A stretch of DNA of 64,000 bases from Acidovorax sp. RAC01 (GTDB lineage Bacteria > Pseudomonadota > Gammaproteobacteria > Burkholderiales > Burkholderiaceae_C). A program made the position numbers and the translations under genes. Below the pieces are notes generated by a model. It ran no database searches, was not told the DNA's origin, and worked only from the letters and a program-made list of their open reading frames with translations. Where the stretch lies: positions 1,689,001 to 1,753,000 of the forward strand of contig NZ_CP016447.1 in the NCBI RefSeq assembly GCF_001714725.1. Reading direction: 5' to 3'. Shown one piece after another: positions 1 through 64,000 of this stretch (within the stretch, counting starts at the first letter, position 1; each line of letters opens with the position of its first letter).

Positions 1-188
1 TGACGGCACTGAGCATCGAGGCCCGCCAGGTACTGACGCGCCACCGCCCCGAAACGCTGGGCCACGCCTCTCGCATCACCGGCATCACCCCGGCGGCGAT
101 TTCGCTGCTGATGGTGCACCTCAAGAAGGGCGGCTTCCGCGAGTTTGCAGTGGTGCCCGCCAAGGCAGAAGGCGAAGTAGCGGCATGA
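1..188 (+). CDS. mnmG: MnmG (GidA), C-terminal end, cut by window edge
   Basis: The first 62 codons form an open frame ending in TGA at 186-188. The encoded tail ([10 protein letters not shown], then [19 protein letters not shown] near the end) matches the C-terminal helical domain of MnmG, the FAD-dependent enzyme that works with MnmE to install the 5-carboxymethylaminomethyl group on wobble U34 of certain tRNAs. The start lies outside the window. The stop overlaps the rsmG start as ATGA, so the two are very likely co-transcribed and translationally coupled, the usual mnmG-rsmG arrangement. Confidence 0.9.
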
Positions 189-883
189 CCAGCGTACCGA
201 ACACCGCCGACATGCGCGCCCGCCTGGAAGCCGGGGCCATTGCGCTCGGGCTTGCGCTGACGGCCGCGCAGCTGGACCAGCTCATGGAGTTCATGGCCCA
301 GCTGCAAAAGTGGAACAAGGTCTACAACCTGACGGCTGTGCGTGACCCGCAAGAGATGCTCACGCACCACCTGCTCGACAGCCTGGCGGCGGTGGCGCCG
401 CTGCGCCGGCATGTGGCGGGCCTGGCCGGGCAGGGGGGTGCGGCATCGCCCGTGCGCTTGCTTGATGTGGGCTCGGGCGGCGGGCTGCCCGGCGTGGTGT
501 TCGCCATCTGCTGCCCCGATATGGACGTGAGCTGCGTGGACACCGTGGGCAAGAAGGCGGCCTTCATCCAGCAGGCGGCGGCGGTGCTGCGGCTGCGCAA
601 CCTGCACGGCATCCATGCGCGGGTCGAGACGCTTAGCACCCCGTTTGATGTGGTGAGCTGCCGCGCGTTTGCCTCGCTGCCCGACTTTGTCAACTGGTCG
701 CGCAGCGCACTGGCCTTGCCGCACGGCGTATGGCTGGCCATGAAGGGCAAGCGGCCTGACGAGGAGATTGCGGGCTTGCCAGCAGACGTGAACGTGTTTC
801 ACGTGGAACAGCTGCACGTGCCCGAGCTGGATGCGGAGCGCTGCATCGTCTGGATGCGCCCGCAGCCCGGCGCAGCGAAGTAA
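185..883 (+). CDS. rsmG: 16S rRNA (guanine527-N7)-methyltransferase RsmG
   Basis: This 232-residue protein has the RsmG/GidB fold. An N-terminal helical region contains [16 protein letters not shown] and HHLLDSLA, followed by the S-adenosylmethionine loop [17 protein letters not shown] near residues 95-111, and the motif [14 protein letters not shown]. The family methylates G527 of 16S rRNA; loss gives low-level streptomycin resistance. Length is normal (E. coli protein 207 residues). The ATG overlaps the mnmG stop by four bases, which fixes the start. The 3' part of the gene carries a parS-like palindrome (795-810), so this coding sequence may also act as a chromosome partition site. Confidence 0.95.
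795..810. promoter_or_regulatory. parS-like ParB binding site
   Basis: The 16-mer TGTTTCACGTGGAACA differs at one base from the perfect parS palindrome TGTTTCACGTGAAACA. It has the same GTGGAAC right half as pseudomonad parS sites. It lies inside rsmG, where it encodes part of NVFHVEQ, about 0.8 kb upstream of parA and 2.9 kb upstream of parB. parS sites near parAB and within coding sequence are known in other bacteria. Binding is inferred, not shown. Confidence 0.8.
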
Positions 884-1008
884 CACGCCCATCGCTGCCG
901 ATGCATTGCGTTGCCGTGCAACGCCGGGGCGGGGGCGTCGCTTAAACTCTGCCCCTCATCAACCGGGCGCGCCATGCGCCGCGGGTGTTCAAAGCTCGGG
1001 GGAATTCC

Positions 1009-1623
1009 ATGTTTGGCATTGCTGACTACGGCGCATTTGTGGCCGCCATCGTGCTGTTTCTGGCCATCCCTGGCCCGGGCAATCTGGCGCTGATTACCTC
1101 CACCAGCAAGGGCGGCGTGCGCGGCGGGCTGGCGGCCACGCTGGGTGTGATCGCTGGCGACCAGGTGCTGATGTGGGCCGCCGTCGCGGGTGTGGCTGCG
1201 TTGCTGGCCACGTACCCGGCCGCCTTCAACGCGGTGCAGTGGATCGGTGCCGTCTACCTGGCCTGGCTCGGCTTCAAGATGGTGACGGCCAAGCCCGGCG
1301 CCCAGCCCATCCTCAACATCCAGCCGCGCCAGTACTTTCGCCAGGCGGGGCTCATCACCTTGCTCAACCCCAAGGCCATCGTCTTCTACATGGCGTTCTT
1401 TCCGCTGTTTGTCGACCCGGCCCGCCATCAGGGCCTCGTCACCTTTGGCGTGATGGCGGCCACCATTGCCGCGCTCACCTTTGCCTATGGCCTCATCGTG
1501 GTGCTGCTCACCCACCACCTGGCCGAGCGCATGCGCGCCAACCCGCGCATCGGCCGCGTGCTGGAAAAGCTGGCAGGCGTCTTCCTGATCGGCTTTGGCA
1601 TCAAGCTGGCCATCTCCAAATAA
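1009..1623 (+). CDS. LysE/RhtB family amino acid exporter
   Basis: A polytopic inner-membrane protein of about 204 residues with the LysE/RhtB signature near the N-terminus (FLAIPGPGNLALI, then GGVRGGLAATLGVIAGD) and about six hydrophobic segments. The family exports amino acids or analogues by proton antiport; the substrate cannot be read from sequence. The ATG at 1009 is preferred because a G-rich Shine-Dalgarno-like stretch precedes it. An in-frame GTG at 985 would add eight residues. It lies between rsmG and parA on the same strand and is probably part of that transcription unit. Confidence 0.88.
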   Translation: MFGIADYGAFVAAIVLFLAIPGPGNLALITSTSKGGVRGGLAATLGVIAGDQVLMWAAVAGVAALLATYPAAFNAVQWIGAVYLAWLGFKMVTAKPGAQPILNIQPRQYFRQAGLITLLNPKAIVFYMAFFPLFVDPARHQGLVTFGVMAATIAALTFAYGLIVVLLTHHLAERMRANPRIGRVLEKLAGVFLIGFGIKLAISK

Positions 1624-1647
1624 CACCACACGAACTGCAGCACCCAC

Positions 1648-2478
1648 ATGGCCAAAATCTTTTGCGTTGCCAACCAGAAGGGTGGCGTCGGCAAGACCAC
1701 CACCACCGTCAACCTGGCCGCCGGCCTGGCCAAGGTAGGCCAGCGCGTGCTGATGGTGGACCTGGACCCGCAGGGCAACGCCACCATGGGTTCGGGTGTG
1801 GACAAGCGCAGCCTGGAGCTGTCGGTGTACGACGTGCTGCTCGAATCCGCCTCGGTCAAAGAGGCGGCGGTGCTGGCTGAAAAATGCGGCTTCCGGGTGC
1901 TGGGCGCCAACCGCGAACTGGCCGGTGCCGAAGTAGAACTGGTGGCCCTCGACCACCGCGAAAAGCGCCTGAAAGCCGCGCTGGCCGAGGTGGAAGCTGA
2001 CTACGACTTCGTGCTCATCGACTGCCCGCCCAGCTTGAGCATGCTCACCCTCAACGGCCTGTGCAGCGCGCACGGCGTCATCGTGCCCATGCAGTGCGAA
2101 TACTTCGCGCTCGAAGGCCTCACCGACCTGGTCAACACCATCAAGCAGGTGCACGCCAACCTCAACCCCGACCTGCAGATCATCGGCCTGCTGCGCGTGA
2201 TGTTCGACCCGCGCATCACCCTGCAGCAGCAGGTGAGCGACCAGCTCAAGGGCCACTTTGGCGACAAGGTGTTCGACACCGTGATCCCCCGCAACGTGCG
2301 CCTGGCCGAGGCCCCCAGCTACGGCCTGCCGGGCGTGGTGTTCGACCCGGCCGCGCGCGGCAGCCAGGCCTTTGTGGCGTTTGCCAAGGAAATGGTCGAG
2401 CGCGTGCAGACCATGCCGCCAGCCGCCCGCGCAGCCTCCGCAGCGGTTTCTCAAGCCAAATCGGCCCCTGGCGCTTGA
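1648..2478 (+). CDS. parA: Chromosome partitioning ATPase ParA (Soj)
   Basis: A 276-residue deviant Walker ATPase. The N-terminus reads KIFCVANQKGGVGKTTTTVN with the P-loop signature lysine, followed by VLMVDLDPQGNAT and DFVLIDCPPSLSMLTLN, the ParA Walker A', A and B regions. Family role: ATP-dependent, nucleoid-bound ParA forms gradients that move ParB-parS complexes apart and segregate the origin region. Length is typical for chromosomal ParA (about 250-280 residues). The Ala/Pro/Ser-rich tail after residue 255 is probably disordered. parB is not immediately downstream: three small genes separate them. Confidence 0.95.
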   Translation: MAKIFCVANQKGGVGKTTTTVNLAAGLAKVGQRVLMVDLDPQGNATMGSGVDKRSLELSVYDVLLESASVKEAAVLAEKCGFRVLGANRELAGAEVELVALDHREKRLKAALAEVEADYDFVLIDCPPSLSMLTLNGLCSAHGVIVPMQCEYFALEGLTDLVNTIKQVHANLNPDLQIIGLLRVMFDPRITLQQQVSDQLKGHFGDKVFDTVIPRNVRLAEAPSYGLPGVVFDPAARGSQAFVAFAKEMVERVQTMPPAARAASAAVSQAKSAPGA

Positions 2479-2485
2479 TTTGATT

Positions 2486-2512
2486 GCCTGTATAGCTATC
2501 AATTTAATAGTA
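2486..2512. repeat. AT-rich dispersed repeat copy (ATAGCTATCAATTTAATAG type)
   Basis: A short AT-rich island in GC-rich surroundings, containing ATAGCTATCAATTTAATAG. A close relative with ATAGCTATCAATTAAATAGC lies at 40624-40644, and looser relatives occur in other spacers of this window. It sits between parA and the next gene. Function unknown. Confidence 0.5.
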
Positions 2513-2526
2513 ACGTGAGTCTGCAC

Positions 2527-3075
2527 ATGGCTGCATCCCCCCGCATCCTGCTGCTGCCCGGCTGGCAGAACTCCGGCCCCGGCCACTGGCAAAGCCTGTG
2601 GGAGGCGCAGCACGGCTACCACCGCGTGGAACAGCACGACTGGATGCGCCCGCTGCGCGGCGACTGGTCGGCCCGCCTGGAAGAAACCGTGGCCGACACC
2701 GACGGTCCCGTGGTGCTGGTGGCCCACAGCCTGGGCTGCATCCTGACCGCCTGGTGGGCCACGCACACCCGCCACGCCGCCAGGGTGCGCGGCGCGCTGC
2801 TGGTGGCCCCGGGCGATGTGGAGCGCCCCGACATCGCCGCGCAGATCCACGGCTGGGCGCCGATTGCGCGCCAGCGCCTGCCGTTCCCGGCGGTGCTGGT
2901 GGGCAGCCGCAACGACCCGTATTGCAGCCTCGACCGCGCGCAGGAATTGGCCGGTGCCTGGGGTGCCCGGTTTGTCGACCTGGGTGATCGCGGCCATATC
3001 AATGCCGAGTCGGGGCTGGGCGACTGGCCCGAGGGCCACGCCCTGCTGGAGGGGCTGGCGGGTGGGGGCCAATGA
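2527..3075 (+). CDS. RBBP9/YdeN family serine hydrolase
   Basis: A protein of about 182 residues with the compact alpha/beta hydrolase fold of the RBBP9/YdeN family. The N-terminus reads ILLLPGWQNSGPGHWQSLWE, the nucleophile elbow is VVLVAHSLGCILTAWWA (Ser in GHSLG-like context), GSRNDPYC supplies the acidic residue, and GDRGHINAESGLGDWP near the C-terminus supplies the histidine. The family contains small serine hydrolases of mostly unknown substrate. ATG at 2527 fits the family N-terminus; a GTG at 2515 is possible, and neither has a good Shine-Dalgarno sequence. Its stop overlaps the next gene by ATGA. Confidence 0.85.
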   Translation: MAASPRILLLPGWQNSGPGHWQSLWEAQHGYHRVEQHDWMRPLRGDWSARLEETVADTDGPVVLVAHSLGCILTAWWATHTRHAARVRGALLVAPGDVERPDIAAQIHGWAPIARQRLPFPAVLVGSRNDPYCSLDRAQELAGAWGARFVDLGDRGHINAESGLGDWPEGHALLEGLAGGGQ

Positions 3076-3335
3076 AACTGCGAGCCTTCTGGCGCAAGCC
3101 GGTATCCGCCGGGTCTGCGGCAGCGCCCGCGCCCGCGCCGCGCAAACCCGACCCCGCATGGATCGAGGTGCCGCTCATGGTGCTCTCCTGGTTCCTGCCG
3201 GGTGGTGCGGTGGTGGTGGGCGTGCTGGGGCAGTTCATGCTGGCCCTGGTGCTGCTGGCCATCGCATCGGGTGTTTGGCTGCGTCTGTGGCGCAGCCGCA
3301 AGAGGCGGCGCACGGCCAGCCGCCCCCCACTTTGA
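3072..3335 (+). CDS. Small two-helix membrane protein, function unknown
   Basis: An 87-residue protein with a basic, Ala/Pro-rich N-terminus, two adjacent hydrophobic segments (roughly residues 35-52 and 54-70, including VLGQFMLALVLLAIASGVW) and a very basic C-terminus (LWRSRKRRR). This predicts a small inner-membrane hairpin with both ends cytoplasmic. It overlaps the upstream hydrolase by ATGA, so expression is probably coupled. I do not recognise a family. Confidence 0.6.
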   Translation: MKLRAFWRKPVSAGSAAAPAPAPRKPDPAWIEVPLMVLSWFLPGGAVVVGVLGQFMLALVLLAIASGVWLRLWRSRKRRRTASRPPL

Positions 3336-3355
3336 CACCCCTGCGCTGCTGACCC

Positions 3356-3652
3356 ATGACCCCCATCAATCTGCTTGCCATTGCCGACCAGCTTCCCCGC
3401 GCCTGGAGTTCCACCATCGTGGGCCAGGCCGCTGGCGCCAACGTCAAGGTGCTGCGGATGGATGGGGCGGCCTATCCCGACGAGTCGCACGACTTTGACG
3501 AAGCGCTGCTGGTGCTGGACGGCTGCATGCGCCTCGCCCTGCAAGGCCAGATCACCGAGGTGCAGGCCGGCGAGGTGTTCATCGTGCCGGCAGGCGTGCC
3601 CCATGCCGTGGCGCCCGGCAGCGACGGCACGCTGGTCATCATCGACCGTTAA
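3356..3652 (+). CDS. Cupin domain protein
   Basis: A 98-residue single-domain cupin. The beta-barrel motifs are degenerate: SHDFDEALLVLDGCMRLAL matches the first cupin motif and GEVFIVPAGVPHAV the second (PxGxxH). This fold is used by metal-binding enzymes and small-molecule sensors; no specific function can be read. It is 20 bases after the small membrane gene and 34 bases before the parB start, in the same orientation, so it is probably part of the parA-parB transcript. Confidence 0.8.
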   Translation: MTPINLLAIADQLPRAWSSTIVGQAAGANVKVLRMDGAAYPDESHDFDEALLVLDGCMRLALQGQITEVQAGEVFIVPAGVPHAVAPGSDGTLVIIDR

Positions 3653-3686
3653 AGATCCCCCCATTCCTTTTCGCGAGAAGCATTTC

Positions 3687-4604
3687 ATGGTCACCAAAAA
3701 ACCCAAGGGCCTCGGCCGCGGCCTCGAAGCATTGCTGGGCCCCAAGGTGGAAGACAAAGTGGAGCAGGCGCAGGCGGCCGATATAGGCCTGCCCAGCACG
3801 CTGCCCCTGAGCGAGCTGGTGCCCGGCATGTACCAGCCGCGCACCCGCATGGACGAAGGCGCGCTGTACGAGCTGGCCGAGTCCATCAAGGCCCAGGGCA
3901 TCATGCAGCCGATTCTGGTGCGGCGCCTGGCCGAGGGCGAGAATGCGGGCAAGTACGAAATCATCGCGGGCGAGCGGCGTTTTCGCGCATCGCGCCTGGC
4001 GGGCCTGGCCGAGGTGCCGGTGCTGGTGCGTGATGTGCCCAACGAAGCCGCCGCCGCCATGGCGCTCATCGAGAACATCCAGCGTGAAGACCTGAACCCG
4101 CTGGAAGAGGCCCAGGGCCTGCAGCGCCTGGTGCGCGAGTTTGGCCTCACGCACGAGCAGGCCGCCCAGGCGGTGGGCCGCTCGCGCAGCGCGGCCAGCA
4201 ACCTGCTGCGCCTGTTGAACCTGGCCGAACCGGTGCAGACCATGCTGATGGCCGGCGACATCGACATGGGCCACGCGCGCGCGCTCCTGTCGCTTGACCG
4301 CGCCGCGCAGATCACGGCGGGCAACCAGATTGCGGCCAGGAAGATGTCGGTGCGCGAGGCCGAGGCGCTGGTCAAGAAGATCGGCGCCGAGTTCAGCCTG
4401 GTGCCGCAAAAGCCCCAGAAGGAAAAGTCGCGCGACCTCAAGCGGGTGGAAGAAGAGCTGTCGGACCTGCTGATGGCCGAGGTCGAAGTGCGCGTGAAAA
4501 AGCGCGTCAAGCGCCACGGCCGGGTGGAAGACATGGGCGAGCTGGCGATCCAGTTTGGCTCGCTCGAAGCGCTCAACGGGCTGATCGACCGGCTGCGGCG
4601 CTGA
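3687..4604 (+). CDS. parB: Chromosome partitioning protein ParB (Spo0J)
   Basis: A 305-residue ParB. The N-terminal KPKGLGRGLEALLG is the conserved ParA-interacting motif. It is followed by the ParB/Srx CTPase domain (YQPRTRMDEGALYELAESIK, then IIAGERRFRASRLAGL and ENIQREDLNPLEEAQ), a helix-turn-helix DNA-binding region (GLTHEQAAQAVGRSRSAASNLLRL) and a C-terminal dimerisation segment. ParB binds parS, clamps DNA in a CTP-dependent way, and loads SMC. The ATG at 3687 is chosen because the conserved N-terminus begins there. An IS110-family element starts only seven bases after the stop. Confidence 0.95.
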   Translation: MVTKKPKGLGRGLEALLGPKVEDKVEQAQAADIGLPSTLPLSELVPGMYQPRTRMDEGALYELAESIKAQGIMQPILVRRLAEGENAGKYEIIAGERRFRASRLAGLAEVPVLVRDVPNEAAAAMALIENIQREDLNPLEEAQGLQRLVREFGLTHEQAAQAVGRSRSAASNLLRLLNLAEPVQTMLMAGDIDMGHARALLSLDRAAQITAGNQIAARKMSVREAEALVKKIGAEFSLVPQKPQKEKSRDLKRVEEELSDLLMAEVEVRVKKRVKRHGRVEDMGELAIQFGSLEALNGLIDRLRR

Positions 4605-4609
4605 GGACC

Positions 4610-5818
4610 CTATATGGGCGCCTCCCTGATTGCAAGAACTTGTGTGTGTGAAGATTCAGGAGGCATGGCTGCAGTCTTATATCCGGCACTGTTGTGCAAG
4701 CTGATATGCCTGCTGGCCCTGATGGTTCTCGCTGACGAGGTTCCCATCTGCACTCGCCTGAGCTGCTCGTCCAAGCTGTCCATAAGCATTGCTGGCAGCC
4801 GCGTCCTCGCGTCGCGCATAACGTCGGGCAACGCCTTGAGCAACGCGATGTGACCTTCCGGAAGCACGACGCCAAACTCGTAGAGTAGCCCACGCAGTTC
4901 GTTGGTTTGCATGATGCGGGTCTTCATGAGCTGCGCGCGCAGTCGGTGCAGCGACAGCACGACCTGCTGGGCCTCAGTCTTCACAGGAACGAAGCGAATT
5001 CCCGGTTGTTGGCATGCCGTCCAGATTGACCTGCCCCCTGCAGCCGTACCAATCAAAAGTGGAAGTCCGGGTTCAAGGTTAATCGATTTGTTTTTGAGTT
5101 GAAGGGTGTTGAGCTGCATCGCCACCGCCATCCTGGCCTGATGCAAGGTTTGGAACCAGCACTCGTTGAGATGCTCATCGCGGAACTTGCCATTGAAGCT
5201 CTCGATGTAGCCGTTCTGCATCGGGCGCCCCGGCTGGATCAGGATGTGGCGAATTCCATGCGCTTGCGCCCAGGCCATGAATGCCCTGCTTGTGAACTCC
5301 GGGCCGTTGTCGGTTCGCACCGCCTGAGGATACCCACGGAACAGCGCTGCCCGGTCCAGAACGCGGGTGACGTACTGGCCCGAGATGCCGAAGTCCACCA
5401 CGATGTCCACACTCTCGTGGCTGAAGTCGTCAGCGACCGTGAGGTACTTCAGGCGCCGCCCACCCGAGAGGCTGTCGCTCACGAAATCCATGCTCCACAC
5501 CTCGTTGACCGTGCGTGCCAGCTGCAGCGGCACACGCTCATTGATAGGCCGCTTGCTCTTCTTGCGCCGGCGTACAGCCAGATTGGCTTGCCGGTAAAGG
5601 CGGTACACCCGCTTGTGGTTGACGCCGGGAAACTGCGGGCGCAGCAGATCGTGGATTCGCCGATAGCCAAAGCGCCGACGCACATGCGCGATCTCCACGA
5701 TCTTCTCGTGCAGATCCAGCGTGGCCTGGTCGGCCGTTGGTGGATGTCGGTAGCTGTCGCGGGAGAGCCCCACAAGACGGCACGCGCGGCGTTCAGACAA
5801 ATGGTGCTCGCTGACCAT
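4610..5818 (-). pseudogene. Chimeric frame: IS3 OrfB running into IS110 transposase remnant
   Basis: Residues 1 to about 245 are an IS3-family OrfB with rve integrase motifs: SMDFVSD (first Asp), VRTDNGPEFTS (second Asp) and NGYIESFNGKFRDEHLNE (Glu). The usual C-terminal block with a YNxxRPHxSL-type motif is absent; the frame jumps to what is normally terminal DNA, consistent with a deletion of roughly 90 bases. Reading then leaves the IS3 end and continues in frame into IS110 transposase sequence (WTACQQPGIRFVPVKTEAQQ, then LMKTRIMQTNELRGLLYEFG) before ending in IS1111 terminal DNA. It is an accidental fusion of two broken transposases. Confidence 0.8.
4987..5026. repeat. 40-base direct repeat, left copy
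   Basis: Forty bases identical to 6189-6228, abutting the left end of the IS3 element. On the minus strand both copies encode the IS110 segment WTACQQPGIRF. IS3-family elements normally duplicate only 3-5 bases of target. Confidence 0.9.
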
Positions 5819-6188
5819 GATCCGGATCGCCTCGCGCCTGGCCTGTGGGGCTAGCGCTTTACCCCAAGAACGCTCTTGAGCGCGTGCATGTCGAGGTGGG
5901 CCTCGGCCAGCAGCCGCTTGAGTTTGGCGTTCTCGGATTCGAGCTCACGCAGGCGCTGGGCCTCCGAGACCTGCATACCGCCGAACTTGGCGCGCCACTT
6001 ATAGAACGTCGCATCGCTGAAGCCGCCGTTGCGGCACAGCTCCTTGATCGGCATGCCTGCTTCGGCCTGCCTAAGGAACCCGATGATCTGTTCCTCGCTG
6101 AATCTGCTCTTCTTCATGTCCGTCATTCTCCTGGTGGTTGACGGACTTCACTAACTTCAGACTGGTACGGCTGGAAGGGGGCAGGTCA
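5027..6188 (-). mobile_element. IS3-family (IS407-like) insertion sequence, internally deleted
   Basis: The element has imperfect terminal inverted repeats starting TGACCTGCCCCCTGCAGCC at 5027 and, read inward from 6188, TGACCTGCCCCCTTCCAGCC. It encodes OrfA and a damaged OrfB on the minus strand. Its 1162 bases are shorter than the usual 1.2-1.3 kb of this group, matching the missing part of OrfB. It interrupts the IS1111-group transposase gene and is flanked by an exact 40-base direct repeat instead of a short target duplication. Confidence 0.85.
5851..6126 (-). CDS. IS3-family transposase OrfA
   Basis: A 91-residue OrfA with the N-terminal helix-turn-helix of the IS3 family (SRFSEEQIIGFLRQAEAG, LCRNGGFSDATFYKWRAKF) followed by a leucine-zipper-like segment (LRELESENAKLKRLLAEAHL). 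In this family OrfA and OrfB are joined by programmed -1 frameshifting to make the active transposase. OrfA looks intact, but its partner OrfB has lost its C-terminal motif, so the element is probably immobile by itself. Confidence 0.85.
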   Translation of the reverse strand: MTDMKKSRFSEEQIIGFLRQAEAGMPIKELCRNGGFSDATFYKWRAKFGGMQVSEAQRLRELESENAKLKRLLAEAHLDMHALKSVLGVKR

Positions 6189-6228
6189 GAACGAAGCGAA
6201 TTCCCGGTTGTTGGCATGCCGTCCAGAT
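6189..6228. repeat. 40-base direct repeat, right copy
   Basis: Identical to 4987-5026 and abutting the right end of the IS3 element, so the pair looks like a target duplication ten times the normal length. See the finding on hybrid insertion. Confidence 0.9.
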
Positions 6229-6459
6229 CGCTTGCGCATCGGCTGCATCGGTCTTGTTGCGCCGCACAAAAGGGCGCACCTTGCGCGGTGAGATAAGTCG
6301 TACCTCGTGGCCCAATTGCATCAACGCCCGACCCCAGTCGTGTGCGCCACTACAAGCTTCCATGACGATGAGTGCCGCACTGCGATTGGCAAACCACTCC
6401 AGCATCTTTGCGCGTTTCAACTGCAAGCGCTCGATGCAACCCGTATCCATCTCGACCTA
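6189..6459 (-). pseudogene. IS110-family transposase, middle fragment
   Basis: Minus-strand fragment reading MDTGCIERLQLKRAK, then ALIVMEACSGAHDWGRAL, LGHEVRLISPRKVRPF and NKTDAADAQAIW. These are the N-terminal DEDD-type catalytic landmarks of IS110 transposases (the ME.C and DAADA blocks). It is cut at the upstream side by the IS5-family element and at the downstream side by the IS3 element. Confidence 0.85.
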
Positions 6460-6460
6460 G

Positions 6461-7637
6461 GGTCCCTCTGCACAAATCCCTGCGCTGTGTGCCTGGACAT
6501 GGCTGAAGCCCAGACAATAAGGCCATGAAGCAAAGCAGCCTGGGACTGAGCAACACCACCAAGCGCACGCGCAAGCGTGAATTCCTTGACTCCATGGAAC
6601 TGGTGGTGCCCTGGGCTGAACTGGTCTCGCTGATAGAGCCCTACGCACCCGAGTGCGGACGCCGGGGCCAGCAGCCTTTTTCGGTGCAGATCCTGCTGCG
6701 CATCCATTTCATGCAGCAGTGGTTCAAGCTCAGCGACCCAGCCATGGAAGAAGCACTGCACGACGTGCCTGCCTTTCGGGACTTTGCCGGCCTGTCTCAC
6801 TGGGATGAACACATCCCCAGTGAATCGAGCATCTTGCGTTTCAGGCATCTGCTGGAGCGCCACAAGCTGGCCGAACAAATACTCGCTACCGTCAATGCGC
6901 TGCTGCAGGCCAAAGGGCTGCAACTCAAAGCGGGCACGGTGGTGGATGCCACGCTCATTGCCGCACCCAGCTCCACCAAGAATCAAAAGGGCGAGCGCGA
7001 CCCCGAGATGCACCAAAGCAAGAAGGGCAACCAGTGGTACTTCGGCATGAAGGCCCACATTGGCGTAGATGCGGACTCAGGCCTGGTGCACAGCGTTCGA
7101 GGCACCAGCGGCAATGTGAACGACGTGGTTGAAGCAAACAGTCTGCTGCATGGGCAAGAAACTGATGCCTTTGGTGACGCGGGCTACCAAGGGGTGGACA
7201 GGCGGCCCGATGCCAACAAGAACGTGCGATGGCATGTGGCCATGCGCCCTGGGTTGCGCCGGGCTCTGGACAAGGGCAACCCTGTGGGGGTGCTGATCGA
7301 TCAACTTGAACGCACCAAGGCCAGCATCCGGGCCAGGGTGGAGCACCCGTTCCGAGTGATCAAGCAGCAGTTTGGATATGTGAAGGTGCGCTACCGTGGG
7401 CTCAAGAAGAACACGGCGCAGATCGTCACGCTATTTGCGCTGTCAAATCTGTGGATGGCAAGGCACAAACTGCTGGCCTGTCGGGGACAGGTGCGTCTGC
7501 AAGGGGCTTAATGCCCCGCGACGCCGGGCAATTGCCCTCGCGCAGCGCCTGCTGGGCGTGCCCAACTCTCGAAAGCAGGTGCTGTTTTAGTGCGGCCTCG
7601 CTATGGCACAGCCAGAACCGATTGGTGAAGAGGTTCC
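6461..7637 (+). mobile_element. IS5-family insertion sequence with CTAG target duplication
   Basis: The 1177-base element carries one transposase gene and imperfect terminal inverted repeats (GGTCCCTCTGCACAAATC at 6461; GGAACCTCTTCACCAATC read inward from 7637; 14 of 18 match). It is flanked on both sides by CTAG (6457-6460 and 7638-7641), the YTAR-type four-base duplication typical of the IS5 group. It is inserted close to the 5' end of the IS1111-group transposase gene. Gene and ends look intact, so it may still be mobile. Confidence 0.9.
6525..7511 (+). CDS. IS5-family DDE transposase
   Basis: A 328-residue protein with the IS5-group architecture. The N-terminal region includes GRRGQQPFSVQILLRIHFMQ and IPSESSILRFRHLLERH. 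The catalytic triad is visible as VVDATLIAAPSSTKN (first Asp, about residue 143), TDAFGDAGYQG (second Asp) and RARVEHPFRVIKQQFG (Glu, in the YREK-like region). Length matches the family (about 325 residues). The ATG is 64 bases inside the left end. No frameshift or stop is visible, so the protein should be functional. Confidence 0.93.
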   Translation: MKQSSLGLSNTTKRTRKREFLDSMELVVPWAELVSLIEPYAPECGRRGQQPFSVQILLRIHFMQQWFKLSDPAMEEALHDVPAFRDFAGLSHWDEHIPSESSILRFRHLLERHKLAEQILATVNALLQAKGLQLKAGTVVDATLIAAPSSTKNQKGERDPEMHQSKKGNQWYFGMKAHIGVDADSGLVHSVRGTSGNVNDVVEANSLLHGQETDAFGDAGYQGVDRRPDANKNVRWHVAMRPGLRRALDKGNPVGVLIDQLERTKASIRARVEHPFRVIKQQFGYVKVRYRGLKKNTAQIVTLFALSNLWMARHKLLACRGQVRLQGA

Positions 7638-7694
7638 CTAGTGCAACTGAAACACCTTCTTGGCAATGTCGACGGCAATGACTGTGCGTTCCAT
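7638..7694 (-). pseudogene. IS110-family transposase, N-terminal fragment
   Basis: Minus-strand fragment MERTVIAVDIAKKVFQLH, the classic IS110 N-terminus with the first catalytic Asp. It ends at the IS5 insertion, where the target CTAG itself puts a TAG stop in frame. The start could also be the ATG at 7706. Confidence 0.85.
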
Positions 7695-7791
7695 GGTGGT
7701 CTCCATTTCGAGTTGACGATGAGGCCGTCCGTCTGGCACTACGCAGGGCGCTGTGCAAGTGGCAATAGGAGGGAGGCGCCCATACCATCTG

Positions 7792-7945
7792 CACGAATCA
7801 GCGCGCCGTGTGCATCTGCGGCCTCGGGCCGTCTGCTGCGTTGCAAATACTCGCAATAGCTCGATTAGGGCTGCGATGAACGTATTGCTTTGTGCGCCTT
7901 GCAGCCCATCCCGATCGGCAACGCACACTTGCCGCTTGATTCGTC
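7792..7945. repeat. Dispersed palindromic repeat copy, spacer 7787-8266
   Basis: The stretch after the IS1111 end contains CAGCGCGCCGTGTGCATCTG followed by TGCTGCGTTGCAAATACTCG and AATAGCTCG. Near-identical blocks recur at 58908-59000, and the reverse complement of the core recurs at 59149-59305. It looks like one member of an intergenic palindromic repeat family. I see no credible gene in the rest of 7946-8266. Confidence 0.55.
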
Positions 7946-8266
7946 CAGCGGCTCCCTCAGGGCTGTGCGTTTCAAGCCACCCGAGCGGCCGCGGGCGCTG
8001 GGCCCTGTTGCCCTGGGCGCACGGTGGCGTGCGTGCAGGGTGTCTGGCCGGGGCAGCGTGCCTGCCTGTGAAATAGCGCCGGTACAACGTATCCGTCGGT
8101 AACGTGAGCGCGCAAAATACAGGGCTGCCGCACGTGCCCTGCGCCGCGTTGGCTGCCGATGTCGGGTCCTACCGCACGGTGTTCGCGCCTTCGGGCCCGT
8201 GCCGTCCGGGTGCTGGGTGCCCGCCGCCCGTTCCGTCCCCGGTGGACGATCCTCTGAAGGAGTTCC

Positions 8267-8383
8267 ATGCCCCCGCCGCGTTCACCTGGTCCTTGCGCGC
8301 CCGGTTGCGGGCAGGCATGCCGGCCTGCATGGCAGCGGCATGCCTGCCCGCATCCGTCCGTACCGCAGGGCAGGGCGGGCTGA
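8267..8383 (+). CDS. Possible short leader frame, 38 codons
   Basis: An ATG preceded at five bases by a strong Shine-Dalgarno (GAAGGAG) opens a 38-codon frame rich in Pro, Cys, Gly and Arg, which stops five bases before the methyltransferase ATG. It may be a translational leader, or chance in a GC-rich spacer. No family is recognised. Confidence 0.2.
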   Translation: MPPPRSPGPCAPGCGQACRPAWQRHACPHPSVPQGRAG

Positions 8384-8388
8384 TCGAC

Positions 8389-9141
8389 ATGGCCGCAGCG
8401 CGCATCCCCTGGCCCCTGCCTGCGCTGGCGGCGTGGGCGTGCGCGTGGCTGGTGTTTGTTGTGCTGCAGCGCATCCCGGGTTTTCCGCCCGTGGCGGCGC
8501 TGCTGGTGGCCTGCCTGGTGGGCACCGCAGCCAGCGTGCTGGGCGGCAGCTGGTGGCGGCGCGGGCTGATTGCGGCGGGGTTTCCGCTGTCGCTGGCGCT
8601 GCTGGGTACGGCCAGCCTGCCCACCTGGGCCTGGCTGGTGCCGCTGTCGCTGCTGCTGCTGGTCTACCCCCTCAATGCGTGGCGCGATGCGCCGCTGTTT
8701 CCCACGCCGCACCGCGCCCTGCACGGCCTGGCCGCGCAGGCGCCGCTGCCGCTCGGCGCGCGCGTGCTCGATGCCGGCAGCGGCCTGGGCGACGGGCTGA
8801 TGGCCCTGCGCCACGCCTACCCGGCCGCGCAGCTCGAGGGCCTGGAGTGGAGCTGGCCGCTGCGCCTGCTGTGCGCCCTGCGCTGCCCGTGGGCGCGCGT
8901 GCGCCGCGGCGACATGTGGGCCGCCGACTGGAGCGGCTACCAGCTGGTCTACCTGTTCCAGCGCCCCGAAAGCATGGCCCGCGCCGCCGCCAAGGCGCAG
9001 GCCGAGATGGCGCCGGGCGCCTGGCTGGTCAGCCTTGAATTTGCCGTGCCGGGCGTGCTGCCCAGCGCCCAGCTGCGCCTGGCCGGGGGACGGGTGGTGT
9101 GGCTGTACCGCATGCCGCTGGCGGCTGCACCCAAGGGGTGA
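8389..9141 (+). CDS. Membrane-anchored class I SAM-dependent methyltransferase
   Basis: A 250-residue protein with three or four N-terminal hydrophobic segments (residues about 8-95, including LAAWACAWLVFVVLQRI and WLVPLSLLLLVYPLNAW) followed by a soluble methyltransferase domain. The SAM-binding motif is ARVLDAGSGLGDGLMALRHAYP, followed by an acidic motif (LEGLEWSW) and RRGDMWAADW. Such membrane-tethered methyltransferases are widespread in betaproteobacteria, with unknown substrates. The ATG at 8389 starts just before the first membrane segment; longer in-frame starts upstream to 8104 would add low-complexity residues and are less likely. Confidence 0.7.
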   Translation: MAAARIPWPLPALAAWACAWLVFVVLQRIPGFPPVAALLVACLVGTAASVLGGSWWRRGLIAAGFPLSLALLGTASLPTWAWLVPLSLLLLVYPLNAWRDAPLFPTPHRALHGLAAQAPLPLGARVLDAGSGLGDGLMALRHAYPAAQLEGLEWSWPLRLLCALRCPWARVRRGDMWAADWSGYQLVYLFQRPESMARAAAKAQAEMAPGAWLVSLEFAVPGVLPSAQLRLAGGRVVWLYRMPLAAAPKG

Positions 9142-9512
9142 ACGGCAGCGAGTGCAAGGCACGCACAGCGTGGGGTGTTGCGTGCCGGCCGCATGGTCTG
9201 CCGCGGAGCGCCTGCACGAACACTGCGTTACAGGAATGTCACCGGCTTTTGCTACATTGTGTAGCTGGCTACAAACGCATACACAAGAACCAAAAAACTC
9301 ACAGCCAGAGGGGGCAGCCAGCCACACGTGAAAACGCCAGGAGGGGGCGCACGTGCCGCCAGCATCCACCTCGACCGGTCTTCCCATTCCACTGCTGCAC
9401 ACCTGCGGTCCGCCGTTCCCGTGAACCGGGCCGCGGGCGCTTGCGGCGTTGCGCAAAGCGGGGGGGCTTCGGGTTTTCTGGTGCAAGAACCATCGATCAG
9501 CAAGGAGCATCC
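9142..9512 (+). promoter_or_regulatory. 371-base spacer with candidate promoter upstream of the envelope operon
   Basis: No gene is seen here. Around 9247-9285 there is a comparatively AT-rich stretch with an inverted repeat (TTGTGTAGC ... GCTACAAA) and a TTGCTA box, a plausible promoter or operator for the downstream lipoprotein operon. The exact hexamers are uncertain. Confidence 0.3.
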
Positions 9513-11048
9513 ATGACCCAACCCCTGTCCCGATTCCGCCCGCGCCTTTTGTGGGTGCTGGCGCTGAGCGCCGCCCTCACGGGCTGCGCCACCATGCAAA
9601 GCCACGACAAGCTGGCCACCGACATGCAGAGCGCCGGGCGCAGTGGCGGCATACCGGCCGCGCTGGCCAGCCTGGAGGCCACCGCCAAGACCGAAGACGA
9701 AAAGACGGCGCTGCTCTACAACATGGAACGCGGCGAGCTGCTGCGCATGGACCGCCGCTACCCCGACAGCACCAACGCCTTCCTGCTGGCCGACAACAAG
9801 GTCAAGGAATGGGAAGAAACGGCCAAGACCAACCCGTCCAAGCTGATGGGCACCGTGGGCGCAGCGCTGATCAGCGAGCGCCTGAAGGTGTATGAAGGCC
9901 AGGACTACGAGAAGGTGTGGGTGACCACACGCCTGGCGCTCAACCGCATGGCCGTGGGAGACTTTGAAAACGCCCGCGTGGACATCAAGCGCACCCACGA
10001 GCGCGAGGCCATCATCGCCGAGTTCCGTTCCAAGGAAACGCTGGCCGCTGAAGAGGAAGCCAAGTCCAAGGGCGCCGCATCGGGCGGCAAGGAGCTCAAC
10101 GGCTACCCGGTCGAGACACTGAACGACCCCGAGGTGCTGGCCCTCAAGAACGGCTACCAGAACGCGCTGTCGCACTATCTGGCCGGCTTTTTGTACGAGA
10201 TGCTCAACGAGCCCGGCCTGGCGGCTCCCGGCTACCGCAAGGCGATTGAGCTCAAGCCCGAAACCGGTGTGCTCGAAGAAGGCCTGCGCGGCCTGGACAA
10301 CCGCACCAGCTTCACCTGGAAGCGCCGCCAGCGCATGACCGACGTGCTGTTCATCGTCGAGGCGGGCGATGCCCCTGCGCGCAAGCCCAAGGCGTTCACC
10401 ATCCCCGTGCCCACGGGCCGCGGGCTGGTCACGGCCAGCATTTCGTACCCGGTGATCGAGCCCTCCACCGATCCGCTGCTGACCACCATTTCGGCCGCAG
10501 GCACCGACCTCAAGCTCGAGAAAGTGGTGGACGTGAACGTGATGGCCCGCCGCGCCCTCAAGGACGAAATGCCCGGCATGGTGCTGCGTGGCTTCACCCG
10601 CGCGGTGGCCAAGGGTGTGCTGCAAAACGAACTGCAAAAGCGTGGCGGCCTGGTGGGCGGGCTCATCGGCGCAGCCGCCTCGATCGCTACCGAGCAGGCC
10701 GACGACCGCATGTGGCGCATGCTGCCCGGCCGCGTGTACGTGGCCCGCGGCTACCTGCCCCCGGGCGAGCACGCCGTGACCATCAACGGCCGCCAGCTGC
10801 CGGCGCCGATCAAGGTCGACGGCCAGTACGCCCTGGTGCCCCTGCGCATGTATGAAAACAGCGTGCTGACCGGCGACGTGGCCATGCTGGGCCAGCTGCC
10901 CGCCGTGGCCGTTGCCGAACCCGCGCCCGTTGCAGCCCCGGCGCCTGCCGCCCCGGTGCGCACCACCAGCACCAACCGCTCGCGCACGGTGCCGCAGTCG
11001 GCCGTGAAGCCTACCTCTGCCGCGCCCGCGCCCGCCGTCAAGAAGTGA
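9513..11048 (+). CDS. COG3014 family envelope lipoprotein
   Basis: A 511-residue protein with a lipoprotein signal (LWVLALSAALTGCATMQ, lipobox LTGC near residue 24), then a helical TPR-like region (NMERGELLRMDRRYPDS, LALNRMAVGDFENARVDIKRTHERE, LAGFLYEMLNEPGLAAPGYR) and a C-terminal beta-rich part ending in an Ala/Pro/Thr-rich tail. It matches the COG3014 family, which in gammaproteobacteria is found beside ycfL and lpoB and is probably linked to peptidoglycan synthesis at the outer membrane. The ATG at 9513 follows AAGGAG and begins a classic signal peptide. It is the first gene of a four-gene set. Confidence 0.8.
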   Translation: MTQPLSRFRPRLLWVLALSAALTGCATMQSHDKLATDMQSAGRSGGIPAALASLEATAKTEDEKTALLYNMERGELLRMDRRYPDSTNAFLLADNKVKEWEETAKTNPSKLMGTVGAALISERLKVYEGQDYEKVWVTTRLALNRMAVGDFENARVDIKRTHEREAIIAEFRSKETLAAEEEAKSKGAASGGKELNGYPVETLNDPEVLALKNGYQNALSHYLAGFLYEMLNEPGLAAPGYRKAIELKPETGVLEEGLRGLDNRTSFTWKRRQRMTDVLFIVEAGDAPARKPKAFTIPVPTGRGLVTASISYPVIEPSTDPLLTTISAAGTDLKLEKVVDVNVMARRALKDEMPGMVLRGFTRAVAKGVLQNELQKRGGLVGGLIGAAASIATEQADDRMWRMLPGRVYVARGYLPPGEHAVTINGRQLPAPIKVDGQYALVPLRMYENSVLTGDVAMLGQLPAVAVAEPAPVAAPAPAAPVRTTSTNRSRTVPQSAVKPTSAAPAPAVKK

Positions 11049-11098
11049 CGTGCACGGCTGCAGACCTGATGTCGAACGAAATTGAAGGAGCCTCTGGC

Positions 11099-11515
11099 AT
11101 GAAGAACCGATTTGCCCTTGCCGCTGCTGCGCCTGCCCTGGCGTGCGCAGCCCTTGCGCTGACCCTGTCGACCAGCGCAGCCCACGCCCAGATGCACGAC
11201 CCCGCCACGCCGCTGGCCGTGGCCGGCAAGATCGCGCTGCGCGGCGAAGCCAACAGCATTGCCGTGCGCGAGATGCGCATCGTGCGCAAGAACGACATCC
11301 TGACCGTGCAGGCCGACATGGCCAACATGGGCCGCACCGACCGCACCGTGTTCTACCGCTTCAAGTGGCTCGACAACGTGGGCAACCAGGTGGGTGATGG
11401 CGAATCCTGGAAGCAGATGAGCGTGCTGGGCCTGGGCCAGCAGACCGTCAAGAGCGTGGCGCCGACATCTGCAGCCGTCGACCTGCGTCTTGAAATGAAC
11501 GTCGAGCCGCGGTAG
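11099..11515 (+). CDS. YcfL-like periplasmic protein
   Basis: A 138-residue secreted protein with a Sec signal ending near AHA-Q (residue 25) and a small beta-sandwich domain (ANMGRTDRTVFYRFKWLDNV, then WKQMSVLGLGQQ) characteristic of the YcfL/DUF1425 family. In E. coli ycfL sits directly upstream of lpoB, and the same order is kept here. The ATG at 11099 is preceded by GAAGGAG at eight bases. Unlike many YcfL proteins it lacks an obvious lipobox cysteine, so it is probably periplasmic. Confidence 0.75.
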   Translation: MKNRFALAAAAPALACAALALTLSTSAAHAQMHDPATPLAVAGKIALRGEANSIAVREMRIVRKNDILTVQADMANMGRTDRTVFYRFKWLDNVGNQVGDGESWKQMSVLGLGQQTVKSVAPTSAAVDLRLEMNVEPR

Positions 11516-11518
11516 AGA

Positions 11519-11700
11519 TGTATCTCCCCCTGAGTCGCTGCGCGCCTTCCCCCTCTCTCACGCTGCGCGTGGGAGGGGGACGCAGCCAGCGCACGCCAGC
11601 GAAGCGCCGCACATCCGGCTTGGCGGCCCTTGCGCGGCTGCCCGCGCTTGGGGCGCGCCAGTTTCAAGCGTTGCGGGTAGCGCGAAACGCTCTGTATCAC
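11519..11700. repeat. Dispersed GC-rich repeat in envelope operon, copy 1
   Basis: The whole spacer between the ycfL-like gene and lpoB is a repeat. It starts CCCCTGAGTCGCTGCGCGCC, contains a C-tract/G-tract hairpin (CTTCCCCCTCTC ... GGGAGGGGGACG) and ends with a CTTGGGGCGCGCCAGTTT block. The same blocks in the same order occur at 12333-12470, and the CCCCTGAGTCG part occurs inverted at 38925-39012. Confidence 0.75.
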
Positions 11701-11716
11701 TAAGGAAATCAACACC

Positions 11717-12331
11717 ATGACCAAAAACACCCTCCAGCGCAGCGCGCTGATCCTGGCCTTTGCCGCCAGCACCCTGGCCCTGTCGGCCTGCCAGAACCTG
11801 TCGTCCCCCACCGTACGCTTTGACCGCCAGGTCAACTACGGCGACGCCAAGGCTGTCGAGCTGGTGACCAACGAATTCGGCTCCACCGACCTGCAGATGA
11901 TTGCCGAGAAGATGACCGGCGGTTTGCTCGAAACCGGCATCTTCCAGGGCCGCCCCACGGTGACGATCTCCACCGTGAAGAACAAGACCAGCGAGTACAT
12001 CGACACCACCAACGTGATGAACTCGATCCAGACCTCGCTGGTCAAGTCGGGCAAGGTGCGCTTTGTGCGCTCCATCAACGAGATGCAGGCCGGTGTGGAT
12101 GAGCTGCAGCGCCAGAACCAGAGTGGCCTGTACAAGCAGGGCACCACCGCCAAGGTCGGCCAGATGACGGCCGCCAAGTACAGCATGGAAGGCGAGCTGA
12201 CCAGCATCGTCAAGCAGAACAACGCCACCAAGGACGTGTACTACAAGTTCACGCTCAAGCTGTTTGATGTGCAGGAAGGCACGATCGAGTGGCAGGACGA
12301 AAAGGAAATTCGAAAAACGAGTAAGAGATAA
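11717..12331 (+). CDS. lpoB: Penicillin-binding protein activator LpoB
   Basis: A 204-residue lipoprotein with signal LILAFAASTLALSACQN (lipobox LSAC, Cys near residue 25) and the LpoB domain. Recognisable blocks are LVTNEFGSTDLQMIAEKMTG, VTISTVKNKTSEYIDTTNVM, KVRFVRSINEMQAGVDELQ and AAKYSMEGELTSIVKQ. LpoB is an outer-membrane lipoprotein that reaches through the peptidoglycan to stimulate PBP1b. The ATG at 11717 follows AAGGAAATC. It lies downstream of COG3014 and YcfL-like genes, the gammaproteobacterial neighbourhood, but with a repeat element filling the gap. Confidence 0.85.
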   Translation: MTKNTLQRSALILAFAASTLALSACQNLSSPTVRFDRQVNYGDAKAVELVTNEFGSTDLQMIAEKMTGGLLETGIFQGRPTVTISTVKNKTSEYIDTTNVMNSIQTSLVKSGKVRFVRSINEMQAGVDELQRQNQSGLYKQGTTAKVGQMTAAKYSMEGELTSIVKQNNATKDVYYKFTLKLFDVQEGTIEWQDEKEIRKTSKR

Positions 12332-12332
12332 C

Positions 12333-12470
12333 CCCGTGAGCGGCTGCGCCGCTTCCCCCTTTCTCTCGCGCTGCGCGCGGGAAGGGGGACGACGCCCTCG
12401 CTGCGGGGCGACCCTTGCTCGGCGTCCCTGGCCTGGGGCGCGCCAGTTTTTAGCGGCATGAGCAACTGCT
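12333..12470. repeat. Dispersed GC-rich repeat in envelope operon, copy 2
   Basis: Starts CCCCGTGAGCGGCTGCGCCG and continues with CTTCCCCCTTTCTCTCGCGC, GGGAAGGGGGACG, GCGACCCTTGCTCGGCG and GGGGCGCGCCAGTTTT, the same order of blocks as copy 1 at 11519-11700. It lies between lpoB and the second LpoB-like gene. It can form a strong hairpin. Confidence 0.75.
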
Positions 12471-12521
12471 TTGGCCGGTCGATTGATTCATGAATTCCCG
12501 TTAGCTCACAAGGAGCATCAC

Positions 12522-13478
12522 ATGCAACGCAGAACCACATTGCACACGGCCCTGGCCGTGATCGCCGCCACCACGCTGGCCTGGGGCGCTACGGCGCACG
12601 CCCAGCAGCCGGGCGCAGCGCCCAAGATTGCCGTGACCGACCTGGCCTACGCCCAGCGCGTGTCCGAGTACTTCATGGCCGGCACCTACCAGCGCAGCAG
12701 CCAGATGAGCGCGCAGGGCAGCCAGAGCGGCGGCCACAGCCACGGCATGTACGGCGGTGGCGGCTCGTACTCGGGCCAGCAGTCCATGCAGGCGTCCGAG
12801 CAGGCCAGCGGCACGTTTGTGGCCGGGCGCTACAGCTACATCGAGCAGCGCGAGCTGGGCGGCTACACCAACGACATCAAGGGCGCCATCCTGCAGGGCA
12901 CCTACTTCCGCCTGGTGCAGGGCAAGGGCTTTGACGCTGGCAAGCCCCAGCCGTCCAAGGCCGAGCAGGTACTGAACCAGGTGCAGGGCGGCAAGATGGC
13001 CACGCCGCAGGTGCAGCCGCAGGTCAACGATGTGATCAGCCGCATCAAGAAGGGCGAGTTCAACGGCGCCGACTACGTGCTGTTTGGCGTGGTCTCCAGC
13101 ATCGACTTCACCGATGCGCTCTCGCCCCTGCAGGGCACCACCAGCGCCACGCGCCAGTACGGCCTGCAGCTGCTGGCCGACTTCTCGCTCATCAACACCA
13201 AGACCTACGAGATCAAGGCCGCGTTTTCTGCCCAGGGCGAAGGCAACGACACCAAGATTTTGTCGATCCGTGGCGACATTGCGCCCCCCAACCGCGCCAA
13301 GGTGATGCGCGAAACCTCGCTGTCGCTGGCCCAGGACGTGTACCAGCAGCTCGCCATGCAGCTGGGCTACACCGACGCCAACCTGGCCCGCGGCGTGCGC
13401 CCGCCTGTGGTGTACCAGCAGGGCGGCCAGCCCATGCCGCAGCCGCAGCAGCCCGAGCAGGTGATCATTCTCAAGTGA
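12522..13478 (+). CDS. Second LpoB/CsgG-like secreted protein
   Basis: A 318-residue protein with a Sec signal (LAVIAATTLAWGATAHA) and a mature domain reading KIAVTDLAYAQRVSEYF, VAGRYSYIEQRELGGYTNDI, KGEFNGADYVLFGVVSSIDF and FSLINTKTYEIKAAFSAQG. This resembles the LpoB/CsgG-like fold and its position after lpoB supports a cell-envelope role. Residues about 75-105 are a Gly/Ser/Gln/His-rich insert (SGGHSHGMYGGGGSYSGQQ), probably flexible. The C-terminus is Gln/Pro-rich. The ATG at 12522 follows AAGGAG at six bases. Whether it stimulates a PBP or serves another function is unknown. Confidence 0.6.
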   Translation: MQRRTTLHTALAVIAATTLAWGATAHAQQPGAAPKIAVTDLAYAQRVSEYFMAGTYQRSSQMSAQGSQSGGHSHGMYGGGGSYSGQQSMQASEQASGTFVAGRYSYIEQRELGGYTNDIKGAILQGTYFRLVQGKGFDAGKPQPSKAEQVLNQVQGGKMATPQVQPQVNDVISRIKKGEFNGADYVLFGVVSSIDFTDALSPLQGTTSATRQYGLQLLADFSLINTKTYEIKAAFSAQGEGNDTKILSIRGDIAPPNRAKVMRETSLSLAQDVYQQLAMQLGYTDANLARGVRPPVVYQQGGQPMPQPQQPEQVIILK

Positions 13479-13504
13479 GAGTGAGCCCGGCAGGCGGCGG
13501 CACC

Positions 13505-14560
13505 ATGCCATGCATTCCCGCTGGCGCCAGCGCCGCGCCCTGCCGCAAGGCCAGCCCCGTGCTGGCCTTTTTTCTGGGCGCGCTGATGTTCTTTGCAGGT
13601 TGCGGCACGCCTGCGCAGGGCCCTGTGGCACTGCAGGCCGTGGCTGGCGAGCCGCTCCGGCCGGTGGGCGCCTGGAGCGTGCAGCACCTGCCGGGCCAAG
13701 ACGGCGCCACGCTGGCCGCGCTGGTACGGCCTGAACGCACGGCCCCCGCGCGCTTTCGCGTGATCGTGGTGCCGGGCTCCGGCTGCGCGGGCATGGGCCC
13801 GTGGGCCGAGCGCTACTTTGCCGGGCTGCTGCATTCGCCGGTGCTGGTGCTGCACAAGCCGGGGGTGGACCCTTTTGCACGCACCGATCCCGGCGACTGC
13901 ACGCACAGCTTTGTGCAGCAAGATCGCCTTTCCACCTGGCAGGCCCACGCCCGTGCCGCGCTGCAGGCCGATGCGCTGGCGCAGCAGCAGCGGGGCGGGC
14001 CGCCACTGCCCCAGGTGCTGGTGGGCATCTCCGAGGGGGCCGAGCTGCTGCCGGGCCTCGCACCGCACGTGCCGCGCCTGGCCGGGCTGGTGCTGCTGTC
14101 GGCCAGCGGGCTGGACCCGCAGCAAGCCGGCGCCCTGCAGGCGGGCCGACAGGGCGCAAGCCGTGACTGGCAGGCCCTGGGCCGGTGGGTCGGCGGATCG
14201 CTGCCCGACAGCATCCTGGTGCAGGGCCGCAGCCTGGGCTACTGGCGCGACCTGTGGCGCTGGCCCGTGGCACAACCCCTCATCGACAGCCCCTGGCCCG
14301 TGATGCAGGTGTGGGGCGGCGCGGACGCGCTGGTGCCTGCGGCGGCCTACGAACATTTCGCGCAGAAAGTGCGGCAGGGCAGAGCGCAGGGGGCGCCCAA
14401 GGCGTGGTGCGCGCGGCGGATCGACGGGGCCGACCATGGCCTTCAGCGCAGGGCGGGCCCTGCCGGGGACGCCCTGGATGGCGTGCAGCAGGTCTGGGTG
14501 TGGCTGGAGCAGTGGGCGCGTGACCCGCGTGCGGGGCTGTGCGCGCCGCTGGACGGCTGA
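13505..14560 (+). CDS. Alpha/beta hydrolase-like putative lipoprotein
   Basis: A protein of about 351 residues with a signal-like N-terminus (VLAFFLGALMFFAGCG, possible lipobox FAGC) and an alpha/beta hydrolase-like body: RVIVVPGSGCAGMGPWAERY (oxyanion region), QVLVGISEGAELLPGL (nucleophile elbow GISEG), and PVMQVWGGADALVPAAAYEHF and DGADHGLQ carrying the likely acid and histidine. Substrate unknown. The start is doubtful: a GTG at 13475 overlaps the previous gene, ATG 13505 is used here, and an intrinsic-terminator-like hairpin at 13549-13573 lies inside the signal peptide coding region. Confidence 0.6.
   Translation: MPCIPAGASAAPCRKASPVLAFFLGALMFFAGCGTPAQGPVALQAVAGEPLRPVGAWSVQHLPGQDGATLAALVRPERTAPARFRVIVVPGSGCAGMGPWAERYFAGLLHSPVLVLHKPGVDPFARTDPGDCTHSFVQQDRLSTWQAHARAALQADALAQQQRGGPPLPQVLVGISEGAELLPGLAPHVPRLAGLVLLSASGLDPQQAGALQAGRQGASRDWQALGRWVGGSLPDSILVQGRSLGYWRDLWRWPVAQPLIDSPWPVMQVWGGADALVPAAAYEHFAQKVRQGRAQGAPKAWCARRIDGADHGLQRRAGPAGDALDGVQQVWVWLEQWARDPRAGLCAPLDG
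13549..13573 (+). terminator. Terminator-like hairpin downstream of the LpoB-like gene
   Basis: A perfect stem GGCCAGC / GCTGGCC with a five-base loop followed by TTTTTT, 71 bases after the LpoB-like stop codon. It has all features of an intrinsic terminator for the envelope operon, yet lies inside the proposed start region of the next frame. Confidence 0.6.
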
Positions 14561-14693
14561 CACCCGGCGTGCCCTTGCCTCGGGTCAGGGCGCGCGAAGT
14601 CTTTGCACAGACGGCGGCTCCCCAGCCCCCGCTTCGCCTTACAAACAGATACGATGGGTGCAACTTTTCTCAGCCGCGTCCCGGGAGACTGCT

Positions 14694-15527
14694 TTGCGTC
14701 CAGACATCATTCAGCGAAACAACGTCAAGGTGCGGGGCAGCGATGGCCCCGTGCTGTTGTTTGCCCATGGCTTCGGTTGCAACCAGAGCATGTGGGACCG
14801 CATCACCCCGTCGTTCGACGCGACGCACCGCCAGGTGATGTTTGACTATGTGGGCAGCGGGCAGTCCGAGCTGGCGGCCTTCGATCCGCAGCGGTATGCG
14901 CGGCTGGACGGCTATGCGCAGGATGTACTGGATGTCTGCGACGCGCTAGACCTGCGCAGCGGCGTGACCTTTGTGGGCCACTCGGTCAGCGGCAGCGTCG
15001 GGCTGCTCGCGTCCATTGCCCGGCCAGAGCTGTTCGACCGGCTGGTGCTGCTGGGGCCCTCGCCGTGTTTTCTGAACCACCCGCCGGACTACCTGGGCGG
15101 CTTCGAGGTCGACGACCTGGAGGGACTTCTGGCCCTGATGGACCAGAACTACATGGGCTGGGCCAGCTACCTGGCACCGGTGGTGACGGGCAGTTCCGGC
15201 GAGCATGTGGCGGGTGAGCTGTCGGATAGCTTTTGCTCGACCGATCCGCTGGTGGCCAAGGTGTTTGCCCGGGCCACCTTCTTTGCCGACAACCGCGCCG
15301 ATCTGGCGCGGGTGACCCGGCCCAGCCTGATCCTGCAGCACCGCAATGACGCCCTGGCCCCGCTGGGCGTGGGCCAGTACCTTGCGGACCACCTGCCCGA
15401 CAGCACGATGCGGGTGCTGGACGTATCCGGGCACTGCGCCCACATGAGCGACCCTGCGCTGGTGATCGACGCGATGCAGCAGTACTTTGCTCAATCGTCG
15501 GCACCGCAGGCTGCGGCTGGCCGCTAG
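14694..15527 (+). CDS. RsbQ-like alpha/beta hydrolase
   Basis: A 277-residue hydrolase of the RsbQ/KAI2 (D14) family. The N-terminus reads NNVKVRGSDGPVLLFAHGFG. The nucleophile Ser97 is in TFVGHSVSGSVG, Asp219 in QHRNDALAP and His247 in DVSGHCAHMSDP; B. subtilis RsbQ uses Ser96, Asp219 and His247. In B. subtilis RsbQ is required for the PAS-phosphatase RsbP to sense energy stress, apparently by making or delivering a small ligand. A TTG start at 14694 is chosen because GGGAGA lies six bases upstream and the family N-terminus begins there. The gene 60 bases downstream encodes a PAS protein, as expected for such a module. Confidence 0.88.
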   Translation: MRPDIIQRNNVKVRGSDGPVLLFAHGFGCNQSMWDRITPSFDATHRQVMFDYVGSGQSELAAFDPQRYARLDGYAQDVLDVCDALDLRSGVTFVGHSVSGSVGLLASIARPELFDRLVLLGPSPCFLNHPPDYLGGFEVDDLEGLLALMDQNYMGWASYLAPVVTGSSGEHVAGELSDSFCSTDPLVAKVFARATFFADNRADLARVTRPSLILQHRNDALAPLGVGQYLADHLPDSTMRVLDVSGHCAHMSDPALVIDAMQQYFAQSSAPQAAAGR

Positions 15528-15587
15528 CCCGGTCACGGGGCGCAGCATCTGACGGCCCGGCTTACCCCCACGACCCTTGCGCGCCCC

Positions 15588-18503
15588 ATGCAATTCATGA
15601 ACCAGCTCCCCTGCCCGGTCCTGGTCACGGACATGTTCGGGGCCATGCTCTCGCTGAACCTGCCCTTGCGCGAACTGGTGGGGACGGCGCCGGATGGTGC
15701 GGCGAGTTCGTCCATGAACAGCATCTTTCCCCCAGCCAGCCGCATTTTTCTGCAAACCCATGTGTGGCCCACCCTGCTGCGCGATGGACGCGTCACCGAG
15801 ATCCACCTGCACCTGATCGACGCCAGCGGGGCGCGCGTTCCGGTCATGGTCAATGCCCAGCCGGGTACGTGGGATGGCCAGCGTGCCCTGTTCTGGGTGC
15901 TGTTCGTCGCGCAGGAGCGCCACCATTTCGAGAACGCCCTGCTGCAGGCCCGCCGCCAGGCCGAAGGGTCGGCCACGGCGCTGGCGCAGAGCCAGCGCTT
16001 CATCCGCAACATTGCCGACACCATCCCGGGGCAGGTGGCCTACTGGGATGCCCAGCGCCATTGCCAGTTTGCCAACACGCATTACCTGGAGGCCCTGGGG
16101 CTGCCGGCCGATGCGGTGCTGGGCCAGCCGTTGCACAAGGTGCTATCGGCCGACATCCTGGAGCAGTCGCGGGCGCAGATTGACGCGGTGCTGCAGGGCG
16201 AGCCCCAGGAGTTCGAGCGCACCGTGTCGCTGCCGGATGGGGGCCGGGCCTACACGATGGTCTATTACGTGCCCGATGTGGTGGCCAGCCAGGTCATCGG
16301 ATTCTTTGTACAGATCAGTGACATCACCCGCCTGAAGGAAGTGGAGGGTGCGCTGCGGACCTCGCAGGCATTTTTGCAGCGCACCGGCGCGCTGGCGGGC
16401 GTGGGGGGCTGGGAGATGGACCTGCGCTCCGGCCGGCTGGCCTGGTCCGAGGGCGCGTGCCACGTGCACAACCAGCCCACCGGTTTTGAGCCGCGGCGCG
16501 ATGAATGGGTGGCGATGTATACGCCCGATTCCCGCCAGCGCATGGAGGCGGCGCTGGCCGGCGCCTTGCAGGGCAGCGATGGGTTTGACCTGGAACTGGA
16601 CATGCCCCAGCCCGACGGGCGGGTGCGCAGCGTGCGGGCCGTGGGCCTGGTCGAGCGTGCGCCAGACCGGCACGCGGCGCGCCTGGTGGGCGCTTTCCAG
16701 GACGTGACCGAGCGCCGCCGCATGACCCGGCAGCTGGAGGAGCAGCACGAGCTGCTGCGCGTGACCCTGCAGTCCATTGGCGATGCCGTCATCACCACCG
16801 ATTCCGACGAGACCGTGATGTGGCTGAACACCGTGGCCGAGCGCATGACCGGATGGCCGGCCGAGGAGGCGCGGGGGCGCCCGCTGGCGGAGGTGTTTCA
16901 CATCGTCGATGAGGCCTCAGACCAACGGATCGACAGCCCGGTGCAGGCCTGCCTGGCACGCTGCGAAACCGTGAGCCCCAGCCACAAGGCCGTGCTGCAC
17001 TCCCGGGGCGCTGGCGAGTTCGGTATCGAGGACACCGCCGCACCCATCCGCAACGACCGGGGCGAGGTGCTGGGCGCCGTGCTGGTGTTCCGCGACGTGA
17101 CCGAGCAGCGGCGGCTGTCGGGCGAGATGACCTACCGCGCCACGCACGATGTCCTGACCGGCCTCTTCAATCGGGGCGAGTTCGAGGTCCGGCTGCAGGC
17201 GCTGTGGGGCCGCGCGCGGCGCGATGGCTCGTCCCACGGCCTGCTGTTCATGGACCTGGACCAGTTCAAGCTGGTCAACGACAGCTGCGGCCACGCCATT
17301 GGCGACCATTTGCTGCAGCAGGTGAGCCGGCTGCTGGCAGACACCGTGCGCACGCGCGACACGCTGGCCCGCCTGGGCGGCGACGAGTTCGGCATCCTGC
17401 TGGAGGATTGCGACCCGGAGCAGGCCGAGCGCGTGGCGCAGAAGATCTGCGATCGCATGGACCAGTTCCGTTTTGTACATGCCGAAAAGCGCTTTCGCAT
17501 CGGCGTGAGCATTGGTCTGGTGCAGCTGGATGCCCGCTGGAGCAGCACGGCGGCGCTGCAGCAGGCGGCCGACACCGCCTGCTACGCCGCCAAGGAGGCG
17601 GGCCGCAACCGCGTGCACGTGTGGTTTGACACCGATGCAGCCGCCAGCGCGCGCCAGTTTGAGGTGGAGTGGACCGCGCGCATCGAACACGCACTCGATA
17701 CCGATACCTTCGTCCTGTTTGCCCAGCGCATCGTTGCGCAGCGCACCGGGGCAGGGGGGCTGCACGCCGAGGTGCTCTTGCGTATGCAGGCCGACGATGG
17801 CTCCCTGGTTCTGCCCGGTGCCTTCCTGCCGGCGGCAGAGCGCTTTCATCTGGTGTCCCGCATCGACCGGTGGGTGCTGGAGCACGTGATCCGCTGGGTG
17901 CGCGCCGAGCCCTTCATCGGCGACCTGCACACCCTGAGCGTCAACCTGTCGGGGCACTCGGTGGGCGACCGCGCCTTCCATGCCTGGGCCGTCGAGCGGC
18001 TGCGCGCTGCCGGGCCGGTGGTGTGCGCCAAGCTCTGCCTGGAGATCACCGAGACGGCCGCAGTCACCAACCTGACCGATGCCGTGGCCTTCATCGAACA
18101 GGTGCGCGGCGCGGGCGTGCGCGTGGCGCTCGATGACTTCGGGGCTGGCGCGTCATCGTTTGGCTACCTCAAGACACTGCCCGTGGACTACCTCAAGATC
18201 GATGGTCAGTTCATCCGCGACCTCATGACCGACGCCCTGGACCACGTGGCCGTGCGCTGCTTTGTGGACGTGGCCCAGGTCGTGGGGGTGCGCACCGTGG
18301 CAGAGTTTGTGGACCGCCCCGATGTGCTGGCGCGGCTTCAGGAAATGGGTGTGGACTACGCGCAGGGCTACCTCTTGCATCGCCCCGAGCCCCTGTCCAC
18401 CCTGCTCGAATCGTGGCGCGCCGCCGATGCGGCGCTCCACCCGCCAGCCCCTGCGTTCAGCGCGGCCGGTACATCCGGAACAGCTGCTCCGGCCCCACCG
18501 TGA
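15588..18503 (+). CDS. PAS-containing GGDEF-EAL cyclic-di-GMP signalling protein
   Basis: A 971-residue cytoplasmic protein with no membrane segment. Residues about 1-115 form a PAS of the kind found beside RsbQ-like hydrolases (PPASRIFLQTHVWPTLLRDG is a landmark). Three further PAS-like domains follow (about 135-255, 260-385, 390-510). The GGDEF domain has an intact GGDEF at residues 597-601 and an RxxD inhibitory site (RTRD) five residues before it. The EAL domain has EVL at residue 728 in place of EAL, but keeps NLSGHS, EITETA, DDFGAG, the YLKID lysine and AEFV. Both synthesis and hydrolysis of cyclic-di-GMP are therefore possible. The last 47 bases overlap the convergent gene. Confidence 0.92.
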   Translation: MQFMNQLPCPVLVTDMFGAMLSLNLPLRELVGTAPDGAASSSMNSIFPPASRIFLQTHVWPTLLRDGRVTEIHLHLIDASGARVPVMVNAQPGTWDGQRALFWVLFVAQERHHFENALLQARRQAEGSATALAQSQRFIRNIADTIPGQVAYWDAQRHCQFANTHYLEALGLPADAVLGQPLHKVLSADILEQSRAQIDAVLQGEPQEFERTVSLPDGGRAYTMVYYVPDVVASQVIGFFVQISDITRLKEVEGALRTSQAFLQRTGALAGVGGWEMDLRSGRLAWSEGACHVHNQPTGFEPRRDEWVAMYTPDSRQRMEAALAGALQGSDGFDLELDMPQPDGRVRSVRAVGLVERAPDRHAARLVGAFQDVTERRRMTRQLEEQHELLRVTLQSIGDAVITTDSDETVMWLNTVAERMTGWPAEEARGRPLAEVFHIVDEASDQRIDSPVQACLARCETVSPSHKAVLHSRGAGEFGIEDTAAPIRNDRGEVLGAVLVFRDVTEQRRLSGEMTYRATHDVLTGLFNRGEFEVRLQALWGRARRDGSSHGLLFMDLDQFKLVNDSCGHAIGDHLLQQVSRLLADTVRTRDTLARLGGDEFGILLEDCDPEQAERVAQKICDRMDQFRFVHAEKRFRIGVSIGLVQLDARWSSTAALQQAADTACYAAKEAGRNRVHVWFDTDAAASARQFEVEWTARIEHALDTDTFVLFAQRIVAQRTGAGGLHAEVLLRMQADDGSLVLPGAFLPAAERFHLVSRIDRWVLEHVIRWVRAEPFIGDLHTLSVNLSGHSVGDRAFHAWAVERLRAAGPVVCAKLCLEITETAAVTNLTDAVAFIEQVRGAGVRVALDDFGAGASSFGYLKTLPVDYLKIDGQFIRDLMTDALDHVAVRCFVDVAQVVGVRTVAEFVDRPDVLARLQEMGVDYAQGYLLHRPEPLSTLLESWRAADAALHPPAPAFSAAGTSGTAAPAPP

Positions 18504-19092
18504 AGTAGTCGGCCGGGCCGCCGCCGCGCAGGATGTGGCCCGCGTTGGCTGTGTCGTAGATGCCGTCTTTCAGCAGCGCGGTGTCGATGTGCACCGCCAC
18601 CACCTCGCCCAGCACCAGCCAGGTCTCCACCGCTGCGCCATCGGCGCCCTGCAGCTGCAGCACCTGCGTGCTGCGGCATTCAAAGGTGACCGGGCTTTCG
18701 GCCACGCGGGGCGGCGCCACCAGGGTGGAGGCCAGCGGGGTCAGGCCGGTCAGCGCAAACTCGCTCACCTCGGGCGGCACGGCGGCGCAGCTCTGGTTCA
18801 TCACCTCGGCCAGCTCGCGCGTGGCCAGGTTCCATACGAACTCGCTGGTCTCCTGCACGTTGCGCACCGTGTCCTTGTAGCCAATGCTGGCAAAGCCCAC
18901 GATGGGCGGCACGTAGTTGAAGGCGTTGAAGAAGCTGTAGGGCGCCAGGTTGGTGGCGCCCGCTGCGCTTTGCGTGGAGATCCAGCCGATGGGGCGCGGG
19001 CCCACGATGGCATTGAACGGGTCGTGCGGCAGGCCGTGGCCCTGGCGGGGCTGGTAGCTGTGCAGGGTGCGGTGGGGTGCTGGGGTGGTCAT
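18457..19092 (-). CDS. Flavin reductase-like FMN-binding protein
   Basis: A 211-residue protein of the DIM6/NTAB flavin reductase-like family (PF01613 type). Landmarks are NAIVGPRPIGWISTQSAAG, NLAPYSFFNAFNYVPPIVGF, VRNVQETSEFVWNLATREL and ESPVTFECRSTQVLQL. Members bind FMN as dimers and often act as reductase partners of oxygenases or as FMN-binding redox proteins; the substrate is unknown. The ATG at 19092 starts the family-like N-terminus; an upstream start at 19122 is possible. The 3' end overlaps the convergent GGDEF-EAL gene by 47 bases. Confidence 0.85.
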   Translation of the reverse strand: MTTPAPHRTLHSYQPRQGHGLPHDPFNAIVGPRPIGWISTQSAAGATNLAPYSFFNAFNYVPPIVGFASIGYKDTVRNVQETSEFVWNLATRELAEVMNQSCAAVPPEVSEFALTGLTPLASTLVAPPRVAESPVTFECRSTQVLQLQGADGAAVETWLVLGEVVAVHIDTALLKDGIYDTANAGHILRGGGPADYFTVGPEQLFRMYRPR

Positions 19093-19164
19093 GGCGGGGC
19101 GGTGTGTCTTGCAGGCTTGCACCTTAGCGGCATCCGGCCAGTGCTGCAGTCACCAGCATGCTGC

Positions 19165-19200
19165 AATGCTATATATTTAATAGCTATAAAGCCAATAAAT
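19165..19200. repeat. AT-rich dispersed repeat copy
   Basis: GCTATATATTTAATAGCTATA in a GC-rich spacer, sharing the TTTAATAG and ATAGCTAT words with the copies at 2486-2512 and 40624-40644. Confidence 0.4.
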
Positions 19201-19292
19201 ACATGCCGTAGCAGCCTAAACGATGCGTTTTTTGACGACCGTGCCGCTCGGAACGGCTCCAGCGGCGGCGCTGGCAAGGCTGCAGAGGGGCC

Positions 19293-20849
19293 TTAGCGCC
19301 CGCTGCCCTCGGTGGTGCAGATGCCCTGGCTGCGCGGCGGCACCGTGCACGCCATGCGAAACCGGGCGCTGAACTCGTCCTTGCCCATGCTGGAGCTGGA
19401 GCCCTCCAGCCAGGGGAGCTGAGTGCGCACGCGCTCCAGTGCGGCCCGCGCATCGGCTTCGCTGGCGCGGCCTTTTACCAGCACCCGGGTGCCATCGCTG
19501 GTCAGCTCGATCTGCGCTACCTGCACTTGCGGTGCCAGCACGGGCCGCAGCGCGGCCTCGATCTGCTGCTGCGTGTAGCTGCTGCCCGCAGCCGGCAGGC
19601 ACACGCTGCGCTCGCCCGGCGCGGCGCACAGAAAGTTCACCATCACGCGGTACTCCGCCACACCGGATTCGTTGCGCTGGATGCGGGCCACCTGCGCACT
19701 GCGCACCTCGCCCGACTGCTTGAGGTCCCGCGCGAAGTCGCGCACGGCCACCTCGTCCGGTGCGCGGCCTTCCAGCGCACCCCCGCCGTTCCAGAGGTCC
19801 ACCTTGCCGAGTGTCATGCCGGGGCGCAGCAGGGGCTGTAGCACGTCGGCCACGCGCTGGCGCGGGGATATGGGCGCTGGCGTGGGCGACGACGCAGAGG
19901 GCGATGCAGACCCTGCGGACGCAGCCGGCAGCGATGGCGCCGGGCCCGCCAGGCCCAGCACCTCGGCCCGCAGCGTGCGCGTGGTGTTCCGTATCTCATC
20001 GTTCATCGGTAGGGGGTTCACGCGCCCGGCCGGCACCTTGAGGGCCGCCACAGGGCCGTCGATCCAGATGGGGTATTCCAGCGCGATGCGGCCCGGCGCG
20101 CGCGCAGGCTGGTAGTAGCCCGCCTCTGTGTCGGCGCCAATGCGGATGGAAAACCGTGCCCCGGTCGTGGTGGCCGTCACACCTGCGTGGCGTGCCTCCA
20201 TGTCGTGGAACAGCAGGGCTGTGCTGGCCTGCGAACTGGCCAGCTGCAGCCACTGCACCTGGCCCGTGCCGCCCGCCACCACCGTGGCGTTGGACTGCAC
20301 GCTCAGCAGGCCCAGGCGCACGTCGTGAAACCACAGCTTTACGCCGTGGCTGGGGTTGACGTACATGCGCAGCACGGGCAGGTCTACCCGGTCAAACAGC
20401 AGCTTGAGGTTGTCCCCACGCAGCAGCAGCTCGTGGGCCGTGGCCAGTTGCAGCGTGAAGCACACGGCCGCGTTGTCGGCCCCCACCCGCGGTATGGCAG
20501 ACGCGCCGGTGGCAGCGCTGATCGTCACGTCATACGGCCGCGTCTTTGCATTGCGCTGGCGGTCCCCGCTGTAGCTGCTGTCGGCCACCCGAAACGTGCC
20601 GCTGCCCAGAAAGAGCCGGTTCTCGGGGCCGGACACCACGCGCACGGTGCAGTCGTTGGCAATGATGTGGACGTTTCGCAGGTTCCCCAGCAAGCCCGTG
20701 TCAGGGTCCCAGGGCCGCTCGCGCGCATCGCGCAGCAGGTTGGCGCGCTCGATGAGCGTCTCGGGCGTCACGTCCAGCGGTGCGGCGCTGGCGTGCACGG
20801 CGGTGGCACAGAGCAGCGCGCCAGCCAGGAGGGAGCGAAGGGGGATCAT
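19293..20849 (-). CDS. Secreted protein of unknown function
   Basis: A 518-residue protein with a Sec signal (LLAGALLCATAVHASAAP, cleavage near residue 22). Residues about 60-290 are beta-rich, with words like VHIIANDCTVRVVSGPENR, VRLGLLSVQSNATVVAGGTG and LQLASSQASTALLFHDMEA that resemble a right-handed repetitive or adhesin-like sheet. An Ala/Pro/Ser-rich linker follows, then two similar alpha-beta modules (about 345-420 and 435-500; KVDLWNGGGALEGRAPDEVAVRDF and VAQIELTSDGTRVLVKGR) resembling the small ring-forming or PilN-like fold. No family is recognised with confidence. An alternative ATG lies at 20861. It is 41 bases downstream of the araC-type gene. Confidence 0.6.
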   Translation of the reverse strand: MIPLRSLLAGALLCATAVHASAAPLDVTPETLIERANLLRDARERPWDPDTGLLGNLRNVHIIANDCTVRVVSGPENRLFLGSGTFRVADSSYSGDRQRNAKTRPYDVTISAATGASAIPRVGADNAAVCFTLQLATAHELLLRGDNLKLLFDRVDLPVLRMYVNPSHGVKLWFHDVRLGLLSVQSNATVVAGGTGQVQWLQLASSQASTALLFHDMEARHAGVTATTTGARFSIRIGADTEAGYYQPARAPGRIALEYPIWIDGPVAALKVPAGRVNPLPMNDEIRNTTRTLRAEVLGLAGPAPSLPAASAGSASPSASSPTPAPISPRQRVADVLQPLLRPGMTLGKVDLWNGGGALEGRAPDEVAVRDFARDLKQSGEVRSAQVARIQRNESGVAEYRVMVNFLCAAPGERSVCLPAAGSSYTQQQIEAALRPVLAPQVQVAQIELTSDGTRVLVKGRASEADARAALERVRTQLPWLEGSSSSMGKDEFSARFRMACTVPPRSQGICTTEGSGR

Positions 20850-20890
20850 GCTGCCGCCCATGGTACGGGCAAGCCCGGGCAGGGCGACGT

Positions 20891-21814
20891 TCAGAGAGAG
20901 GGCTCGGGCTGCTGCTGCCCCAGAAACCGCCCCGGCGGCTGCCCCACCGACTTGCGCACCATGGCGCTGAAGGCGCTGGCGCTGTAGCCCAGCTCGGCCG
21001 CGATCTGGCCCATGGGCATGCGCCCCGCAGCCAGCGACACCGCCTTGGCCAGGATGACCTGCTGGCGCCACTGCGTGAAGGTGCTGCCCAGTTCCGAGCG
21101 GAACAGCCGCGCCACGGTGCGCGGGCTGGCGCCCGTGTCGTGCGCCCAGGCCGCCAGCGTGTCGTGGCGGGTGGGGTCGGCCAGCACGGCCTCGCACAGG
21201 TGGCGCAGGCGCTTGTCGTGTGGCAGGTCCACGCCCAGCTTCACGGCGGCGGCGCGGGCCAGCTCGTCGCGGATGAGTGCGCTCAGGTGCTGCTCGCGCA
21301 GCAGCGTGGCCGCGGCCGGGGCGGTGTCGCCATCGGGCTCGGTGGGCATCTCGCGCACCAGGGCGCGCAACAGGTCCGACACCTCCAGCACCCGGCACTG
21401 GCGCCAGGCGTCGTCACCCGCACCGACACGGTCGTCGGCCGCGCCCAGTGCCTGCGGGCCACATCGGCCCGGGGGCTGGTGAAAGTACAGGGTGCGCAGG
21501 TCGGCGTCTTCCACCATGGTCACCGCGTGCTCCACGCCGGGCGGAATCCACAGCGCGCGCGATGGCGGCACGATGAACGTGCCGTTGTTCACCGTGAGGC
21601 GGATGACGCCCGTGGTCGATATGGCCACCTGCGCCCACGGGTGGCTGTGCGGCATCACCTGCGTGTCGGCGGCCAGCATGCGCAGCTTGGCCCGCACCGG
21701 GCGCGCATGGGTGGGCACAAACAGCTCGGGCGTGAGCGAGCCCACGCAGGCACGCTCGTGCCGCGCGGGCGGCACGACATCGGGGGCAAAGTGCCGGGGT
21801 GTGGGGGTTGGCAT
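20891..21814 (-). CDS. AraC-family transcriptional regulator
   Basis: A 307-residue regulator with an N-terminal cupin sensor (HSHPWAQVAISTTGVIRLTV, then RALWIPPGVEHAV) and a C-terminal double helix-turn-helix (LAAWAHDTGASPRTVARLFRSE, and IAAELGYSASAFSAMVRKSVGQPPGRF). It is divergent from the MFS transporter gene, 65 bases apart, which suggests it regulates that transporter, the common arrangement for this AraC subtype. The ligand is unknown. Confidence 0.9.
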   Translation of the reverse strand: MPTPTPRHFAPDVVPPARHERACVGSLTPELFVPTHARPVRAKLRMLAADTQVMPHSHPWAQVAISTTGVIRLTVNNGTFIVPPSRALWIPPGVEHAVTMVEDADLRTLYFHQPPGRCGPQALGAADDRVGAGDDAWRQCRVLEVSDLLRALVREMPTEPDGDTAPAAATLLREQHLSALIRDELARAAAVKLGVDLPHDKRLRHLCEAVLADPTRHDTLAAWAHDTGASPRTVARLFRSELGSTFTQWRQQVILAKAVSLAAGRMPMGQIAAELGYSASAFSAMVRKSVGQPPGRFLGQQQPEPSL

Positions 21815-21879
21815 GTTTGCGACAAAGTTTGGCTGTCTATCGTAAACCTGCCGGGGCGTGGCTGCCTAAGATCAGGCGC

Positions 21880-23157
21880 ATGAATGCTTCTCACCCCAGC
21901 AGCGCCACCAGCAGCGCCAGCGCAGTCCCCCTGCGGCAGGACGCGCGCACCATCGGCCTCATCGGCCTGGCCCATGGCAGCTCGCACTTTTTCCACATGC
22001 TGCTGCCACCGCTGTTTCCGTGGCTCATCGGCGAGTTCGGCTTTTCGTATTCCGAGCTGGGCCTGCTGGTGTCGGTGTTCTTCGTGATCTCGGGCGTGGG
22101 GCAGGCGCTGTCGGGTTTTCTGGTGGACCGCGTGGGCGCACGGCCGGTGATGTTCTTTGCGCTGTCGTGCTTTACGGCCGCAGGCGTGGCGGCCGGCACG
22201 GCGCAGGGCTACACCGGGCTGCTGCTGGCGGCGGCCCTGGCGGGGCTGGGCAATGCGCCCTTCCACCCGGTGGACTTCACCATCCTGAACAAGCGCGTGT
22301 CGCCCCAGCGGCTGGGGCACGGGTTCTCGGTGCATGGCATCAGCGGCAACCTGGGCTGGGCCACGGCGCCGGTGTTCATGGCGGGCATTGCGACGGCCAC
22401 GGGCTCGTGGCGCATGGCCTGCCTGTGCGGCGCGGCGCTGGCGGCCATGGTCCTGGCCATCATGGTCTGGAACCGCGACGCGCTGGACGACCGCCAGGGC
22501 GCCTGGGCGCACCAGGCCAAGGGCGGTGCGGCGGCCGCCACGCCCGAACACCCCATGGCCTTCCTCAAACTGCCTTCGGTGTGGCTGTGCTTTTCGTTCT
22601 TCTTCTGGAGCACCTGCGCGCTGAGCGCCATCCAGAGCTTTGCCAGCCCGGCCCTGCAGTCCATGTACGGCCTGCCGCTGAGCCTCACGGCCATGGTCGT
22701 CACCGGCTACATGCTGTGCGGCGCTGTGGGCATGCTGGTGGGCGGCTTCCTGGTGGGGCGCGTGCAGCGGCTGGAAAAGATCATTTCGGTGTGCCTGCTG
22801 GGCTCGGCCGCACTGCTGGTGGTGGTGGCCTCGGGCGTGCTGCCCGGCGTGGCGGCGCTGGCAGTGGCGTCGCTGGCGGGGCTGGGCACCGGGCTGGCGG
22901 GCCCCTCGCGCGACATGCTCATCAAGCGCGCCGCCCCGCCCGGCGCCACGGGCCGTGTGTACGGCACCGTGTATTCGGGGCTGGACCTGGGCTTTTGCCT
23001 GGCCGCCCCCGTGTTCGGCGCCATGCTGGACAAGGGCATGACCGCAGGCATCTTCTACGGCTCGGCCTTCACGCTGGCGCTGAGCGTGGTGTCGGCCGCG
23101 CTGGTGGGCGTGGGCGTGGCGGCCCGGGCGTCGCGGCCGGTGGCATCGGCCGCCTGA
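21880..23157 (+). CDS. MFS transporter, fosmidomycin-resistance (Fsr) type
   Basis: A 425-residue, 12-helix major facilitator. It has GLIGLAHGSSHFFHMLLPPL near residue 30, matching the conserved start of the Fsr-type family, and GQALSGFLVDRVGARPVM, the MFS motif A region between helices 2 and 3. The cytoplasmic loop lies near residues 200-215. It probably exports small molecules by proton antiport; the drug cannot be predicted. The ATG at 21880 is preferred over upstream in-frame starts because the upstream region overlaps the divergent araC promoter. Confidence 0.85.
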   Translation: MNASHPSSATSSASAVPLRQDARTIGLIGLAHGSSHFFHMLLPPLFPWLIGEFGFSYSELGLLVSVFFVISGVGQALSGFLVDRVGARPVMFFALSCFTAAGVAAGTAQGYTGLLLAAALAGLGNAPFHPVDFTILNKRVSPQRLGHGFSVHGISGNLGWATAPVFMAGIATATGSWRMACLCGAALAAMVLAIMVWNRDALDDRQGAWAHQAKGGAAAATPEHPMAFLKLPSVWLCFSFFFWSTCALSAIQSFASPALQSMYGLPLSLTAMVVTGYMLCGAVGMLVGGFLVGRVQRLEKIISVCLLGSAALLVVVASGVLPGVAALAVASLAGLGTGLAGPSRDMLIKRAAPPGATGRVYGTVYSGLDLGFCLAAPVFGAMLDKGMTAGIFYGSAFTLALSVVSAALVGVGVAARASRPVASAA

Positions 23158-23263
23158 AGCCGGGCCTCGCCGCAGCCTGCGTGGTTTGCGGCGTTGTGTT
23201 GCAATCGCGCGGCGTCCGCGCTCCGCGTGGGCACTGCCACTTTTTCTCCAGGAACCCCCACCC

Positions 23264-23776
23264 ATGACCTCAGCCACCTACAACGCCAGCATTCCCGTGT
23301 TCCGCCAGATGCTGGGCTCGCTCAACGACGTGCTCGCCAAGACCGAGGCCCACGTTACCGCCCGCAAGATCGAGCCCGACGCCCTGCTGCAGGCCCGCCT
23401 GTTCCCCGACATGTTCCCCCTGGCCCGGCAGGTGCTGATTGCCTGCGACTTCGCCAAGGGCGTGGCCGCCCGGCTGGCCGGTGTGGAAGTGCCTTCGTTT
23501 CCCGATACCGATCGCCCCGGCTTTGCCGACCTGACCGAACGCATCGACACCGTGCTGGCCTTCATCGACGGCCTGCCCGTCGAGGCCTTTGCCGACGCCG
23601 CCACGCGCCAGATCACCATCCAGCCCGGCACGCCGCGCGAAAAGCAGTTTGTGGGCGAGCACTACCTGCTGCACTACGGCCTGCCGCAGTTCTTCTTCCA
23701 CGTGAACGCCACGTACGCCATCGCCCGCCACAACGGCGTGGAGCTGGGCAAGCGCGACTACATGGGCAAGTACTGA
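23264..23776 (+). CDS. DUF1993 family protein
   Basis: A 170-residue protein with the DUF1993 pattern: SIPVFRQMLGSLNDVLAKTE, ARLFPDMFPLARQVLIACDFAKG, FADLTERIDTVLAFIDGLP, GEHYLLHYGLPQFFFHVNATYAIARHNG and a YMGKY end. These are DinB-like four-helix bundle proteins of unknown function; some homologues lie in detoxification contexts. The ATG at 23264 fits the family N-terminus; an AGGA lies about eight bases before it. Confidence 0.88.
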   Translation: MTSATYNASIPVFRQMLGSLNDVLAKTEAHVTARKIEPDALLQARLFPDMFPLARQVLIACDFAKGVAARLAGVEVPSFPDTDRPGFADLTERIDTVLAFIDGLPVEAFADAATRQITIQPGTPREKQFVGEHYLLHYGLPQFFFHVNATYAIARHNGVELGKRDYMGKY

Positions 23777-23803
23777 GCGCGGGAGGGCCTTGCGTGCCGC
23801 CGG

Positions 23804-24277
23804 CTACTGTGCGTAGCCCAGCGGCAGCGCGGTGGTGAACTTGATCTCTTCCATCGCAAAGCTTGAGCTCACGTCCGACAGCGCCACCGCTGCCGTGAGC
23901 CGCTTGTACACCGCGTCGTACGCGCGGATGTCGGGCACCACCACGCGCAGCAGGTAGTCCACGTCACCGCTCATGCGGTAGAACTCCACGATTTCGGGGA
24001 TGCCCATCACCACGTCGCGCAGGGTCTCGAACCACTGCTGGTGGTGCTGGTTGGTTTTGACGGCCACGAACACCGTCACCCCCACATTCACCTTGTGCGG
24101 GTCCACCAGGGCCACATGGCGCGTGATGTAGCCTTTCTCGCGCAGCCACTGGATGCGCCGCCAGCATGGCGTGTTCGACAGGTTCACCGCATCGGCCAGT
24201 TCGGCCAGCGGCGTCTCGGCGTTTTGTTGCAGCAGATGGAGCAGCTGGCGGTCGATGGAATCCAGATTCTGTTTCAT
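23804..24277 (-). CDS. Lrp/AsnC-family transcriptional regulator
   Basis: A 157-residue regulator with the Lrp helix-turn-helix at the N-terminus (LDSIDRQLLHLLQQNAETPL, LADAVNLSNTPCWRRIQWLR) and a C-terminal RAM ligand domain (VNVGVTVFVAVKTNQHHQQW, IVEFYRMSGDVDYLLRVVVPD). It is divergent from ggt, 189 bases apart. By position it may respond to an amino acid and control gamma-glutamyltransferase; this is inference. Confidence 0.92.
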   Translation of the reverse strand: MKQNLDSIDRQLLHLLQQNAETPLAELADAVNLSNTPCWRRIQWLREKGYITRHVALVDPHKVNVGVTVFVAVKTNQHHQQWFETLRDVVMGIPEIVEFYRMSGDVDYLLRVVVPDIRAYDAVYKRLTAAVALSDVSSSFAMEEIKFTTALPLGYAQ

Positions 24278-24466
24278 GGCGATTTGGGGAAATGGTTTCT
24301 CTTATTGGGCGCGAAACGGGAAATAAAAGCAAAACGATTTTCATCACTTGGTCACATACTTGATTGACCTGCAAGCCCGCGTGCACCCATCCTTGCGCGG
24401 CGGGCAAGGCCCCCTGCCGAACCCGGCCCGCACGGTTTTTCACCACCCCTTCAAGGATCTTCATCC

Positions 24467-26344
24467 ATGAGCGCTTCTGTCTTTCAACGCAAACCCTACG
24501 TCATGGGCCTGAGCATCGCGGCCCTGGCCGTGCTGGCAGCCTGCGGCGGCAACGATGGCCCGGTGACCCCCGTGGTCACGCCCGAGCCGCCCGAACAGTT
24601 CGTGCCGCCCGAACCGCCGTCGGGCTACACGCCCAAGGCCATTGCGTATGCCAACAAGGACATGGTGGCCGCAGCCAACCCGCTGGCCGTGAAAGCCGGT
24701 GTGGACATCCTGGCCAAGGGCGGCACAGCCACCGATGCGGCCATTGCCGTGCAGATGGTGCTGAACCTGGTGGAGCCGCAGTCCTCGGGCATTGGCGGCG
24801 GCGCCTTCATGCTGCATTACGACAAGGGGGCCAACCGGCTGCTGGCGTACGACGGCCGCGAGACCGCGCCCAAGGCGGCCACGCCCAACCTGTTCATCGG
24901 CTCCGACGGCAAGCCGCTGGGCTTTCTGGCGGCGGTGGACGGTGGCCTGTCGGTGGGCACCCCTGGCGTGCTGCGCATGCTGGAAGCCGCGCACAAGGCC
25001 CACGGCAAGCTGCCCTGGAAAGACCTGTTCGAGCCCGCCATCAAGCTCAGCGAAGACGGCTTTGCGATCTCGCCGCGCATGAGCATCTCGATCGCCGGAT
25101 CGGCCGCGCGCATCAAGGCCCAGGGCGAGCCGGGTGCGAGCTACTTCCTCAACACCGACGGCACGGCCAAGGCCGCGGGCACGCTGCTCAAGAACCCCGA
25201 ATTCGCGGCCACGCTGCGCGCCATTGCAGCCGGCGGTGCCGACGCCTTCTACAAGGGCGACATTGCCAAGGACATCGTCGCCAAGGTGTCCACCCACCCC
25301 ACGAACCCCGGCAAGCTGGCGCTCGAGGACCTGAGCAGCTACACGCACAAGGTGCGCGAACCCGTGTGCGGCACCTACCGCGTGCAGTACCGCGTGTGCG
25401 GCATGCCCGCGCCCAGCTCGGGCGGCATTGCCGTGCTGCAGACGCTGGGCATGCTGCAGGGCTTTGACCTGGCGGCCATGAAGCCCAACACGCTGGATTC
25501 GGTGCATGTGGTGTCCGAAGCCTACCGCCTGGCGTATGCCGACCGCGCCCTGTACGTGGCCGACCCCGACTTCGTGAGCGTGCCGCAGGCCGGCCTGATC
25601 AATGCCGACTACCTCAAGGAGCGCGCCAAGCTCATCAGCATGCAAAAGAGCATCGGCGTGCCGGTGGCAGGCACCCCACCCGGGGTCGCGGCCGTGCCGG
25701 GCAAGGACACCTCCCTGGCCCTGCCATCCACCACGCACCTGTCCATCGTCGACAACGCGGGCAACGCGGTGTCGATGACCACGACCATCGAAAACGGCTT
25801 TGGCAGCCTGCAGATGGTGCGCGGCTTCCTGCTGAACAACCAGCTCACCGACTTCTCGTTCACGGCCACCGACGCAGCGGGGCTGCCGATTGCCAACAGC
25901 GTGCAGGCCGGCAAGCGCCCGCGCAGCTCCATGGCGCCCACCATCATCTTCAACGCATCGACGGGTGACGTGGAAGGCGTGATCGGCTCGCCCGGCGGCA
26001 GCGCCATCATCCAGTACACGGCCAAGACCATCCTGGGCATGACCGACTGGGGCCTGAACGTTCAGCAGGCCATCAACCTGCCCAACTTTGGCGCGCAGAC
26101 CAACGCCACCACCTCGATCGAAAAGGGCTCGCTGATCGACACCGCCACCATCCGCGACGGCCTGAAGGCGCGCGGCCACACCGTGGCGCAGACCGACAGC
26201 TTCACCAGCGGCCTGCACGGCGTGGTCTACAACGGCCTGCGTGCCGACGGCAAGGCCGGCCTGCTGTCGCGCAACCCCGGCGCAGGCAAGTACGCCGGTG
26301 GCGCCGACCCCCGCCGCGAAGGGATTGCCCAGGGCAATAACTGA
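24467..26344 (+). CDS. ggt: Gamma-glutamyltransferase, lipoprotein form
   Basis: A 625-residue precursor of the Ntn-hydrolase GGT family, which cleaves and transfers the gamma-glutamyl group of glutathione in the periplasm. The N-terminus is a lipoprotein signal (LSIAALAVLAACGG, Cys near residue 25), so the enzyme is probably membrane-anchored. Large-subunit landmarks are GGTATDAAIAVQMVLNLVEP and GIGGGAFMLHYD. The self-processing site is TTHLSIVDNAGNAVSMTTTI, with the first T of the small subunit near residue 421. RPRSSMAPTI and GSPGGSAIIQYTAK complete the active site. An intrinsic terminator follows at 26385. Confidence 0.92.
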   Translation: MSASVFQRKPYVMGLSIAALAVLAACGGNDGPVTPVVTPEPPEQFVPPEPPSGYTPKAIAYANKDMVAAANPLAVKAGVDILAKGGTATDAAIAVQMVLNLVEPQSSGIGGGAFMLHYDKGANRLLAYDGRETAPKAATPNLFIGSDGKPLGFLAAVDGGLSVGTPGVLRMLEAAHKAHGKLPWKDLFEPAIKLSEDGFAISPRMSISIAGSAARIKAQGEPGASYFLNTDGTAKAAGTLLKNPEFAATLRAIAAGGADAFYKGDIAKDIVAKVSTHPTNPGKLALEDLSSYTHKVREPVCGTYRVQYRVCGMPAPSSGGIAVLQTLGMLQGFDLAAMKPNTLDSVHVVSEAYRLAYADRALYVADPDFVSVPQAGLINADYLKERAKLISMQKSIGVPVAGTPPGVAAVPGKDTSLALPSTTHLSIVDNAGNAVSMTTTIENGFGSLQMVRGFLLNNQLTDFSFTATDAAGLPIANSVQAGKRPRSSMAPTIIFNASTGDVEGVIGSPGGSAIIQYTAKTILGMTDWGLNVQQAINLPNFGAQTNATTSIEKGSLIDTATIRDGLKARGHTVAQTDSFTSGLHGVVYNGLRADGKAGLLSRNPGAGKYAGGADPRREGIAQGNN

Positions 26345-26384
26345 TCGCCATCAGCGGCGCGCGCAAGGCGCTGTCTGTCGTGAA

Positions 26385-26417
26385 GGCGTGGGCGGGTTTC
26401 CGTCCACGCCTTTTTTT
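26385..26417 (+). terminator. Intrinsic terminator after ggt
   Basis: Stem GGCGTGG / CCACGCC with a 12-base loop and seven T residues, 40 bases after the ggt stop. Confidence 0.85.
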
Positions 26418-26521
26418 CGTTTCCGGCCGATACTCGTGCGGCGGCCGCAATCGGACTGAAAAGCCCGTGGCGCCATGGCCCGGCACCGCCGCCGCTTCAT
26501 CCGCACCCCAGGAGACTGACC

Positions 26522-27940
26522 ATGCCCGAATTCCCGTTGCCAGCAGCGCGGCCGCTGCGCGTTGCCATCACCCCGCCAGGCGCACTGCTGGCCGCCCTGG
26601 CGGTTGCAACGCTGGCCGGTTGCGCATCGGCCCCGCCAGCGCCTGTTGCACGGTCTGCAGCGGTAGCCCAGGCCACCGAAGCGGCACCGGTGGCGACACC
26701 CTGCCCCAAAGACATCGCGGCCATCGCGCGCTGCCTGTCCGGCCAGGACACCGCGGGGGCCTACTACCTGATCGCCGTACCCACCCAATGGAACCAGCAC
26801 CTGGTGCTGCACGCCCACGGCGGCCCCACGCTGGGCACGCCCAAGGCCGAGCGGTCGGTGGAAGACCTGGAGCGCTGGCAGATCATGGTGCGGGCGGGTT
26901 ATGCCTGGGCCGGCAGCACCTTCCGCCAGGGCGGCGTGGAAGTGCGCGCCGCGGCCGAAGACACCGAGCGCCTGCGCCAGATCTTTGTGCAGCATGTGGC
27001 CCAGCCCCGGCGCACCATCCTGCACGGCCAGTCGTGGGGTGCCAGCGTGGCGGCCAGGGGCGCCGAGATGTTCCAGCGCACGGCCGATGGCAAGCGCCCG
27101 TACGACGCGGTGCTGCTCACCAGCGGCGTGCTGGCCGGGGGCACGCGCTCGTACGACTTCCGCACTGACCTGCGCGTGGTGTACCAGTACCTGTGCAACA
27201 ACCATCCGCGCCCGACCGAGGCACAGTACCCGCTCCACATCGGCCTGCCTGCCGACGCAGCGATGACGCAGGCCGACCTGGCCGCGCGCCTGAACGAATG
27301 CCTGGGCCTGAACAAGCCCGCCACCGAGCGTACGTCCGAGCAGCAGCGCAAGGTGCAGACCATCGTCAACGTGATCCGCATCCCTGCCAGCTCCATCCAG
27401 GGCCACATGAACTGGGCCACCTTCCATTTCCGCGACGTGGTGCAGCACCGCACCGGCGGCGCCAGCCCGTTCGGCAACATGGGCGTGGTCTACAAGGGGT
27501 CTGCCGACGACGCAGCCCTCAACGCCGGGGTGCTGCGCTACCGGGCCGATCCGCAGGCCGTGGCCCGCTTTGCCGCGGACACCGACCCCACGGGCCGCAT
27601 CCCGGTGCCGGTGCTCACCGTCAAGGGCGTGGACGACCCCACGGCGTTTGTCGAGCTGGATGCACAGTTCAAGGCCACGATGGAGCGCGGCGGCAGCGCG
27701 GCGCGCCTGGTGCAGACCTTCACCCAGCACAACACGCACAGCTACCTGAGCGACCCGACCTACCCCACGCTGATGGACGCCCTGCTGCGCTGGGTGGACG
27801 ACGGCACCCGGCCCACGCCCGAAGGCATTGCCAGCGCCTGCGCGGCGCAGGAAGCCCGGTACGGCAAGGGCTGCGCGTTCTTGCCCGCCTATGTGCCCGC
27901 CCCGCTGGCCAGCCGCGTGTACGACCGGCAGCGGCCCTGA
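26522..27940 (+). CDS. Putative alpha/beta hydrolase lipoprotein
   Basis: A 472-residue protein with a lipoprotein-type signal (LAALAVATLAGCASAP, lipobox LAGC near residue 38). The body looks like an alpha/beta hydrolase: HLVLHAHGGPTLG (oxyanion region), RTILHGQSWGASVAA (nucleophile elbow GQSWG), PVLTVKGVDDPTAF (acid region) and QHNTHSYLSDPTYP (candidate His). Cysteines in the mature part may pair in the periplasm. Family is not clear and the substrate is unknown. The ATG at 26522 follows an AGGAGAC sequence. A bidirectional terminator lies downstream. Confidence 0.65.
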   Translation: MPEFPLPAARPLRVAITPPGALLAALAVATLAGCASAPPAPVARSAAVAQATEAAPVATPCPKDIAAIARCLSGQDTAGAYYLIAVPTQWNQHLVLHAHGGPTLGTPKAERSVEDLERWQIMVRAGYAWAGSTFRQGGVEVRAAAEDTERLRQIFVQHVAQPRRTILHGQSWGASVAARGAEMFQRTADGKRPYDAVLLTSGVLAGGTRSYDFRTDLRVVYQYLCNNHPRPTEAQYPLHIGLPADAAMTQADLAARLNECLGLNKPATERTSEQQRKVQTIVNVIRIPASSIQGHMNWATFHFRDVVQHRTGGASPFGNMGVVYKGSADDAALNAGVLRYRADPQAVARFAADTDPTGRIPVPVLTVKGVDDPTAFVELDAQFKATMERGGSAARLVQTFTQHNTHSYLSDPTYPTLMDALLRWVDDGTRPTPEGIASACAAQEARYGKGCAFLPAYVPAPLASRVYDRQRP

Positions 27941-27972
27941 ACCGCTTCGCACGGCATCGCAGCGCCAGACGA

Positions 27973-28005
27973 AAAAAAGGCCCCGCGTCACCGCGAGGCC
28001 TTTTT
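27973..28005. terminator. Bidirectional terminator between convergent genes
   Basis: A hairpin with stems AAAGGCCCCGCG and CGCGAGGCCTTT around TCAC, A-tract on the left and T-tract on the right, between the hydrolase gene and the convergent icd. Confidence 0.85.
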
Positions 28006-28131
28006 CATTTCACTTCAAAATCAATAGCAACAAAGTCAATCGCAGCAAGCGCTGACGCCTGATCTTGCTCTGAATTTCTGCCAGGAGAGCGTTGCGGGCG
28101 GCTCCCGCCGCCCGGCAGCGCACGGCGTGGC

Positions 28132-30366
28132 TTACTTGACGGAGGCCAGTGCCTTGTTCAGCGTGGCGCTGGGGCGCATCACGGCGTCGAGCTTGGCCAC
28201 GTCGGGCAGGTAGTAGCCGCCGATGTCGGCCGGCTGGCCCTGCACGGCGGCCAGCTCGTCCACGATCTTCTGCTCGTCGGCCGCCAGCTGCTTGGCCAGG
28301 GGCGCAAACTTGGCTGCCAGCTCGGGCTCTTCCGTCTGCGCGGCCAGTTCCTGCGCCCAGTACAGCGCCAGGTAGAACTGGCTGCCGCGGTTGTCCAGCT
28401 GGCCGGTCTTGGGGCTGGGGTTCTTGTTGTTGTCCAAGAGCTTGCCCGTGGCGGCGTCCAGCGTCTTGGCCAGCACCTTGGCCTTGCCGTTGCCGGTCTT
28501 GATGCCAAGGTCTTCCAGCGACACGGCCAGTGCCAGGAATTCGCCCAGCGAATCCCAGCGCAGGTGGTTTTCTTCCACCAGCTGCTGCACGTGCTTGGGC
28601 GCAGAGCCGCCCGCACCCGTTTCGTACATGCCGCCACCGGCCATCAGCGGCACGATGGACAGCATCTTGGCCGAGGTGCCCAGCTCCATGATGGGGAACA
28701 GGTCGGTCAGGTAGTCGCGCAGGATGTTGCCGGTGGCGCTGATGGTGTCCAGGCCGCGGATCACGCGTTCCAGCGTGTAGCGCATCGCACGCACCTGGCT
28801 CATGATCTGGATATCCAGGCCCACGGTGTTGTGCTCGTGCAGGTACATCTTCACCTTGGTGATGAGTTCCTTTTCGTGCGGGCGGTACGAGTCGAGCCAG
28901 AACACCACGGGCATGCCGGAGTTGCGGGCGCGGTTCACGGCCAGCTTCACCCAGTCGCGGATCGCGGCGTCCTTGACCTGGCACATGCGCCAGATGTCGC
29001 CGGCTTCCACGTTTTGCGAGAGCAGCACTTCGCCCGTGGCCAGGTCGGTGATGTTGGCCACGCCGTCTTCAGCGATCTCGAACGTCTTGTCGTGGCTGCC
29101 GTATTCCTCGGCCTGCTGCGCCATCAGGCCCACGTTGGGCACCGTGCCCATGGTCTTGGGGTCGAACGCGCCGTGCCACTTGCAGAAGTTGATGATCTCC
29201 TGGTAGATGCGGGCAAAGGTCGATTCGGGCATCACGGCCTTCACGTCCTTCAGGCGGCCGTTGGCGTCCCACATCTTGCCGCCATTGCGGATCATGGCGG
29301 GCATGGAGGCGTCCACGATGATGTCGTTGGGCGAGTGGAAGTTGGTGATGCCCTTGGCCGAGTCGACCATGGCGAGTTCGGGGCGGTGCTCATGGCAGGC
29401 GTGCAGGTCGCGCTTGATCTCGTCGCGCTGGCTTTGTGGCAGCGTCTCGATCTTGCTGTACAGGTCGACCATGCCGTTGTTCACGTTCACGCCCAGCTCT
29501 TCAAAGGTCTTGGCGTGTTTCTCGAACGCGTCCTTGTAGAAGATGCGCACGCAGTGGCCGAACACGATGGGGTGCGATACCTTCATCATCGTGGCCTTCA
29601 CGTGCAGCGAGAACATCACGCCAGTCTTGCGTGCGTCTTCGATTTCCTTTTCGTAGAAGGCCAGCAGGGCCTTCTTGCTCATGAACATGCTGTCGATCAC
29701 TTCGCGGTCGAGCAGGCTGACCTTGGGCTTCAAGATGATGGTCTTGCCGCTCTTGGTGATCAGCTCCATCTTCACGTCACGCGCCTTGTCCAGCGTCATC
29801 GACTTTTCGCCGTGGTAGAAGTCGCCGGCGTGCATGTGCGACACGTGCGAGCGAGAGGCCTGGCTCCACTCGGCCATGCTGTGCGGGTTCTTGCGGGCGT
29901 ATTCCTTCACGGCCTTGGGCGCGCGGCGGTCGGAGTTGCCTTCGCGCAGCACGGGGTTCACGGCCGAGCCGATGCACTTGCCGTAGCGGGCCTTGATCTC
30001 TTTTTCCTTGTCGTCCTTGGGCTGGTCCGGGTAGTCGGGCAGGGCGTAGCCCTTGGCCTGCAGCTCGGCAATGGCCGCCTTGAGCTGCGACACGGACGCA
30101 CTGATGTTGGGCAGCTTGATGATGTTGGCATCGGGCTGCAGCGTCTTCTTGCCCAGCTCGGCCAGGGTGTTGGGCGCGCGCTGGCTCTCGGTCAGGAATT
30201 CGGGAAACTCACCCAGCACCCGGGCTGCCACGGAGATGTCGCTCTCGGTCACGTTGATGCCTGCCGGCGCCGCAAACGTGCGGATGATGGGCAGGAACGA
30301 AGCCGTGGCCAGGCGGGGTGCCTCGTCGGTCAGGGTGTAGATGATGGTGGGTTGCTGGGTCGTCAT
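28132..30366 (-). CDS. icd: Monomeric NADP-dependent isocitrate dehydrogenase
   Basis: A 744-residue protein of the monomeric IDH (Idh2) type, which oxidatively decarboxylates isocitrate to 2-oxoglutarate with NADP+ in the citrate cycle. Landmarks are [20 protein letters not shown] at the N-terminus, [47 protein letters not shown] and [20 protein letters not shown]. Length is exactly as expected (about 740). The ATG at 30366 gives the conserved start; an upstream GTG at 30378 is less likely. It ends towards the bidirectional terminator at 27973. Confidence 0.95.
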
Positions 30367-30578
30367 GGCTTGTCTCACGAACAGAGTTTGTAAAGGCGCC
30401 CACCGGGTCGCAGCGGGGCCAGCGCAAATGCTCCACGATTCTGCTTGCTCAAGGCTGTCATGGCGCGGCGTTTTTGCAATTGAATCTCACATTGCAAAAT
30501 TTGTTGTCAGGCGAGGCATCTTTTTTTGCGCATCGTGCATGGGTTGGGATGGGCAGGACACCGCCGTTACCGCTGCGT

Positions 30579-31331
30579 TCAAGCCGGCGGCACAGGGCAA
30601 ACCCGGTCTGCCGCCACCGCAAAACACCGCGCATCCGGCGTGAGTGGCACGCTGGATGTGCCGGTAAACGCGCCAAACGCTGGCAGTACCAGCAGGCCGG
30701 GGCTCCAGGCAAAGCAGGGCAGCCGCAACCGGTCGCGGGCCATGCCGCGCAGCGTCACCGTGGGGTGCAGATGCCCGGCCAGCACCGTGGCGCCGTCAGC
30801 CTTTTGCGGGTGGTGGCAGGCCAGCACGGGTATGCCGTCCACCGGTGCCCACGGCTCATTGGCCAACTCGATGCCCATTGCGGCAGGCGGGTCCCCCGCA
30901 TGGGCATCGTGGTTGCCACGCACCAGCGTCATGCGCACGGCGGCGTGCTGCTCGCGCCACGGCTGCAGCTGCTGCCACAGTGCATCGGCAGCGCCGCTGC
31001 GCGCATGCAAAAAGTCGCCCAGGAACACGAGGTGCTGCGCACCCGTAGCCCGCAGCAGCGCATCGAGCCGCGCCAGGTTGTCGCCCGTGGTGCCATGCGG
31101 TACGGGCTGGCCTGCGCGGCGGAACGTGGCGGCCTTGCCAAAGTGCACATCGGCCACCAGCACCATGCGTTCAGCGGGCCACCACACGGCCCGCTGGGGC
31201 AGCAGCCACAGGGCAGTGCCGCAGGGCAGCGCAAGGGGCTGCGCACCAGCCGGGGCTGCGGGTGCGGCGGGCGGGGGTGCGAGTTCGTTCGGGGGCGGGG
31301 CGGCGGCGTAGGTCGTCACGGCCTGCATCAT
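30579..31331 (-). CDS. pdeM: Ligase-associated DNA repair phosphoesterase (PdeM/MPE)
   Basis: A 250-residue calcineurin-like metallophosphoesterase. Metal-binding motifs are [19 protein letters not shown] (DxH), [12 protein letters not shown] (GD), [18 protein letters not shown] (GNHD) and [12 protein letters not shown] (GHxH). It is the last of four overlapping genes and starts within the helicase stop (ATGA). In pseudomonads the corresponding enzyme (MPE) is a manganese-dependent DNA endonuclease encoded with a helicase, ligase and exonuclease. Confidence 0.9.
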
Positions 31332-34162
31332 CGCGCAGCGCGTTGGCCTCGGGCGCGGCGGGGTCTTGCCGGGCCTGGCGCATCGGCGGGCTCGAGCATG
31401 ACCGGCGTGGCTGGCCCCTGCGCCAGCGCGGTGCCCATGGTGGCGTCCGCTGCCACCTCCAGCGCCTGCACCATGCGCGCCAGCCGGTCGCCCAGGCTTT
31501 CGGTGCTCAGCCGCTCGCGAAAGCGCTCCACCATCAGCGGCAGGGCAAAGGGGGTAGGGCGCTCCAGCGTGTAGACGGACAGCTGCTGCCCCTTCATGCG
31601 CTGCAGGGTTTGCGCAAGCCGCTCCATGTCCAGCTCCTGCACCAGCAGCTCGGCGCGGGCCTGGGCCAGCAGCAGGTTGCCCGGGTCGTACTGCGCAAAC
31701 ACGTCGTAGTACAGCGACGATGAGGCCTGCAGCTGCCGGCTGCTGCGCTGTTCGCCGGGGTGGCTTTGAAAGATGAGCCCTGCGATGCGCGCAATCTCGC
31801 GAAAGCGCCGGCGCGCCATTTCGGTGGCGTTCAGGCTGGCCAGCACTTCATCTTCCAGCCCTCCCTCCAGTCCTTCCCCCACGGTGCTGTGCGTGGCCGC
31901 GCCGATCAGGTGCGGCAGCAGCGCGGTCCAGTCCACCGGCTTGGCCGAAAGCAGCTCCAGCCCGTAGTCGTTGACCGCAATCGAGAACGTGTTGGGCACC
32001 TGCTGCGATGCGCGCCACGCCAGCAGGCCCGCCAGCCCCAGGTGCACCAGCCGCCCCGCCAGCGGGTACAGGTACAGGTGCCAGCCCTCGCGCGTGTGCA
32101 GCACCTCGGCCACCAGCCGGCCGGGCGTGGGCAGGGCGGACCACGCATCCTGCAGCGCCAGCAGCGGCTGCGCGCAGCGCATCTCGGGCGATGCGAACAC
32201 GCCGCGCTCGGCCTGCTCCAGCTGGCGCAACATGGCGTCGGCCAGCGTGTTCGACAGCGGCATGCGCCCCCCGTTCCAGCGCGGCAGCGCGGCGCTGCCC
32301 TTGGGGGCGGTGCGCACATAGGCCGTCATCTGCTGCGTGCGCACCAGGGCCAGCAGGCGGCCGGCAAACATGAACACGTCGCCGGGTTTCAGGCGTGCAA
32401 TGAAGCTCTCTTCCACCGAGCCCAGCCGCCCGCCGCTCACAAACTGCACCTGCATGCTGGCATCGCTGACGATGGTGCCGATGTTGCTCCGGTGGCGCCG
32501 CGCCAGGCGCGCATCGGGCATGCGCCACACGCCGTCTTCGTCCGGTACCACCCGGTGAAAGTCCGGGTAGTTGGCCAGCGATGCGCCGCCCTGGCGCACA
32601 AACTGCAGCGCCCACTGCCAGTCGTTGTCGGCAAGTTGTGCGTAGGCCGGTGCGCGGCGCACCTCGGCCAACAGCACATCGGGCACAAAGCCGCCGCCCA
32701 GCGCAATCGTCACCAGGTGCTGCACCAGCACGTCCAGCGGCGCGCGGGGCGTGTGGCGGTCTTCGATGCGGCCCTCGGCCAGCGCCTGGCGGGCGGCGGC
32801 GGCTTCCACCAGTTCCAGGCTGTGCGTGGGCACCAGCGTGATGCTGCTGGTGCGCCCCGGCGCGTGGCCCGAGCGGCCCGCGCGCTGCACCAGCCGCGCC
32901 ACGCCCTTGGCCGAGCCGATCTGCAGCACCTGCTCCACCGGCAAAAAGTCCACGCCCAGGTCCAGGCTCGATGTGCACACCACGGCCTTCAACGTGCCGC
33001 CCTTGAGCCCCGCTTCGACCCAGCCGCGGACTTCGCCGCTGAGGGATCCGTGGTGCAGCGCCAGCGTGCCCGCCCAGTCGGGCCGCGCCTCGAGCAGCGC
33101 CTGGTACCAGCGCTCGGATTGCGATCGCGTGTTGGTAAAAACCAGTGTGGATGCGCTGGCCTCGATGGACTGCACCACCTGCGGCAGCAGCGACAGGCCC
33201 ATGTGCCCCGCCCAGGCAAAGCGCTCCACGCGCCCGGGCAGCAGCACTTGCACCTGCAGCGTCTTGTCGATGCGGCCCTGCACCAGCAGCGGCCTGGCGG
33301 GGCGCGGTGCATGCGGGGGCAGGGCGGGCACCAGCGTGGCCAGCGCATCGGGCAGGTTGCCCAGCGTGGCCGACATGCCCCACACCAGCAGGCGCGGGTT
33401 CCAGCCCGACAGGCGGGCCAGTGCCAGCTGCACCTGCACGCCGCGCTTGTTGCCCACCAGCTCGTGCCATTCGTCCACCACCACCAGCTGCACGCTGGCC
33501 AGCCGCTCGTGCGCGTCGGCGCGGGCCAGCAGCAGCGACACGCTCTCGGGTGTGGTCACCAGCACGGTGGGCAGGCGCCGGTCTTGCGCGGCGCGCTCAC
33601 CGCTGGCGGTGTCTCCCGTGCGCAGCCCGCTGGTCCAGTGCGGGGCCAGGTCAGGCAGTGGCTCTTGCAGGGCGCGCAGCGAATCGGCAGCCAGCGCGCG
33701 CATGGGGGTGATCCACAGCACGGTGAGCGGCGGGGCCGCCGCGCGGCGGATGCGGGCGCTGGTGGCGTCGTTGGCTGACACGACGGGGTTCGTTTCTTTT
33801 CCCGTTCGCCCTGAGCCTGTCGAAGGGCCTGCAACCGTGCGTGCCCCGGCTTCGACAGGCTCAGCCCGAACGGTTGGGGGATGTGCCAGGTGTTGCAGCG
33901 CGCCCAGCCACACGGCGTAGGTCTTGCCCGCGCCCGTGGTGGCGTGCAGCAGGCCCGAGCGGCCCTCGGCCATGGCTTGCCACACCTGTTGCTGGAAGGG
34001 AAAGGGCTGCCAGCCCCGGCCCTGCAGCCACTGGGCGGCGGGGCTGCCTGGCGCGCCAGGCGCGGGGGCCATGGCTTCTTGCGAGGGCGCTGCGCCAGCC
34101 GTGGGAATGGCGCTCTGGCGCTTGCGCGGCGCAGCGTGCGCGCGGGCTGGCGTGGTGCTCAT
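31328..34162 (-). CDS. Ligase-associated Lhr-type DEXH helicase
   Basis: A 944-residue superfamily 2 helicase of the Lhr-Core type. Motifs: Q-type [11 protein letters not shown], Walker [15 protein letters not shown] (about residue 75), [15 protein letters not shown] (Ia), DEWHE (Walker B, in [17 protein letters not shown]), MSATLGN (III), [14 protein letters not shown] (IV) and [13 protein letters not shown] (VI). The C-terminal half matches the Lhr winged-helix and beta-barrel region. It is an ATP-dependent 3'-5' helicase in a DNA repair operon. About 24 residues between motifs I and Ia (about 97-120) come from a palindromic repeat translated in frame (33802-33873). Overlaps both neighbours by ATGA. 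Confidence 0.92.
33802..33873. repeat. Palindromic repeat inside the helicase gene
   Basis: Two complementary arms (left 33802-33825 with CCTGAGCCTGTCGAAG; right 33849-33873 with CTTCGACAGGCTCAG) form a long hairpin. A similar element lies between genes at 44085-44156. Here it is read in frame as peptide [20 protein letters not shown]. Confidence 0.85.
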
Positions 34163-35850
34163 CGCGCAGACTCCGGCAACAGCATCGCCAGTGTCTGCAG
34201 CGTGTCGGCCTCGGCCACGGGCTTGTCCTGCCGCCAGCGCAACATGCGCGGAAAGCGCACCGCAATGCCGCTCTTGTGGCGCGGGCTGCGCGCAATGCCT
34301 TCAAAGCCCAGCTCGAACACCTGCGTGGCCTCCACGCTGCGCACGGGGCCAAAGCTCTCGCGCGTGGTCTTGCGGATGATGGCGTCGACTTTCGCTATTT
34401 CTGCATCGGTGAGGCCAGAGTAGGCCTTGGCAAAGGGCACCAGCTGGCGTTCAGCGTCTTCTGGCGGCCCGCTCCACACCGCAAACGTGTAGTCGGTATA
34501 CAAGCTGGCGCGCCGTCCATGGCCGCGCTGCGCGTAGATGAGCACGGCGTCCACGCTCATGGGGTCGATCTTCCACTTCCACCACACGCCCACGTTCTTG
34601 GTGCGACCCACGCCGTAGTGGGCGTGGCGGTTCTTGAGCATGAAGCCCTCAGTGCCCATGCCCCGCGCGGCCTCGCGCTGGCGGGCGAGGTCGGGCCAGT
34701 CGGGGCCCTGCAACAGGGGGCTCAGGCGCAGGGCGCCCGCAGGTGCCGCCACGATGGCTGCAGGGTTTGGCTGCAACACGGCCTCCAGCATCGCCCGCCG
34801 CGCATGCTGCGGCTGCGCGCGCAGATCCTGCCCCGCGTGTTCCAGCAGGTCATAGGCCACCAGCACCACGGGCAGCTCGCGCAGCAGCTTGGGGCTGAGC
34901 GTCTTGCGGCCCAGGCGCTTTTGCAGGTCGGCAAAGGGGCGCGGGCCGGGTTCGCCCGGCAGCCACACGAGGATCTCCCCATCGATCACCGTGCCGTCAG
35001 GCAGGCCCTGCAATGCCGCATCTCCGAGTTCAGGGAAGCGGTCGGTCACCAGTTCTTCGCCGCGCGACCACACCCACGCAGCCCCGGCGCGCCGCACGAC
35101 CTGCGCGCGGATGCCGTCCCACTTCCACTCCACCTGCCAGTCGGCCACCGGCCCCAGCAGCGCGGGCATGTCGGCCACGGCTTGGTTGAAGGGGTGCGCC
35201 AGAAAGAAGGGGTAGGGGTGGCCGGCGGCGCCATCGGCGGCCGGCTGGCTTGCATCGTCCCCGGCAGGGGCCACCAGCGCAGCGTAGTCGGCGGCCAGCG
35301 GCTGGCGGCCGATCTGGGTGTAGCCCATCAGCCGGTGCGCGATGCGCTTGGGGTCCACCCCGCTCACGGTGGCCAGGGCCTGCGTGACCTGCAGGCGCGA
35401 CACACCCACGCGGAAGTTGCCGGTGATGAGCTTGAAGTACACAAAGCGCTGCCCGGGTGCCAGCATGTTCCACTGCGCCCGCAGTCGCGCATCGGCCTCG
35501 TCGGCGGGCAGGGCGCGCAGCGGCAGCAGCAGCGCCATCCACTCGGCCAGCGGCAGGTCGGCGGGCTCGGCGGGCGGGGGCAGCAGCAATGCGATGGTTT
35601 CGGCCAGGTCGCCCACGGCTTCGTAGCTTTCGTCGAACAGCCACTCGGGCAGGCCGGCGGCCTCTTGCGCCAGGGCCTTCAGGCGCTTGGTGGGCACCAT
35701 CTGGCGCGGCTTGCCACCGGCCAGAAAGTACACGGCCCAGGCCGCATCGCCGGGCGCCGCCACCCGCAGGTAGGCCACCAGCGCCGCCAGCTTGGCCGAC
35801 TGCGCGGTGGTGGCATCCAGCGCCTGGAAGAGGGCGGCGAACTGTTTCAT
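34159..35850 (-). CDS. ATP-dependent DNA ligase (repair operon type)
   Basis: A 563-residue ATP-dependent DNA ligase. An N-terminal helical DNA-binding domain (residues about 1-200) is followed by the nucleotidyltransferase motif [12 protein letters not shown] with the adenylated Lys near residue 242, then [11 protein letters not shown] (motif III), [15 protein letters not shown] (motif IV) and [20 protein letters not shown] (V). The C-terminal OB domain has [20 protein letters not shown]. It seals nicks in the pathway of the neighbouring helicase, phosphoesterase and exonuclease. Start and stop overlap neighbours by four bases, indicating tight coupling. Confidence 0.93.
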
Positions 35851-36914
35851 GGCGCAGCCTCGGCGGCGGGTGCGCTGCCTGGTTCGTCAGGTGCAGGGGC
35901 GGCGTCGTCCTCGTTGTCATCCGCACCGTATTCGGTGGCAAACACTTGCGCATCCAGCCCTTGCTCGCACAGCCAGCGCACCATCACGTCGGTGCTGCCG
36001 TGCGTCACGATGATGCGTTCGGCGCCCGTGGCACCAATGGCTTTTTGCAGGCTGGGCCAGTCGGCGTGGTCGCTCATCACAAAACCCCGGTCCACGCCGC
36101 GCCGACGCCGCGCGCCGCGCACCAGCATCCAGCCGCTGGCAAAGGCGTCGGAATGCTCGCCAAAGCGCTTGAGCCATGGCGTGCCCGCGGCCGAGGGTGG
36201 GGCCAGCACCAGCGCGCGGCGCAGGTCGGCCTTGGTGAGCGCAGCGTCGGTCACGCGGTGGGTGGCGGGCAGGGCCACGCCGGCGGCGCGGTACACGGCG
36301 TTCAGCGGCTCCACCGCGCCGTGCACCACGATGGGCCCGATGCTGGCATCCACCCCGTGCAGCAGCCGCTGCGCCTTGCCAAACGCATAGGCGTACAGCA
36401 CGCTGGCCTTGCCCGCGGCCGCGTTGGTGGCCCACCAGGCGTTGATGTCGGCAAACAGCACGGGCTGCGACGGCCAGCGGTAGATGGGCAGCCCGAAGGT
36501 GGATTCGGTAATGAAGGTGTGGCAGCGCACGGGCTCGAACGGCGGGCAGGTGCCGTCGTCTTCGAGCTTGTAGTCGCCCGAGGCCACCCACACCTGGCCA
36601 CCGTGCTCGATGCGCACCTGGGCCGAGCCCAGCACGTGGCCTGCAGGGTGCAGCGACAGCTTCACGCCGTGGTGGTCGATGGCCTTGCCATAGCCCAGCG
36701 TCTGCAGGGCGATGCCCGCACCCAGCCGGTTGCGCAGCGTGCCCTCGCTGCCCTCGTGCGCCAGGTAGTGCGCCGAGCCCATGCGCGCGTGGTCGGAATG
36801 CGCGTGGGTGATCACGGCCCGCCCTACCGACCGCCACGGGTCGATGTAGAAGTCGCCGGGCGGGCAGTACAGGCCCTCGGGGCGGTGGACGATCAGGTCA
36901 GTGGCAGATGGCAT
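35847..36914 (-). CDS. Ligase-associated DNA repair exonuclease (metallo-beta-lactamase fold)
   Basis: A 355-residue protein with the metallo-beta-lactamase/beta-CASP fold. Motifs are ITHAHSDHARMGS (HxHxDH, about residues 34-40), HPAGHVLGSAQVRIEHGG, WVASGDYKLEDDGTCPPFEP and FVMSDHADWPSLQKAI. It belongs to the exonuclease family encoded with DNA ligase, Lhr helicase and MPE in many proteobacteria. It is the first gene of the four-gene operon. The ATG at 36914 is chosen because the conserved part begins right after; 36941 is an alternative start. The C-terminal 30 residues are acidic and Ala/Pro-rich. Confidence 0.9.
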   Translation of the reverse strand: MPSATDLIVHRPEGLYCPPGDFYIDPWRSVGRAVITHAHSDHARMGSAHYLAHEGSEGTLRNRLGAGIALQTLGYGKAIDHHGVKLSLHPAGHVLGSAQVRIEHGGQVWVASGDYKLEDDGTCPPFEPVRCHTFITESTFGLPIYRWPSQPVLFADINAWWATNAAAGKASVLYAYAFGKAQRLLHGVDASIGPIVVHGAVEPLNAVYRAAGVALPATHRVTDAALTKADLRRALVLAPPSAAGTPWLKRFGEHSDAFASGWMLVRGARRRRGVDRGFVMSDHADWPSLQKAIGATGAERIIVTHGSTDVMVRWLCEQGLDAQVFATEYGADDNEDDAAPAPDEPGSAPAAEAAP

Positions 36915-37297
36915 GTGACCGGCATCGTAGGGGGCCGCCAAAGACTGCGCAGGCTCCCGGGCATCGCGGGCGGGTGTCCAGGGGCGATAGCTGGTTTAAA
37001 TCGGTGGCTAGCGCAATATTCATAAGCATCTAAAGCTATTAAAATAATAGCAAACGATTGTGTGGCCCTACACGGGCATCCCCTTCGGGCGCGCCGCCTG
37101 CACGTGCGGGTCACGCGCATCATGGCCGCCCTGTCCGGTGGCCGGTGCAGGCCAACGCCGCGTGATGGCGTCGCGTGCTGCCGAGCCTTCTGCCGGGCGG
37201 GTACTGACGCCCATGCGCCACGTTCGGGGCTGCGGTGCTTGGTGGCGGCTGCGGGCTGCGGCATATTGCCGTTTTCCATTCAGAAGGAACTACAGCC
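36915..37297. promoter_or_regulatory. Divergent promoter region between repair operon and binding protein gene
   Basis: This 383-base spacer holds no convincing gene. At 37010-37056 there is an AT-rich island (CTAAAGCTATTAAAATAATAG) of the dispersed AT-rich type, suitable for promoters in either direction. Just before the downstream ATG is an AAGGAAC ribosome binding site. Confidence 0.4.
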
Positions 37298-38890
37298 ATG
37301 GCTTTTGTGCTTTTCACCCCCGTTGCCGCCGCGCTGGCGGTGCTCACCTTGGCTGCGGCGCCTGCCGCCTGGGCCAAGCCCTTCAAATGGTCTGGCTCCA
37401 GCGACATCCAGACCATGGACATCCACTCGCAGAACAGTGCACTGGGCAACGGCATCCATGCGGCGGTGTACGAGTCGCTGGTCATGTTCAACAGCCGCAC
37501 GCTCAAGGTCGAGCCGCTGCTGGCCACGTCGTGGCAGCAGGTCAGCCCCACGCAGATGCGCTTCAAGTTGCGCCAGGGCGTGAAGTTCAGCGACGGCTCG
37601 GCCATGACGGCCGATGACGTGGTGTATTCGCTGCAGCGTGCGATGAGCAAGACATCCACCTACGCCATCTACACGCAGGGCATGGACCGCATCGCCAGGG
37701 TCGATGGCGAGACCATCGACATCTTTTTGATGAACCCCAACCCCGTGCTGCTCAACCAGCTGACCGAGCTTCGCGTGATGAGCAAGGCCTGGGCCGAAAA
37801 GCACAACGCGGTGGAACCGAAGGACATCAAGGGCAAGGACGAAACGTATTCGCACCGCAACGCCATGGGCACGGGGCCCTTCATGCTCAAGGAATGGGTG
37901 CCCGACCAGAAGATCGTGTTCACGGCCAACCCGAACTGGTGGAACGCCGGCAAGGCCGAAGGCAACGTGACCGAGATCATCTACGCGCCCATCAAGTCCG
38001 AGGCCACGCGCATTGCCGCGCTGCTGTCGGGCGAGGTGGACATGGTGCGCGACACCAGCATCCAGGACCTGGGGCGCCTGAAGGCCAACCCGCAGCTCAA
38101 GGTGATGGAGATGGTCGAAAACCGTACCGTTTACCTTTCCATGGACCAGTTCCGCGACGAGCTGCCCGGCAGCAACATCAAGGGCAAGAACCCGCTCAAG
38201 GACCTGCGCGTGAGGAAGGCCCTGTACCAGGCCATCGACAGCGCGACACTGCAGCGCGTGACCATGCGTGGCATGGCCAAGCCCACCGGCGCCATCGTGT
38301 CGCCGCTGGTCAACGGCTGGACCGAAGCCGTGGACAAGCGCCTGCCGTTTGACGCCAATGTTGCGAAGGCCTTGCTGGCCGAGGCAGGCTACAAGGACGG
38401 CTTCGAGGTGGACTTTGCCTGCAGCAACAACGCCATCGTGCAGGACGAAGAACTGTGCCAGGCCATCACCTCGATGTGGGCGCGCATCGGCGTGCGGGCC
38501 AAGCTGCGCACGCTGCCTGCCATCACCTACTACCCCATGGCGCAGCGGCACGAGGCCAGCATTGCCATGCTGAGCTGGGGCGTACCCACGTTTGATGCGC
38601 TGTACACGCTGCAGTCGCTGGCACGCACCAAGACCACGGGGGGCGACGGCAACTACAACCTGGGCCGCTACACCCATGAGCGCATGGACTACATCGTCGA
38701 CCGCGTGAAGACCGAGACCGACCTGCCCGTGCGCAACCGCCTGCTCACCGAAGGCCTGCAGCTGCACAACGACACCGTGGCCCACATCCCGCTGCACAAC
38801 CAGATGCTGGCCTGGGCCATGAGGAAAAATGTGGAGCTGGTGCAGCGCCCCGACAACCGCATCGACTGGCGCTTGATCAAGGTGAACTGA
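37298..38890 (+). CDS. ABC transporter substrate-binding protein, family 5
   Basis: A 530-residue periplasmic protein with a Sec signal (LAVLTLAAAPAAWA, cleavage near residue 23) and the family 5 (DppA/OppA-type) fold: KWSGSSDIQTMDIHSQNS, YESLVMFNSRTLKVEPLLAT, GVKFSDGSAMTADDVVYSLQ, GTGPFMLKEWVPDQKIVF and LRVRKALYQAIDSATL. It binds peptides or related solutes for ABC import. No permease or ATPase genes are adjacent, so it is an orphan binding protein or works with components elsewhere. The ATG at 37298 follows AAGGAAC. Confidence 0.92.
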   Translation: MAFVLFTPVAAALAVLTLAAAPAAWAKPFKWSGSSDIQTMDIHSQNSALGNGIHAAVYESLVMFNSRTLKVEPLLATSWQQVSPTQMRFKLRQGVKFSDGSAMTADDVVYSLQRAMSKTSTYAIYTQGMDRIARVDGETIDIFLMNPNPVLLNQLTELRVMSKAWAEKHNAVEPKDIKGKDETYSHRNAMGTGPFMLKEWVPDQKIVFTANPNWWNAGKAEGNVTEIIYAPIKSEATRIAALLSGEVDMVRDTSIQDLGRLKANPQLKVMEMVENRTVYLSMDQFRDELPGSNIKGKNPLKDLRVRKALYQAIDSATLQRVTMRGMAKPTGAIVSPLVNGWTEAVDKRLPFDANVAKALLAEAGYKDGFEVDFACSNNAIVQDEELCQAITSMWARIGVRAKLRTLPAITYYPMAQRHEASIAMLSWGVPTFDALYTLQSLARTKTTGGDGNYNLGRYTHERMDYIVDRVKTETDLPVRNRLLTEGLQLHNDTVAHIPLHNQMLAWAMRKNVELVQRPDNRIDWRLIKVN

Positions 38891-38924
38891 GGCCCCGGGA
38901 ACCGCAGCCTTTCAGTAGGTAGCC

Positions 38925-39012
38925 GCCCAGGCCAGCGCACCCGTGGAACCGGCTCTGCCGGGCCACCGGGTGCGTCCCCCGGGGGGGAAGGCGCCGAAGT
39001 CGACTCAGGGGG
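38925..39012. repeat. Dispersed GC-rich repeat, inverted copy
   Basis: Contains GGGGGGAAGGCGCCGAAGTC and GACTCAGGGG; its reverse complement begins CCCCTGAGTCGACTTCGGCG, matching the start of the repeat at 11519. It lies between the convergent family 5 gene and the ynfA-like gene, where it may act as a hairpin terminator. Confidence 0.55.
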
Positions 39013-39015
39013 CCC

Positions 39016-39339
39016 TCAATGCTTCGGCTGGAACATGATGATCGCCATGCCCGCCAGCGCCACCAGCACACCCGCCACATCCCACGCCGTGGGGCGGATG
39101 CCATCCACCGCCCACAGCCACGCCAGCGCCATGGCAATGTAGACGCCGGCATAGGCCGCATACACCCGGCCTGCGCCGGTGGTGTCGTGCAACGTGAGCA
39201 GCCACGCAAAAAGGGCCAGGCTGGCCGCGGCGGGCAGCAGCAGCCACACCGGCTTGCCCTGCCTGAGCCACAGCCAGGGCAGATAGCAGCCGATGATCTC
39301 GGCCAGTGCGGTGGCGGTGAAAAGCAACAGGGTTTTCAT
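39016..39339 (-). CDS. YnfA-like (UPF0060) small membrane protein
   Basis: A 107-residue inner-membrane protein with four hydrophobic helices. It has the family start [20 protein letters not shown] and the blocks [20 protein letters not shown] and [23 protein letters not shown]0060 proteins resemble small multidrug resistance transporters; the function is not established. The ATG at 39339 fits the family N-terminus and length. Confidence 0.93.
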
Positions 39340-39455
39340 GGCAGGTTGAACAACGTGGGGTGCGGGTGTGGTGAGCCTGCGGCCCGCCCCGCGCTGTGGC
39401 TGGCCCCACCCGGGTACAGGCCAGGCCTGTCGCCTGCCCGGCCGCAGACCGGCGT

Positions 39456-40415
39456 TCACCGCTTGGCTTTTTTCTTCTCGTACATCACCCGGTCGCCCTC
39501 GTCGAGCAGCACGTCAATCGTGCCGTGCCGGGCGGCATCGAACTCCACCACCCCGTACGAAAAACCGATCGGGTAGCCATGCGGAGACTGCGCGTTGGTC
39601 GCATCCAGCAGCCCCTGCAGGCGCGCCATCGTGGTCTCGGCGGTGGCCAGGCTGTGGTCGGTCAGCAGCACCACAAACTCGTCGCCGCCCAGCCGGGCCA
39701 GCACGTCCGAGTGGCGAAAGCCTCGCATCAGGTGCTCTGCGAAGGTGATCAAGGCCCGGTCGCCTTCGGCGTGGCCAAAGCGGTCATTGATGGCCTTCAG
39801 ATGGTCCAGGTCAATGAACACCAGCGATGACGGCACCTGCTGGCGCAGGCACATCTGGATGGCGTGCTGCGCCAGCAGCATGAAGCCCCGGCGGTTGGAC
39901 AGCCCCGTGAGCTCGTCCACGGTGGCCCACTCCAGCGCTGCGAATTCACGTTCCACCAGCGACGCCAGATCCACCAGCATCCCGATGTCTTCCTTGCCAA
40001 ACGCACGCGGCTGCGAGTCGATGATGCACAGCGTGCCCAGCTTGCGGCGGTCGGGGCCGCGCAGCGGGCAACCCGCGTAAAAGCGGATGTGCGGCTCGCC
40101 GGTGACCAGCGGGTTGTCGGCAAAGCGCGGGTCGTCCAGCGCATCGGGGATGACAAACGGCGTCTCGCCCAGAATCGCGTGGCCGCAAAAGGAAATGGCG
40201 CGCGGCGTCTCGCGCACATCCAGGCCAATGCACGACTTGAACCACTGCCGGTTTTCATCCACCAGGCTCACCAGCGCGACCTGCACGCCAAACAGGCGCT
40301 TGGCAATGCGGGTGAGGCGGTCAAACCGCTCTTCGGCAATGGTGTCCAGGACGTTGAGCGACCGCAACGCTGCCAGGCGCGAGGCCTCATCTGGCGGGAC
40401 GTCGGGAATTTTCAA
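39456..40415 (-). CDS. GAF-GGDEF diguanylate cyclase
   Basis: A 319-residue soluble protein. Residues about 20-165 form a GAF domain ([54 protein letters not shown]). The GGDEF domain is intact ([13 protein letters not shown] near residues 243-251) with an RxxD inhibitory site (RHSD) five residues upstream, so it probably makes cyclic-di-GMP under product inhibition. No output or membrane domain is present; the GAF domain should set the signal. A TTG start at 40415 is chosen because AAGGAG precedes it at six bases; no ATG gives a sensible N-terminus. Confidence 0.9.
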
Positions 40416-40622
40416 AAGAGTCTCCTTGCGGCGACTGTAGCGCGGATCGCCGTGGGATGGCAGCCGCTCGGATTTGCCGACTTTGGCCTGTATCGCGCCA
40501 CCCATGCACGGGCGATGGCAACCGTGTCCCCAAGACCGTCCGGAAAGGGCCGCGCAGGACGGGATGGTGCCACTGTGCGGAAATTCGAGCCAAAACGGGC
40601 TGCGGCGCAGTGTGGACGAGCG

Positions 40623-40648
40623 TCAATAGCTATCAATTAAATAGCGTT
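40623..40648. repeat. AT-rich dispersed repeat copy
   Basis: ATAGCTATCAATTAAATAGC in an otherwise GC-rich spacer, nearly identical to the copy after parA (2486-2512). Confidence 0.5.
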
Positions 40649-40667
40649 TTCGCCCGGTGTCTGTCGC

Positions 40668-42092
40668 TCACACTACAAATATCTTCCCCGGATTCAGGAT
40701 GTTCTTCGGGTCAAGCGCCCGCTTGATGGCGCGCATCATGTCCACCGCGCCCGCACCAGTTTCGTCCAGCAAGAAGCCCATCTTGTGCAGGCCCACGCCA
40801 TGCTCGCCGGTGCAGGTGCCGCCCATGCTCAGGGCGCGTGCCACCAGCTTGTGGTTCAGGTCCTCTGCCGTCACGCGTTCTTCGGGGATATTCGGGTCCA
40901 GCAAGTAGCCAAAGTGAAAGTTGCCGTCGCCCACGTGGCCCACCAGGAAGTAAGGCAGGCCGCTGGCCTCGGCTTCGTCCACCGATTCGAGCAGGCAGTC
41001 GGCCAGGCGGCTGATGGGTACACAGGTGTCGGTGCTGATGGCTTTGCAGCCGGGGCGGCTTTGCACGGCGGCAAAGTAGGCGTTGTGCCGGGCCGTCCAC
41101 AGGCGGGTGCGTTCTTCGGGAGTGCTGGCCCATTCAAAGGCGTTGCCGCCGAACTCGCTCGCAATGTCCTGCACCGTCTCGGCCTGCTCCTTCACGCTCA
41201 GGGGCGAGCCGTGGAACTCCATCAGCAGCATGGGTTCTTCGCGCAGTGTGAGCTTGCTGTGCGCGTTGACCATGCGCACGCTGTGGCGGTCGATCAGCTC
41301 CACGCGCGCAATGGGCACGCCCAGCTGGATGATCTGGATGGTGGTGCGCACGGCGGCCTCGATGCTCGGGAACGAGCAGATGGCGGCGCTCACGGCTTCG
41401 GGCAGCGGGTACAGGCGCACGGTGATCTGGGTCATGATGCCCAGCGTGCCTTCGCTGCCCACCATCAGGCGCGTGAGGTCGTAGCCGGCGCTGCTCTTTT
41501 TGGCGCGCGTGCCGGTGTGGATGACCTCGCCGCTGGCCGTGACCACCTCCAGCGCCAGCACGTTCTCGCGCATGGTGCCGTAGCGCACGGCGTTGGTGCC
41601 GCTGGCGCGCGTGGCGCTCATGCCGCCAATGCTGGCGTCGGCGCCGGGGTCGATGGGGAAGAACAGGCCCGTGTCCTTGATGGCCTCGTTCAGCTGCTTG
41701 CGTGTGATGCCGGGCTGCACCGTCACCGTGAGGTCTTCGGCGTTGATGCTGAGCACCTGGTTCATGCGGCTCACGTCGATGCTGATGCCGCCCTGCACGG
41801 CCAGCAGGTGCCCCTCCAGCGACGAGCCCGCGCCGTAGGGGATCACCGGCACCTCATATTGGCCGGCCAGCTTCACGGCGTCGGCAACGTCTTGCGTGCT
41901 TTCGGCAAACACCACGGCGCTGGGCGGCGGCGCCTGCAGCGAGCCTTCGTCGCGCCCGTGCTGCTCGCGCACGGCCTGGGCCAGCGAGCATTGCGCACCA
42001 AAACGGGCCTGCAGCGCATCAATGAGGGCCTGGGGCACGTTGCGCAGGTTGATGGCGGGCATCAGGTGGGCGGCGGTGGTGGGTGCGTTCAT
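40668..42092 (-). CDS. FAD-linked D-2-hydroxyacid dehydrogenase (D-lactate/glycolate type)
   Basis: A 474-residue flavoprotein of the FAD-linked oxidase family (GlcD/LDHD type). The FAD-binding PCMH domain includes VIPYGAGSSLEGHLLAVQGG, DPGADASIGGMSATRASGTN and SSAGYDLTRLMVGSEGTLG. The C-terminal domain has AISTDTCVPISRLADCL, VGHVGDGNFHFGYL and GGTCTGEHGVGLHKMGFL. Such enzymes oxidise D-lactate or related 2-hydroxyacids, passing electrons to cytochrome c or quinone. It is divergent from a GntR regulator, with a MITE between them. The exact substrate is not resolved. Confidence 0.88.
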   Translation of the reverse strand: MNAPTTAAHLMPAINLRNVPQALIDALQARFGAQCSLAQAVREQHGRDEGSLQAPPPSAVVFAESTQDVADAVKLAGQYEVPVIPYGAGSSLEGHLLAVQGGISIDVSRMNQVLSINAEDLTVTVQPGITRKQLNEAIKDTGLFFPIDPGADASIGGMSATRASGTNAVRYGTMRENVLALEVVTASGEVIHTGTRAKKSSAGYDLTRLMVGSEGTLGIMTQITVRLYPLPEAVSAAICSFPSIEAAVRTTIQIIQLGVPIARVELIDRHSVRMVNAHSKLTLREEPMLLMEFHGSPLSVKEQAETVQDIASEFGGNAFEWASTPEERTRLWTARHNAYFAAVQSRPGCKAISTDTCVPISRLADCLLESVDEAEASGLPYFLVGHVGDGNFHFGYLLDPNIPEERVTAEDLNHKLVARALSMGGTCTGEHGVGLHKMGFLLDETGAGAVDMMRAIKRALDPKNILNPGKIFVV

Positions 42093-42130
42093 GGCGGGCT
42101 TTCCGTGGGGCGGCAAGGGATTGATTCTAG

Positions 42131-42292
42131 GAGCCTGTCGGGCTTGGAGCGTCGATCAGCGAAAAGCGGCCCCAGCGAGGACAGTTTTTGCCGGATTTGC
42201 AGCCCCATAGCCCAGCTATGGGGCAAAAAGACGGTGAAAAATGGACCGCTGCGGCCGATTTGCAGCCGACGATTTCCAAGTCCGACAGGCTC
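42131..42292. mobile_element. 162-base MITE with CTAG flanks
   Basis: Terminal inverted repeats GAGCCTGTCGGGCTTGG (42131-42147) and CCAAGTCCGACAGGCTC (42276-42292) differ at one of 17 positions. CTAG flanks both ends (42127-42130, 42293-42296), as a target duplication or extension of the palindrome. A central hairpin CCCCATAGCCCAGCTATGGG lies inside. There is no coding potential. It lies in the divergent promoter region of the dehydrogenase and gntR genes. The parent transposase is not in this window. Confidence 0.85.
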
Positions 42293-42384
42293 CTAGGCAC
42301 CGCTGCCCGTGCTGTCTGCACGACCCGAGGGCAACCTTGCGCACCAGCGGCGTCCGTCGTGGTGCGCCACGGTGGTGCATCGAT

Positions 42385-42396
42385 CTTGTATACCAG
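42385..42396. promoter_or_regulatory. Candidate GntR operator
   Basis: CTTGTATACCAG is a short near-palindrome centred on GTATAC, of the kind bound by FadR-type GntR proteins, 29 bases before the gntR ATG. Autoregulation is inferred from position and symmetry only. Confidence 0.3.
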
Positions 42397-42425
42397 TTGG
42401 CACGGAACCTGCGTCACTGCAGGCA

Positions 42426-43232
42426 ATGACGACCACCGCCACCGACATCAGCAACCGCATCATGGAAGCCGTGATGGCGCAAAAGCTCGCGCCCGGCTCG
42501 CGCCTGGGCGAGCAGCAGCTGGCCATGCTGTTCGACTGCAGCCGCACCATCGTGCGCGAGGCGCTCACGCGGCTGTCCACGCGCGGCATCGTCACCGTGA
42601 GTGCGCGGCGGGGCTGGTACGTGATCGAGCCATCGATGGACGAGGCGCGCGAGGCCTTCGAGGCGCGGCGCGTGATCGAGCTGGGCCTGCTGCACCAGCT
42701 CAAGTCGGTGGACAAGGCGGCCGTGCGCAAGCTCAAGAGCCATCTGCAGCGTGAGAAGGCCGCACTGGCGGGCAGTGACGTGGGGGCGCGCAGCTTTTTG
42801 CTGGGCGACTTCCATGTGTGTCTGGCCGAATGCATTGGCAACACGCTGCTGGCCGACACGCTGCGCGACTTCACCGCGCGCACCACGCTGATCGCCATGC
42901 TCTACCAGTCTTCCCACGACGCCGCGCAGAGCTGCGAAGACCACGTGCGCATCGTCGAAGCGCTGGAGGCGGGCGATATCCCGCGCGCCGAGGTACTGAT
43001 GTCCGAGCACATCGGCACGGTGCAGTCGGCCCTGCGCCTGCAGGCCAGCAGCGACCCGCTGGCCGGGCTGCGCGAAGCGCTGGCACCGGTGCACAAGCGC
43101 CCCGCAGCGGCCAGCGCGGGCGCGGCCCCGCGCCAGCGCAGCCCTCGCCGCGCAAGCCATCCCGTTTCCCCTGCGCCCGCCCAGGACGCTTCCCGCGACG
43201 ACCCTTCCACCTACCTAGGAGCCCTGCTATGA
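42426..43232 (+). CDS. GntR-family regulator (FCD type)
   Basis: A 268-residue regulator. An N-terminal winged helix (KLAPGSRLGEQQLAMLFDCS, RTIVREALTRLSTRGIVTVS) is followed by the all-helical FCD ligand domain (EARRVIELGLLHQLK, LGDFHVCLAECIGNTLLADT, SCEDHVRIVEALEAGDI). The last 50 or so residues are an unusual Ala/Pro/Ser/Arg-rich tail beyond the FCD domain. Its TGA overlaps the ATG of the binding-protein gene, so the regulator is translationally coupled to the transporter it probably controls. Confidence 0.9.
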   Translation: MTTTATDISNRIMEAVMAQKLAPGSRLGEQQLAMLFDCSRTIVREALTRLSTRGIVTVSARRGWYVIEPSMDEAREAFEARRVIELGLLHQLKSVDKAAVRKLKSHLQREKAALAGSDVGARSFLLGDFHVCLAECIGNTLLADTLRDFTARTTLIAMLYQSSHDAAQSCEDHVRIVEALEAGDIPRAEVLMSEHIGTVQSALRLQASSDPLAGLREALAPVHKRPAAASAGAAPRQRSPRRASHPVSPAPAQDASRDDPSTYLGALL

Positions 43233-44059
43233 CTCTCGCCACCTCTCGCGCACGTACCACGACATCCCGCCGCCGCGTGCTGGCCGCTCTGGCTGCCGCC
43301 ACCGGTATCTCTGCAGCGCTGCTGGCCCCCGCGGCCCACGCGCAGAACGCGCTGGACAACATCCTCAAGGCCAAGGAGATCAAGATCGCCATCCCCACCG
43401 ACTACCCGCCCTACGGCTTTGTCGGCACGGACCTCAAGCCCCAGGGCCTGGACGTGGAAATGGCGCAGTACATCGCCACCAAGATGGGCGTGAAGGTCGA
43501 ACTGATCCCCGTGACCAGCGCCAACCGCATCCCGTACCTGCAAACACAAAAGGCCGACCTGGTGATCTCCACCCTGGGCAAGAACCCCGAGCGTGAAAAA
43601 GTCATCGACTTCACCGCCGCCTACGCGCCTTTCTTCCAGGCCGTGTTTGCCAGCAAGAGCCTGAACATCAAGAGCTTTGCTGACCTGGCCGGCAAGACCG
43701 TGGCCGTGACGCGCGGCGCGATGGAAGACCAGGAACTGGCCAAGGTGGCCCCCGCCGGCGTGGATGTGAAGCGCTTTGAAGACCACGCCGCCAGCATCTC
43801 GGCCTTTGTGTCGGGCCAGACGCAGGCCATTGCCACCAGCGCATCCACGGCCGGCACCATCATGGTGAAGAACCCCAACCTGCAGACCGAATACAAGCTG
43901 CTGCTCAAAGACAGCCCCAACTTCATCGGCGTGGCCAAGGGCGAGGACAAGCTGCGCCTGCGGGTGAACGAAATCATTGCCGAGGCACGCAAGTCGGGCG
44001 ACATCGACAAGCTTTCGAGCAAGTGGCTGGGCCGCCCCGCAGGCGACCTGCCGCTGTGA
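43229..44059 (+). CDS. Polar amino acid ABC transporter, substrate-binding protein
   Basis: A 276-residue periplasmic family 3 binding protein. Its signal contains a twin-arginine-like stretch (SRRRVLAALAAATG) and ends near AHA-Q. The mature part reads ALDNILKAKEIKIAIPTDYP, YGFVGTDLKPQGLDVEMAQY, ADLVISTLGKNPEREKVIDF and FADLAGKTVAVTRGAMEDQE, typical for polar amino acids such as glutamate, glutamine or histidine. It starts within the gntR stop (ATGA). A palindromic repeat separates it from the first permease gene. Confidence 0.92.
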   Translation: MTLATSRARTTTSRRRVLAALAAATGISAALLAPAAHAQNALDNILKAKEIKIAIPTDYPPYGFVGTDLKPQGLDVEMAQYIATKMGVKVELIPVTSANRIPYLQTQKADLVISTLGKNPEREKVIDFTAAYAPFFQAVFASKSLNIKSFADLAGKTVAVTRGAMEDQELAKVAPAGVDVKRFEDHAASISAFVSGQTQAIATSASTAGTIMVKNPNLQTEYKLLLKDSPNFIGVAKGEDKLRLRVNEIIAEARKSGDIDKLSSKWLGRPAGDLPL

Positions 44060-44084
44060 TCTGACCCGGCGCTGACACACCTCA

Positions 44085-44156
44085 CCGTTCAGGCTGAGCT
44101 TGTCGAAGCCCCCACCCCGACCGTGCCCTGGCTTCGACAGGGCTCAGTCCGAACGG
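44085..44156. repeat. Palindromic repeat between binding-protein and permease genes
   Basis: Arms CCGTTCAGGCTGAGCTTGTC (left) and GACAGGGCTCAGTCCGAACG (right) form a long imperfect hairpin; it is the same family as the copy inside the helicase (33802-33873). It lies 26 bases after the binding-protein stop. Confidence 0.85.
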
Positions 44157-44219
44157 GTGGGGGATCGCGGCGAGGCCACCCAAGGCAGCTGACCACTGCT
44201 GCACACCCCGAGAAGCACC

Positions 44220-44894
44220 ATGCTGATCCAACTTGATTTCTCCGCCGTGCTGTCTGCTTGGCCTTTGCTGGTGCGCGGCGTGGCGTGGACCATCGGGCTC
44301 ACCATCGTGGGCACCGTGCTGGGCCTGCTGTTGGGTACCGCCTGTGCGTGGGCGCGTGCGCGCAACCTGGGCCACCGGCCTGCTGCGCTGCGCTGGGCCG
44401 TGGCGAGCTATGTGGAGCTGGTGCGCAACACGCCGTTCATCGTGCAGCTGTTCTTCCTGTTCTTCGGCCTGCCTGCGATGGGCGTCAAGCTCACGCCCGA
44501 GCTGGCCTCGGTGCTGGCCATGGTGATCAACCTGGGCGCGTATTCGGCCGAGATCATCCGCGCAGGCATCGAGGCCACGCCGCGCGGTCAGATCGAAGCC
44601 GCGCAGAGCCTGGCGCTCACGCCGGGCCAGACCTTCCGGCGCGTGGTGCTGCCGCCCGCGTTGCTCACGGTGTGGCCCGCCATGGTCAGCCAGATCATCA
44701 TCGTGATGCTGGGCTCGGCCGTATGCGGGCAGATCTCCACGCCGGAACTGAGCTATGCGGCCAACCTGATTTCGAGCAACACCTTCCGCGCGTTTGAGGC
44801 CTTCATCCTGGCCACAGCGGTGTATCTGGCGCTGTCGATGTTCACCCGCCGTCTGCTGATGTGGGCAGGGACTCGATTCTTGGTGGGGAGGTAA
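44220..44894 (+). CDS. Polar amino acid ABC transporter permease (first)
   Basis: A 224-residue HisM/GltK-type permease with about five membrane helices. It has the ABC permease EAA-like loop ARGQIEAAQSLALTPGQTFR variant (GIEATPRGQIEAAQSLAL) and the family block YVELVRNTPFIVQLFFLFFG. It forms a heterodimer with the permease encoded six bases downstream. The ATG at 44220 is 63 bases after the palindromic repeat. Confidence 0.92.
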   Translation: MLIQLDFSAVLSAWPLLVRGVAWTIGLTIVGTVLGLLLGTACAWARARNLGHRPAALRWAVASYVELVRNTPFIVQLFFLFFGLPAMGVKLTPELASVLAMVINLGAYSAEIIRAGIEATPRGQIEAAQSLALTPGQTFRRVVLPPALLTVWPAMVSQIIIVMLGSAVCGQISTPELSYAANLISSNTFRAFEAFILATAVYLALSMFTRRLLMWAGTRFLVGR

Positions 44895-44900
44895 ATCCAG

Positions 44901-45554
44901 ATGGTTGAATTTTCGCTATGGGACATCCTGCGCAACCTGCTGCTGGCAGCGCGCTGGACGGTGTCCCTTTCCCTCATCGCTTTCATCGGCGGCGGCCTGG
45001 TGGGCCTGCTGCTGCTGGTGCTGCGGCTGTCCAAGCTGCGCGGCATGGACCGCGCCGTGGGCGCCTATGTGCAGGTGTTCCAGGGCACGCCGCTGCTGAT
45101 GCAGCTGTTCCTGGCGTACTTCGGCATTGCGCTGTTTGGCATCAAGACATCGCCGTGGACGGCTGCGGCCTTTGCCCTCACGCTCTACACCAGCGCCTAC
45201 CTCACCGAGATCTGGCGCGGCTGTGTGGCCGCCATCCCCAAGGGCCAGTGGGAGGCCGCGCAGAGCCTGGCCCTCAACTTTGGCGAGCAGCTGCGCCATG
45301 TGGTGCTGCCCCAGGCGCTGCGCATTGCGGTGCCGCCCACGGTGGGTTTTCTGGTGCAGGTGATCAAGGGCACGGCGCTGGCCTCGGTGATCGGCTTTGT
45401 GGAGCTGACCAAGGCGGGCAGCATGATCTCCAACGCCACCTACCAGCCGTTTCTCGTCTACGCCTGCGTGGCGCTGCTTTACTTTGCGCTGTGCTTCCCG
45501 GTAAGCCTCATGGCGCAGTCGCTTGAAAGGAAACTCCATGGCAACCGCCGCTGA
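44901..45554 (+). CDS. Polar amino acid ABC transporter permease (second)
   Basis: A 217-residue HisQ/GltJ-type permease. Landmarks are YVQVFQGTPLLMQLFLAYFG, SAYLTEIWRGCVAAIPKGQW (start of the EAA loop) and EAAQSLALNFGEQLRHVVLP. It partners with the upstream permease. The last 17 bases overlap the ATPase gene, so translation is coupled. Confidence 0.92.
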   Translation: MVEFSLWDILRNLLLAARWTVSLSLIAFIGGGLVGLLLLVLRLSKLRGMDRAVGAYVQVFQGTPLLMQLFLAYFGIALFGIKTSPWTAAAFALTLYTSAYLTEIWRGCVAAIPKGQWEAAQSLALNFGEQLRHVVLPQALRIAVPPTVGFLVQVIKGTALASVIGFVELTKAGSMISNATYQPFLVYACVALLYFALCFPVSLMAQSLERKLHGNRR

Positions 45555-46332
45555 AGCCACTCTGGCCCCCACGCACGATGGCATCGTGGTCGGTGAGCCG
45601 CCCATCGTGGACATCACCGCCCTGCGTAAGTCCTACGGCACCAACGAGGTGCTCAAGGGGATCGATCTGAAAGTGCAGCGCGGCGAGGTGATTGCCATCA
45701 TCGGCAAGAGCGGCTCGGGCAAGAGCACGCTGCTGCGCTGCGTGAACGGGCTGGAGGTGTTCCAGGAGGGCGCCTTGAGCGTCAACGGCAAGAAGCTGCT
45801 GCACGACAGCGCCGCCGCCATGCGCGACTTGCGCCAGCAGGTGGGCATGATCTTTCAGAGCTTCAACCTGTTCCCGCACCTCAGCGTGGGCCGCAACGTG
45901 ATGCTGGCGCCCACGCTGGTGAAGGCGCGCAGCCCGCAGGACGCGCAGGCGCAGGCCCGCAAGCTGCTCGAACGCGTGGGCCTGGCCGAAAAGTTTGACG
46001 CCATGCCCGACCAGCTATCGGGCGGCCAGCAGCAGCGCGTGGCCATAGCCCGCGCGCTCGCCATGGAGCCGCAGGTGCTGCTGTGCGACGAGATCACCTC
46101 GGCGCTGGACCCTGAACTGGTGGGCGAAGTGCTGCGCGTGGTGGAGTCACTGGCGCAGGAAGGCATGACGCTGATGATGGTCACGCACGAGATGGCGTTC
46201 GCCCGCAAGGTGAGCGACCGCGTGATCTTCATGCACCAGGGCCGGGTGCACGAAAGTGGCACGCCCGCGCAGCTGTTTGGCAACCCGCAAACGCCCGAGC
46301 TGCAGCAGTTCCTCTCGTCCCTGCACGACTGA
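45538..46332 (+). CDS. Polar amino acid ABC transporter ATP-binding protein
   Basis: A 264-residue ABC ATPase of the GlnQ/HisP group. Walker A is [20 protein letters not shown], the Q-loop is in [20 protein letters not shown], the signature is [20 protein letters not shown], Walker B is [18 protein letters not shown] and the H-loop is [20 protein letters not shown]. It energises import by the two permeases and the binding protein. The ATG at 45538 lies inside the permease gene; a TTG at 45523 would add five residues. Confidence 0.95.
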
Positions 46333-46455
46333 AAGTGCACTCGGCATCCGTTCCAGTGGGCGCTCGCCAACCCGGGGCAAGCGCATCACGCGCGCCTGCA
46401 CCGGGCGTCGGACTGGGGTGGGCGCGGTGGCCCACCCTGCGGGTCACTTCATGGA

Positions 46456-46812
46456 TCAGGAGTCCAGCGCTTTCTCGAATTCGGTGCGGGACAGCGACCC
46501 GTCCTTGTCGGCGTCCAGCTGCTGGAAGCGCTGGGCGATGACGGGTAGCCGCGCCGCTTCCTGCACGCTCAGCTTGCCGTCTTTGTTGGTGTCGGCACGG
46601 TCAAAGGAGGCGGCCGCGCCCGCCTTGGCGTCTGGGGCGGCCGGGGCGGTACCAGATCCGGAGGGTTGCCGCGTTTTTTCGGTCTGGCTGGTGGAAGGGG
46701 AGGAAGGGGTGGTCTGTGCATGCAGGGCGGCTGCGCCACCCAGCGAGAGGGCCGCAAAAAGCATCACGCTGCGCGTGTCAAAGGCATAGGTGCGTCGTTG
46801 CATGGCTTTCAT
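46456..46812 (-). CDS. EF-hand protein, secreted (first)
   Basis: A 118-residue protein with an N-terminal signal-like segment (VMLFAALSLGGAAALHAQ) and two EF-hand calcium-binding loops near the C-terminus, DTNKDGKLSVQE and DADKDGSLSRTE, separated by a linker. The middle is Ser/Pro/Thr/Ala-rich. It is probably a small periplasmic calcium-binding protein. The ATG at 46812 follows AAGGAG at about ten bases; ATG 46803 is an alternative. It is divergent from a second EF-hand gene. Confidence 0.8.
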   Translation of the reverse strand: MKAMQRRTYAFDTRSVMLFAALSLGGAAALHAQTTPSSPSTSQTEKTRQPSGSGTAPAAPDAKAGAAASFDRADTNKDGKLSVQEAARLPVIAQRFQQLDADKDGSLSRTEFEKALDS

Positions 46813-47135
46813 GGAAGCTGAGCTCCTTCAAAGTTGAACAGGACTTCATTGCACCGCAGCGACCGCGGGGACGCCAGCACTCTTGCCCGCTGTTTCCCCC
46901 ACCAACATCTGCCTTCGCGGTGTAACCGCAGAGCCCGCTTTTGTGTAGGAAGGCCGCGCGGATGTAGCCAGACGTAGACGGCTGAAGACTGCTGCGATGG
47001 CTGCCATGCATCGCTGACCCATGCAACCGCGCACGTCCTACAGCTGTGCACAAGCTGGGGCCCGACCATGCAGAACGTGCCTGCCGTCATGGCGGGCCCG
47101 GCGCATTTTTGCCAACCACTTTCAAGGAGTTCTGA
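46813..47135. other. 323-base spacer between divergent EF-hand genes
   Basis: No gene or clear repeat is visible. It should hold the promoters of both flanking EF-hand genes; I could not assign hexamers. An AAGGAG precedes the downstream ATG. Confidence 0.4.
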
Positions 47136-47579
47136 ATGATCAACAAGCACACCGCTCTCGCCGCCATGGCTGCCCTGGCCTGCACTGCCGCGCTGGCCCA
47201 GGCCCCCGTATCGCAGAACACACGCCCACCCTCGGAGGTGGCGCCTGCTGCATCGGGCGGCCCTGCCGCCACGCGTGCCCAGAACAAGGTGGATGACCGT
47301 GCGGCCCGCAGCACGGCAGCGCCTGCCGATGCCGCCGCAGCACCCGGCGGCCGCACCGCGCCCGTGGCCGAGATCGACCCCACCCGCTCGGGTGGCAAGG
47401 CCGCTGCCAAGGCCGAGACCCGCGTCAACGCCCGCCTGATGGACACCAACGGCGATGGCATGGTGTCGCGGTCGGAATGGGACACCTACCACACGAGCGC
47501 GTGGGCGGACATGAAGCCCTCGGCTTCGGGCGTGTCCACGGCCGATGTGGACCGCATGAACCGCATGCATTCCAACTGA
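47136..47579 (+). CDS. EF-hand protein, secreted (second)
   Basis: A 147-residue protein with a Sec signal (LAAMAALACTAALAQA) followed by a long Ala/Pro/Arg-rich, probably disordered region and a single clear EF-hand loop (DTNGDGMVSRSEW) near residue 109. The rest of the C-terminus (DTYHTSAWADM) may fold as a helix beside it. It is likely periplasmic and calcium-binding. AAGGAG lies seven bases before the ATG. Confidence 0.75.
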   Translation: MINKHTALAAMAALACTAALAQAPVSQNTRPPSEVAPAASGGPAATRAQNKVDDRAARSTAAPADAAAAPGGRTAPVAEIDPTRSGGKAAAKAETRVNARLMDTNGDGMVSRSEWDTYHTSAWADMKPSASGVSTADVDRMNRMHSN

Positions 47580-47851
47580 TGGCGTGGCCTGCGGCGCTTG
47601 CTGGTGCTGCCGCACCCGCGCCTTCAAGCGCGGAGCGCCCCTGCCATGCCTTTTTCGCGTGCACGGCCGGGCACCACCGGAGCGTGCAGGCAAAGCCGTT
47701 TTGAGCGGTGCACAGCGGGCCTGTGTTTCCCAAGCCCCCAGATCAGCGTGTGATGGAAACCATGGCGCAAAATGCGCTGCGTTCCAAACCTGTGCGCTGC
47801 ACCGACCCCCACGGGGTGCGGGGCCAGCAGCGCCACCACACCAGTACCACC

Positions 47852-48421
47852 ATGGGCAACCGACTCACACAGATCGCCACGCGCACCGGCGATGCCGGCA
47901 CCACCGGCCTGGGCAACAACCAGCGCGTTTCCAAGAACAGCCTTCGCGTGCACGCCATGGGCGATGTGGACGAGCTCAACTCGCACATCGGTCTGTTGCT
48001 GTGCGAGCCCCTGCCCGACGATGTGCGCAGCCTGCTGGTGGAAGTGCAGCACCAGCTTTTCAACCTGGGTGGCGAGCTGTCGATCCCCGGGTTCGAGCTG
48101 CTCAAGGCCGAAGCCGTGCTGGCCCTGGATGACGCCCTGGCCCACCACAACGCCACCCTGCCCAAGCTGCAGGAATTCATCCTGCCTGCGGGCACGCGCG
48201 CTGCATCGCAGGCCCACGTCTGCCGCACCGTGGCCCGCCGCGCCGAACGCGTGGTGGTGGCACTGGGCAACGAAGAAGCCATCAACGACGCCCCGCGCCA
48301 GTACCTCAACCGCCTGTCCGACCTGATGTTCGTGCTGGCCCGCGTGCTCAACCGCATGGACGGCGGTGATGACGTCTACTGGAAGAGCGAACGGATGGCA
48401 AAGCAGGATGCTGCGAAATAA
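47852..48421 (+). CDS. Cob(I)alamin adenosyltransferase, PduO/MMAB type
   Basis: A 189-residue protein of the PduO-type adenosyltransferase family, which transfers the 5'-deoxyadenosyl group of ATP to cob(I)alamin. Landmarks are IATRTGDAGTTGLGNNQRVS (ATP site), VHAMGDVDELNSHIGLLL, VEVQHQLFNLGGELSIPG, VCRTVARRAERVVVAL and YLNRLSDLMFVLARVLNR. The ATG at 47852 begins just before the conserved TRTGD motif; longer in-frame starts upstream would add unrelated residues. No cobalamin riboswitch was recognised upstream. Confidence 0.92.
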   Translation: MGNRLTQIATRTGDAGTTGLGNNQRVSKNSLRVHAMGDVDELNSHIGLLLCEPLPDDVRSLLVEVQHQLFNLGGELSIPGFELLKAEAVLALDDALAHHNATLPKLQEFILPAGTRAASQAHVCRTVARRAERVVVALGNEEAINDAPRQYLNRLSDLMFVLARVLNRMDGGDDVYWKSERMAKQDAAK

Positions 48422-48526
48422 ATAGCAATCAGGGCATGTAGGACAAGCCCTGCAGCCCTGGTTGACTGAATTTTCACAGGTCCGGGCCGCGCGTCTCCGG
48501 GCGGGCGGGTGAATCGGCGCAGCCGC

Positions 48527-48964
48527 TCAGGAGGAGGTACCTGGCCGGGGCGCCAGCATGGCCATGGTGATGCGTGAGGTGCAGGTCATCTCGCCCGCAT
48601 CATTGACCATGTCGATCTGCCAGACCTGTGTCGTACGCCCGATGTGCACCGGCCGTGCGGTGCCCGTCACCCAGCCGCTGGTGGCGGCGCGCAGGTGGTT
48701 GGCATTGATGTCCAGGCCCACGCCGCGCCAGCCCTCGGGGCTGGCATAGTTGGCGGCCACCGATCCCAGGGTTTCAGCCAGCACCACGCTGACCCCTCCA
48801 TGCAGCAGGCCAAAGGGCTGGCAGGTGCGGCGATCCACCGGTACGCGACCGCGCAGGAAGTCGTCGCCGACTTCGGTGATTTCTATGCCCAGGTGCGACA
48901 CCGCCGTGTTCAGGCAGTGGGCGTTCAGAAGCTCGACAGACGCAGTTTTCTTCCAGAGGCTCAT
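48527..48964 (-). CDS. Hotdog-fold thioesterase (PaaI/MenI-like)
   Basis: A 145-residue single hotdog domain: HLGIEITEVGDDFLRGRVPV, PFGLLHGGVSVVLAETLGSV (HGG motif and catalytic acid E), GVGLDINANHLRAATSGWVT and RTTQVWQIDMVNDAGEMTCT. These enzymes hydrolyse aromatic or 1,4-dihydroxy-2-naphthoyl-CoA-type thioesters; the substrate is not resolved. The ATG at 48964 gives a standard length. It is followed on the same strand by the CoA-transferase upstream (49099-50616), so both may share a transcript. Confidence 0.88.
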   Translation of the reverse strand: MSLWKKTASVELLNAHCLNTAVSHLGIEITEVGDDFLRGRVPVDRRTCQPFGLLHGGVSVVLAETLGSVAANYASPEGWRGVGLDINANHLRAATSGWVTGTARPVHIGRTTQVWQIDMVNDAGEMTCTSRITMAMLAPRPGTSS

Positions 48965-49098
48965 GGTGTTCCAGGAATGAGGGGTGGTCAGCATCAAGCC
49001 CTGCGAGCAGTACTGGCGCGCGGCCATCGTCGCGGGGCTTCTCACTGTAAGGGCAAGGGCCCCAGCGCGCTGTCACCCCGGTATCGGCGGCGGCCCGC

Positions 49099-50616
49099 TC
49101 AGCCGCGCATGGAGCCCGTCTCCACATACCGCTGGTGCCACGACAGCGCCTCGGTCAGCAGGTGCGGCGTGTGCTGGCCCGTGGCGGTTTTCTTCGCGCG
49201 GGCCAGGTAGTCGCGCAGGGCGGGGCGAAAGTCCGGGTGCGCGCACTGCTCGATGATGATCTGCGCCCGCTGCGTGGGCGAGTGCCCGCGCAGGTCGGCC
49301 AGGCCGTGCTCGGTCACGATGATCTGCACGTCGTGCTCGGTATGGTCCACATGCGAAACCATGGGCACGATGCTGGAGATGGCGCCGTTCTTGGCCAGCG
49401 AGGGCGTCATGAAGATCGACAGGTACGCGTTGCGCGCAAAGTCGCCCGAGCCGCCAATGCCATTCATGATGGCCGAGCCCATGATGTGCGTGCTGTTCAC
49501 GTTGCCATAGATGTCGGCCTCGATCATCCCGTTCATGGCAATCAGGCCCATGCGGCGGATCAGCTCGGGGTGGTTGCTGATCTCCTGCGGGCGCAGCACG
49601 ATGCGCTCTTTGTAAAACTCGATGCGCTCGTTGAAATCCTGCATGGCCGCCGGGCTGAGCGACAGTGCCGTGGCCGATGCGCTGGCCAGCGTGCCCGATC
49701 GCAGCATGTCCAGCATGCCGTCCTGCAGCACCTCGGTGTAGGCGGTGAGGTTGCTGAACGGGCCGTTGTTCAGCCCGGCCAGCACCGCGTTGGCAATGTT
49801 GCCCACGCCCGACTGCAGGGGCAGCAGGTCGGCGGGCAGGCGGCCTTTTTTCACCTCGTGCTGCAAAAACTCGATGATGTGGCCCGCGATGCGGTTCGAC
49901 ACCGCGTCGGGCGCGGCATACACGCTGTTGCGGTCGGGCTGGTTGGTCACCACCACGGCAATCACCTTGGCCGGGTCGCAGCGCAAATACGGCTCGCCAA
50001 TGCGCTCGTCGGGCCGCGTCATGGGGATGGGTTTGCGGTGCGGCGGCACGTCGGTGCCGTAGTAGATATCGTGCATGCCCTCCAGGCCGGGGTTGTGCCA
50101 GGCGTTCACCTCCAGGATCACCTTGTCGGCCTGGTCCAGCCAGGTCTTGTTGTTGCCGATGGAGGACGACGGGATCAGCCGCCCATCCGGCAGCACGCCC
50201 GCCACCTCGACCACCGCCACATCGAGCTTGCCCAAAAAGCCAAACCACACGAACTGCGCCACGTGCGACAGGTGGATATCCACGTACTGCATGTGCCCCG
50301 CATTGATCTGGCGGCGCACCGTGGGGTCGGACTGGTAGGGCAGGCGCATCTCGATGCCGTCCACCTGCGCCAGCGCGCCATCCAGTTCGGGCGCGGTGCT
50401 GGCGCCCGTCCACAGGCCGATCTTGAAGCCGTGTCCCTGGGCGTTCAGCGCCTCGATGCGCCGGGCCAGCGCGCCGGGCACCGCCTTGGGGTAGCCCGCC
50501 CCGGTAAAGCCGCTCATGCCCACATGGGCGCCGGCGGGGATCAGCGCCGCGGCCTCGTCGGCCGACATCGTGCGGGAAAGGAAGTCAGGGTAGAGCACCC
50601 GGTCAGCGAGGGACAT
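49099..50616 (-). CDS. Acetyl-CoA hydrolase/transferase (succinate:CoA transferase type)
   Basis: A 505-residue class I CoA-transferase of the Cat1/Ach1/SpcC kind. The N-terminus has VGMSGFTGAGYPKAVPGAL, followed by IEMRLPYQSDPTVRRQINAG, LPLQSGVGNIANAVLAGLNN and AMNGMIEADIYGNVNSTHIM, where the E of MIEADIYGN is the expected catalytic glutamate near residue 335-340. The family moves CoA between succinyl-CoA or acetyl-CoA and organic acids. The ATG at 50616 is preceded by GGAG at eight bases. A terminator belonging to the upstream permease lies in its leader. Confidence 0.9.
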   Translation of the reverse strand: MSLADRVLYPDFLSRTMSADEAAALIPAGAHVGMSGFTGAGYPKAVPGALARRIEALNAQGHGFKIGLWTGASTAPELDGALAQVDGIEMRLPYQSDPTVRRQINAGHMQYVDIHLSHVAQFVWFGFLGKLDVAVVEVAGVLPDGRLIPSSSIGNNKTWLDQADKVILEVNAWHNPGLEGMHDIYYGTDVPPHRKPIPMTRPDERIGEPYLRCDPAKVIAVVVTNQPDRNSVYAAPDAVSNRIAGHIIEFLQHEVKKGRLPADLLPLQSGVGNIANAVLAGLNNGPFSNLTAYTEVLQDGMLDMLRSGTLASASATALSLSPAAMQDFNERIEFYKERIVLRPQEISNHPELIRRMGLIAMNGMIEADIYGNVNSTHIMGSAIMNGIGGSGDFARNAYLSIFMTPSLAKNGAISSIVPMVSHVDHTEHDVQIIVTEHGLADLRGHSPTQRAQIIIEQCAHPDFRPALRDYLARAKKTATGQHTPHLLTEALSWHQRYVETGSMRG

Positions 50617-50641
50617 GCAAAACGCTCCGCAAAAAGAGAAA

Positions 50642-50670
50642 GGGCCTCCCGCCATGCAAACGGAAGGCCC
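50642..50670 (-). terminator. Intrinsic terminator after the uracil permease gene
   Basis: On the minus strand the stem GGGCCTTCCG / CGGGAGGCCC is followed by TTTCTCTTTTT. It lies 62-90 bases after the permease stop and before the CoA-transferase ATG. Confidence 0.8.
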
Positions 50671-50731
50671 CGGATGGGCTGAATCCTAGCGTCAACGGCG
50701 CAGGATTAAGGGTTAACCCTTATCAATGCGC

Positions 50732-52018
50732 TCAGCTTTTGCGATTGAGCAAGGCATACAGCAGGATGGCGCCAAACGTGGCGGTACCAATGCCGCCCAG
50801 CGCAAACTGGCCGAACTTCAGCGTGAAGTCGCCCGTGCCCAGGATGAGCGTGATGGCGGCCACGATGAGGTTCTTGTTCTGCGAGAAGTCCACCTTGTTG
50901 TCCACCCAGATCTTGGCCCCGGCCACCGCAATCAGGCCGAACACCACGATGGACACGCCGCCCATCACCGGCAGCGGAATCGTCTGGATCAGCGCGCCGA
51001 ACTTGGGGCTAAAGCCCAGCACCAGCGCAAACACGCCCGCCAGCAGGAACACGGCGGTGGAATAGATCTTGGTCGCCGCCATCACGCCGATGTTCTCGGC
51101 GTAAGTCGTCACGCCCGTGCCGCCCACGCCGCCGCTGACCATGGTGGCCACGCCATCGCCAATGAACGCGCGGCCCATGTAGCGGTCCAGGTCCTGGCCC
51201 GTCATGGCCGTCACGGCCTTGATGTGGCCCAGGTTCTCGGCCACCAGAATGATGGCCACCGGGGCAATCAGCAGCATGGCGTTGCCGCTGAACACGGGCG
51301 CTGCAAAGTTGGGCATGCCAAACCACGCCGCGTTGGCCAGAACGGTCAGGTCCATCGGTCTGCCCAGGCCCATGCCGTTGGTCAGCACCGCGTAGATGAT
51401 GCTGGCGGCAATCAGGCCCACCAGAATCAGGAGGCGCTGCACCATGCCGCGCGTGAGCACGGCCACCAGGCCCACGCACACAAAGGTCACGGCCTGCATC
51501 CAGCTGTCAAAGTTGCTGGCCGCCATGTTCTTGATGGGAATGCCCGCCAGGTTCAGGCCGATCACCGCCACCACCGAGCCGGTCACCACCGGCGGCATGA
51601 AGCGCTCGATCCAGCCCGTGCCGATCACCTGCACCAGCACGCCGATCAGCGTGTACAGCAACCCGCACGCAATGATGCCGCCCAGCGCCACGCCAATGTT
51701 GGCGTTGGCGCCGCTGCCTGCATAGCCGCTGGCCGCAATCACCACGCCGATGAAGGCAAAGCTCGAACCCAGGTAGCTGGGCACCTTGCCGCCGGTCATG
51801 AAGAAGAAGATCAGCGTGCCTACGCCGCTCATCAGGATGGCCACGTTGGGGTCGAACCCCATCAGGATGGGCGCCAGCACCGTGGCACCAAACATCGCGA
51901 TGACGTGCTGTACCCCCATCGCCGCCGTCTGCGGCCAGGGCAGACGCTCGTCCGGCCCGATCACACCCCCCTGCTGCAGCACGTCGGCACTCTTTGCCCG
52001 CCAGTTCATGAATCCCAT
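50732..52018 (-). CDS. Uracil-xanthine permease (NCS2, UraA/RutG type)
   Basis: A 428-residue NCS2 transporter with about 14 membrane segments. Landmarks are [20 protein letters not shown] at the N-terminus, [40 protein letters not shown] and [20 protein letters not shown], the last being the substrate-site motif of uracil and pyrimidine permeases. It should import uracil by proton symport. The ATG at 52018 follows an AAGGAACC sequence. No pyr or rut genes are adjacent. Confidence 0.92.
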
Positions 52019-52159
52019 GTTGGTTCCTTTTGGTTGAAGGCGCCGATGCTAGTGGATGAGATGCCTGCGGTCCATGTCCCGCGTGTGACGCTACGATGGC
52101 GCCCGCAGGCGAGGGAGCCTGCCTCGAGAGTCCGCAAAAATCGTGAACAGGTTCTAACC

Positions 52160-52915
52160 ATGATGTCGTCCGTTCCATCCTGCCCATCGTGCCGCCAGCC
52201 CATGGAGGTGCACCGCTTTGCCAGCCATGCCGGGCCCGAGCTGGAGCTGGACATCTGCTTTGCCTGCCAGGGCATGTGGTTTGACCGGCACGAGAACCTC
52301 AAGCTCGCACCAGCCGCCGTGGTCGGGCTCTTCAAGCTGCTGCACGAGCACCGCGAAGACCAGCACCTGCCCCTGGCAACCAGCATGGCCTGCCCGCGCT
52401 GCGTGGCACCGCTGCAAAAGGGCTTTGACGTGGTGCGCAGCGGCCGCTACATGATCTACCGCTGCGGCCGCCAGCACGGCCGGTTCAGCACGTTCTCGTC
52501 GTTCATGACCGAAAAGGGCTTTGTGCGCCACATGACGCGCCCTGAGATCGACGACATGGCCAAGCGCGTGGGCGCCATCTACTGCACCAGCTGCGGCGCC
52601 CCGGTAGACATCCGCAAAGACCACGCCTGCCCCTACTGCCGCGCCGCGTTCTCGCTGATCGACCCCCAGGCCGTGGCGCGCGCCATGGAGGGCTATGCCG
52701 AAGCCGGCGCGCGCGCAAAGCTGCACGCGGCCCAGGCAGCGCCGGTGGACATCGGCGACGCCCTGGTGGCGCTGGAACGCGACCGCACCCGCGCCGAGCG
52801 CGAGCGCCAGAAAAAGGCCTTCACCAGCACCAGCGATGACGACGACAGCTCCATCACCGGCGACCTGCTGGCGGTGGGCGTCGGGCTGGTGTGGGCGATG
52901 CTCAAGGCGTCCTGA
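52160..52915 (+). CDS. Zinc-ribbon (TFIIB-type) protein
   Basis: A 251-residue protein with zinc-binding pairs in three places: CPSC with CFAC (residues 8-40, ending in the zf-TFIIB phrase CQGMWFDRHENLKL), CPRC with a Cys-Gly-Arg-Gln-His pair (about 78-107), and CTSC with CPYC (about 140-160). A helical, charged region follows (LERDRTRAERERQKK) and a hydrophobic C-terminus (LLAVGVGLVWAMLKAS) that could be a membrane segment. The family is unnamed and function unknown; related proteins often have membrane roles. Confidence 0.75.
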   Translation: MMSSVPSCPSCRQPMEVHRFASHAGPELELDICFACQGMWFDRHENLKLAPAAVVGLFKLLHEHREDQHLPLATSMACPRCVAPLQKGFDVVRSGRYMIYRCGRQHGRFSTFSSFMTEKGFVRHMTRPEIDDMAKRVGAIYCTSCGAPVDIRKDHACPYCRAAFSLIDPQAVARAMEGYAEAGARAKLHAAQAAPVDIGDALVALERDRTRAERERQKKAFTSTSDDDDSSITGDLLAVGVGLVWAMLKAS

Positions 52916-53166
52916 CTCCAAGCCTCCTGGCGCGGCAGCGGCGGGGCAAAAGCACCTCGCCGGGGTACTGCACGGGCATCACACGCGTTCGCACTGCAAC
53001 GCCGGGCCGGCAGGGGCCAAGACACCGGCGGCGCAGCCCTCATTTATCTGCACGGGAGGTGTGGCCAAGTCAAGGCGCAGCCACACAGGACGCTCACAAT
53101 GGTGCGGGTAGCAAGGCCTTCCGGCACCCACCCCCGTGGCCCCGTACGCCATACGAGGAGAGCACC

Positions 53167-54072
53167 GTGCAGCATCCGCCCTCGCGTTCCCGCCGCCCCC
53201 GCACCCCGCGCGCTGGTGCCCCGGAAGCCGCCGCGTGCCTGCTCGACCGCGCGCAGCTGCACGCCGTGCCCAGCACCCTGCTCATCCCGCTGGCCGCGCG
53301 GGCCCATGGCGGCCGGTACTTCCCGTGGCTGGATTGCCAGGATGCCGTAGCGGCCGGCCTGCTCGACCAGCTGGGCGCGGACGTGACCGCCACCCTCAAC
53401 GACCTGCCCACCGTGCTCAACGTGCTGTGGCGCACCCGCGCCATCAAGGACGCCGGGCGCGCGTTTTTCAGCGCGCACGGGCAGGGCCTGGGCGTCAACC
53501 TCGGGTGCGGGCTGGCGCAGCATTTTCAGTGGCTAGACACCGGCCACAACCACTGGCTCGACGCCGACCTGGCCGAGGTGATGGCACTGCGCCAGCGCCT
53601 GCTGGCGCCCCTGGGCCCGCGCGCACGCCACGCCGTGGCCAACCTGGCCCAGCCTGGCTGGTGGCAGCGCCTGCGCCTGCCCGAACGGCACGACACCGCG
53701 CAGCCCGTGCTGCTGGTGTGCGAAGGCGTGCTCATGTACCTGGAGCCCGCACAGGTGCAGGCCGTGCTGGCAGAGTTTGCGCAGCACGCGCCACCCGGCT
53801 CGCGCATGGTGCTGGACGTACTCACCCGCGCCGCCGTGGGCCACGCATCACGCCACGCCAGCATGGCACCCACCGGCGCCGAGTTCCGCTGGGGCGTAGG
53901 CCGCGTGGCCGAGCTGGCCGAGGCCCACCCGCGCCTTGCGGTGCTGCGCGAGCAGAGCGTGGCCGATTGCTATGGGTGGAGCGGCATTGCGTTCGATACC
54001 CTGTGGCGCCCCTGGCTGGGCGCGCCGCTGTATGGGATGGTGACGCTGGGGGTGAGGGATGGGGGCGGCTGA
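53167..54072 (+). CDS. LCM-type (Ppm1/Tcmp-like) SAM-dependent methyltransferase
   Basis: A 301-residue protein of the leucine carboxyl methyltransferase-like family. Landmarks are LLIPLAARAHGGRYFPWLDC, NLPTVLNVLWRT-type region (LNDLPTVLNVLWRTRAIKDA), the SAM loop QGLGVNLGCGLAQHFQWLD, HWLDADLAEVMALRQRLLAP, LLVCEGVLMYLEPAQVQAVL and SGIAFDTLWRPWLGAP. Bacterial members are O-methyltransferases for small acids; the substrate is unknown. A GTG at 53167 preceded by AGGAGAGC is chosen; no ATG lies nearby in frame. The integron-like island begins right after it. Confidence 0.82.
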   Translation: MQHPPSRSRRPRTPRAGAPEAAACLLDRAQLHAVPSTLLIPLAARAHGGRYFPWLDCQDAVAAGLLDQLGADVTATLNDLPTVLNVLWRTRAIKDAGRAFFSAHGQGLGVNLGCGLAQHFQWLDTGHNHWLDADLAEVMALRQRLLAPLGPRARHAVANLAQPGWWQRLRLPERHDTAQPVLLVCEGVLMYLEPAQVQAVLAEFAQHAPPGSRMVLDVLTRAAVGHASRHASMAPTGAEFRWGVGRVAELAEAHPRLAVLREQSVADCYGWSGIAFDTLWRPWLGAPLYGMVTLGVRDGGG

Positions 54073-54253
54073 CGCGGGCGATTGCGCTGTCGTCGTCAGC
54101 CATTTGAGACTGATCGTGCGGAGCCTGCGAAGCGCCGCGCTACAGCAGACTGGCACCGGACGCGTAGCCCGCACGGTTTGGAATGCAAGCCAGCTGGAAG
54201 CTAACCATCGGCTGCTTTGGGCCCGGAGCGGTCCTCGGTGACAATGAACCGGG

Positions 54254-54328
54254 CGTAGCAAAGCCGCCGCTCAACCCGCGCTCTGGCAGCGGCTGTCGTA
54301 GCGGGTCAGCTTGAGCGAGGGTCAGTCC
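54254..54328 (-). repeat. attC-like palindromic site A
   Basis: On the minus strand after the acetyltransferase stop: TGACCCTCGCTCAAGCTGAC then CCCGC, a variable middle, and GCGGGTTGAGC. The GCTCAA/TTGAGC and CCCGC/GCGGG arms pair with an unpaired GCTGA, resembling the L-box stems and extrahelical bases of an integron attC site. The R-box cores are not clear. Confidence 0.4.
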
Positions 54329-54870
54329 TCAGCCCGGGGCAGTGCGTACACATTGCGCTCCTCTCCGTCGGGGAAGCTCTGTCGCCTGACTTGTTGACCT
54401 CCAAGCCTGAGAACTAAGCCAAGTGCCTCGGCGTTGTGGTCGTTCATGTAGGTTTCTACGGTTGCCCACCCGAAGACGTCATAGGCATGCTGCACTGCTG
54501 CGTGGGACGCCTCCTTGGCCAGACCCTGACCGCGGTACCGTGGCAACAGCCACCAAGTCAGTTCGCGTGGCCAGCCTCTGCCCTGCCAGAAGCCGCAGGT
54601 GCCGACGTACTCGCCGTCCGAGGAGCGCTGGACTGCCCAGACGCCAAAGCCCTGGAGGTACCAAGAGCCGAGATCTGCAGACAGACGTGCCCAGGCTGCG
54701 CCGGCTGAGATGGGGCCTCCGTACCCACCTGAAGCTGCACCGTCTGTGTAGAACAGCTCGTAAGCTGCCGTGCAGGCCGCGCTGGGGGCGACGAGACGGA
54801 GTCTTTGGGTTTCAAGTATTGGAATCACTCGGACATCCTGAAAATCGTTGCTCTGCGGCCTGTCGTTCAA
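54322..54870 (-). CDS. GNAT-family N-acetyltransferase (cassette-like)
   Basis: A 182-residue GNAT protein with VIPILETQRLRLVAPSAA at the start, YVGTCGFWQGRGWPRELTW, and acetyl-CoA loop LLPRYRGQGLAKEASHAAV (R-x-x-G-x-G/A), followed by VETYMNDHNAEALGLVLRLG. It looks like RimJ-type acetyltransferases. Target unknown. No ATG fits; a TTG at 54870 is used, and an internal GTG near VIPIL is possible. It is the most downstream gene of a five-gene, same-strand island, less GC-rich than its surroundings. Confidence 0.85.
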   Translation of the reverse strand: MNDRPQSNDFQDVRVIPILETQRLRLVAPSAACTAAYELFYTDGAASGGYGGPISAGAAWARLSADLGSWYLQGFGVWAVQRSSDGEYVGTCGFWQGRGWPRELTWWLLPRYRGQGLAKEASHAAVQHAYDVFGWATVETYMNDHNAEALGLVLRLGGQQVRRQSFPDGEERNVYALPRAED

Positions 54871-54876
54871 GGTCAG

Positions 54877-54929
54877 GGTTAGTGCGCGGCCTTGTCTCGC
54901 AGCGTCCCCTGCACCGCAGTGTTGGCCAG
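54877..54929 (-). repeat. attC-like site B (degenerate)
   Basis: Minus-strand GGCCAACACTGCGGTGCAGG at one end and CGCGCACTAACC at the other, between the reductase stop and the acetyltransferase start. It resembles attC R-boxes at the ends but is poorly conserved. Confidence 0.3.
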
Positions 54930-54942
54930 CAGATTTGGACGA

Positions 54943-55536
54943 CTACGACCACTTTGCAAGCACTCGCTGAATACGCGAACAAAACAGATCGATTTCGGCC
55001 GGCGTTGATTGCTCCGCCTTGTAGAGCGACAGCATCTCGAATCTGCAAGCCGGCGCACACGTTCCCAAGAGAGCGGTTTTCAGCACGCGCTTGACGGGCT
55101 GCCAGAGCACCAGACGATCAACCCACCAAGGCGAGCCGAGCGAAGTGACAGCGAGAGCCTTCCCAAGTTTGTGGAGCCGCGGCTTGATTGGGCCGAGATC
55201 ACTCGCATGATCGTAGGCGATACCTGGCGCCCAGACACGGTCAAACCAGCCCTTCAAGATAGCGGGGAAACTGAACCACCAAGTAGGAAAAACAAGCACG
55301 ATAGCTTCGGCGGAGAGCAAGCGGTCGGCCTGTGACCGAACGGACGCAGCGTCAAAGGCAGGGCCGTAGTAGCTCCGGCGTTCACTGGCTGTTAACGCAG
55401 GCGAAAACTCAGATTGGTAGAGGTCTTCGATCTGTACTTCATGACCGGCTTTTGTCAGCGCATCGACGACGCTACGCGCCATGGCGTGGCAGGCACTGTC
55501 CGCAAGCGGGTGGGCTATTACAACGAGACACTTCAT
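54943..55536 (-). CDS. NAD(P)H dehydrogenase (quinone)/flavodoxin-fold reductase (cassette-like)
   Basis: A 197-residue flavodoxin-fold protein of the NQO1/KefF/WrbA-like group. The N-terminus is KCLVVIAHPLADSACHAMAR, followed by LYQSEFSPALTASERRSYYG, AIVLVFPTWWFSFPAILKGW and FDRVWAPGIAYDH. Family members are FMN or FAD quinone reductases. ATG 55536 is preferred; it lies about 40 bases after the attC-like site C. It is part of the minus-strand island. Confidence 0.85.
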   Translation of the reverse strand: MKCLVVIAHPLADSACHAMARSVVDALTKAGHEVQIEDLYQSEFSPALTASERRSYYGPAFDAASVRSQADRLLSAEAIVLVFPTWWFSFPAILKGWFDRVWAPGIAYDHASDLGPIKPRLHKLGKALAVTSLGSPWWVDRLVLWQPVKRVLKTALLGTCAPACRFEMLSLYKAEQSTPAEIDLFCSRIQRVLAKWS

Positions 55537-55562
55537 CGTGAGAATGACCGAGGAGCCGAGGT

Positions 55563-55700
55563 GCTCATGCCGGCTCACGCTCGAAAAAAGCGGGCGACGA
55601 CGGCAGGGCGCCAGGGCCTGGTTGGCGACAACGTACCGCGTTCCACCAGACGGGGCTTGGTGGCCTTCCGTTGGCGCTGCGCTTGAACGCGGGGTCAGGC
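55563..55700 (-). repeat. attC-like site C (best preserved)
   Basis: Minus strand, from the upstream gene's stop: GCCTGACCCCGCGTTCAAGC (attC R''/L''-like), a stem CCACCA/TGGTGG with GCGTTC/GAACGC outer arms, then CGAGCGTGAGCC at the far end. The last 52 bases align with the segment at 56688-56740 (shared GACG, CGGCAG, AGGG, CCTGGT words in order). The length of about 138 bases is within the attC range. Confidence 0.5.
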
Positions 55701-56168
55701 ATCGCGCCGCACCGGCAGCACGCCGTATGCCTGCATGGCAGACGCGGCCTGGGACTCTTCCGTGGTCTCGGTGGGATAGAGCCGATAGCTTGGCGCCAGG
55801 ATGGCCTCGACAGCTTCCGCCTTCACGACAAACACGCTCTGAATGGCGAACCTTGGGCCTGCCATTTCTACGAGCCGAGTCGCCCAGCGGACGAAGTCAG
55901 GGTCATTTCTCCTGACATTGCGGGCTGCGCCGGTGACTTTGAACCCCTTCTGGGCAAAGACGTCGATGAATGCGACGCACACACGAGCGTTCCGCTCGAT
56001 GTTGCGCGCGCTCCCTGCCGACGCGATGTTTGCAATGACGAGATGGTCACTGTCAAAAACGGCAAAGATTTCCTTCGGAGAGACGTTCGGCTGACCGGAT
56101 TCGTCAACCGTTGCGAGCCAGCACAGCACGCTGCGACGTGCAAAGTCCTTAACCGATATTGAAAGCAT
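55695..56168 (-). CDS. Pyridoxamine 5'-phosphate oxidase-like FMN-binding protein (cassette-like)
   Basis: A 157-residue split-barrel protein: SVLCWLATVDESGQPNVSPK, DSDHLVIANIASAGSARNIE, VCVAFIDVFAQKGFKVTGAA, then a C-terminal helix. This matches small PNPOx-like flavin-binding proteins, often of unknown reaction. ATG 56168 is preferred over the upstream start at 56336, which would run through the repeat. The stop lies inside attC-like site C. Confidence 0.82.
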   Translation of the reverse strand: MLSISVKDFARRSVLCWLATVDESGQPNVSPKEIFAVFDSDHLVIANIASAGSARNIERNARVCVAFIDVFAQKGFKVTGAARNVRRNDPDFVRWATRLVEMAGPRFAIQSVFVVKAEAVEAILAPSYRLYPTETTEESQAASAMQAYGVLPVRRDA

Positions 56169-56194
56169 GATCGCCGCAAAGGTTTGATTGCGAT

Positions 56195-56280
56195 GCTCAA
56201 CGTCGCCGCTCAGCCGGCGCCGGAGGTGGTCGGATGCAGTGGCCTGTCCGCCGCCTGGTGCACAGAAGCCGAGGGGCTCA
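56195..56280 (-). repeat. attC-like site D (degenerate)
   Basis: Minus-strand segment between the upstream VOC gene's stop and the PNPOx-like start, ending in GGCGACGTTGAGC, where GTTGAGC fits the attC R' consensus GTTRRRY. The left R'' partner is not conserved. Confidence 0.35.
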
Positions 56281-56667
56281 CTTTTCGCTCTCGCTCCAGG
56301 GGCTGCAGATATCAATGAGGCAGCCATTCGGATCAACCGTCAAGAAGCGCCGCTGGCCATAGAACTCGTTCTTCGGCTCTTGGGCAATGACAAGACCCAA
56401 GGCCTTTGCCTTGAAGTAGACGGCATCAACGTCTGGAACTACGAACGTGACGTACATGCCCGTCGGCGCGTTCTGAAACCTTGCCGGAACCAGCTCATTG
56501 GTTCGGGCAATGATTCCGAACTCAAGCTCGTGATTTGTAGGGCAACGCAACTGAACATACCAATCACTGTCGTAGTTGACCTCAAACCCAAGAAGCGCGA
56601 CATAGAAATCGCGACTTTCGCTCAAACGATCGGAGCAAATGTTGGTCAGTATTCGCGTGAACGACAT
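56278..56667 (-). CDS. Glyoxalase/VOC-family protein (cassette-like, first)
   Basis: A 129-residue vicinal oxygen chelate protein: TRILTNICSDRLSESRDFYV, LLGFEVNYDSDWYVQLRCPT, MYVTFVVPDVDAVYFKAKAL and FLTVDPNGCLIDICSPW. Such small proteins act as metal-dependent lyases, dioxygenases or drug-binding resistance proteins; the function is not resolved. The ATG at 56667 lies 21 bases after the end of the repeat at 56688, the close spacing usual in gene cassettes. Confidence 0.85.
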   Translation of the reverse strand: MSFTRILTNICSDRLSESRDFYVALLGFEVNYDSDWYVQLRCPTNHELEFGIIARTNELVPARFQNAPTGMYVTFVVPDVDAVYFKAKALGLVIAQEPKNEFYGQRRFLTVDPNGCLIDICSPWSESEK

Positions 56668-56687
56668 GTGGGTCCTTCGTACGAGAT

Positions 56688-56740
56688 GGTTAACGTTCGA
56701 GCCAAGCAGGCGACGGCAGCAGGGCGATAGGGCCCTGGTG
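56688..56740 (-). repeat. attC-like site E, overlapping the end of the next gene
   Basis: Minus-strand segment ending GGCTCGAACGTTAACC, which resembles the R' end of attC sites. It aligns over about 52 bases with 55571-55622 in site C. The upstream VOC gene reads through it, replacing its natural C-terminus with sequence encoded by the repeat. Confidence 0.45.
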
Positions 56741-57139
56741 GGGGCATGATAGCGCGGCGGCAAACGCCGCGTGCTCGTAGGTTGTGATCTCGTACGGGTT
56801 GCTGTCCGGGTCCGAAAAGTAGATCGAGAACGAAACCTCATGATCTTCAATTTCTACCCGCAGTCCCGAGGCTTGCAAGTGCGTGAACCAGTGGTGGAGC
56901 CCGGCTGCTGAGGTTCGAAGGGCGATCGTTGCTCGGTTGGGTTGAGGCGCCCGCTCAAACAGTGCCATGTGAACGGTGTTCGCTGAGTCCTGCACTGTCA
57001 GTGGACCACCGTCCATGGCCCAAAACTCGAGGCTCGGACTGCGGGAAAGCCCGAGCACTTGGGCGTACCAGCGCTCTGCGGCATTCCGATCCCGCACGAA
57101 GACGTGAACGTGGTCGATCCCAGACAGTGGTGGAGTCAT
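56690..57139 (-). CDS. Glyoxalase/VOC-family protein (cassette-like, second)
   Basis: A 149-residue VOC protein: SGIDHVHVFVRDRNAAERWY, AQVLGLSRSPSLEFWAMDGG, HHWFTHLQASGLRVEIEDHE and IYFSDPDSNPYEITTYEH. The domain should end near TTYE. The last 20 or so residues are encoded by the attC-like repeat, so its stop appears to be derived from it. It is the first gene of the minus-strand island. The metal-ligand pattern (His, Glu) suggests glyoxalase or resistance-type function, not determined. Confidence 0.85.
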   Translation of the reverse strand: MTPPLSGIDHVHVFVRDRNAAERWYAQVLGLSRSPSLEFWAMDGGPLTVQDSANTVHMALFERAPQPNRATIALRTSAAGLHHWFTHLQASGLRVEIEDHEVSFSIYFSDPDSNPYEITTYEHAAFAAALSCPHQGPIALLPSPAWLER

Positions 57140-57300
57140 GGCAGACGTTCGTGTCGAAGGGTTTCGAGTATGACGGTGACGCCCAATGTGCTTTAGACGG
57201 CAGCGTCAAAAGCTGACGTGATCATATAGCCCTGAGTCGACGAGGGCCGGGAGTCGCAACCGCATCGCACGGCCCGCAAGCGGTCACCGAAGTCTGCCCG

Positions 57301-57552
57301 CTATTGGCCGATTTCGGACACCGTCCCAGCAAAGCCGCTGTCATCCGTCGAGCGCTCAAGCTCTGCCTTGTGCAAAGTCCAAAGATCAGTGGCGCTAATC
57401 CTTGCATATAAATCTCCCGTGTCGCACGCAACGAGATTCCAATACCGCAAGCGCCTCCGCCTCACAGTTGACTGCTGCCAACCTTCCCCGAAACGATCAA
57501 GCCACAGCCCACTCAACGCAGCGCCGCAGGCCCCGCTACCCACTGCGCCCAA
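57301..57552 (-). pseudogene. Unassigned ORF or gene remnant
   Basis: An 83-residue frame in the 57140-57512 spacer. The middle (QQSTVRRRRLRYWNLVACDT, then ARISATDLWTLHKAELE) has balanced composition and a lower GC than the flanks, like a real gene fragment. It overlaps the end of the hydroxylase gene and has no recognisable family. It may be a broken cassette or an unrelated remnant. The rest of 57140-57300 shows no gene. Confidence 0.25.
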
Positions 57553-58802
57553 GCAGGCGGCTTGCCCGTAAGTTGCCCCACGATGGCCGCCTGCAGCGGC
57601 GGCAGGCGGCGGGCGCCCTGCAGCACCAGCTGGCGCAGCAGACGGGGCACCGGGCGGGCGTCGGTGTACAGCCGCACGATGGCGTTGGTGCCCTGGTAGA
57701 TGGGCCAGGCGTGGCGGTGGTGGGCGCGGGCGTAGCTGGCCAGCACGTCGGCGCTGCCAATGTCCTGCCCCTTCCGGCGCTCAGCCACCAGTACCGCCAC
57801 CAGCCGTTCGACCCCCGCCAGCCCCAGGTTGTAGCCATGCGCCGTGACCGGGTGCATGCCCACGGCGGCGTCGCCAAGCAGGGCGCAGCGGTGACCCGAA
57901 AACCGGTCGGCATAGGCGGCCACCAAGGGGTAGGCGTGGCGCTCACCCACCAGTGCCATGGGACCCAGGCGGTGGGCAAACTGGGCCTGCACCTGGGCTG
58001 CAAAGGCTGCGGGGTCCAGCGCCATCAGGGCGGCGGCGTCGGCCGCACCGGCGGTGACCACCACCGAGCACAGCGCGTGGCCATGTTCCGGGTCATCGGG
58101 CAGGGGCAGCACGGCCAGGGTGCGTTCGTAGCCAAAGCATTCGTGCGCCACGTTGCCGTGCGGCTGCGCGTGGCGCATGCGGCAGACGATGACGGTGCGG
58201 CCAAAGTCGGTCATCTGCGCGCCCAGGCCCAGCTGGCGGCGCGTGGCAGAAAAGCGGCTGTCGGCGGCCACCAGCAGCGGGGCGTGCAGGCGCTGCGGGC
58301 CGTTCTCGCCATCGGCCACGTAGTCCAGCGCGGCCAGCGGGCCGTGGGTGGACACCCGTGTGACCTGCGCGCCGGTGAGGATGCGCACCCCCGACATGCG
58401 CTGCGCCACGGCGAAGGCGCTGCGGCGCAGGGCGTGGTTGGGCACGATGAAACCCAGCGGGCCGGGCGCGGCCGCTGCGGGCGTGGTTCCCGTACCGGCG
58501 TTGCCCGCGTTCAGCTGCAGCGCTCCGTGCTGGCCCAGCGGGCCGTCGTGCACCTGGGCCTCGTGGATTTCGCCCACCTCGTGCGGGGGCAGCGCGTTCC
58601 AGCTGCCCAGCCGCTGCAGTGTGGCGCGGCTGGGGTGGGTCAATGCGATCTCGCGGCCGTCGGGGGCCGGGTCGGCCAGTGTGGCGGCGGGCAGTTGCTC
58701 GACCACCGTGGCGGTGAAGCCAGCTTGCGAGAGCGCAATGGCCAGCGACAGGCCCGCCGGGCCGGCGCCAACGATGAGGACGTCACTGTCAGGGGATGTC
58801 AT
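57513..58802 (-). CDS. UbiH/COQ6-family FAD-dependent hydroxylase
   Basis: A 429-residue flavoprotein monooxygenase of the UbiH/UbiF/UbiM group, used in ubiquinone ring hydroxylation. The N-terminus has the dinucleotide motif SDVLIVGAGPAGLSLAIALS. LVAADSRFSATRRQLGL is the DG-like motif, and CALLGDAAVGMHPVTAHGYN with LGLAGVERLVAVL is the second FAD motif. The tail PPLQAAIVGQLTGK and the overall form suggest UbiM, but this is not certain. ATG 58802 starts the family N-terminus. Confidence 0.85.
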   Translation of the reverse strand: MTSPDSDVLIVGAGPAGLSLAIALSQAGFTATVVEQLPAATLADPAPDGREIALTHPSRATLQRLGSWNALPPHEVGEIHEAQVHDGPLGQHGALQLNAGNAGTGTTPAAAAPGPLGFIVPNHALRRSAFAVAQRMSGVRILTGAQVTRVSTHGPLAALDYVADGENGPQRLHAPLLVAADSRFSATRRQLGLGAQMTDFGRTVIVCRMRHAQPHGNVAHECFGYERTLAVLPLPDDPEHGHALCSVVVTAGAADAAALMALDPAAFAAQVQAQFAHRLGPMALVGERHAYPLVAAYADRFSGHRCALLGDAAVGMHPVTAHGYNLGLAGVERLVAVLVAERRKGQDIGSADVLASYARAHHRHAWPIYQGTNAIVRLYTDARPVPRLLRQLVLQGARRLPPLQAAIVGQLTGKPPAWAQWVAGPAALR

Positions 58803-58907
58803 GGCAGGAGCGCGGGTGGCACCCGCTGTGTAAGGCAGGGCGCCATTGTGTTGGCGCCCGCCGGTGCGGGGTTTGCCGTGGGTCAACCTCTGGGGACGCT
58901 CTGCACC

Positions 58908-59000
58908 CATCAGCGCGCCGTGGGCATCTGCGGGCTCGGGCGCTCTGCTGCGTTGCCACTCGCAACAGCTGCGGGTATTCCGGCGTTCTGCGTTCTGCGT
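58908..59000. repeat. Dispersed palindromic repeat copy
   Basis: Contains CAGCGCGCCGTGGGCATCTG and CTGCTGCGTTGCCACTCGCA, closely matching the element at 7792-7945. It lies in the 502-base spacer 58803-59304, which holds no gene but at least three repeats. Confidence 0.55.
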
Positions 59001-59082
59001 TTAGCAGCCCACCCCGGTCCGCGGCGCCCACGTACCGCTTGGTTTGCGCAGAGGGTCTCTCGCGCTGGAATGCTATTCAAAC

Positions 59083-59136
59083 AATAGCTGCCGAGGCATG
59101 ATCGGCAAGCGCTACAGCCAGAAAGGGCCTTGAAAG
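59083..59136. repeat. AATAGCT...CAAGCGCTA repeat, copy 1
   Basis: ATAGCTGCCGAGGCAT followed by CAAGCGCTACAGCCAGAAAG, which recurs with about the same spacing at 59850-59902. It lies in the spacer before the 59305 membrane protein gene. Confidence 0.6.
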
Positions 59137-59148
59137 CAGCACCTCAGA

Positions 59149-59305
59149 GGCTGAGAGTTTTTAGCCAAGCCCGAAAGGCGCGCGAAAACGCCTCGGATCG
59201 AGGCGCAAAGCACAGCCATAGCTCGGGCTATGGCGAGCATTTGCAACGACGAGCCGGGGCGTCTTCGCGTGCAAGGCGGGCATGGAAAAAAGACTCTCAG
59301 CCTCT
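59149..59305. repeat. MITE-like palindromic element with CTCAGCCTC ends
   Basis: Terminal inverted repeats GAGGCTGAGAGTTTTT (59149 region) and, inverted, GAGGCTGAGAGTCTTTTTT (59305 region), with a central perfect palindrome CCATAGCTCGGGCTATGG. The internal word GAGCATTTGCAACG is the reverse complement of the CGTTGCAAATNCTC core at 7792-7945. No coding capacity. It abuts the end of the next gene. Confidence 0.6.
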
Positions 59306-59739
59306 CAGCCCTTGGCTGCCTTCTTGCGGGGCGCCTTGCCCGTTTTCTTGCCTGTTGTGCCGCCACGCTTGCCCCACAGGTGCAGGCCCCACGCCACCAG
59401 CAGCCACAGGTACGCCACGGGCACCGCACACGCGGCCAGCCAGGGCAGCGAAAGGGGCGCCGCCATGATCGAGCGCGGGTTGGCGATGGTGGCCAGCAGC
59501 TGGCGCGTGCCGCTGCCCAGCTCGGGGTCGGCCGCGCTGCTGCCTGCGCGGGCCATGCGCGCAGCCATGAAGGTGAAGAACTCCATCAGCAGCGCCGCAA
59601 TCACGAAGCAGGCCACCAGCGCCAGCAGCTGCCCGAACGCGCGGCGGTTGCCTTTGGCCAGAAACACGATGGCGGACAGCAGCACCAGCGCGGGCAGCGC
59701 CCAGGTGAGGGCCGGCCAGGCGGACAAGAGCATTTGCAT
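59305..59739 (-). CDS. Small membrane protein, function unknown
   Basis: A 144-residue protein with an N-terminal hydrophobic pair (residues about 10-30 and 35-55, LLALVACFVIAALLMEFFTF), a polar loop (AARMARAGSSAADPELGSGT), a further hydrophobic segment (LAACAVPVAYLWLLVAWGLH) and a Lys-rich C-terminus (GTTGKKTGKAPRKKAAKG). This predicts three membrane helices. No family is recognised. The ATG at 59739 has no strong ribosome binding site. Confidence 0.55.
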   Translation of the reverse strand: MQMLLSAWPALTWALPALVLLSAIVFLAKGNRRAFGQLLALVACFVIAALLMEFFTFMAARMARAGSSAADPELGSGTRQLLATIANPRSIMAAPLSLPWLAACAVPVAYLWLLVAWGLHLWGKRGGTTGKKTGKAPRKKAAKG

Positions 59740-59849
59740 CAGAGAAAAACCAGAGTTGGGCGCAGGAACGCCGGGGGCGTGATGGATGGCTGCGGATCAT
59801 AGACGCAGCGCGGCCCCGTTCAACCATGGCCACTAATTGCTCTTATTTC

Positions 59850-59902
59850 GATAGCTACCAAGGCATATGAAACAAGCGCTAGCGGCCTGAAAGGCTTGAA
59901 AT
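59850..59902. repeat. AATAGCT...CAAGCGCTA repeat, copy 2
   Basis: ATAGCTACCAAGGCAT followed by CAAGCGCTAGCGGCCTGAAA, matching copy 1 at 59083-59136 at most positions. It lies in the 209-base spacer between the two membrane-protein genes. Confidence 0.6.
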
Positions 59903-59948
59903 GTGCGTTCAGAGGCCCTGCAACGGGCCGCCACGCTGGTTTTTGCCC

Positions 59949-60665
59949 TCAGCGCAGCGGCGCGCGGTCCACCGGCGCTTCGGGCGGCGGGCCGGGCTTG
60001 CGCGCGCGCGGCCACCAGCTTTCGATGCGCTCGGTGGCCCAGTCCTTGCCGCCCAGGCCAAACGCCAGCGCCACCGCAAACACCAGGCCGCCCAGGATGA
60101 TGAGGAAGCTCTGGCGCACGATGTCGCCGCCCACCTTGAGCTGGTCCAGCGCAATCAACACCACAAACACGACGATGGCGTACTGCGCCAGCGTGCCCAG
60201 CAGGGCGGCATCCTGCAGCTTGCTGCGCCGGCCGTACGCCGCCACGGTGTTGCCCACAAAGCGCGCAAAGTAGCTGCCAAACGCCAGGATGAGCAGCGCG
60301 ATGAACAGGTTGGGCACGAACCACAGCACCTGGCTGAGCAGCGCGGTCACGTAGCTCAGCCCCAGCCCGTTGAAGGCCACCAGCAGCGCCGCCAGGATCA
60401 CCAGCCAGTACGCCAGCAGCCCGAAGATGTCGGTGGTGTCGCCTTCCATGCCGCCCTGGCGCAAAAACGCGTCGAGCCCCGAGCGCTCGGTGAGCACGCG
60501 GAAGTTGATGGCCCGCAGCCCGCGGGTGACGGCAAAGCGCGCCGCCTTGGCCAGCAGCCAGCCCCCCACCACGATGACGATGGCGATCAGCAGGCGCGGC
60601 AGGTACGCGCCCACCTGAAAGAGCATGGCGCGCGCCGGCTCCAGGTGAATTCCGAAGTTGTCCAT
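59949..60665 (-). CDS. Mechanosensitive channel-like membrane protein (conserved TM helix repeats)
   Basis: A 238-residue protein with repeated TM-helix modules of the MscS-associated conserved TM helix type (PF05552-like): FQVGAYLPRLLIAIVIVVGG, FGLLAYWLVILAALLVAFNG, VLWFVPNLFIALLILAFGSY, YAIVVFVVLIALDQLKVGGD, and LIILGGLVFAVALAFGLGGK. It lacks the full MscS beta domain, so channel function is uncertain. The C-terminus is Arg/Pro-rich and cytoplasmic. ATG 60665. It is 59 bases downstream of treS on the same strand. Confidence 0.8.
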   Translation of the reverse strand: MDNFGIHLEPARAMLFQVGAYLPRLLIAIVIVVGGWLLAKAARFAVTRGLRAINFRVLTERSGLDAFLRQGGMEGDTTDIFGLLAYWLVILAALLVAFNGLGLSYVTALLSQVLWFVPNLFIALLILAFGSYFARFVGNTVAAYGRRSKLQDAALLGTLAQYAIVVFVVLIALDQLKVGGDIVRQSFLIILGGLVFAVALAFGLGGKDWATERIESWWPRARKPGPPPEAPVDRAPLR

Positions 60666-60724
60666 GGAAGTCTTTCGGTAAAGGGTTGAAGGGCGGTGGC
60701 CGGGTCAGGTGCGCTGCGGCGCCG

Positions 60725-64000
<3,276 letters not shown>

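Follow-up and report, generated by a model that had tools for sequence, protein, structure and literature searches.

The five minus-strand genes in the block from 54222 to 57310 of the 64-kb stretch of the Acidovorax sp. RAC01 chromosome analysed here (the window) almost certainly represent a CALIN (cluster of attC sites lacking an integron integrase), consisting of five decayed cassettes that arrived or left as a unit. CALINs are an already known kind of element, with numbers similar to those of complete integrons (2961 and 2760, respectively, by the counts given in PMC9024848). Less ordinary is that an array with dead attC sites is shared as a unit and that its breakpoints lie near a palindromic array-end sequence.

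According to the ORF list of the window and Pfam, the genes are located between two convergent flanking genes, an LCM methyltransferase ORF on the plus strand (52891-54072; PF04072, 45.9 bits; true start further inside) and a UbiH-like FAD monooxygenase gene on the minus strand (57513-58910; PF01494, 81.7 bits). In the direction of transcription the block comprises VOC gene 1 (56690-57139; PF00903, 32.9 bits), VOC (glyoxalase-fold) gene 2 (56278-56667; PF00903, 38.1 bits for the longer ORF), a PNPOx-like gene (55695-56168; PF01243, 61 bits), a Flavodoxin_2/NAD(P)H quinone reductase-like gene (54943-55536; PF02525, 115.9 bits) with an ATG internal to the ORF 54943-55578, and a GNAT acetyltransferase gene (54322-54870; PF13302, 70.1 bits). 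A damaged attC site is found behind each of the five. The listed TTG start of the GNAT gene falls within the site behind Flavodoxin_2, and its true start is probably near 54828. A small ORF at 57301-57552 has no Pfam match. Families and common strand are as given in the first-pass annotation, which had read the block as a decayed cassette cluster, and this core reading is supported here. Its statement that the block is less GC-rich than the flanks also holds (60.0% vs 66.9% for the window; GC3 of 0.64-0.70 per block gene vs 0.86-0.93 in six neighbouring genes), but another stretch of the window as long as the block reaches 59.7%, so that GC alone is not unique. A promoter scan found no sigma-70-like promoter in the block (0.7 expected).

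The attC sites were searched with two covariance models of our own, not those of IntegronFinder. R1 was built from 22 attCs of nine other genomes of the genus, R2 from 101 attC hits, none of them from the window or its second copy described below, and was run with filters off. These models were used because a strict R''/R' box finder recovered no site of the window, though it did recover known attCs of relatives; its lone match in the region sits inside a VOC gene. R1 yields only two matches at E<=10 in the 64-kb window, both in spacers of the block (sites C and A). When applied to the LCM/UbiH region of relatives (33 loci, 260,977 b), the same search gives one match at E<=10 with 12.6 bits, hence site A (R1 13.3 bits, E=0.61) is by itself near background. 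R2 ranks three spacers first to third in the whole window, namely C (25.5 bits, E 3e-4), D (18.9 bits, E=0.017, with two relatives of this site among the training set) and B (16.6 bits, E=0.064), followed by a match of 11.1 bits within the PNPOx gene. A lack of attC model hits, named beforehand as evidence against a cassette cluster, is thus not what we see. Rfam at gathering thresholds finds nothing in the window and one match (SRP RNA) in three loci of the same genome.

All five sites lie on the minus strand. Site A, behind GNAT (54247-54327; R2 only 8.7 bits), resembles in its left half an intact attC of genome G028; alternatively it may end at GTTGAGC (54269-54275). Site B, behind Flavodoxin_2 (54858-54927), resembles the attC that follows the homolog of this gene in G024. 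Site C (55572-55700) is long and the best preserved (R1 27.7 bits, E=1.5e-4), with TGAC instead of TAAC in R'' and GTGAGCC as R'; the stop codon of the PNPOx-like gene lies inside this R''. Site D (56195-56252) has kept its R' box GTTGAGC and lost R'', and along 56 b it shares 86-89% identity with attCs from G015 and G002. Of site E (56688-56745) only the right half remains. GTTRRRY R' boxes are retained in D and E. In pairwise comparison with intact attCs of other genomes, none of 2000 shuffles is as good for A, C, D and E, and 13 of 2000 are for B, so the claim of attC-like repeats in the spacers is borne out beyond chance. The proposed likeness of C and E is found as well (78% over 50 b). 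The bottom-strand folding suggested along with the model search does not favour functional sites: in sets of 200 shuffles, 45, 147, 35 and 31 equal the fold of A to D, respectively, compared with 0 and 6 that equal intact attCs from G022 and G015. With R'' or R' damaged at A to D, half of E gone and poor folds, the array does not appear competent for recombination.

A second copy of the block lies on L196, the lake metagenome contig CAIKLM010000122.1, where all 3.1 kb recur with 98% identity between other flanks. This contig has a lower GC and contains metal-resistance and tni (tniA/B/Q-like) genes, the latter ~17 kb from the array. Since a 98%-identical block lies in an unrelated context, it seems on sequence comparison to have moved as a unit. 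The L196 copy has mostly the same damaged attC sites as the window (no R1 match at E<=2), and most of the attC decay would be older than the move. At site E, L196 keeps 72 bp of the left part that are absent from the window, and this intact-length site scores 9.4 bits, near background. The loss is accompanied by read-through of VOC gene 1 in the window, which encodes 149 aa compared to 130 aa in L196, as the first-pass annotation had noted for one of the VOC genes. Its description of the array as ancient and fixed holds for the decayed attCs but not for fixation, given the copy on L196.

In related genomes the LCM and UbiH genes are directly adjacent in 24 cases, 36-414 nt apart, and a DNA search of the 46 other genomes of the genus gave no match to the five-gene block longer than ~0.6 kb. 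Conservation of the block among relatives, which would have spoken against a cassette cluster, is therefore not observed. In the nearest relative, G022, the same slot holds two different cassettes, which point in the opposite direction, as well as an attI-like remnant, and none of the five block genes. Window and G022 have in common an intergenic segment beside LCM, termed block1 (54082-54233; 88% identity to locus L075, 80% to L082 and 78% to L083), which in G044 adjoins attI remnants. Apart from block1, blastn with the attI region of G022 found no attI remnant in the window.

The shared slot and block1 make it a real possibility, though not the one we favour, that the array decayed in place. 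It would then be the remnant of a slot integron of the common ancestor with G022 that lost intI and attI and was inverted, and of which a copy later left for the L196 contig. Loss of intI with cassettes kept is one CALIN origin proposed in PMC8618304. However, the G022 array is opposite in orientation and has none of the five genes, no attI remnant was found on the UbiH side, and the window lacks the 72 bp kept in L196, so that its present copy is not the parent of the L196 copy.

The block is no complete integron with intI and attI in cis, as there is no intI at the locus. TIGR02249 has no match in the window; the only one over the cut-off in the whole genome is an intact intI with its own cassettes at 3.28 Mb, 1.54 Mb away, in addition to a fragment at 1.09 Mb. 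An intI over the cut-off is present in 11 of 47 genomes of the genus, this one included. The earlier wording "without an integrase" is hence correct locally but not for the chromosome. The distant IntI might have inserted the cassettes singly at a secondary site, leaving a satellite array that is still slowly active; off-target insertion is another CALIN origin proposed in PMC8618304, and the R' boxes kept in D and E would fit. We consider this unlikely, because our searches found no two cassettes in both loci of this genome, the whole block is common to L196, so that no stepwise assembly from single cassettes took place here after the two copies separated, and decayed, poorly folding attCs argue against an active satellite. 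It is very improbable that the block is just a set of small enzyme genes gained by ordinary horizontal transfer, with REP-like or terminator-like spacers. The low bit scores of A, B and E under the models, the unremarkable folds and the lack of a nearby attC for the majority of homologs of four block genes would agree with it. It is largely refuted by site C with its E-value and D and B next in rank, by the pairwise match of every spacer to an intact attC in some other genome, by the true cassettes that G022 has in this slot and by the count of only 2 terminator-like sites (3.2 expected).

Assignment as a CALIN is based on two or more attC sites recognised by the covariance models (C with R1; C, D and B with R2), no integrase beside the cluster, and promoterless genes in one direction with one attC each. 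Moreover, homologs of the five genes occur within or beside attC arrays in other genomes, while no attC lies in the retrieved flanks of most other GNAT, PNPOx and VOC homologs. We propose that an integron integrase once lined up the five cassettes via attC recombination, and that an integron was probably in the slot before the split from G022, whose slot content would then share a common origin with that of the window. The array now held between LCM and UbiH would have arrived or left as one piece, as its second copy suggests. Because the attCs are damaged and fold no better than shuffles, excision is expected to be rare or absent despite the intact IntI elsewhere in the chromosome. The genes persist as ordinary accessory genes, with all five frames open in both copies and a pN/pS of ~0.44 from few changes.

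Like CALINs in general, which are thought to be degraded integrons, the block has same-strand cassette-type genes with an attC-like site each and no intI near. In contrast to them, all its attCs are damaged, a second copy lies in an unrelated context and the slot of a relative holds another array. Xanthomonas CALINs away from ilvD likewise occupy recurrent chromosomal places far from intI, but as far as PMC12444791 describes them their positions are conserved within species, whereas here sister genomes differ in content and direction and the block has left the slot. Betaproteobacterial chromosomal integrons captured by tni (Tn402-like) transposons, as presented in PMC5460862, share the short non-resistance array and the tni genes, found here on L196; they differ in that our array has no intI and the tni genes are at a distance.

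The same sequence is found behind the last attC at seven loci in six genomes with unrelated flanks, and on both sides the breakpoints of window, G022 and L196 coincide with the GGCC centre of a palindromic motif or lie close to it. This motif was drawn from the two limits of the window, so its scores there are circular. At >=16/24 it has 32 matches in 20 integron loci of the genus (238,858 b), 11 of them in the two loci of G044, and one in the controls (34 loci, 262,788 b), as well as 19 in 400 kb of the RAC01 genome and, for G440, 20 in 338 kb. With >=18/24 required, there are 6 matches in the integron loci, none in the controls or the RAC01 genome and one in G440. Sixty shuffled motifs give means of 15.4 (integron loci) and 21.2 (controls) with maxima of 43 and 75. 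Hence only motif matches that score high, together with the array end common to these loci, carry weight. Tentatively, and with considerable doubt, these data could mean that the genus moves whole cassette arrays as units without IntI, via recombination or transposition at array ends. If so, arrays with neither integrase nor live attCs would swap in a fixed slot and ride tni-type islands. CALIN origin and spread have so far been argued mostly from single snapshots; one decayed array in two contexts and a sister array in the slot make integrase-free unit spread of dead arrays testable, together with the role of the common array-end sequence. Judging by titles and the beginnings of abstracts, the papers that our searches listed describe neither this locus nor an exchange at array ends of this kind, which is no proof of absence. 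Relatives of VOC gene 2 were not found in viral contigs. A search of 72,556 plasmid records gave two with a match to the block, which covers the PNPOx gene in one case and 85 b of site C in the other.

The block lying between the genes for an LCM methyltransferase (plus strand) and a UbiH-like monooxygenase (minus strand), both of which converge on it, is a decayed CALIN (cluster of attC sites lacking an integron integrase) of a known kind. Five genes of the families named in the first-pass annotation are indeed present, all on the minus strand and lower in GC than the flanks. In reading order these are VOC gene 1 (57139-56690), VOC gene 2 (56667-56278), the PNPOx-like gene (56168-55695), the Flavodoxin_2 gene (55536-54943) and the GNAT gene (54870-54322). 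GC is 60.0% in the block vs 66.9% in the window, and GC3 is 0.64-0.70 per block gene vs 0.86-0.93 in six neighbour genes. No sigma-70-like promoter was found (0.7 expected by chance). By its plasmid matches the host looks Comamonadaceae-like.

The block genes are cassettes in other genomes. A Flavodoxin_2 homolog in G024 (73% aa) is flanked by two attCs, and in 7 of the 19 named-genome loci scanned for further homologs (80 fetched) an attC immediately precedes or follows the gene, one of these attCs being at E=0.18. GNAT homologs are likewise flanked by attCs in G136 (two copies, 67-68%) and G250 (60%), an attC follows the VOC gene 2 homolog of G383 (73%), and the PNPOx homolog of G104 (67%) and the VOC gene 1 homolog of G243 (72%) directly follow one. 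At the cut-offs used, VOC 2, GNAT, PNPOx and VOC 1 show a patchy distribution (4, 18, 19 and 19 of 399 family genomes including the own). Any attC match was seen in 1/3, 3/18, 2/18 and 1/19 of the respective scanned loci, and thus these four families are not confined to integrons.

The spacers behind the GNAT, Flavodoxin_2, PNPOx-like, VOC 2 and VOC 1 genes (sites A to E) are damaged attCs. A covariance model (R1) was built by aligning 22 attCs gathered from arrays in nine other genus genomes, excluding the window, its own genome and the nearest relative G022. Searching for attCs with such models, as had been proposed, did recover sites: R1 gave two window matches at E≤10, the better being site C at 55572-55700 with 27.7 bits (E=1.5e-4) and the other site A at 54247-54327 with 13.3 bits (E=0.61). 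A control of 260,977 b, made up of 33 LCM/UbiH loci from relatives, gave one match at E≤10 (12.6 bits). Over the 4.57-Mb chromosome R1 reported five matches at E≤10 when 150 of 4053 candidates were scored. Site C is among them (E=0.010); two more fall within an intact integron, one lies next to an intI fragment at 1.09 Mb and one at 617 kb. The 617-kb match (G000:C1:617578-617706, L130:1501-1629) is a lone attC-like site of 28.9 bits far from any intI match.

A broader model (R2) was derived from 101 R1 matches at E≤0.15 in 30 loci and run with filters off on the window together with L196, a locus with a second copy of the block. In the window it ranks site C first (25.5 bits), D second (56195-56252, 18.9 bits; not fully independent, as two relatives of D are in the training set) and B third (54858-54927, 16.6 bits). 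The next match (11.1 bits) lies within the PNPOx gene, and site A scores 8.7 bits. Each site also matches an intact attC of another genome in pairwise alignment. The partner genomes are G028 for A, G022 for both C and E, and G015 for D, with 0/2000 shuffles as good for each. Site B matches the attC that follows the G024 homolog of its gene (13/2000 as good).

Damage is seen in all five sites. Sites A and C have TGAC in place of the TAAC of R'', and D has GGCGGAC there. Sites B and C have a damaged R', as does A if read as the model does, and GTTRRRY R' boxes are kept at D and E. Only the right half of E remains. None of sites A-D folds better than shuffled sequence as bottom-strand ssDNA (45, 147, 35 and 31 of 200 shuffles each fold as well for A, B, C and D), whereas intact attCs do (0/200 for G022, 6/200 for G015).

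LCM and UbiH are adjacent in 24 of 34 UbiH loci from other genus genomes with alignment ends 36-414 nt apart (one further locus stops at a contig end, nine have no LCM in the stretch); in the window their distance is 3.4 kb. No block copy was found elsewhere in the genus by DNA search (47 genomes including the own, six candidates scored per genome), where the longest match, in G024, covers 592 b of the Flavodoxin_2 gene. In G022 (LCM 93% aa; UbiH 89% over the 142 residues present on the contig) the slot (L075, G022:C12:1-3971) holds an attI-like remnant and two other cassettes without intI, running opposite to the window array, with attCs of 64.6 and 48.6 bits by R1. The stretch beside LCM (54082-54233) also adjoins attI-like remnants in G044. 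From these observations an integron probably occupied the slot before the window species and G022 split.

The absence of an integrase holds for the neighbourhood of the block but not for the chromosome, which carries one intact integron integrase (TIGR02249, 458.9 bits) 1.54 Mb away. This integron (L017:1-3300, G000:C1:3284501-3287800) has intI followed by an attI-like region and four cassette-type ORFs; R1 sees three attCs among them, and there is in addition a degenerate site resembling site C. A broken integron (L018:8478-10157, G000:C1 1.093-1.095 Mb) has a 142-aa ORF with part of IntI, a 319-aa ORF and one attC (R1 26.3 bits). An integrase over the cut-off occurs in 11 of 47 genus genomes, own included. 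Two further arrangements were seen in the genus. In L074 (G030:C164) a partial intI, covering profile residues 114-315, sits next to an attI-like region and sequence like 54082-54233; the arrangement is unusual and may reflect an inversion. G015 has two attI-like regions, L080 (C68) and L090 (C62), with intI in the fetched stretch of one only.

The block has moved. L196, on contig CAIKLM010000122.1 of a lake metagenome bin, contains the whole block (window 57310 to 54222) at 98% identity with different flanks. The five genes differ at 29 positions, 12 synonymous and 17 not (pN/pS about 0.44, VOC 1 taken over 129 codons). The damage to R'' at A, C and D is common to both copies, so most decay predates their split. 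Of the idea of an ancient, fixed array, the age of the decay is thereby supported, but not the fixation. Site E in L196 has 72 bp absent from the window, and VOC 1 there stops at 130 aa, ahead of the attC; this explains the VOC read-through of its repeat, which is real. The longer site E resembles a whole attC (81% to site C over 113 b), although its R2 score is just 9.4 bits; on that resemblance we take the 72 bp to have been deleted in the window's line.

In the L196 genome integron integrase matches stay below the cut-off (best 83.3 bits) and UbiH is matched at no more than 31%, hence it is outside this genus or incomplete. Pieces of the contig have 61-69% GC vs 72-75% in 13 other sampled contigs. 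The 30 ORFs of the contig that were scanned include genes for TniA-like, TniB and TniQ proteins, for RND pumps (two) and P-type ATPases (three) and for a multicopper oxidase, as well as priA and pullulanase genes. The contig is a chromosomal island or misbinned; either way the context is unlike the window's.

CALINs are counted at 2961 vs 2760 complete integrons in one survey (PMC9024848). The origins proposed for them are off-target insertion, intI loss and rearrangement (PMC8618304), and work on Xanthomonas describes recurrent CALIN loci as well as mobilization in trans (PMC12444791). Our literature search found no account of an attC-dead array common to distant genomes as a unit with breakpoints at a shared array end.

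Seven arrays in six genomes (G030, G022, G002 twice, G025, G012, G028; loci L074, L075, L078, L079, L089, L091, L093) have common sequence behind the last attC, 84% identical to the consensus over 54 columns and 47% beyond. Their flanks 0.2-3 kb further out gave no mutual blastn match at E 1e-5. The shared sequence terminates at a GGCC-centred palindrome, and similar palindromes lie at or near the window block's limits, the point where homology to G022 ends and the L196 limits. The motif was derived from the window, which is therefore no test of it. Elsewhere, 6 matches of at least 18/24 lie in the integron loci (239 kb), none in the controls (263 kb) or in 400 kb of the own genome, and a single one in 338 kb of the lake bin, this being the L196 limit itself; only at this threshold is the motif clearly enriched in other loci. 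The region flanking the second block copy (L196:3812-4170) also contains degenerate versions of the palindrome, spaced about 103 b apart.
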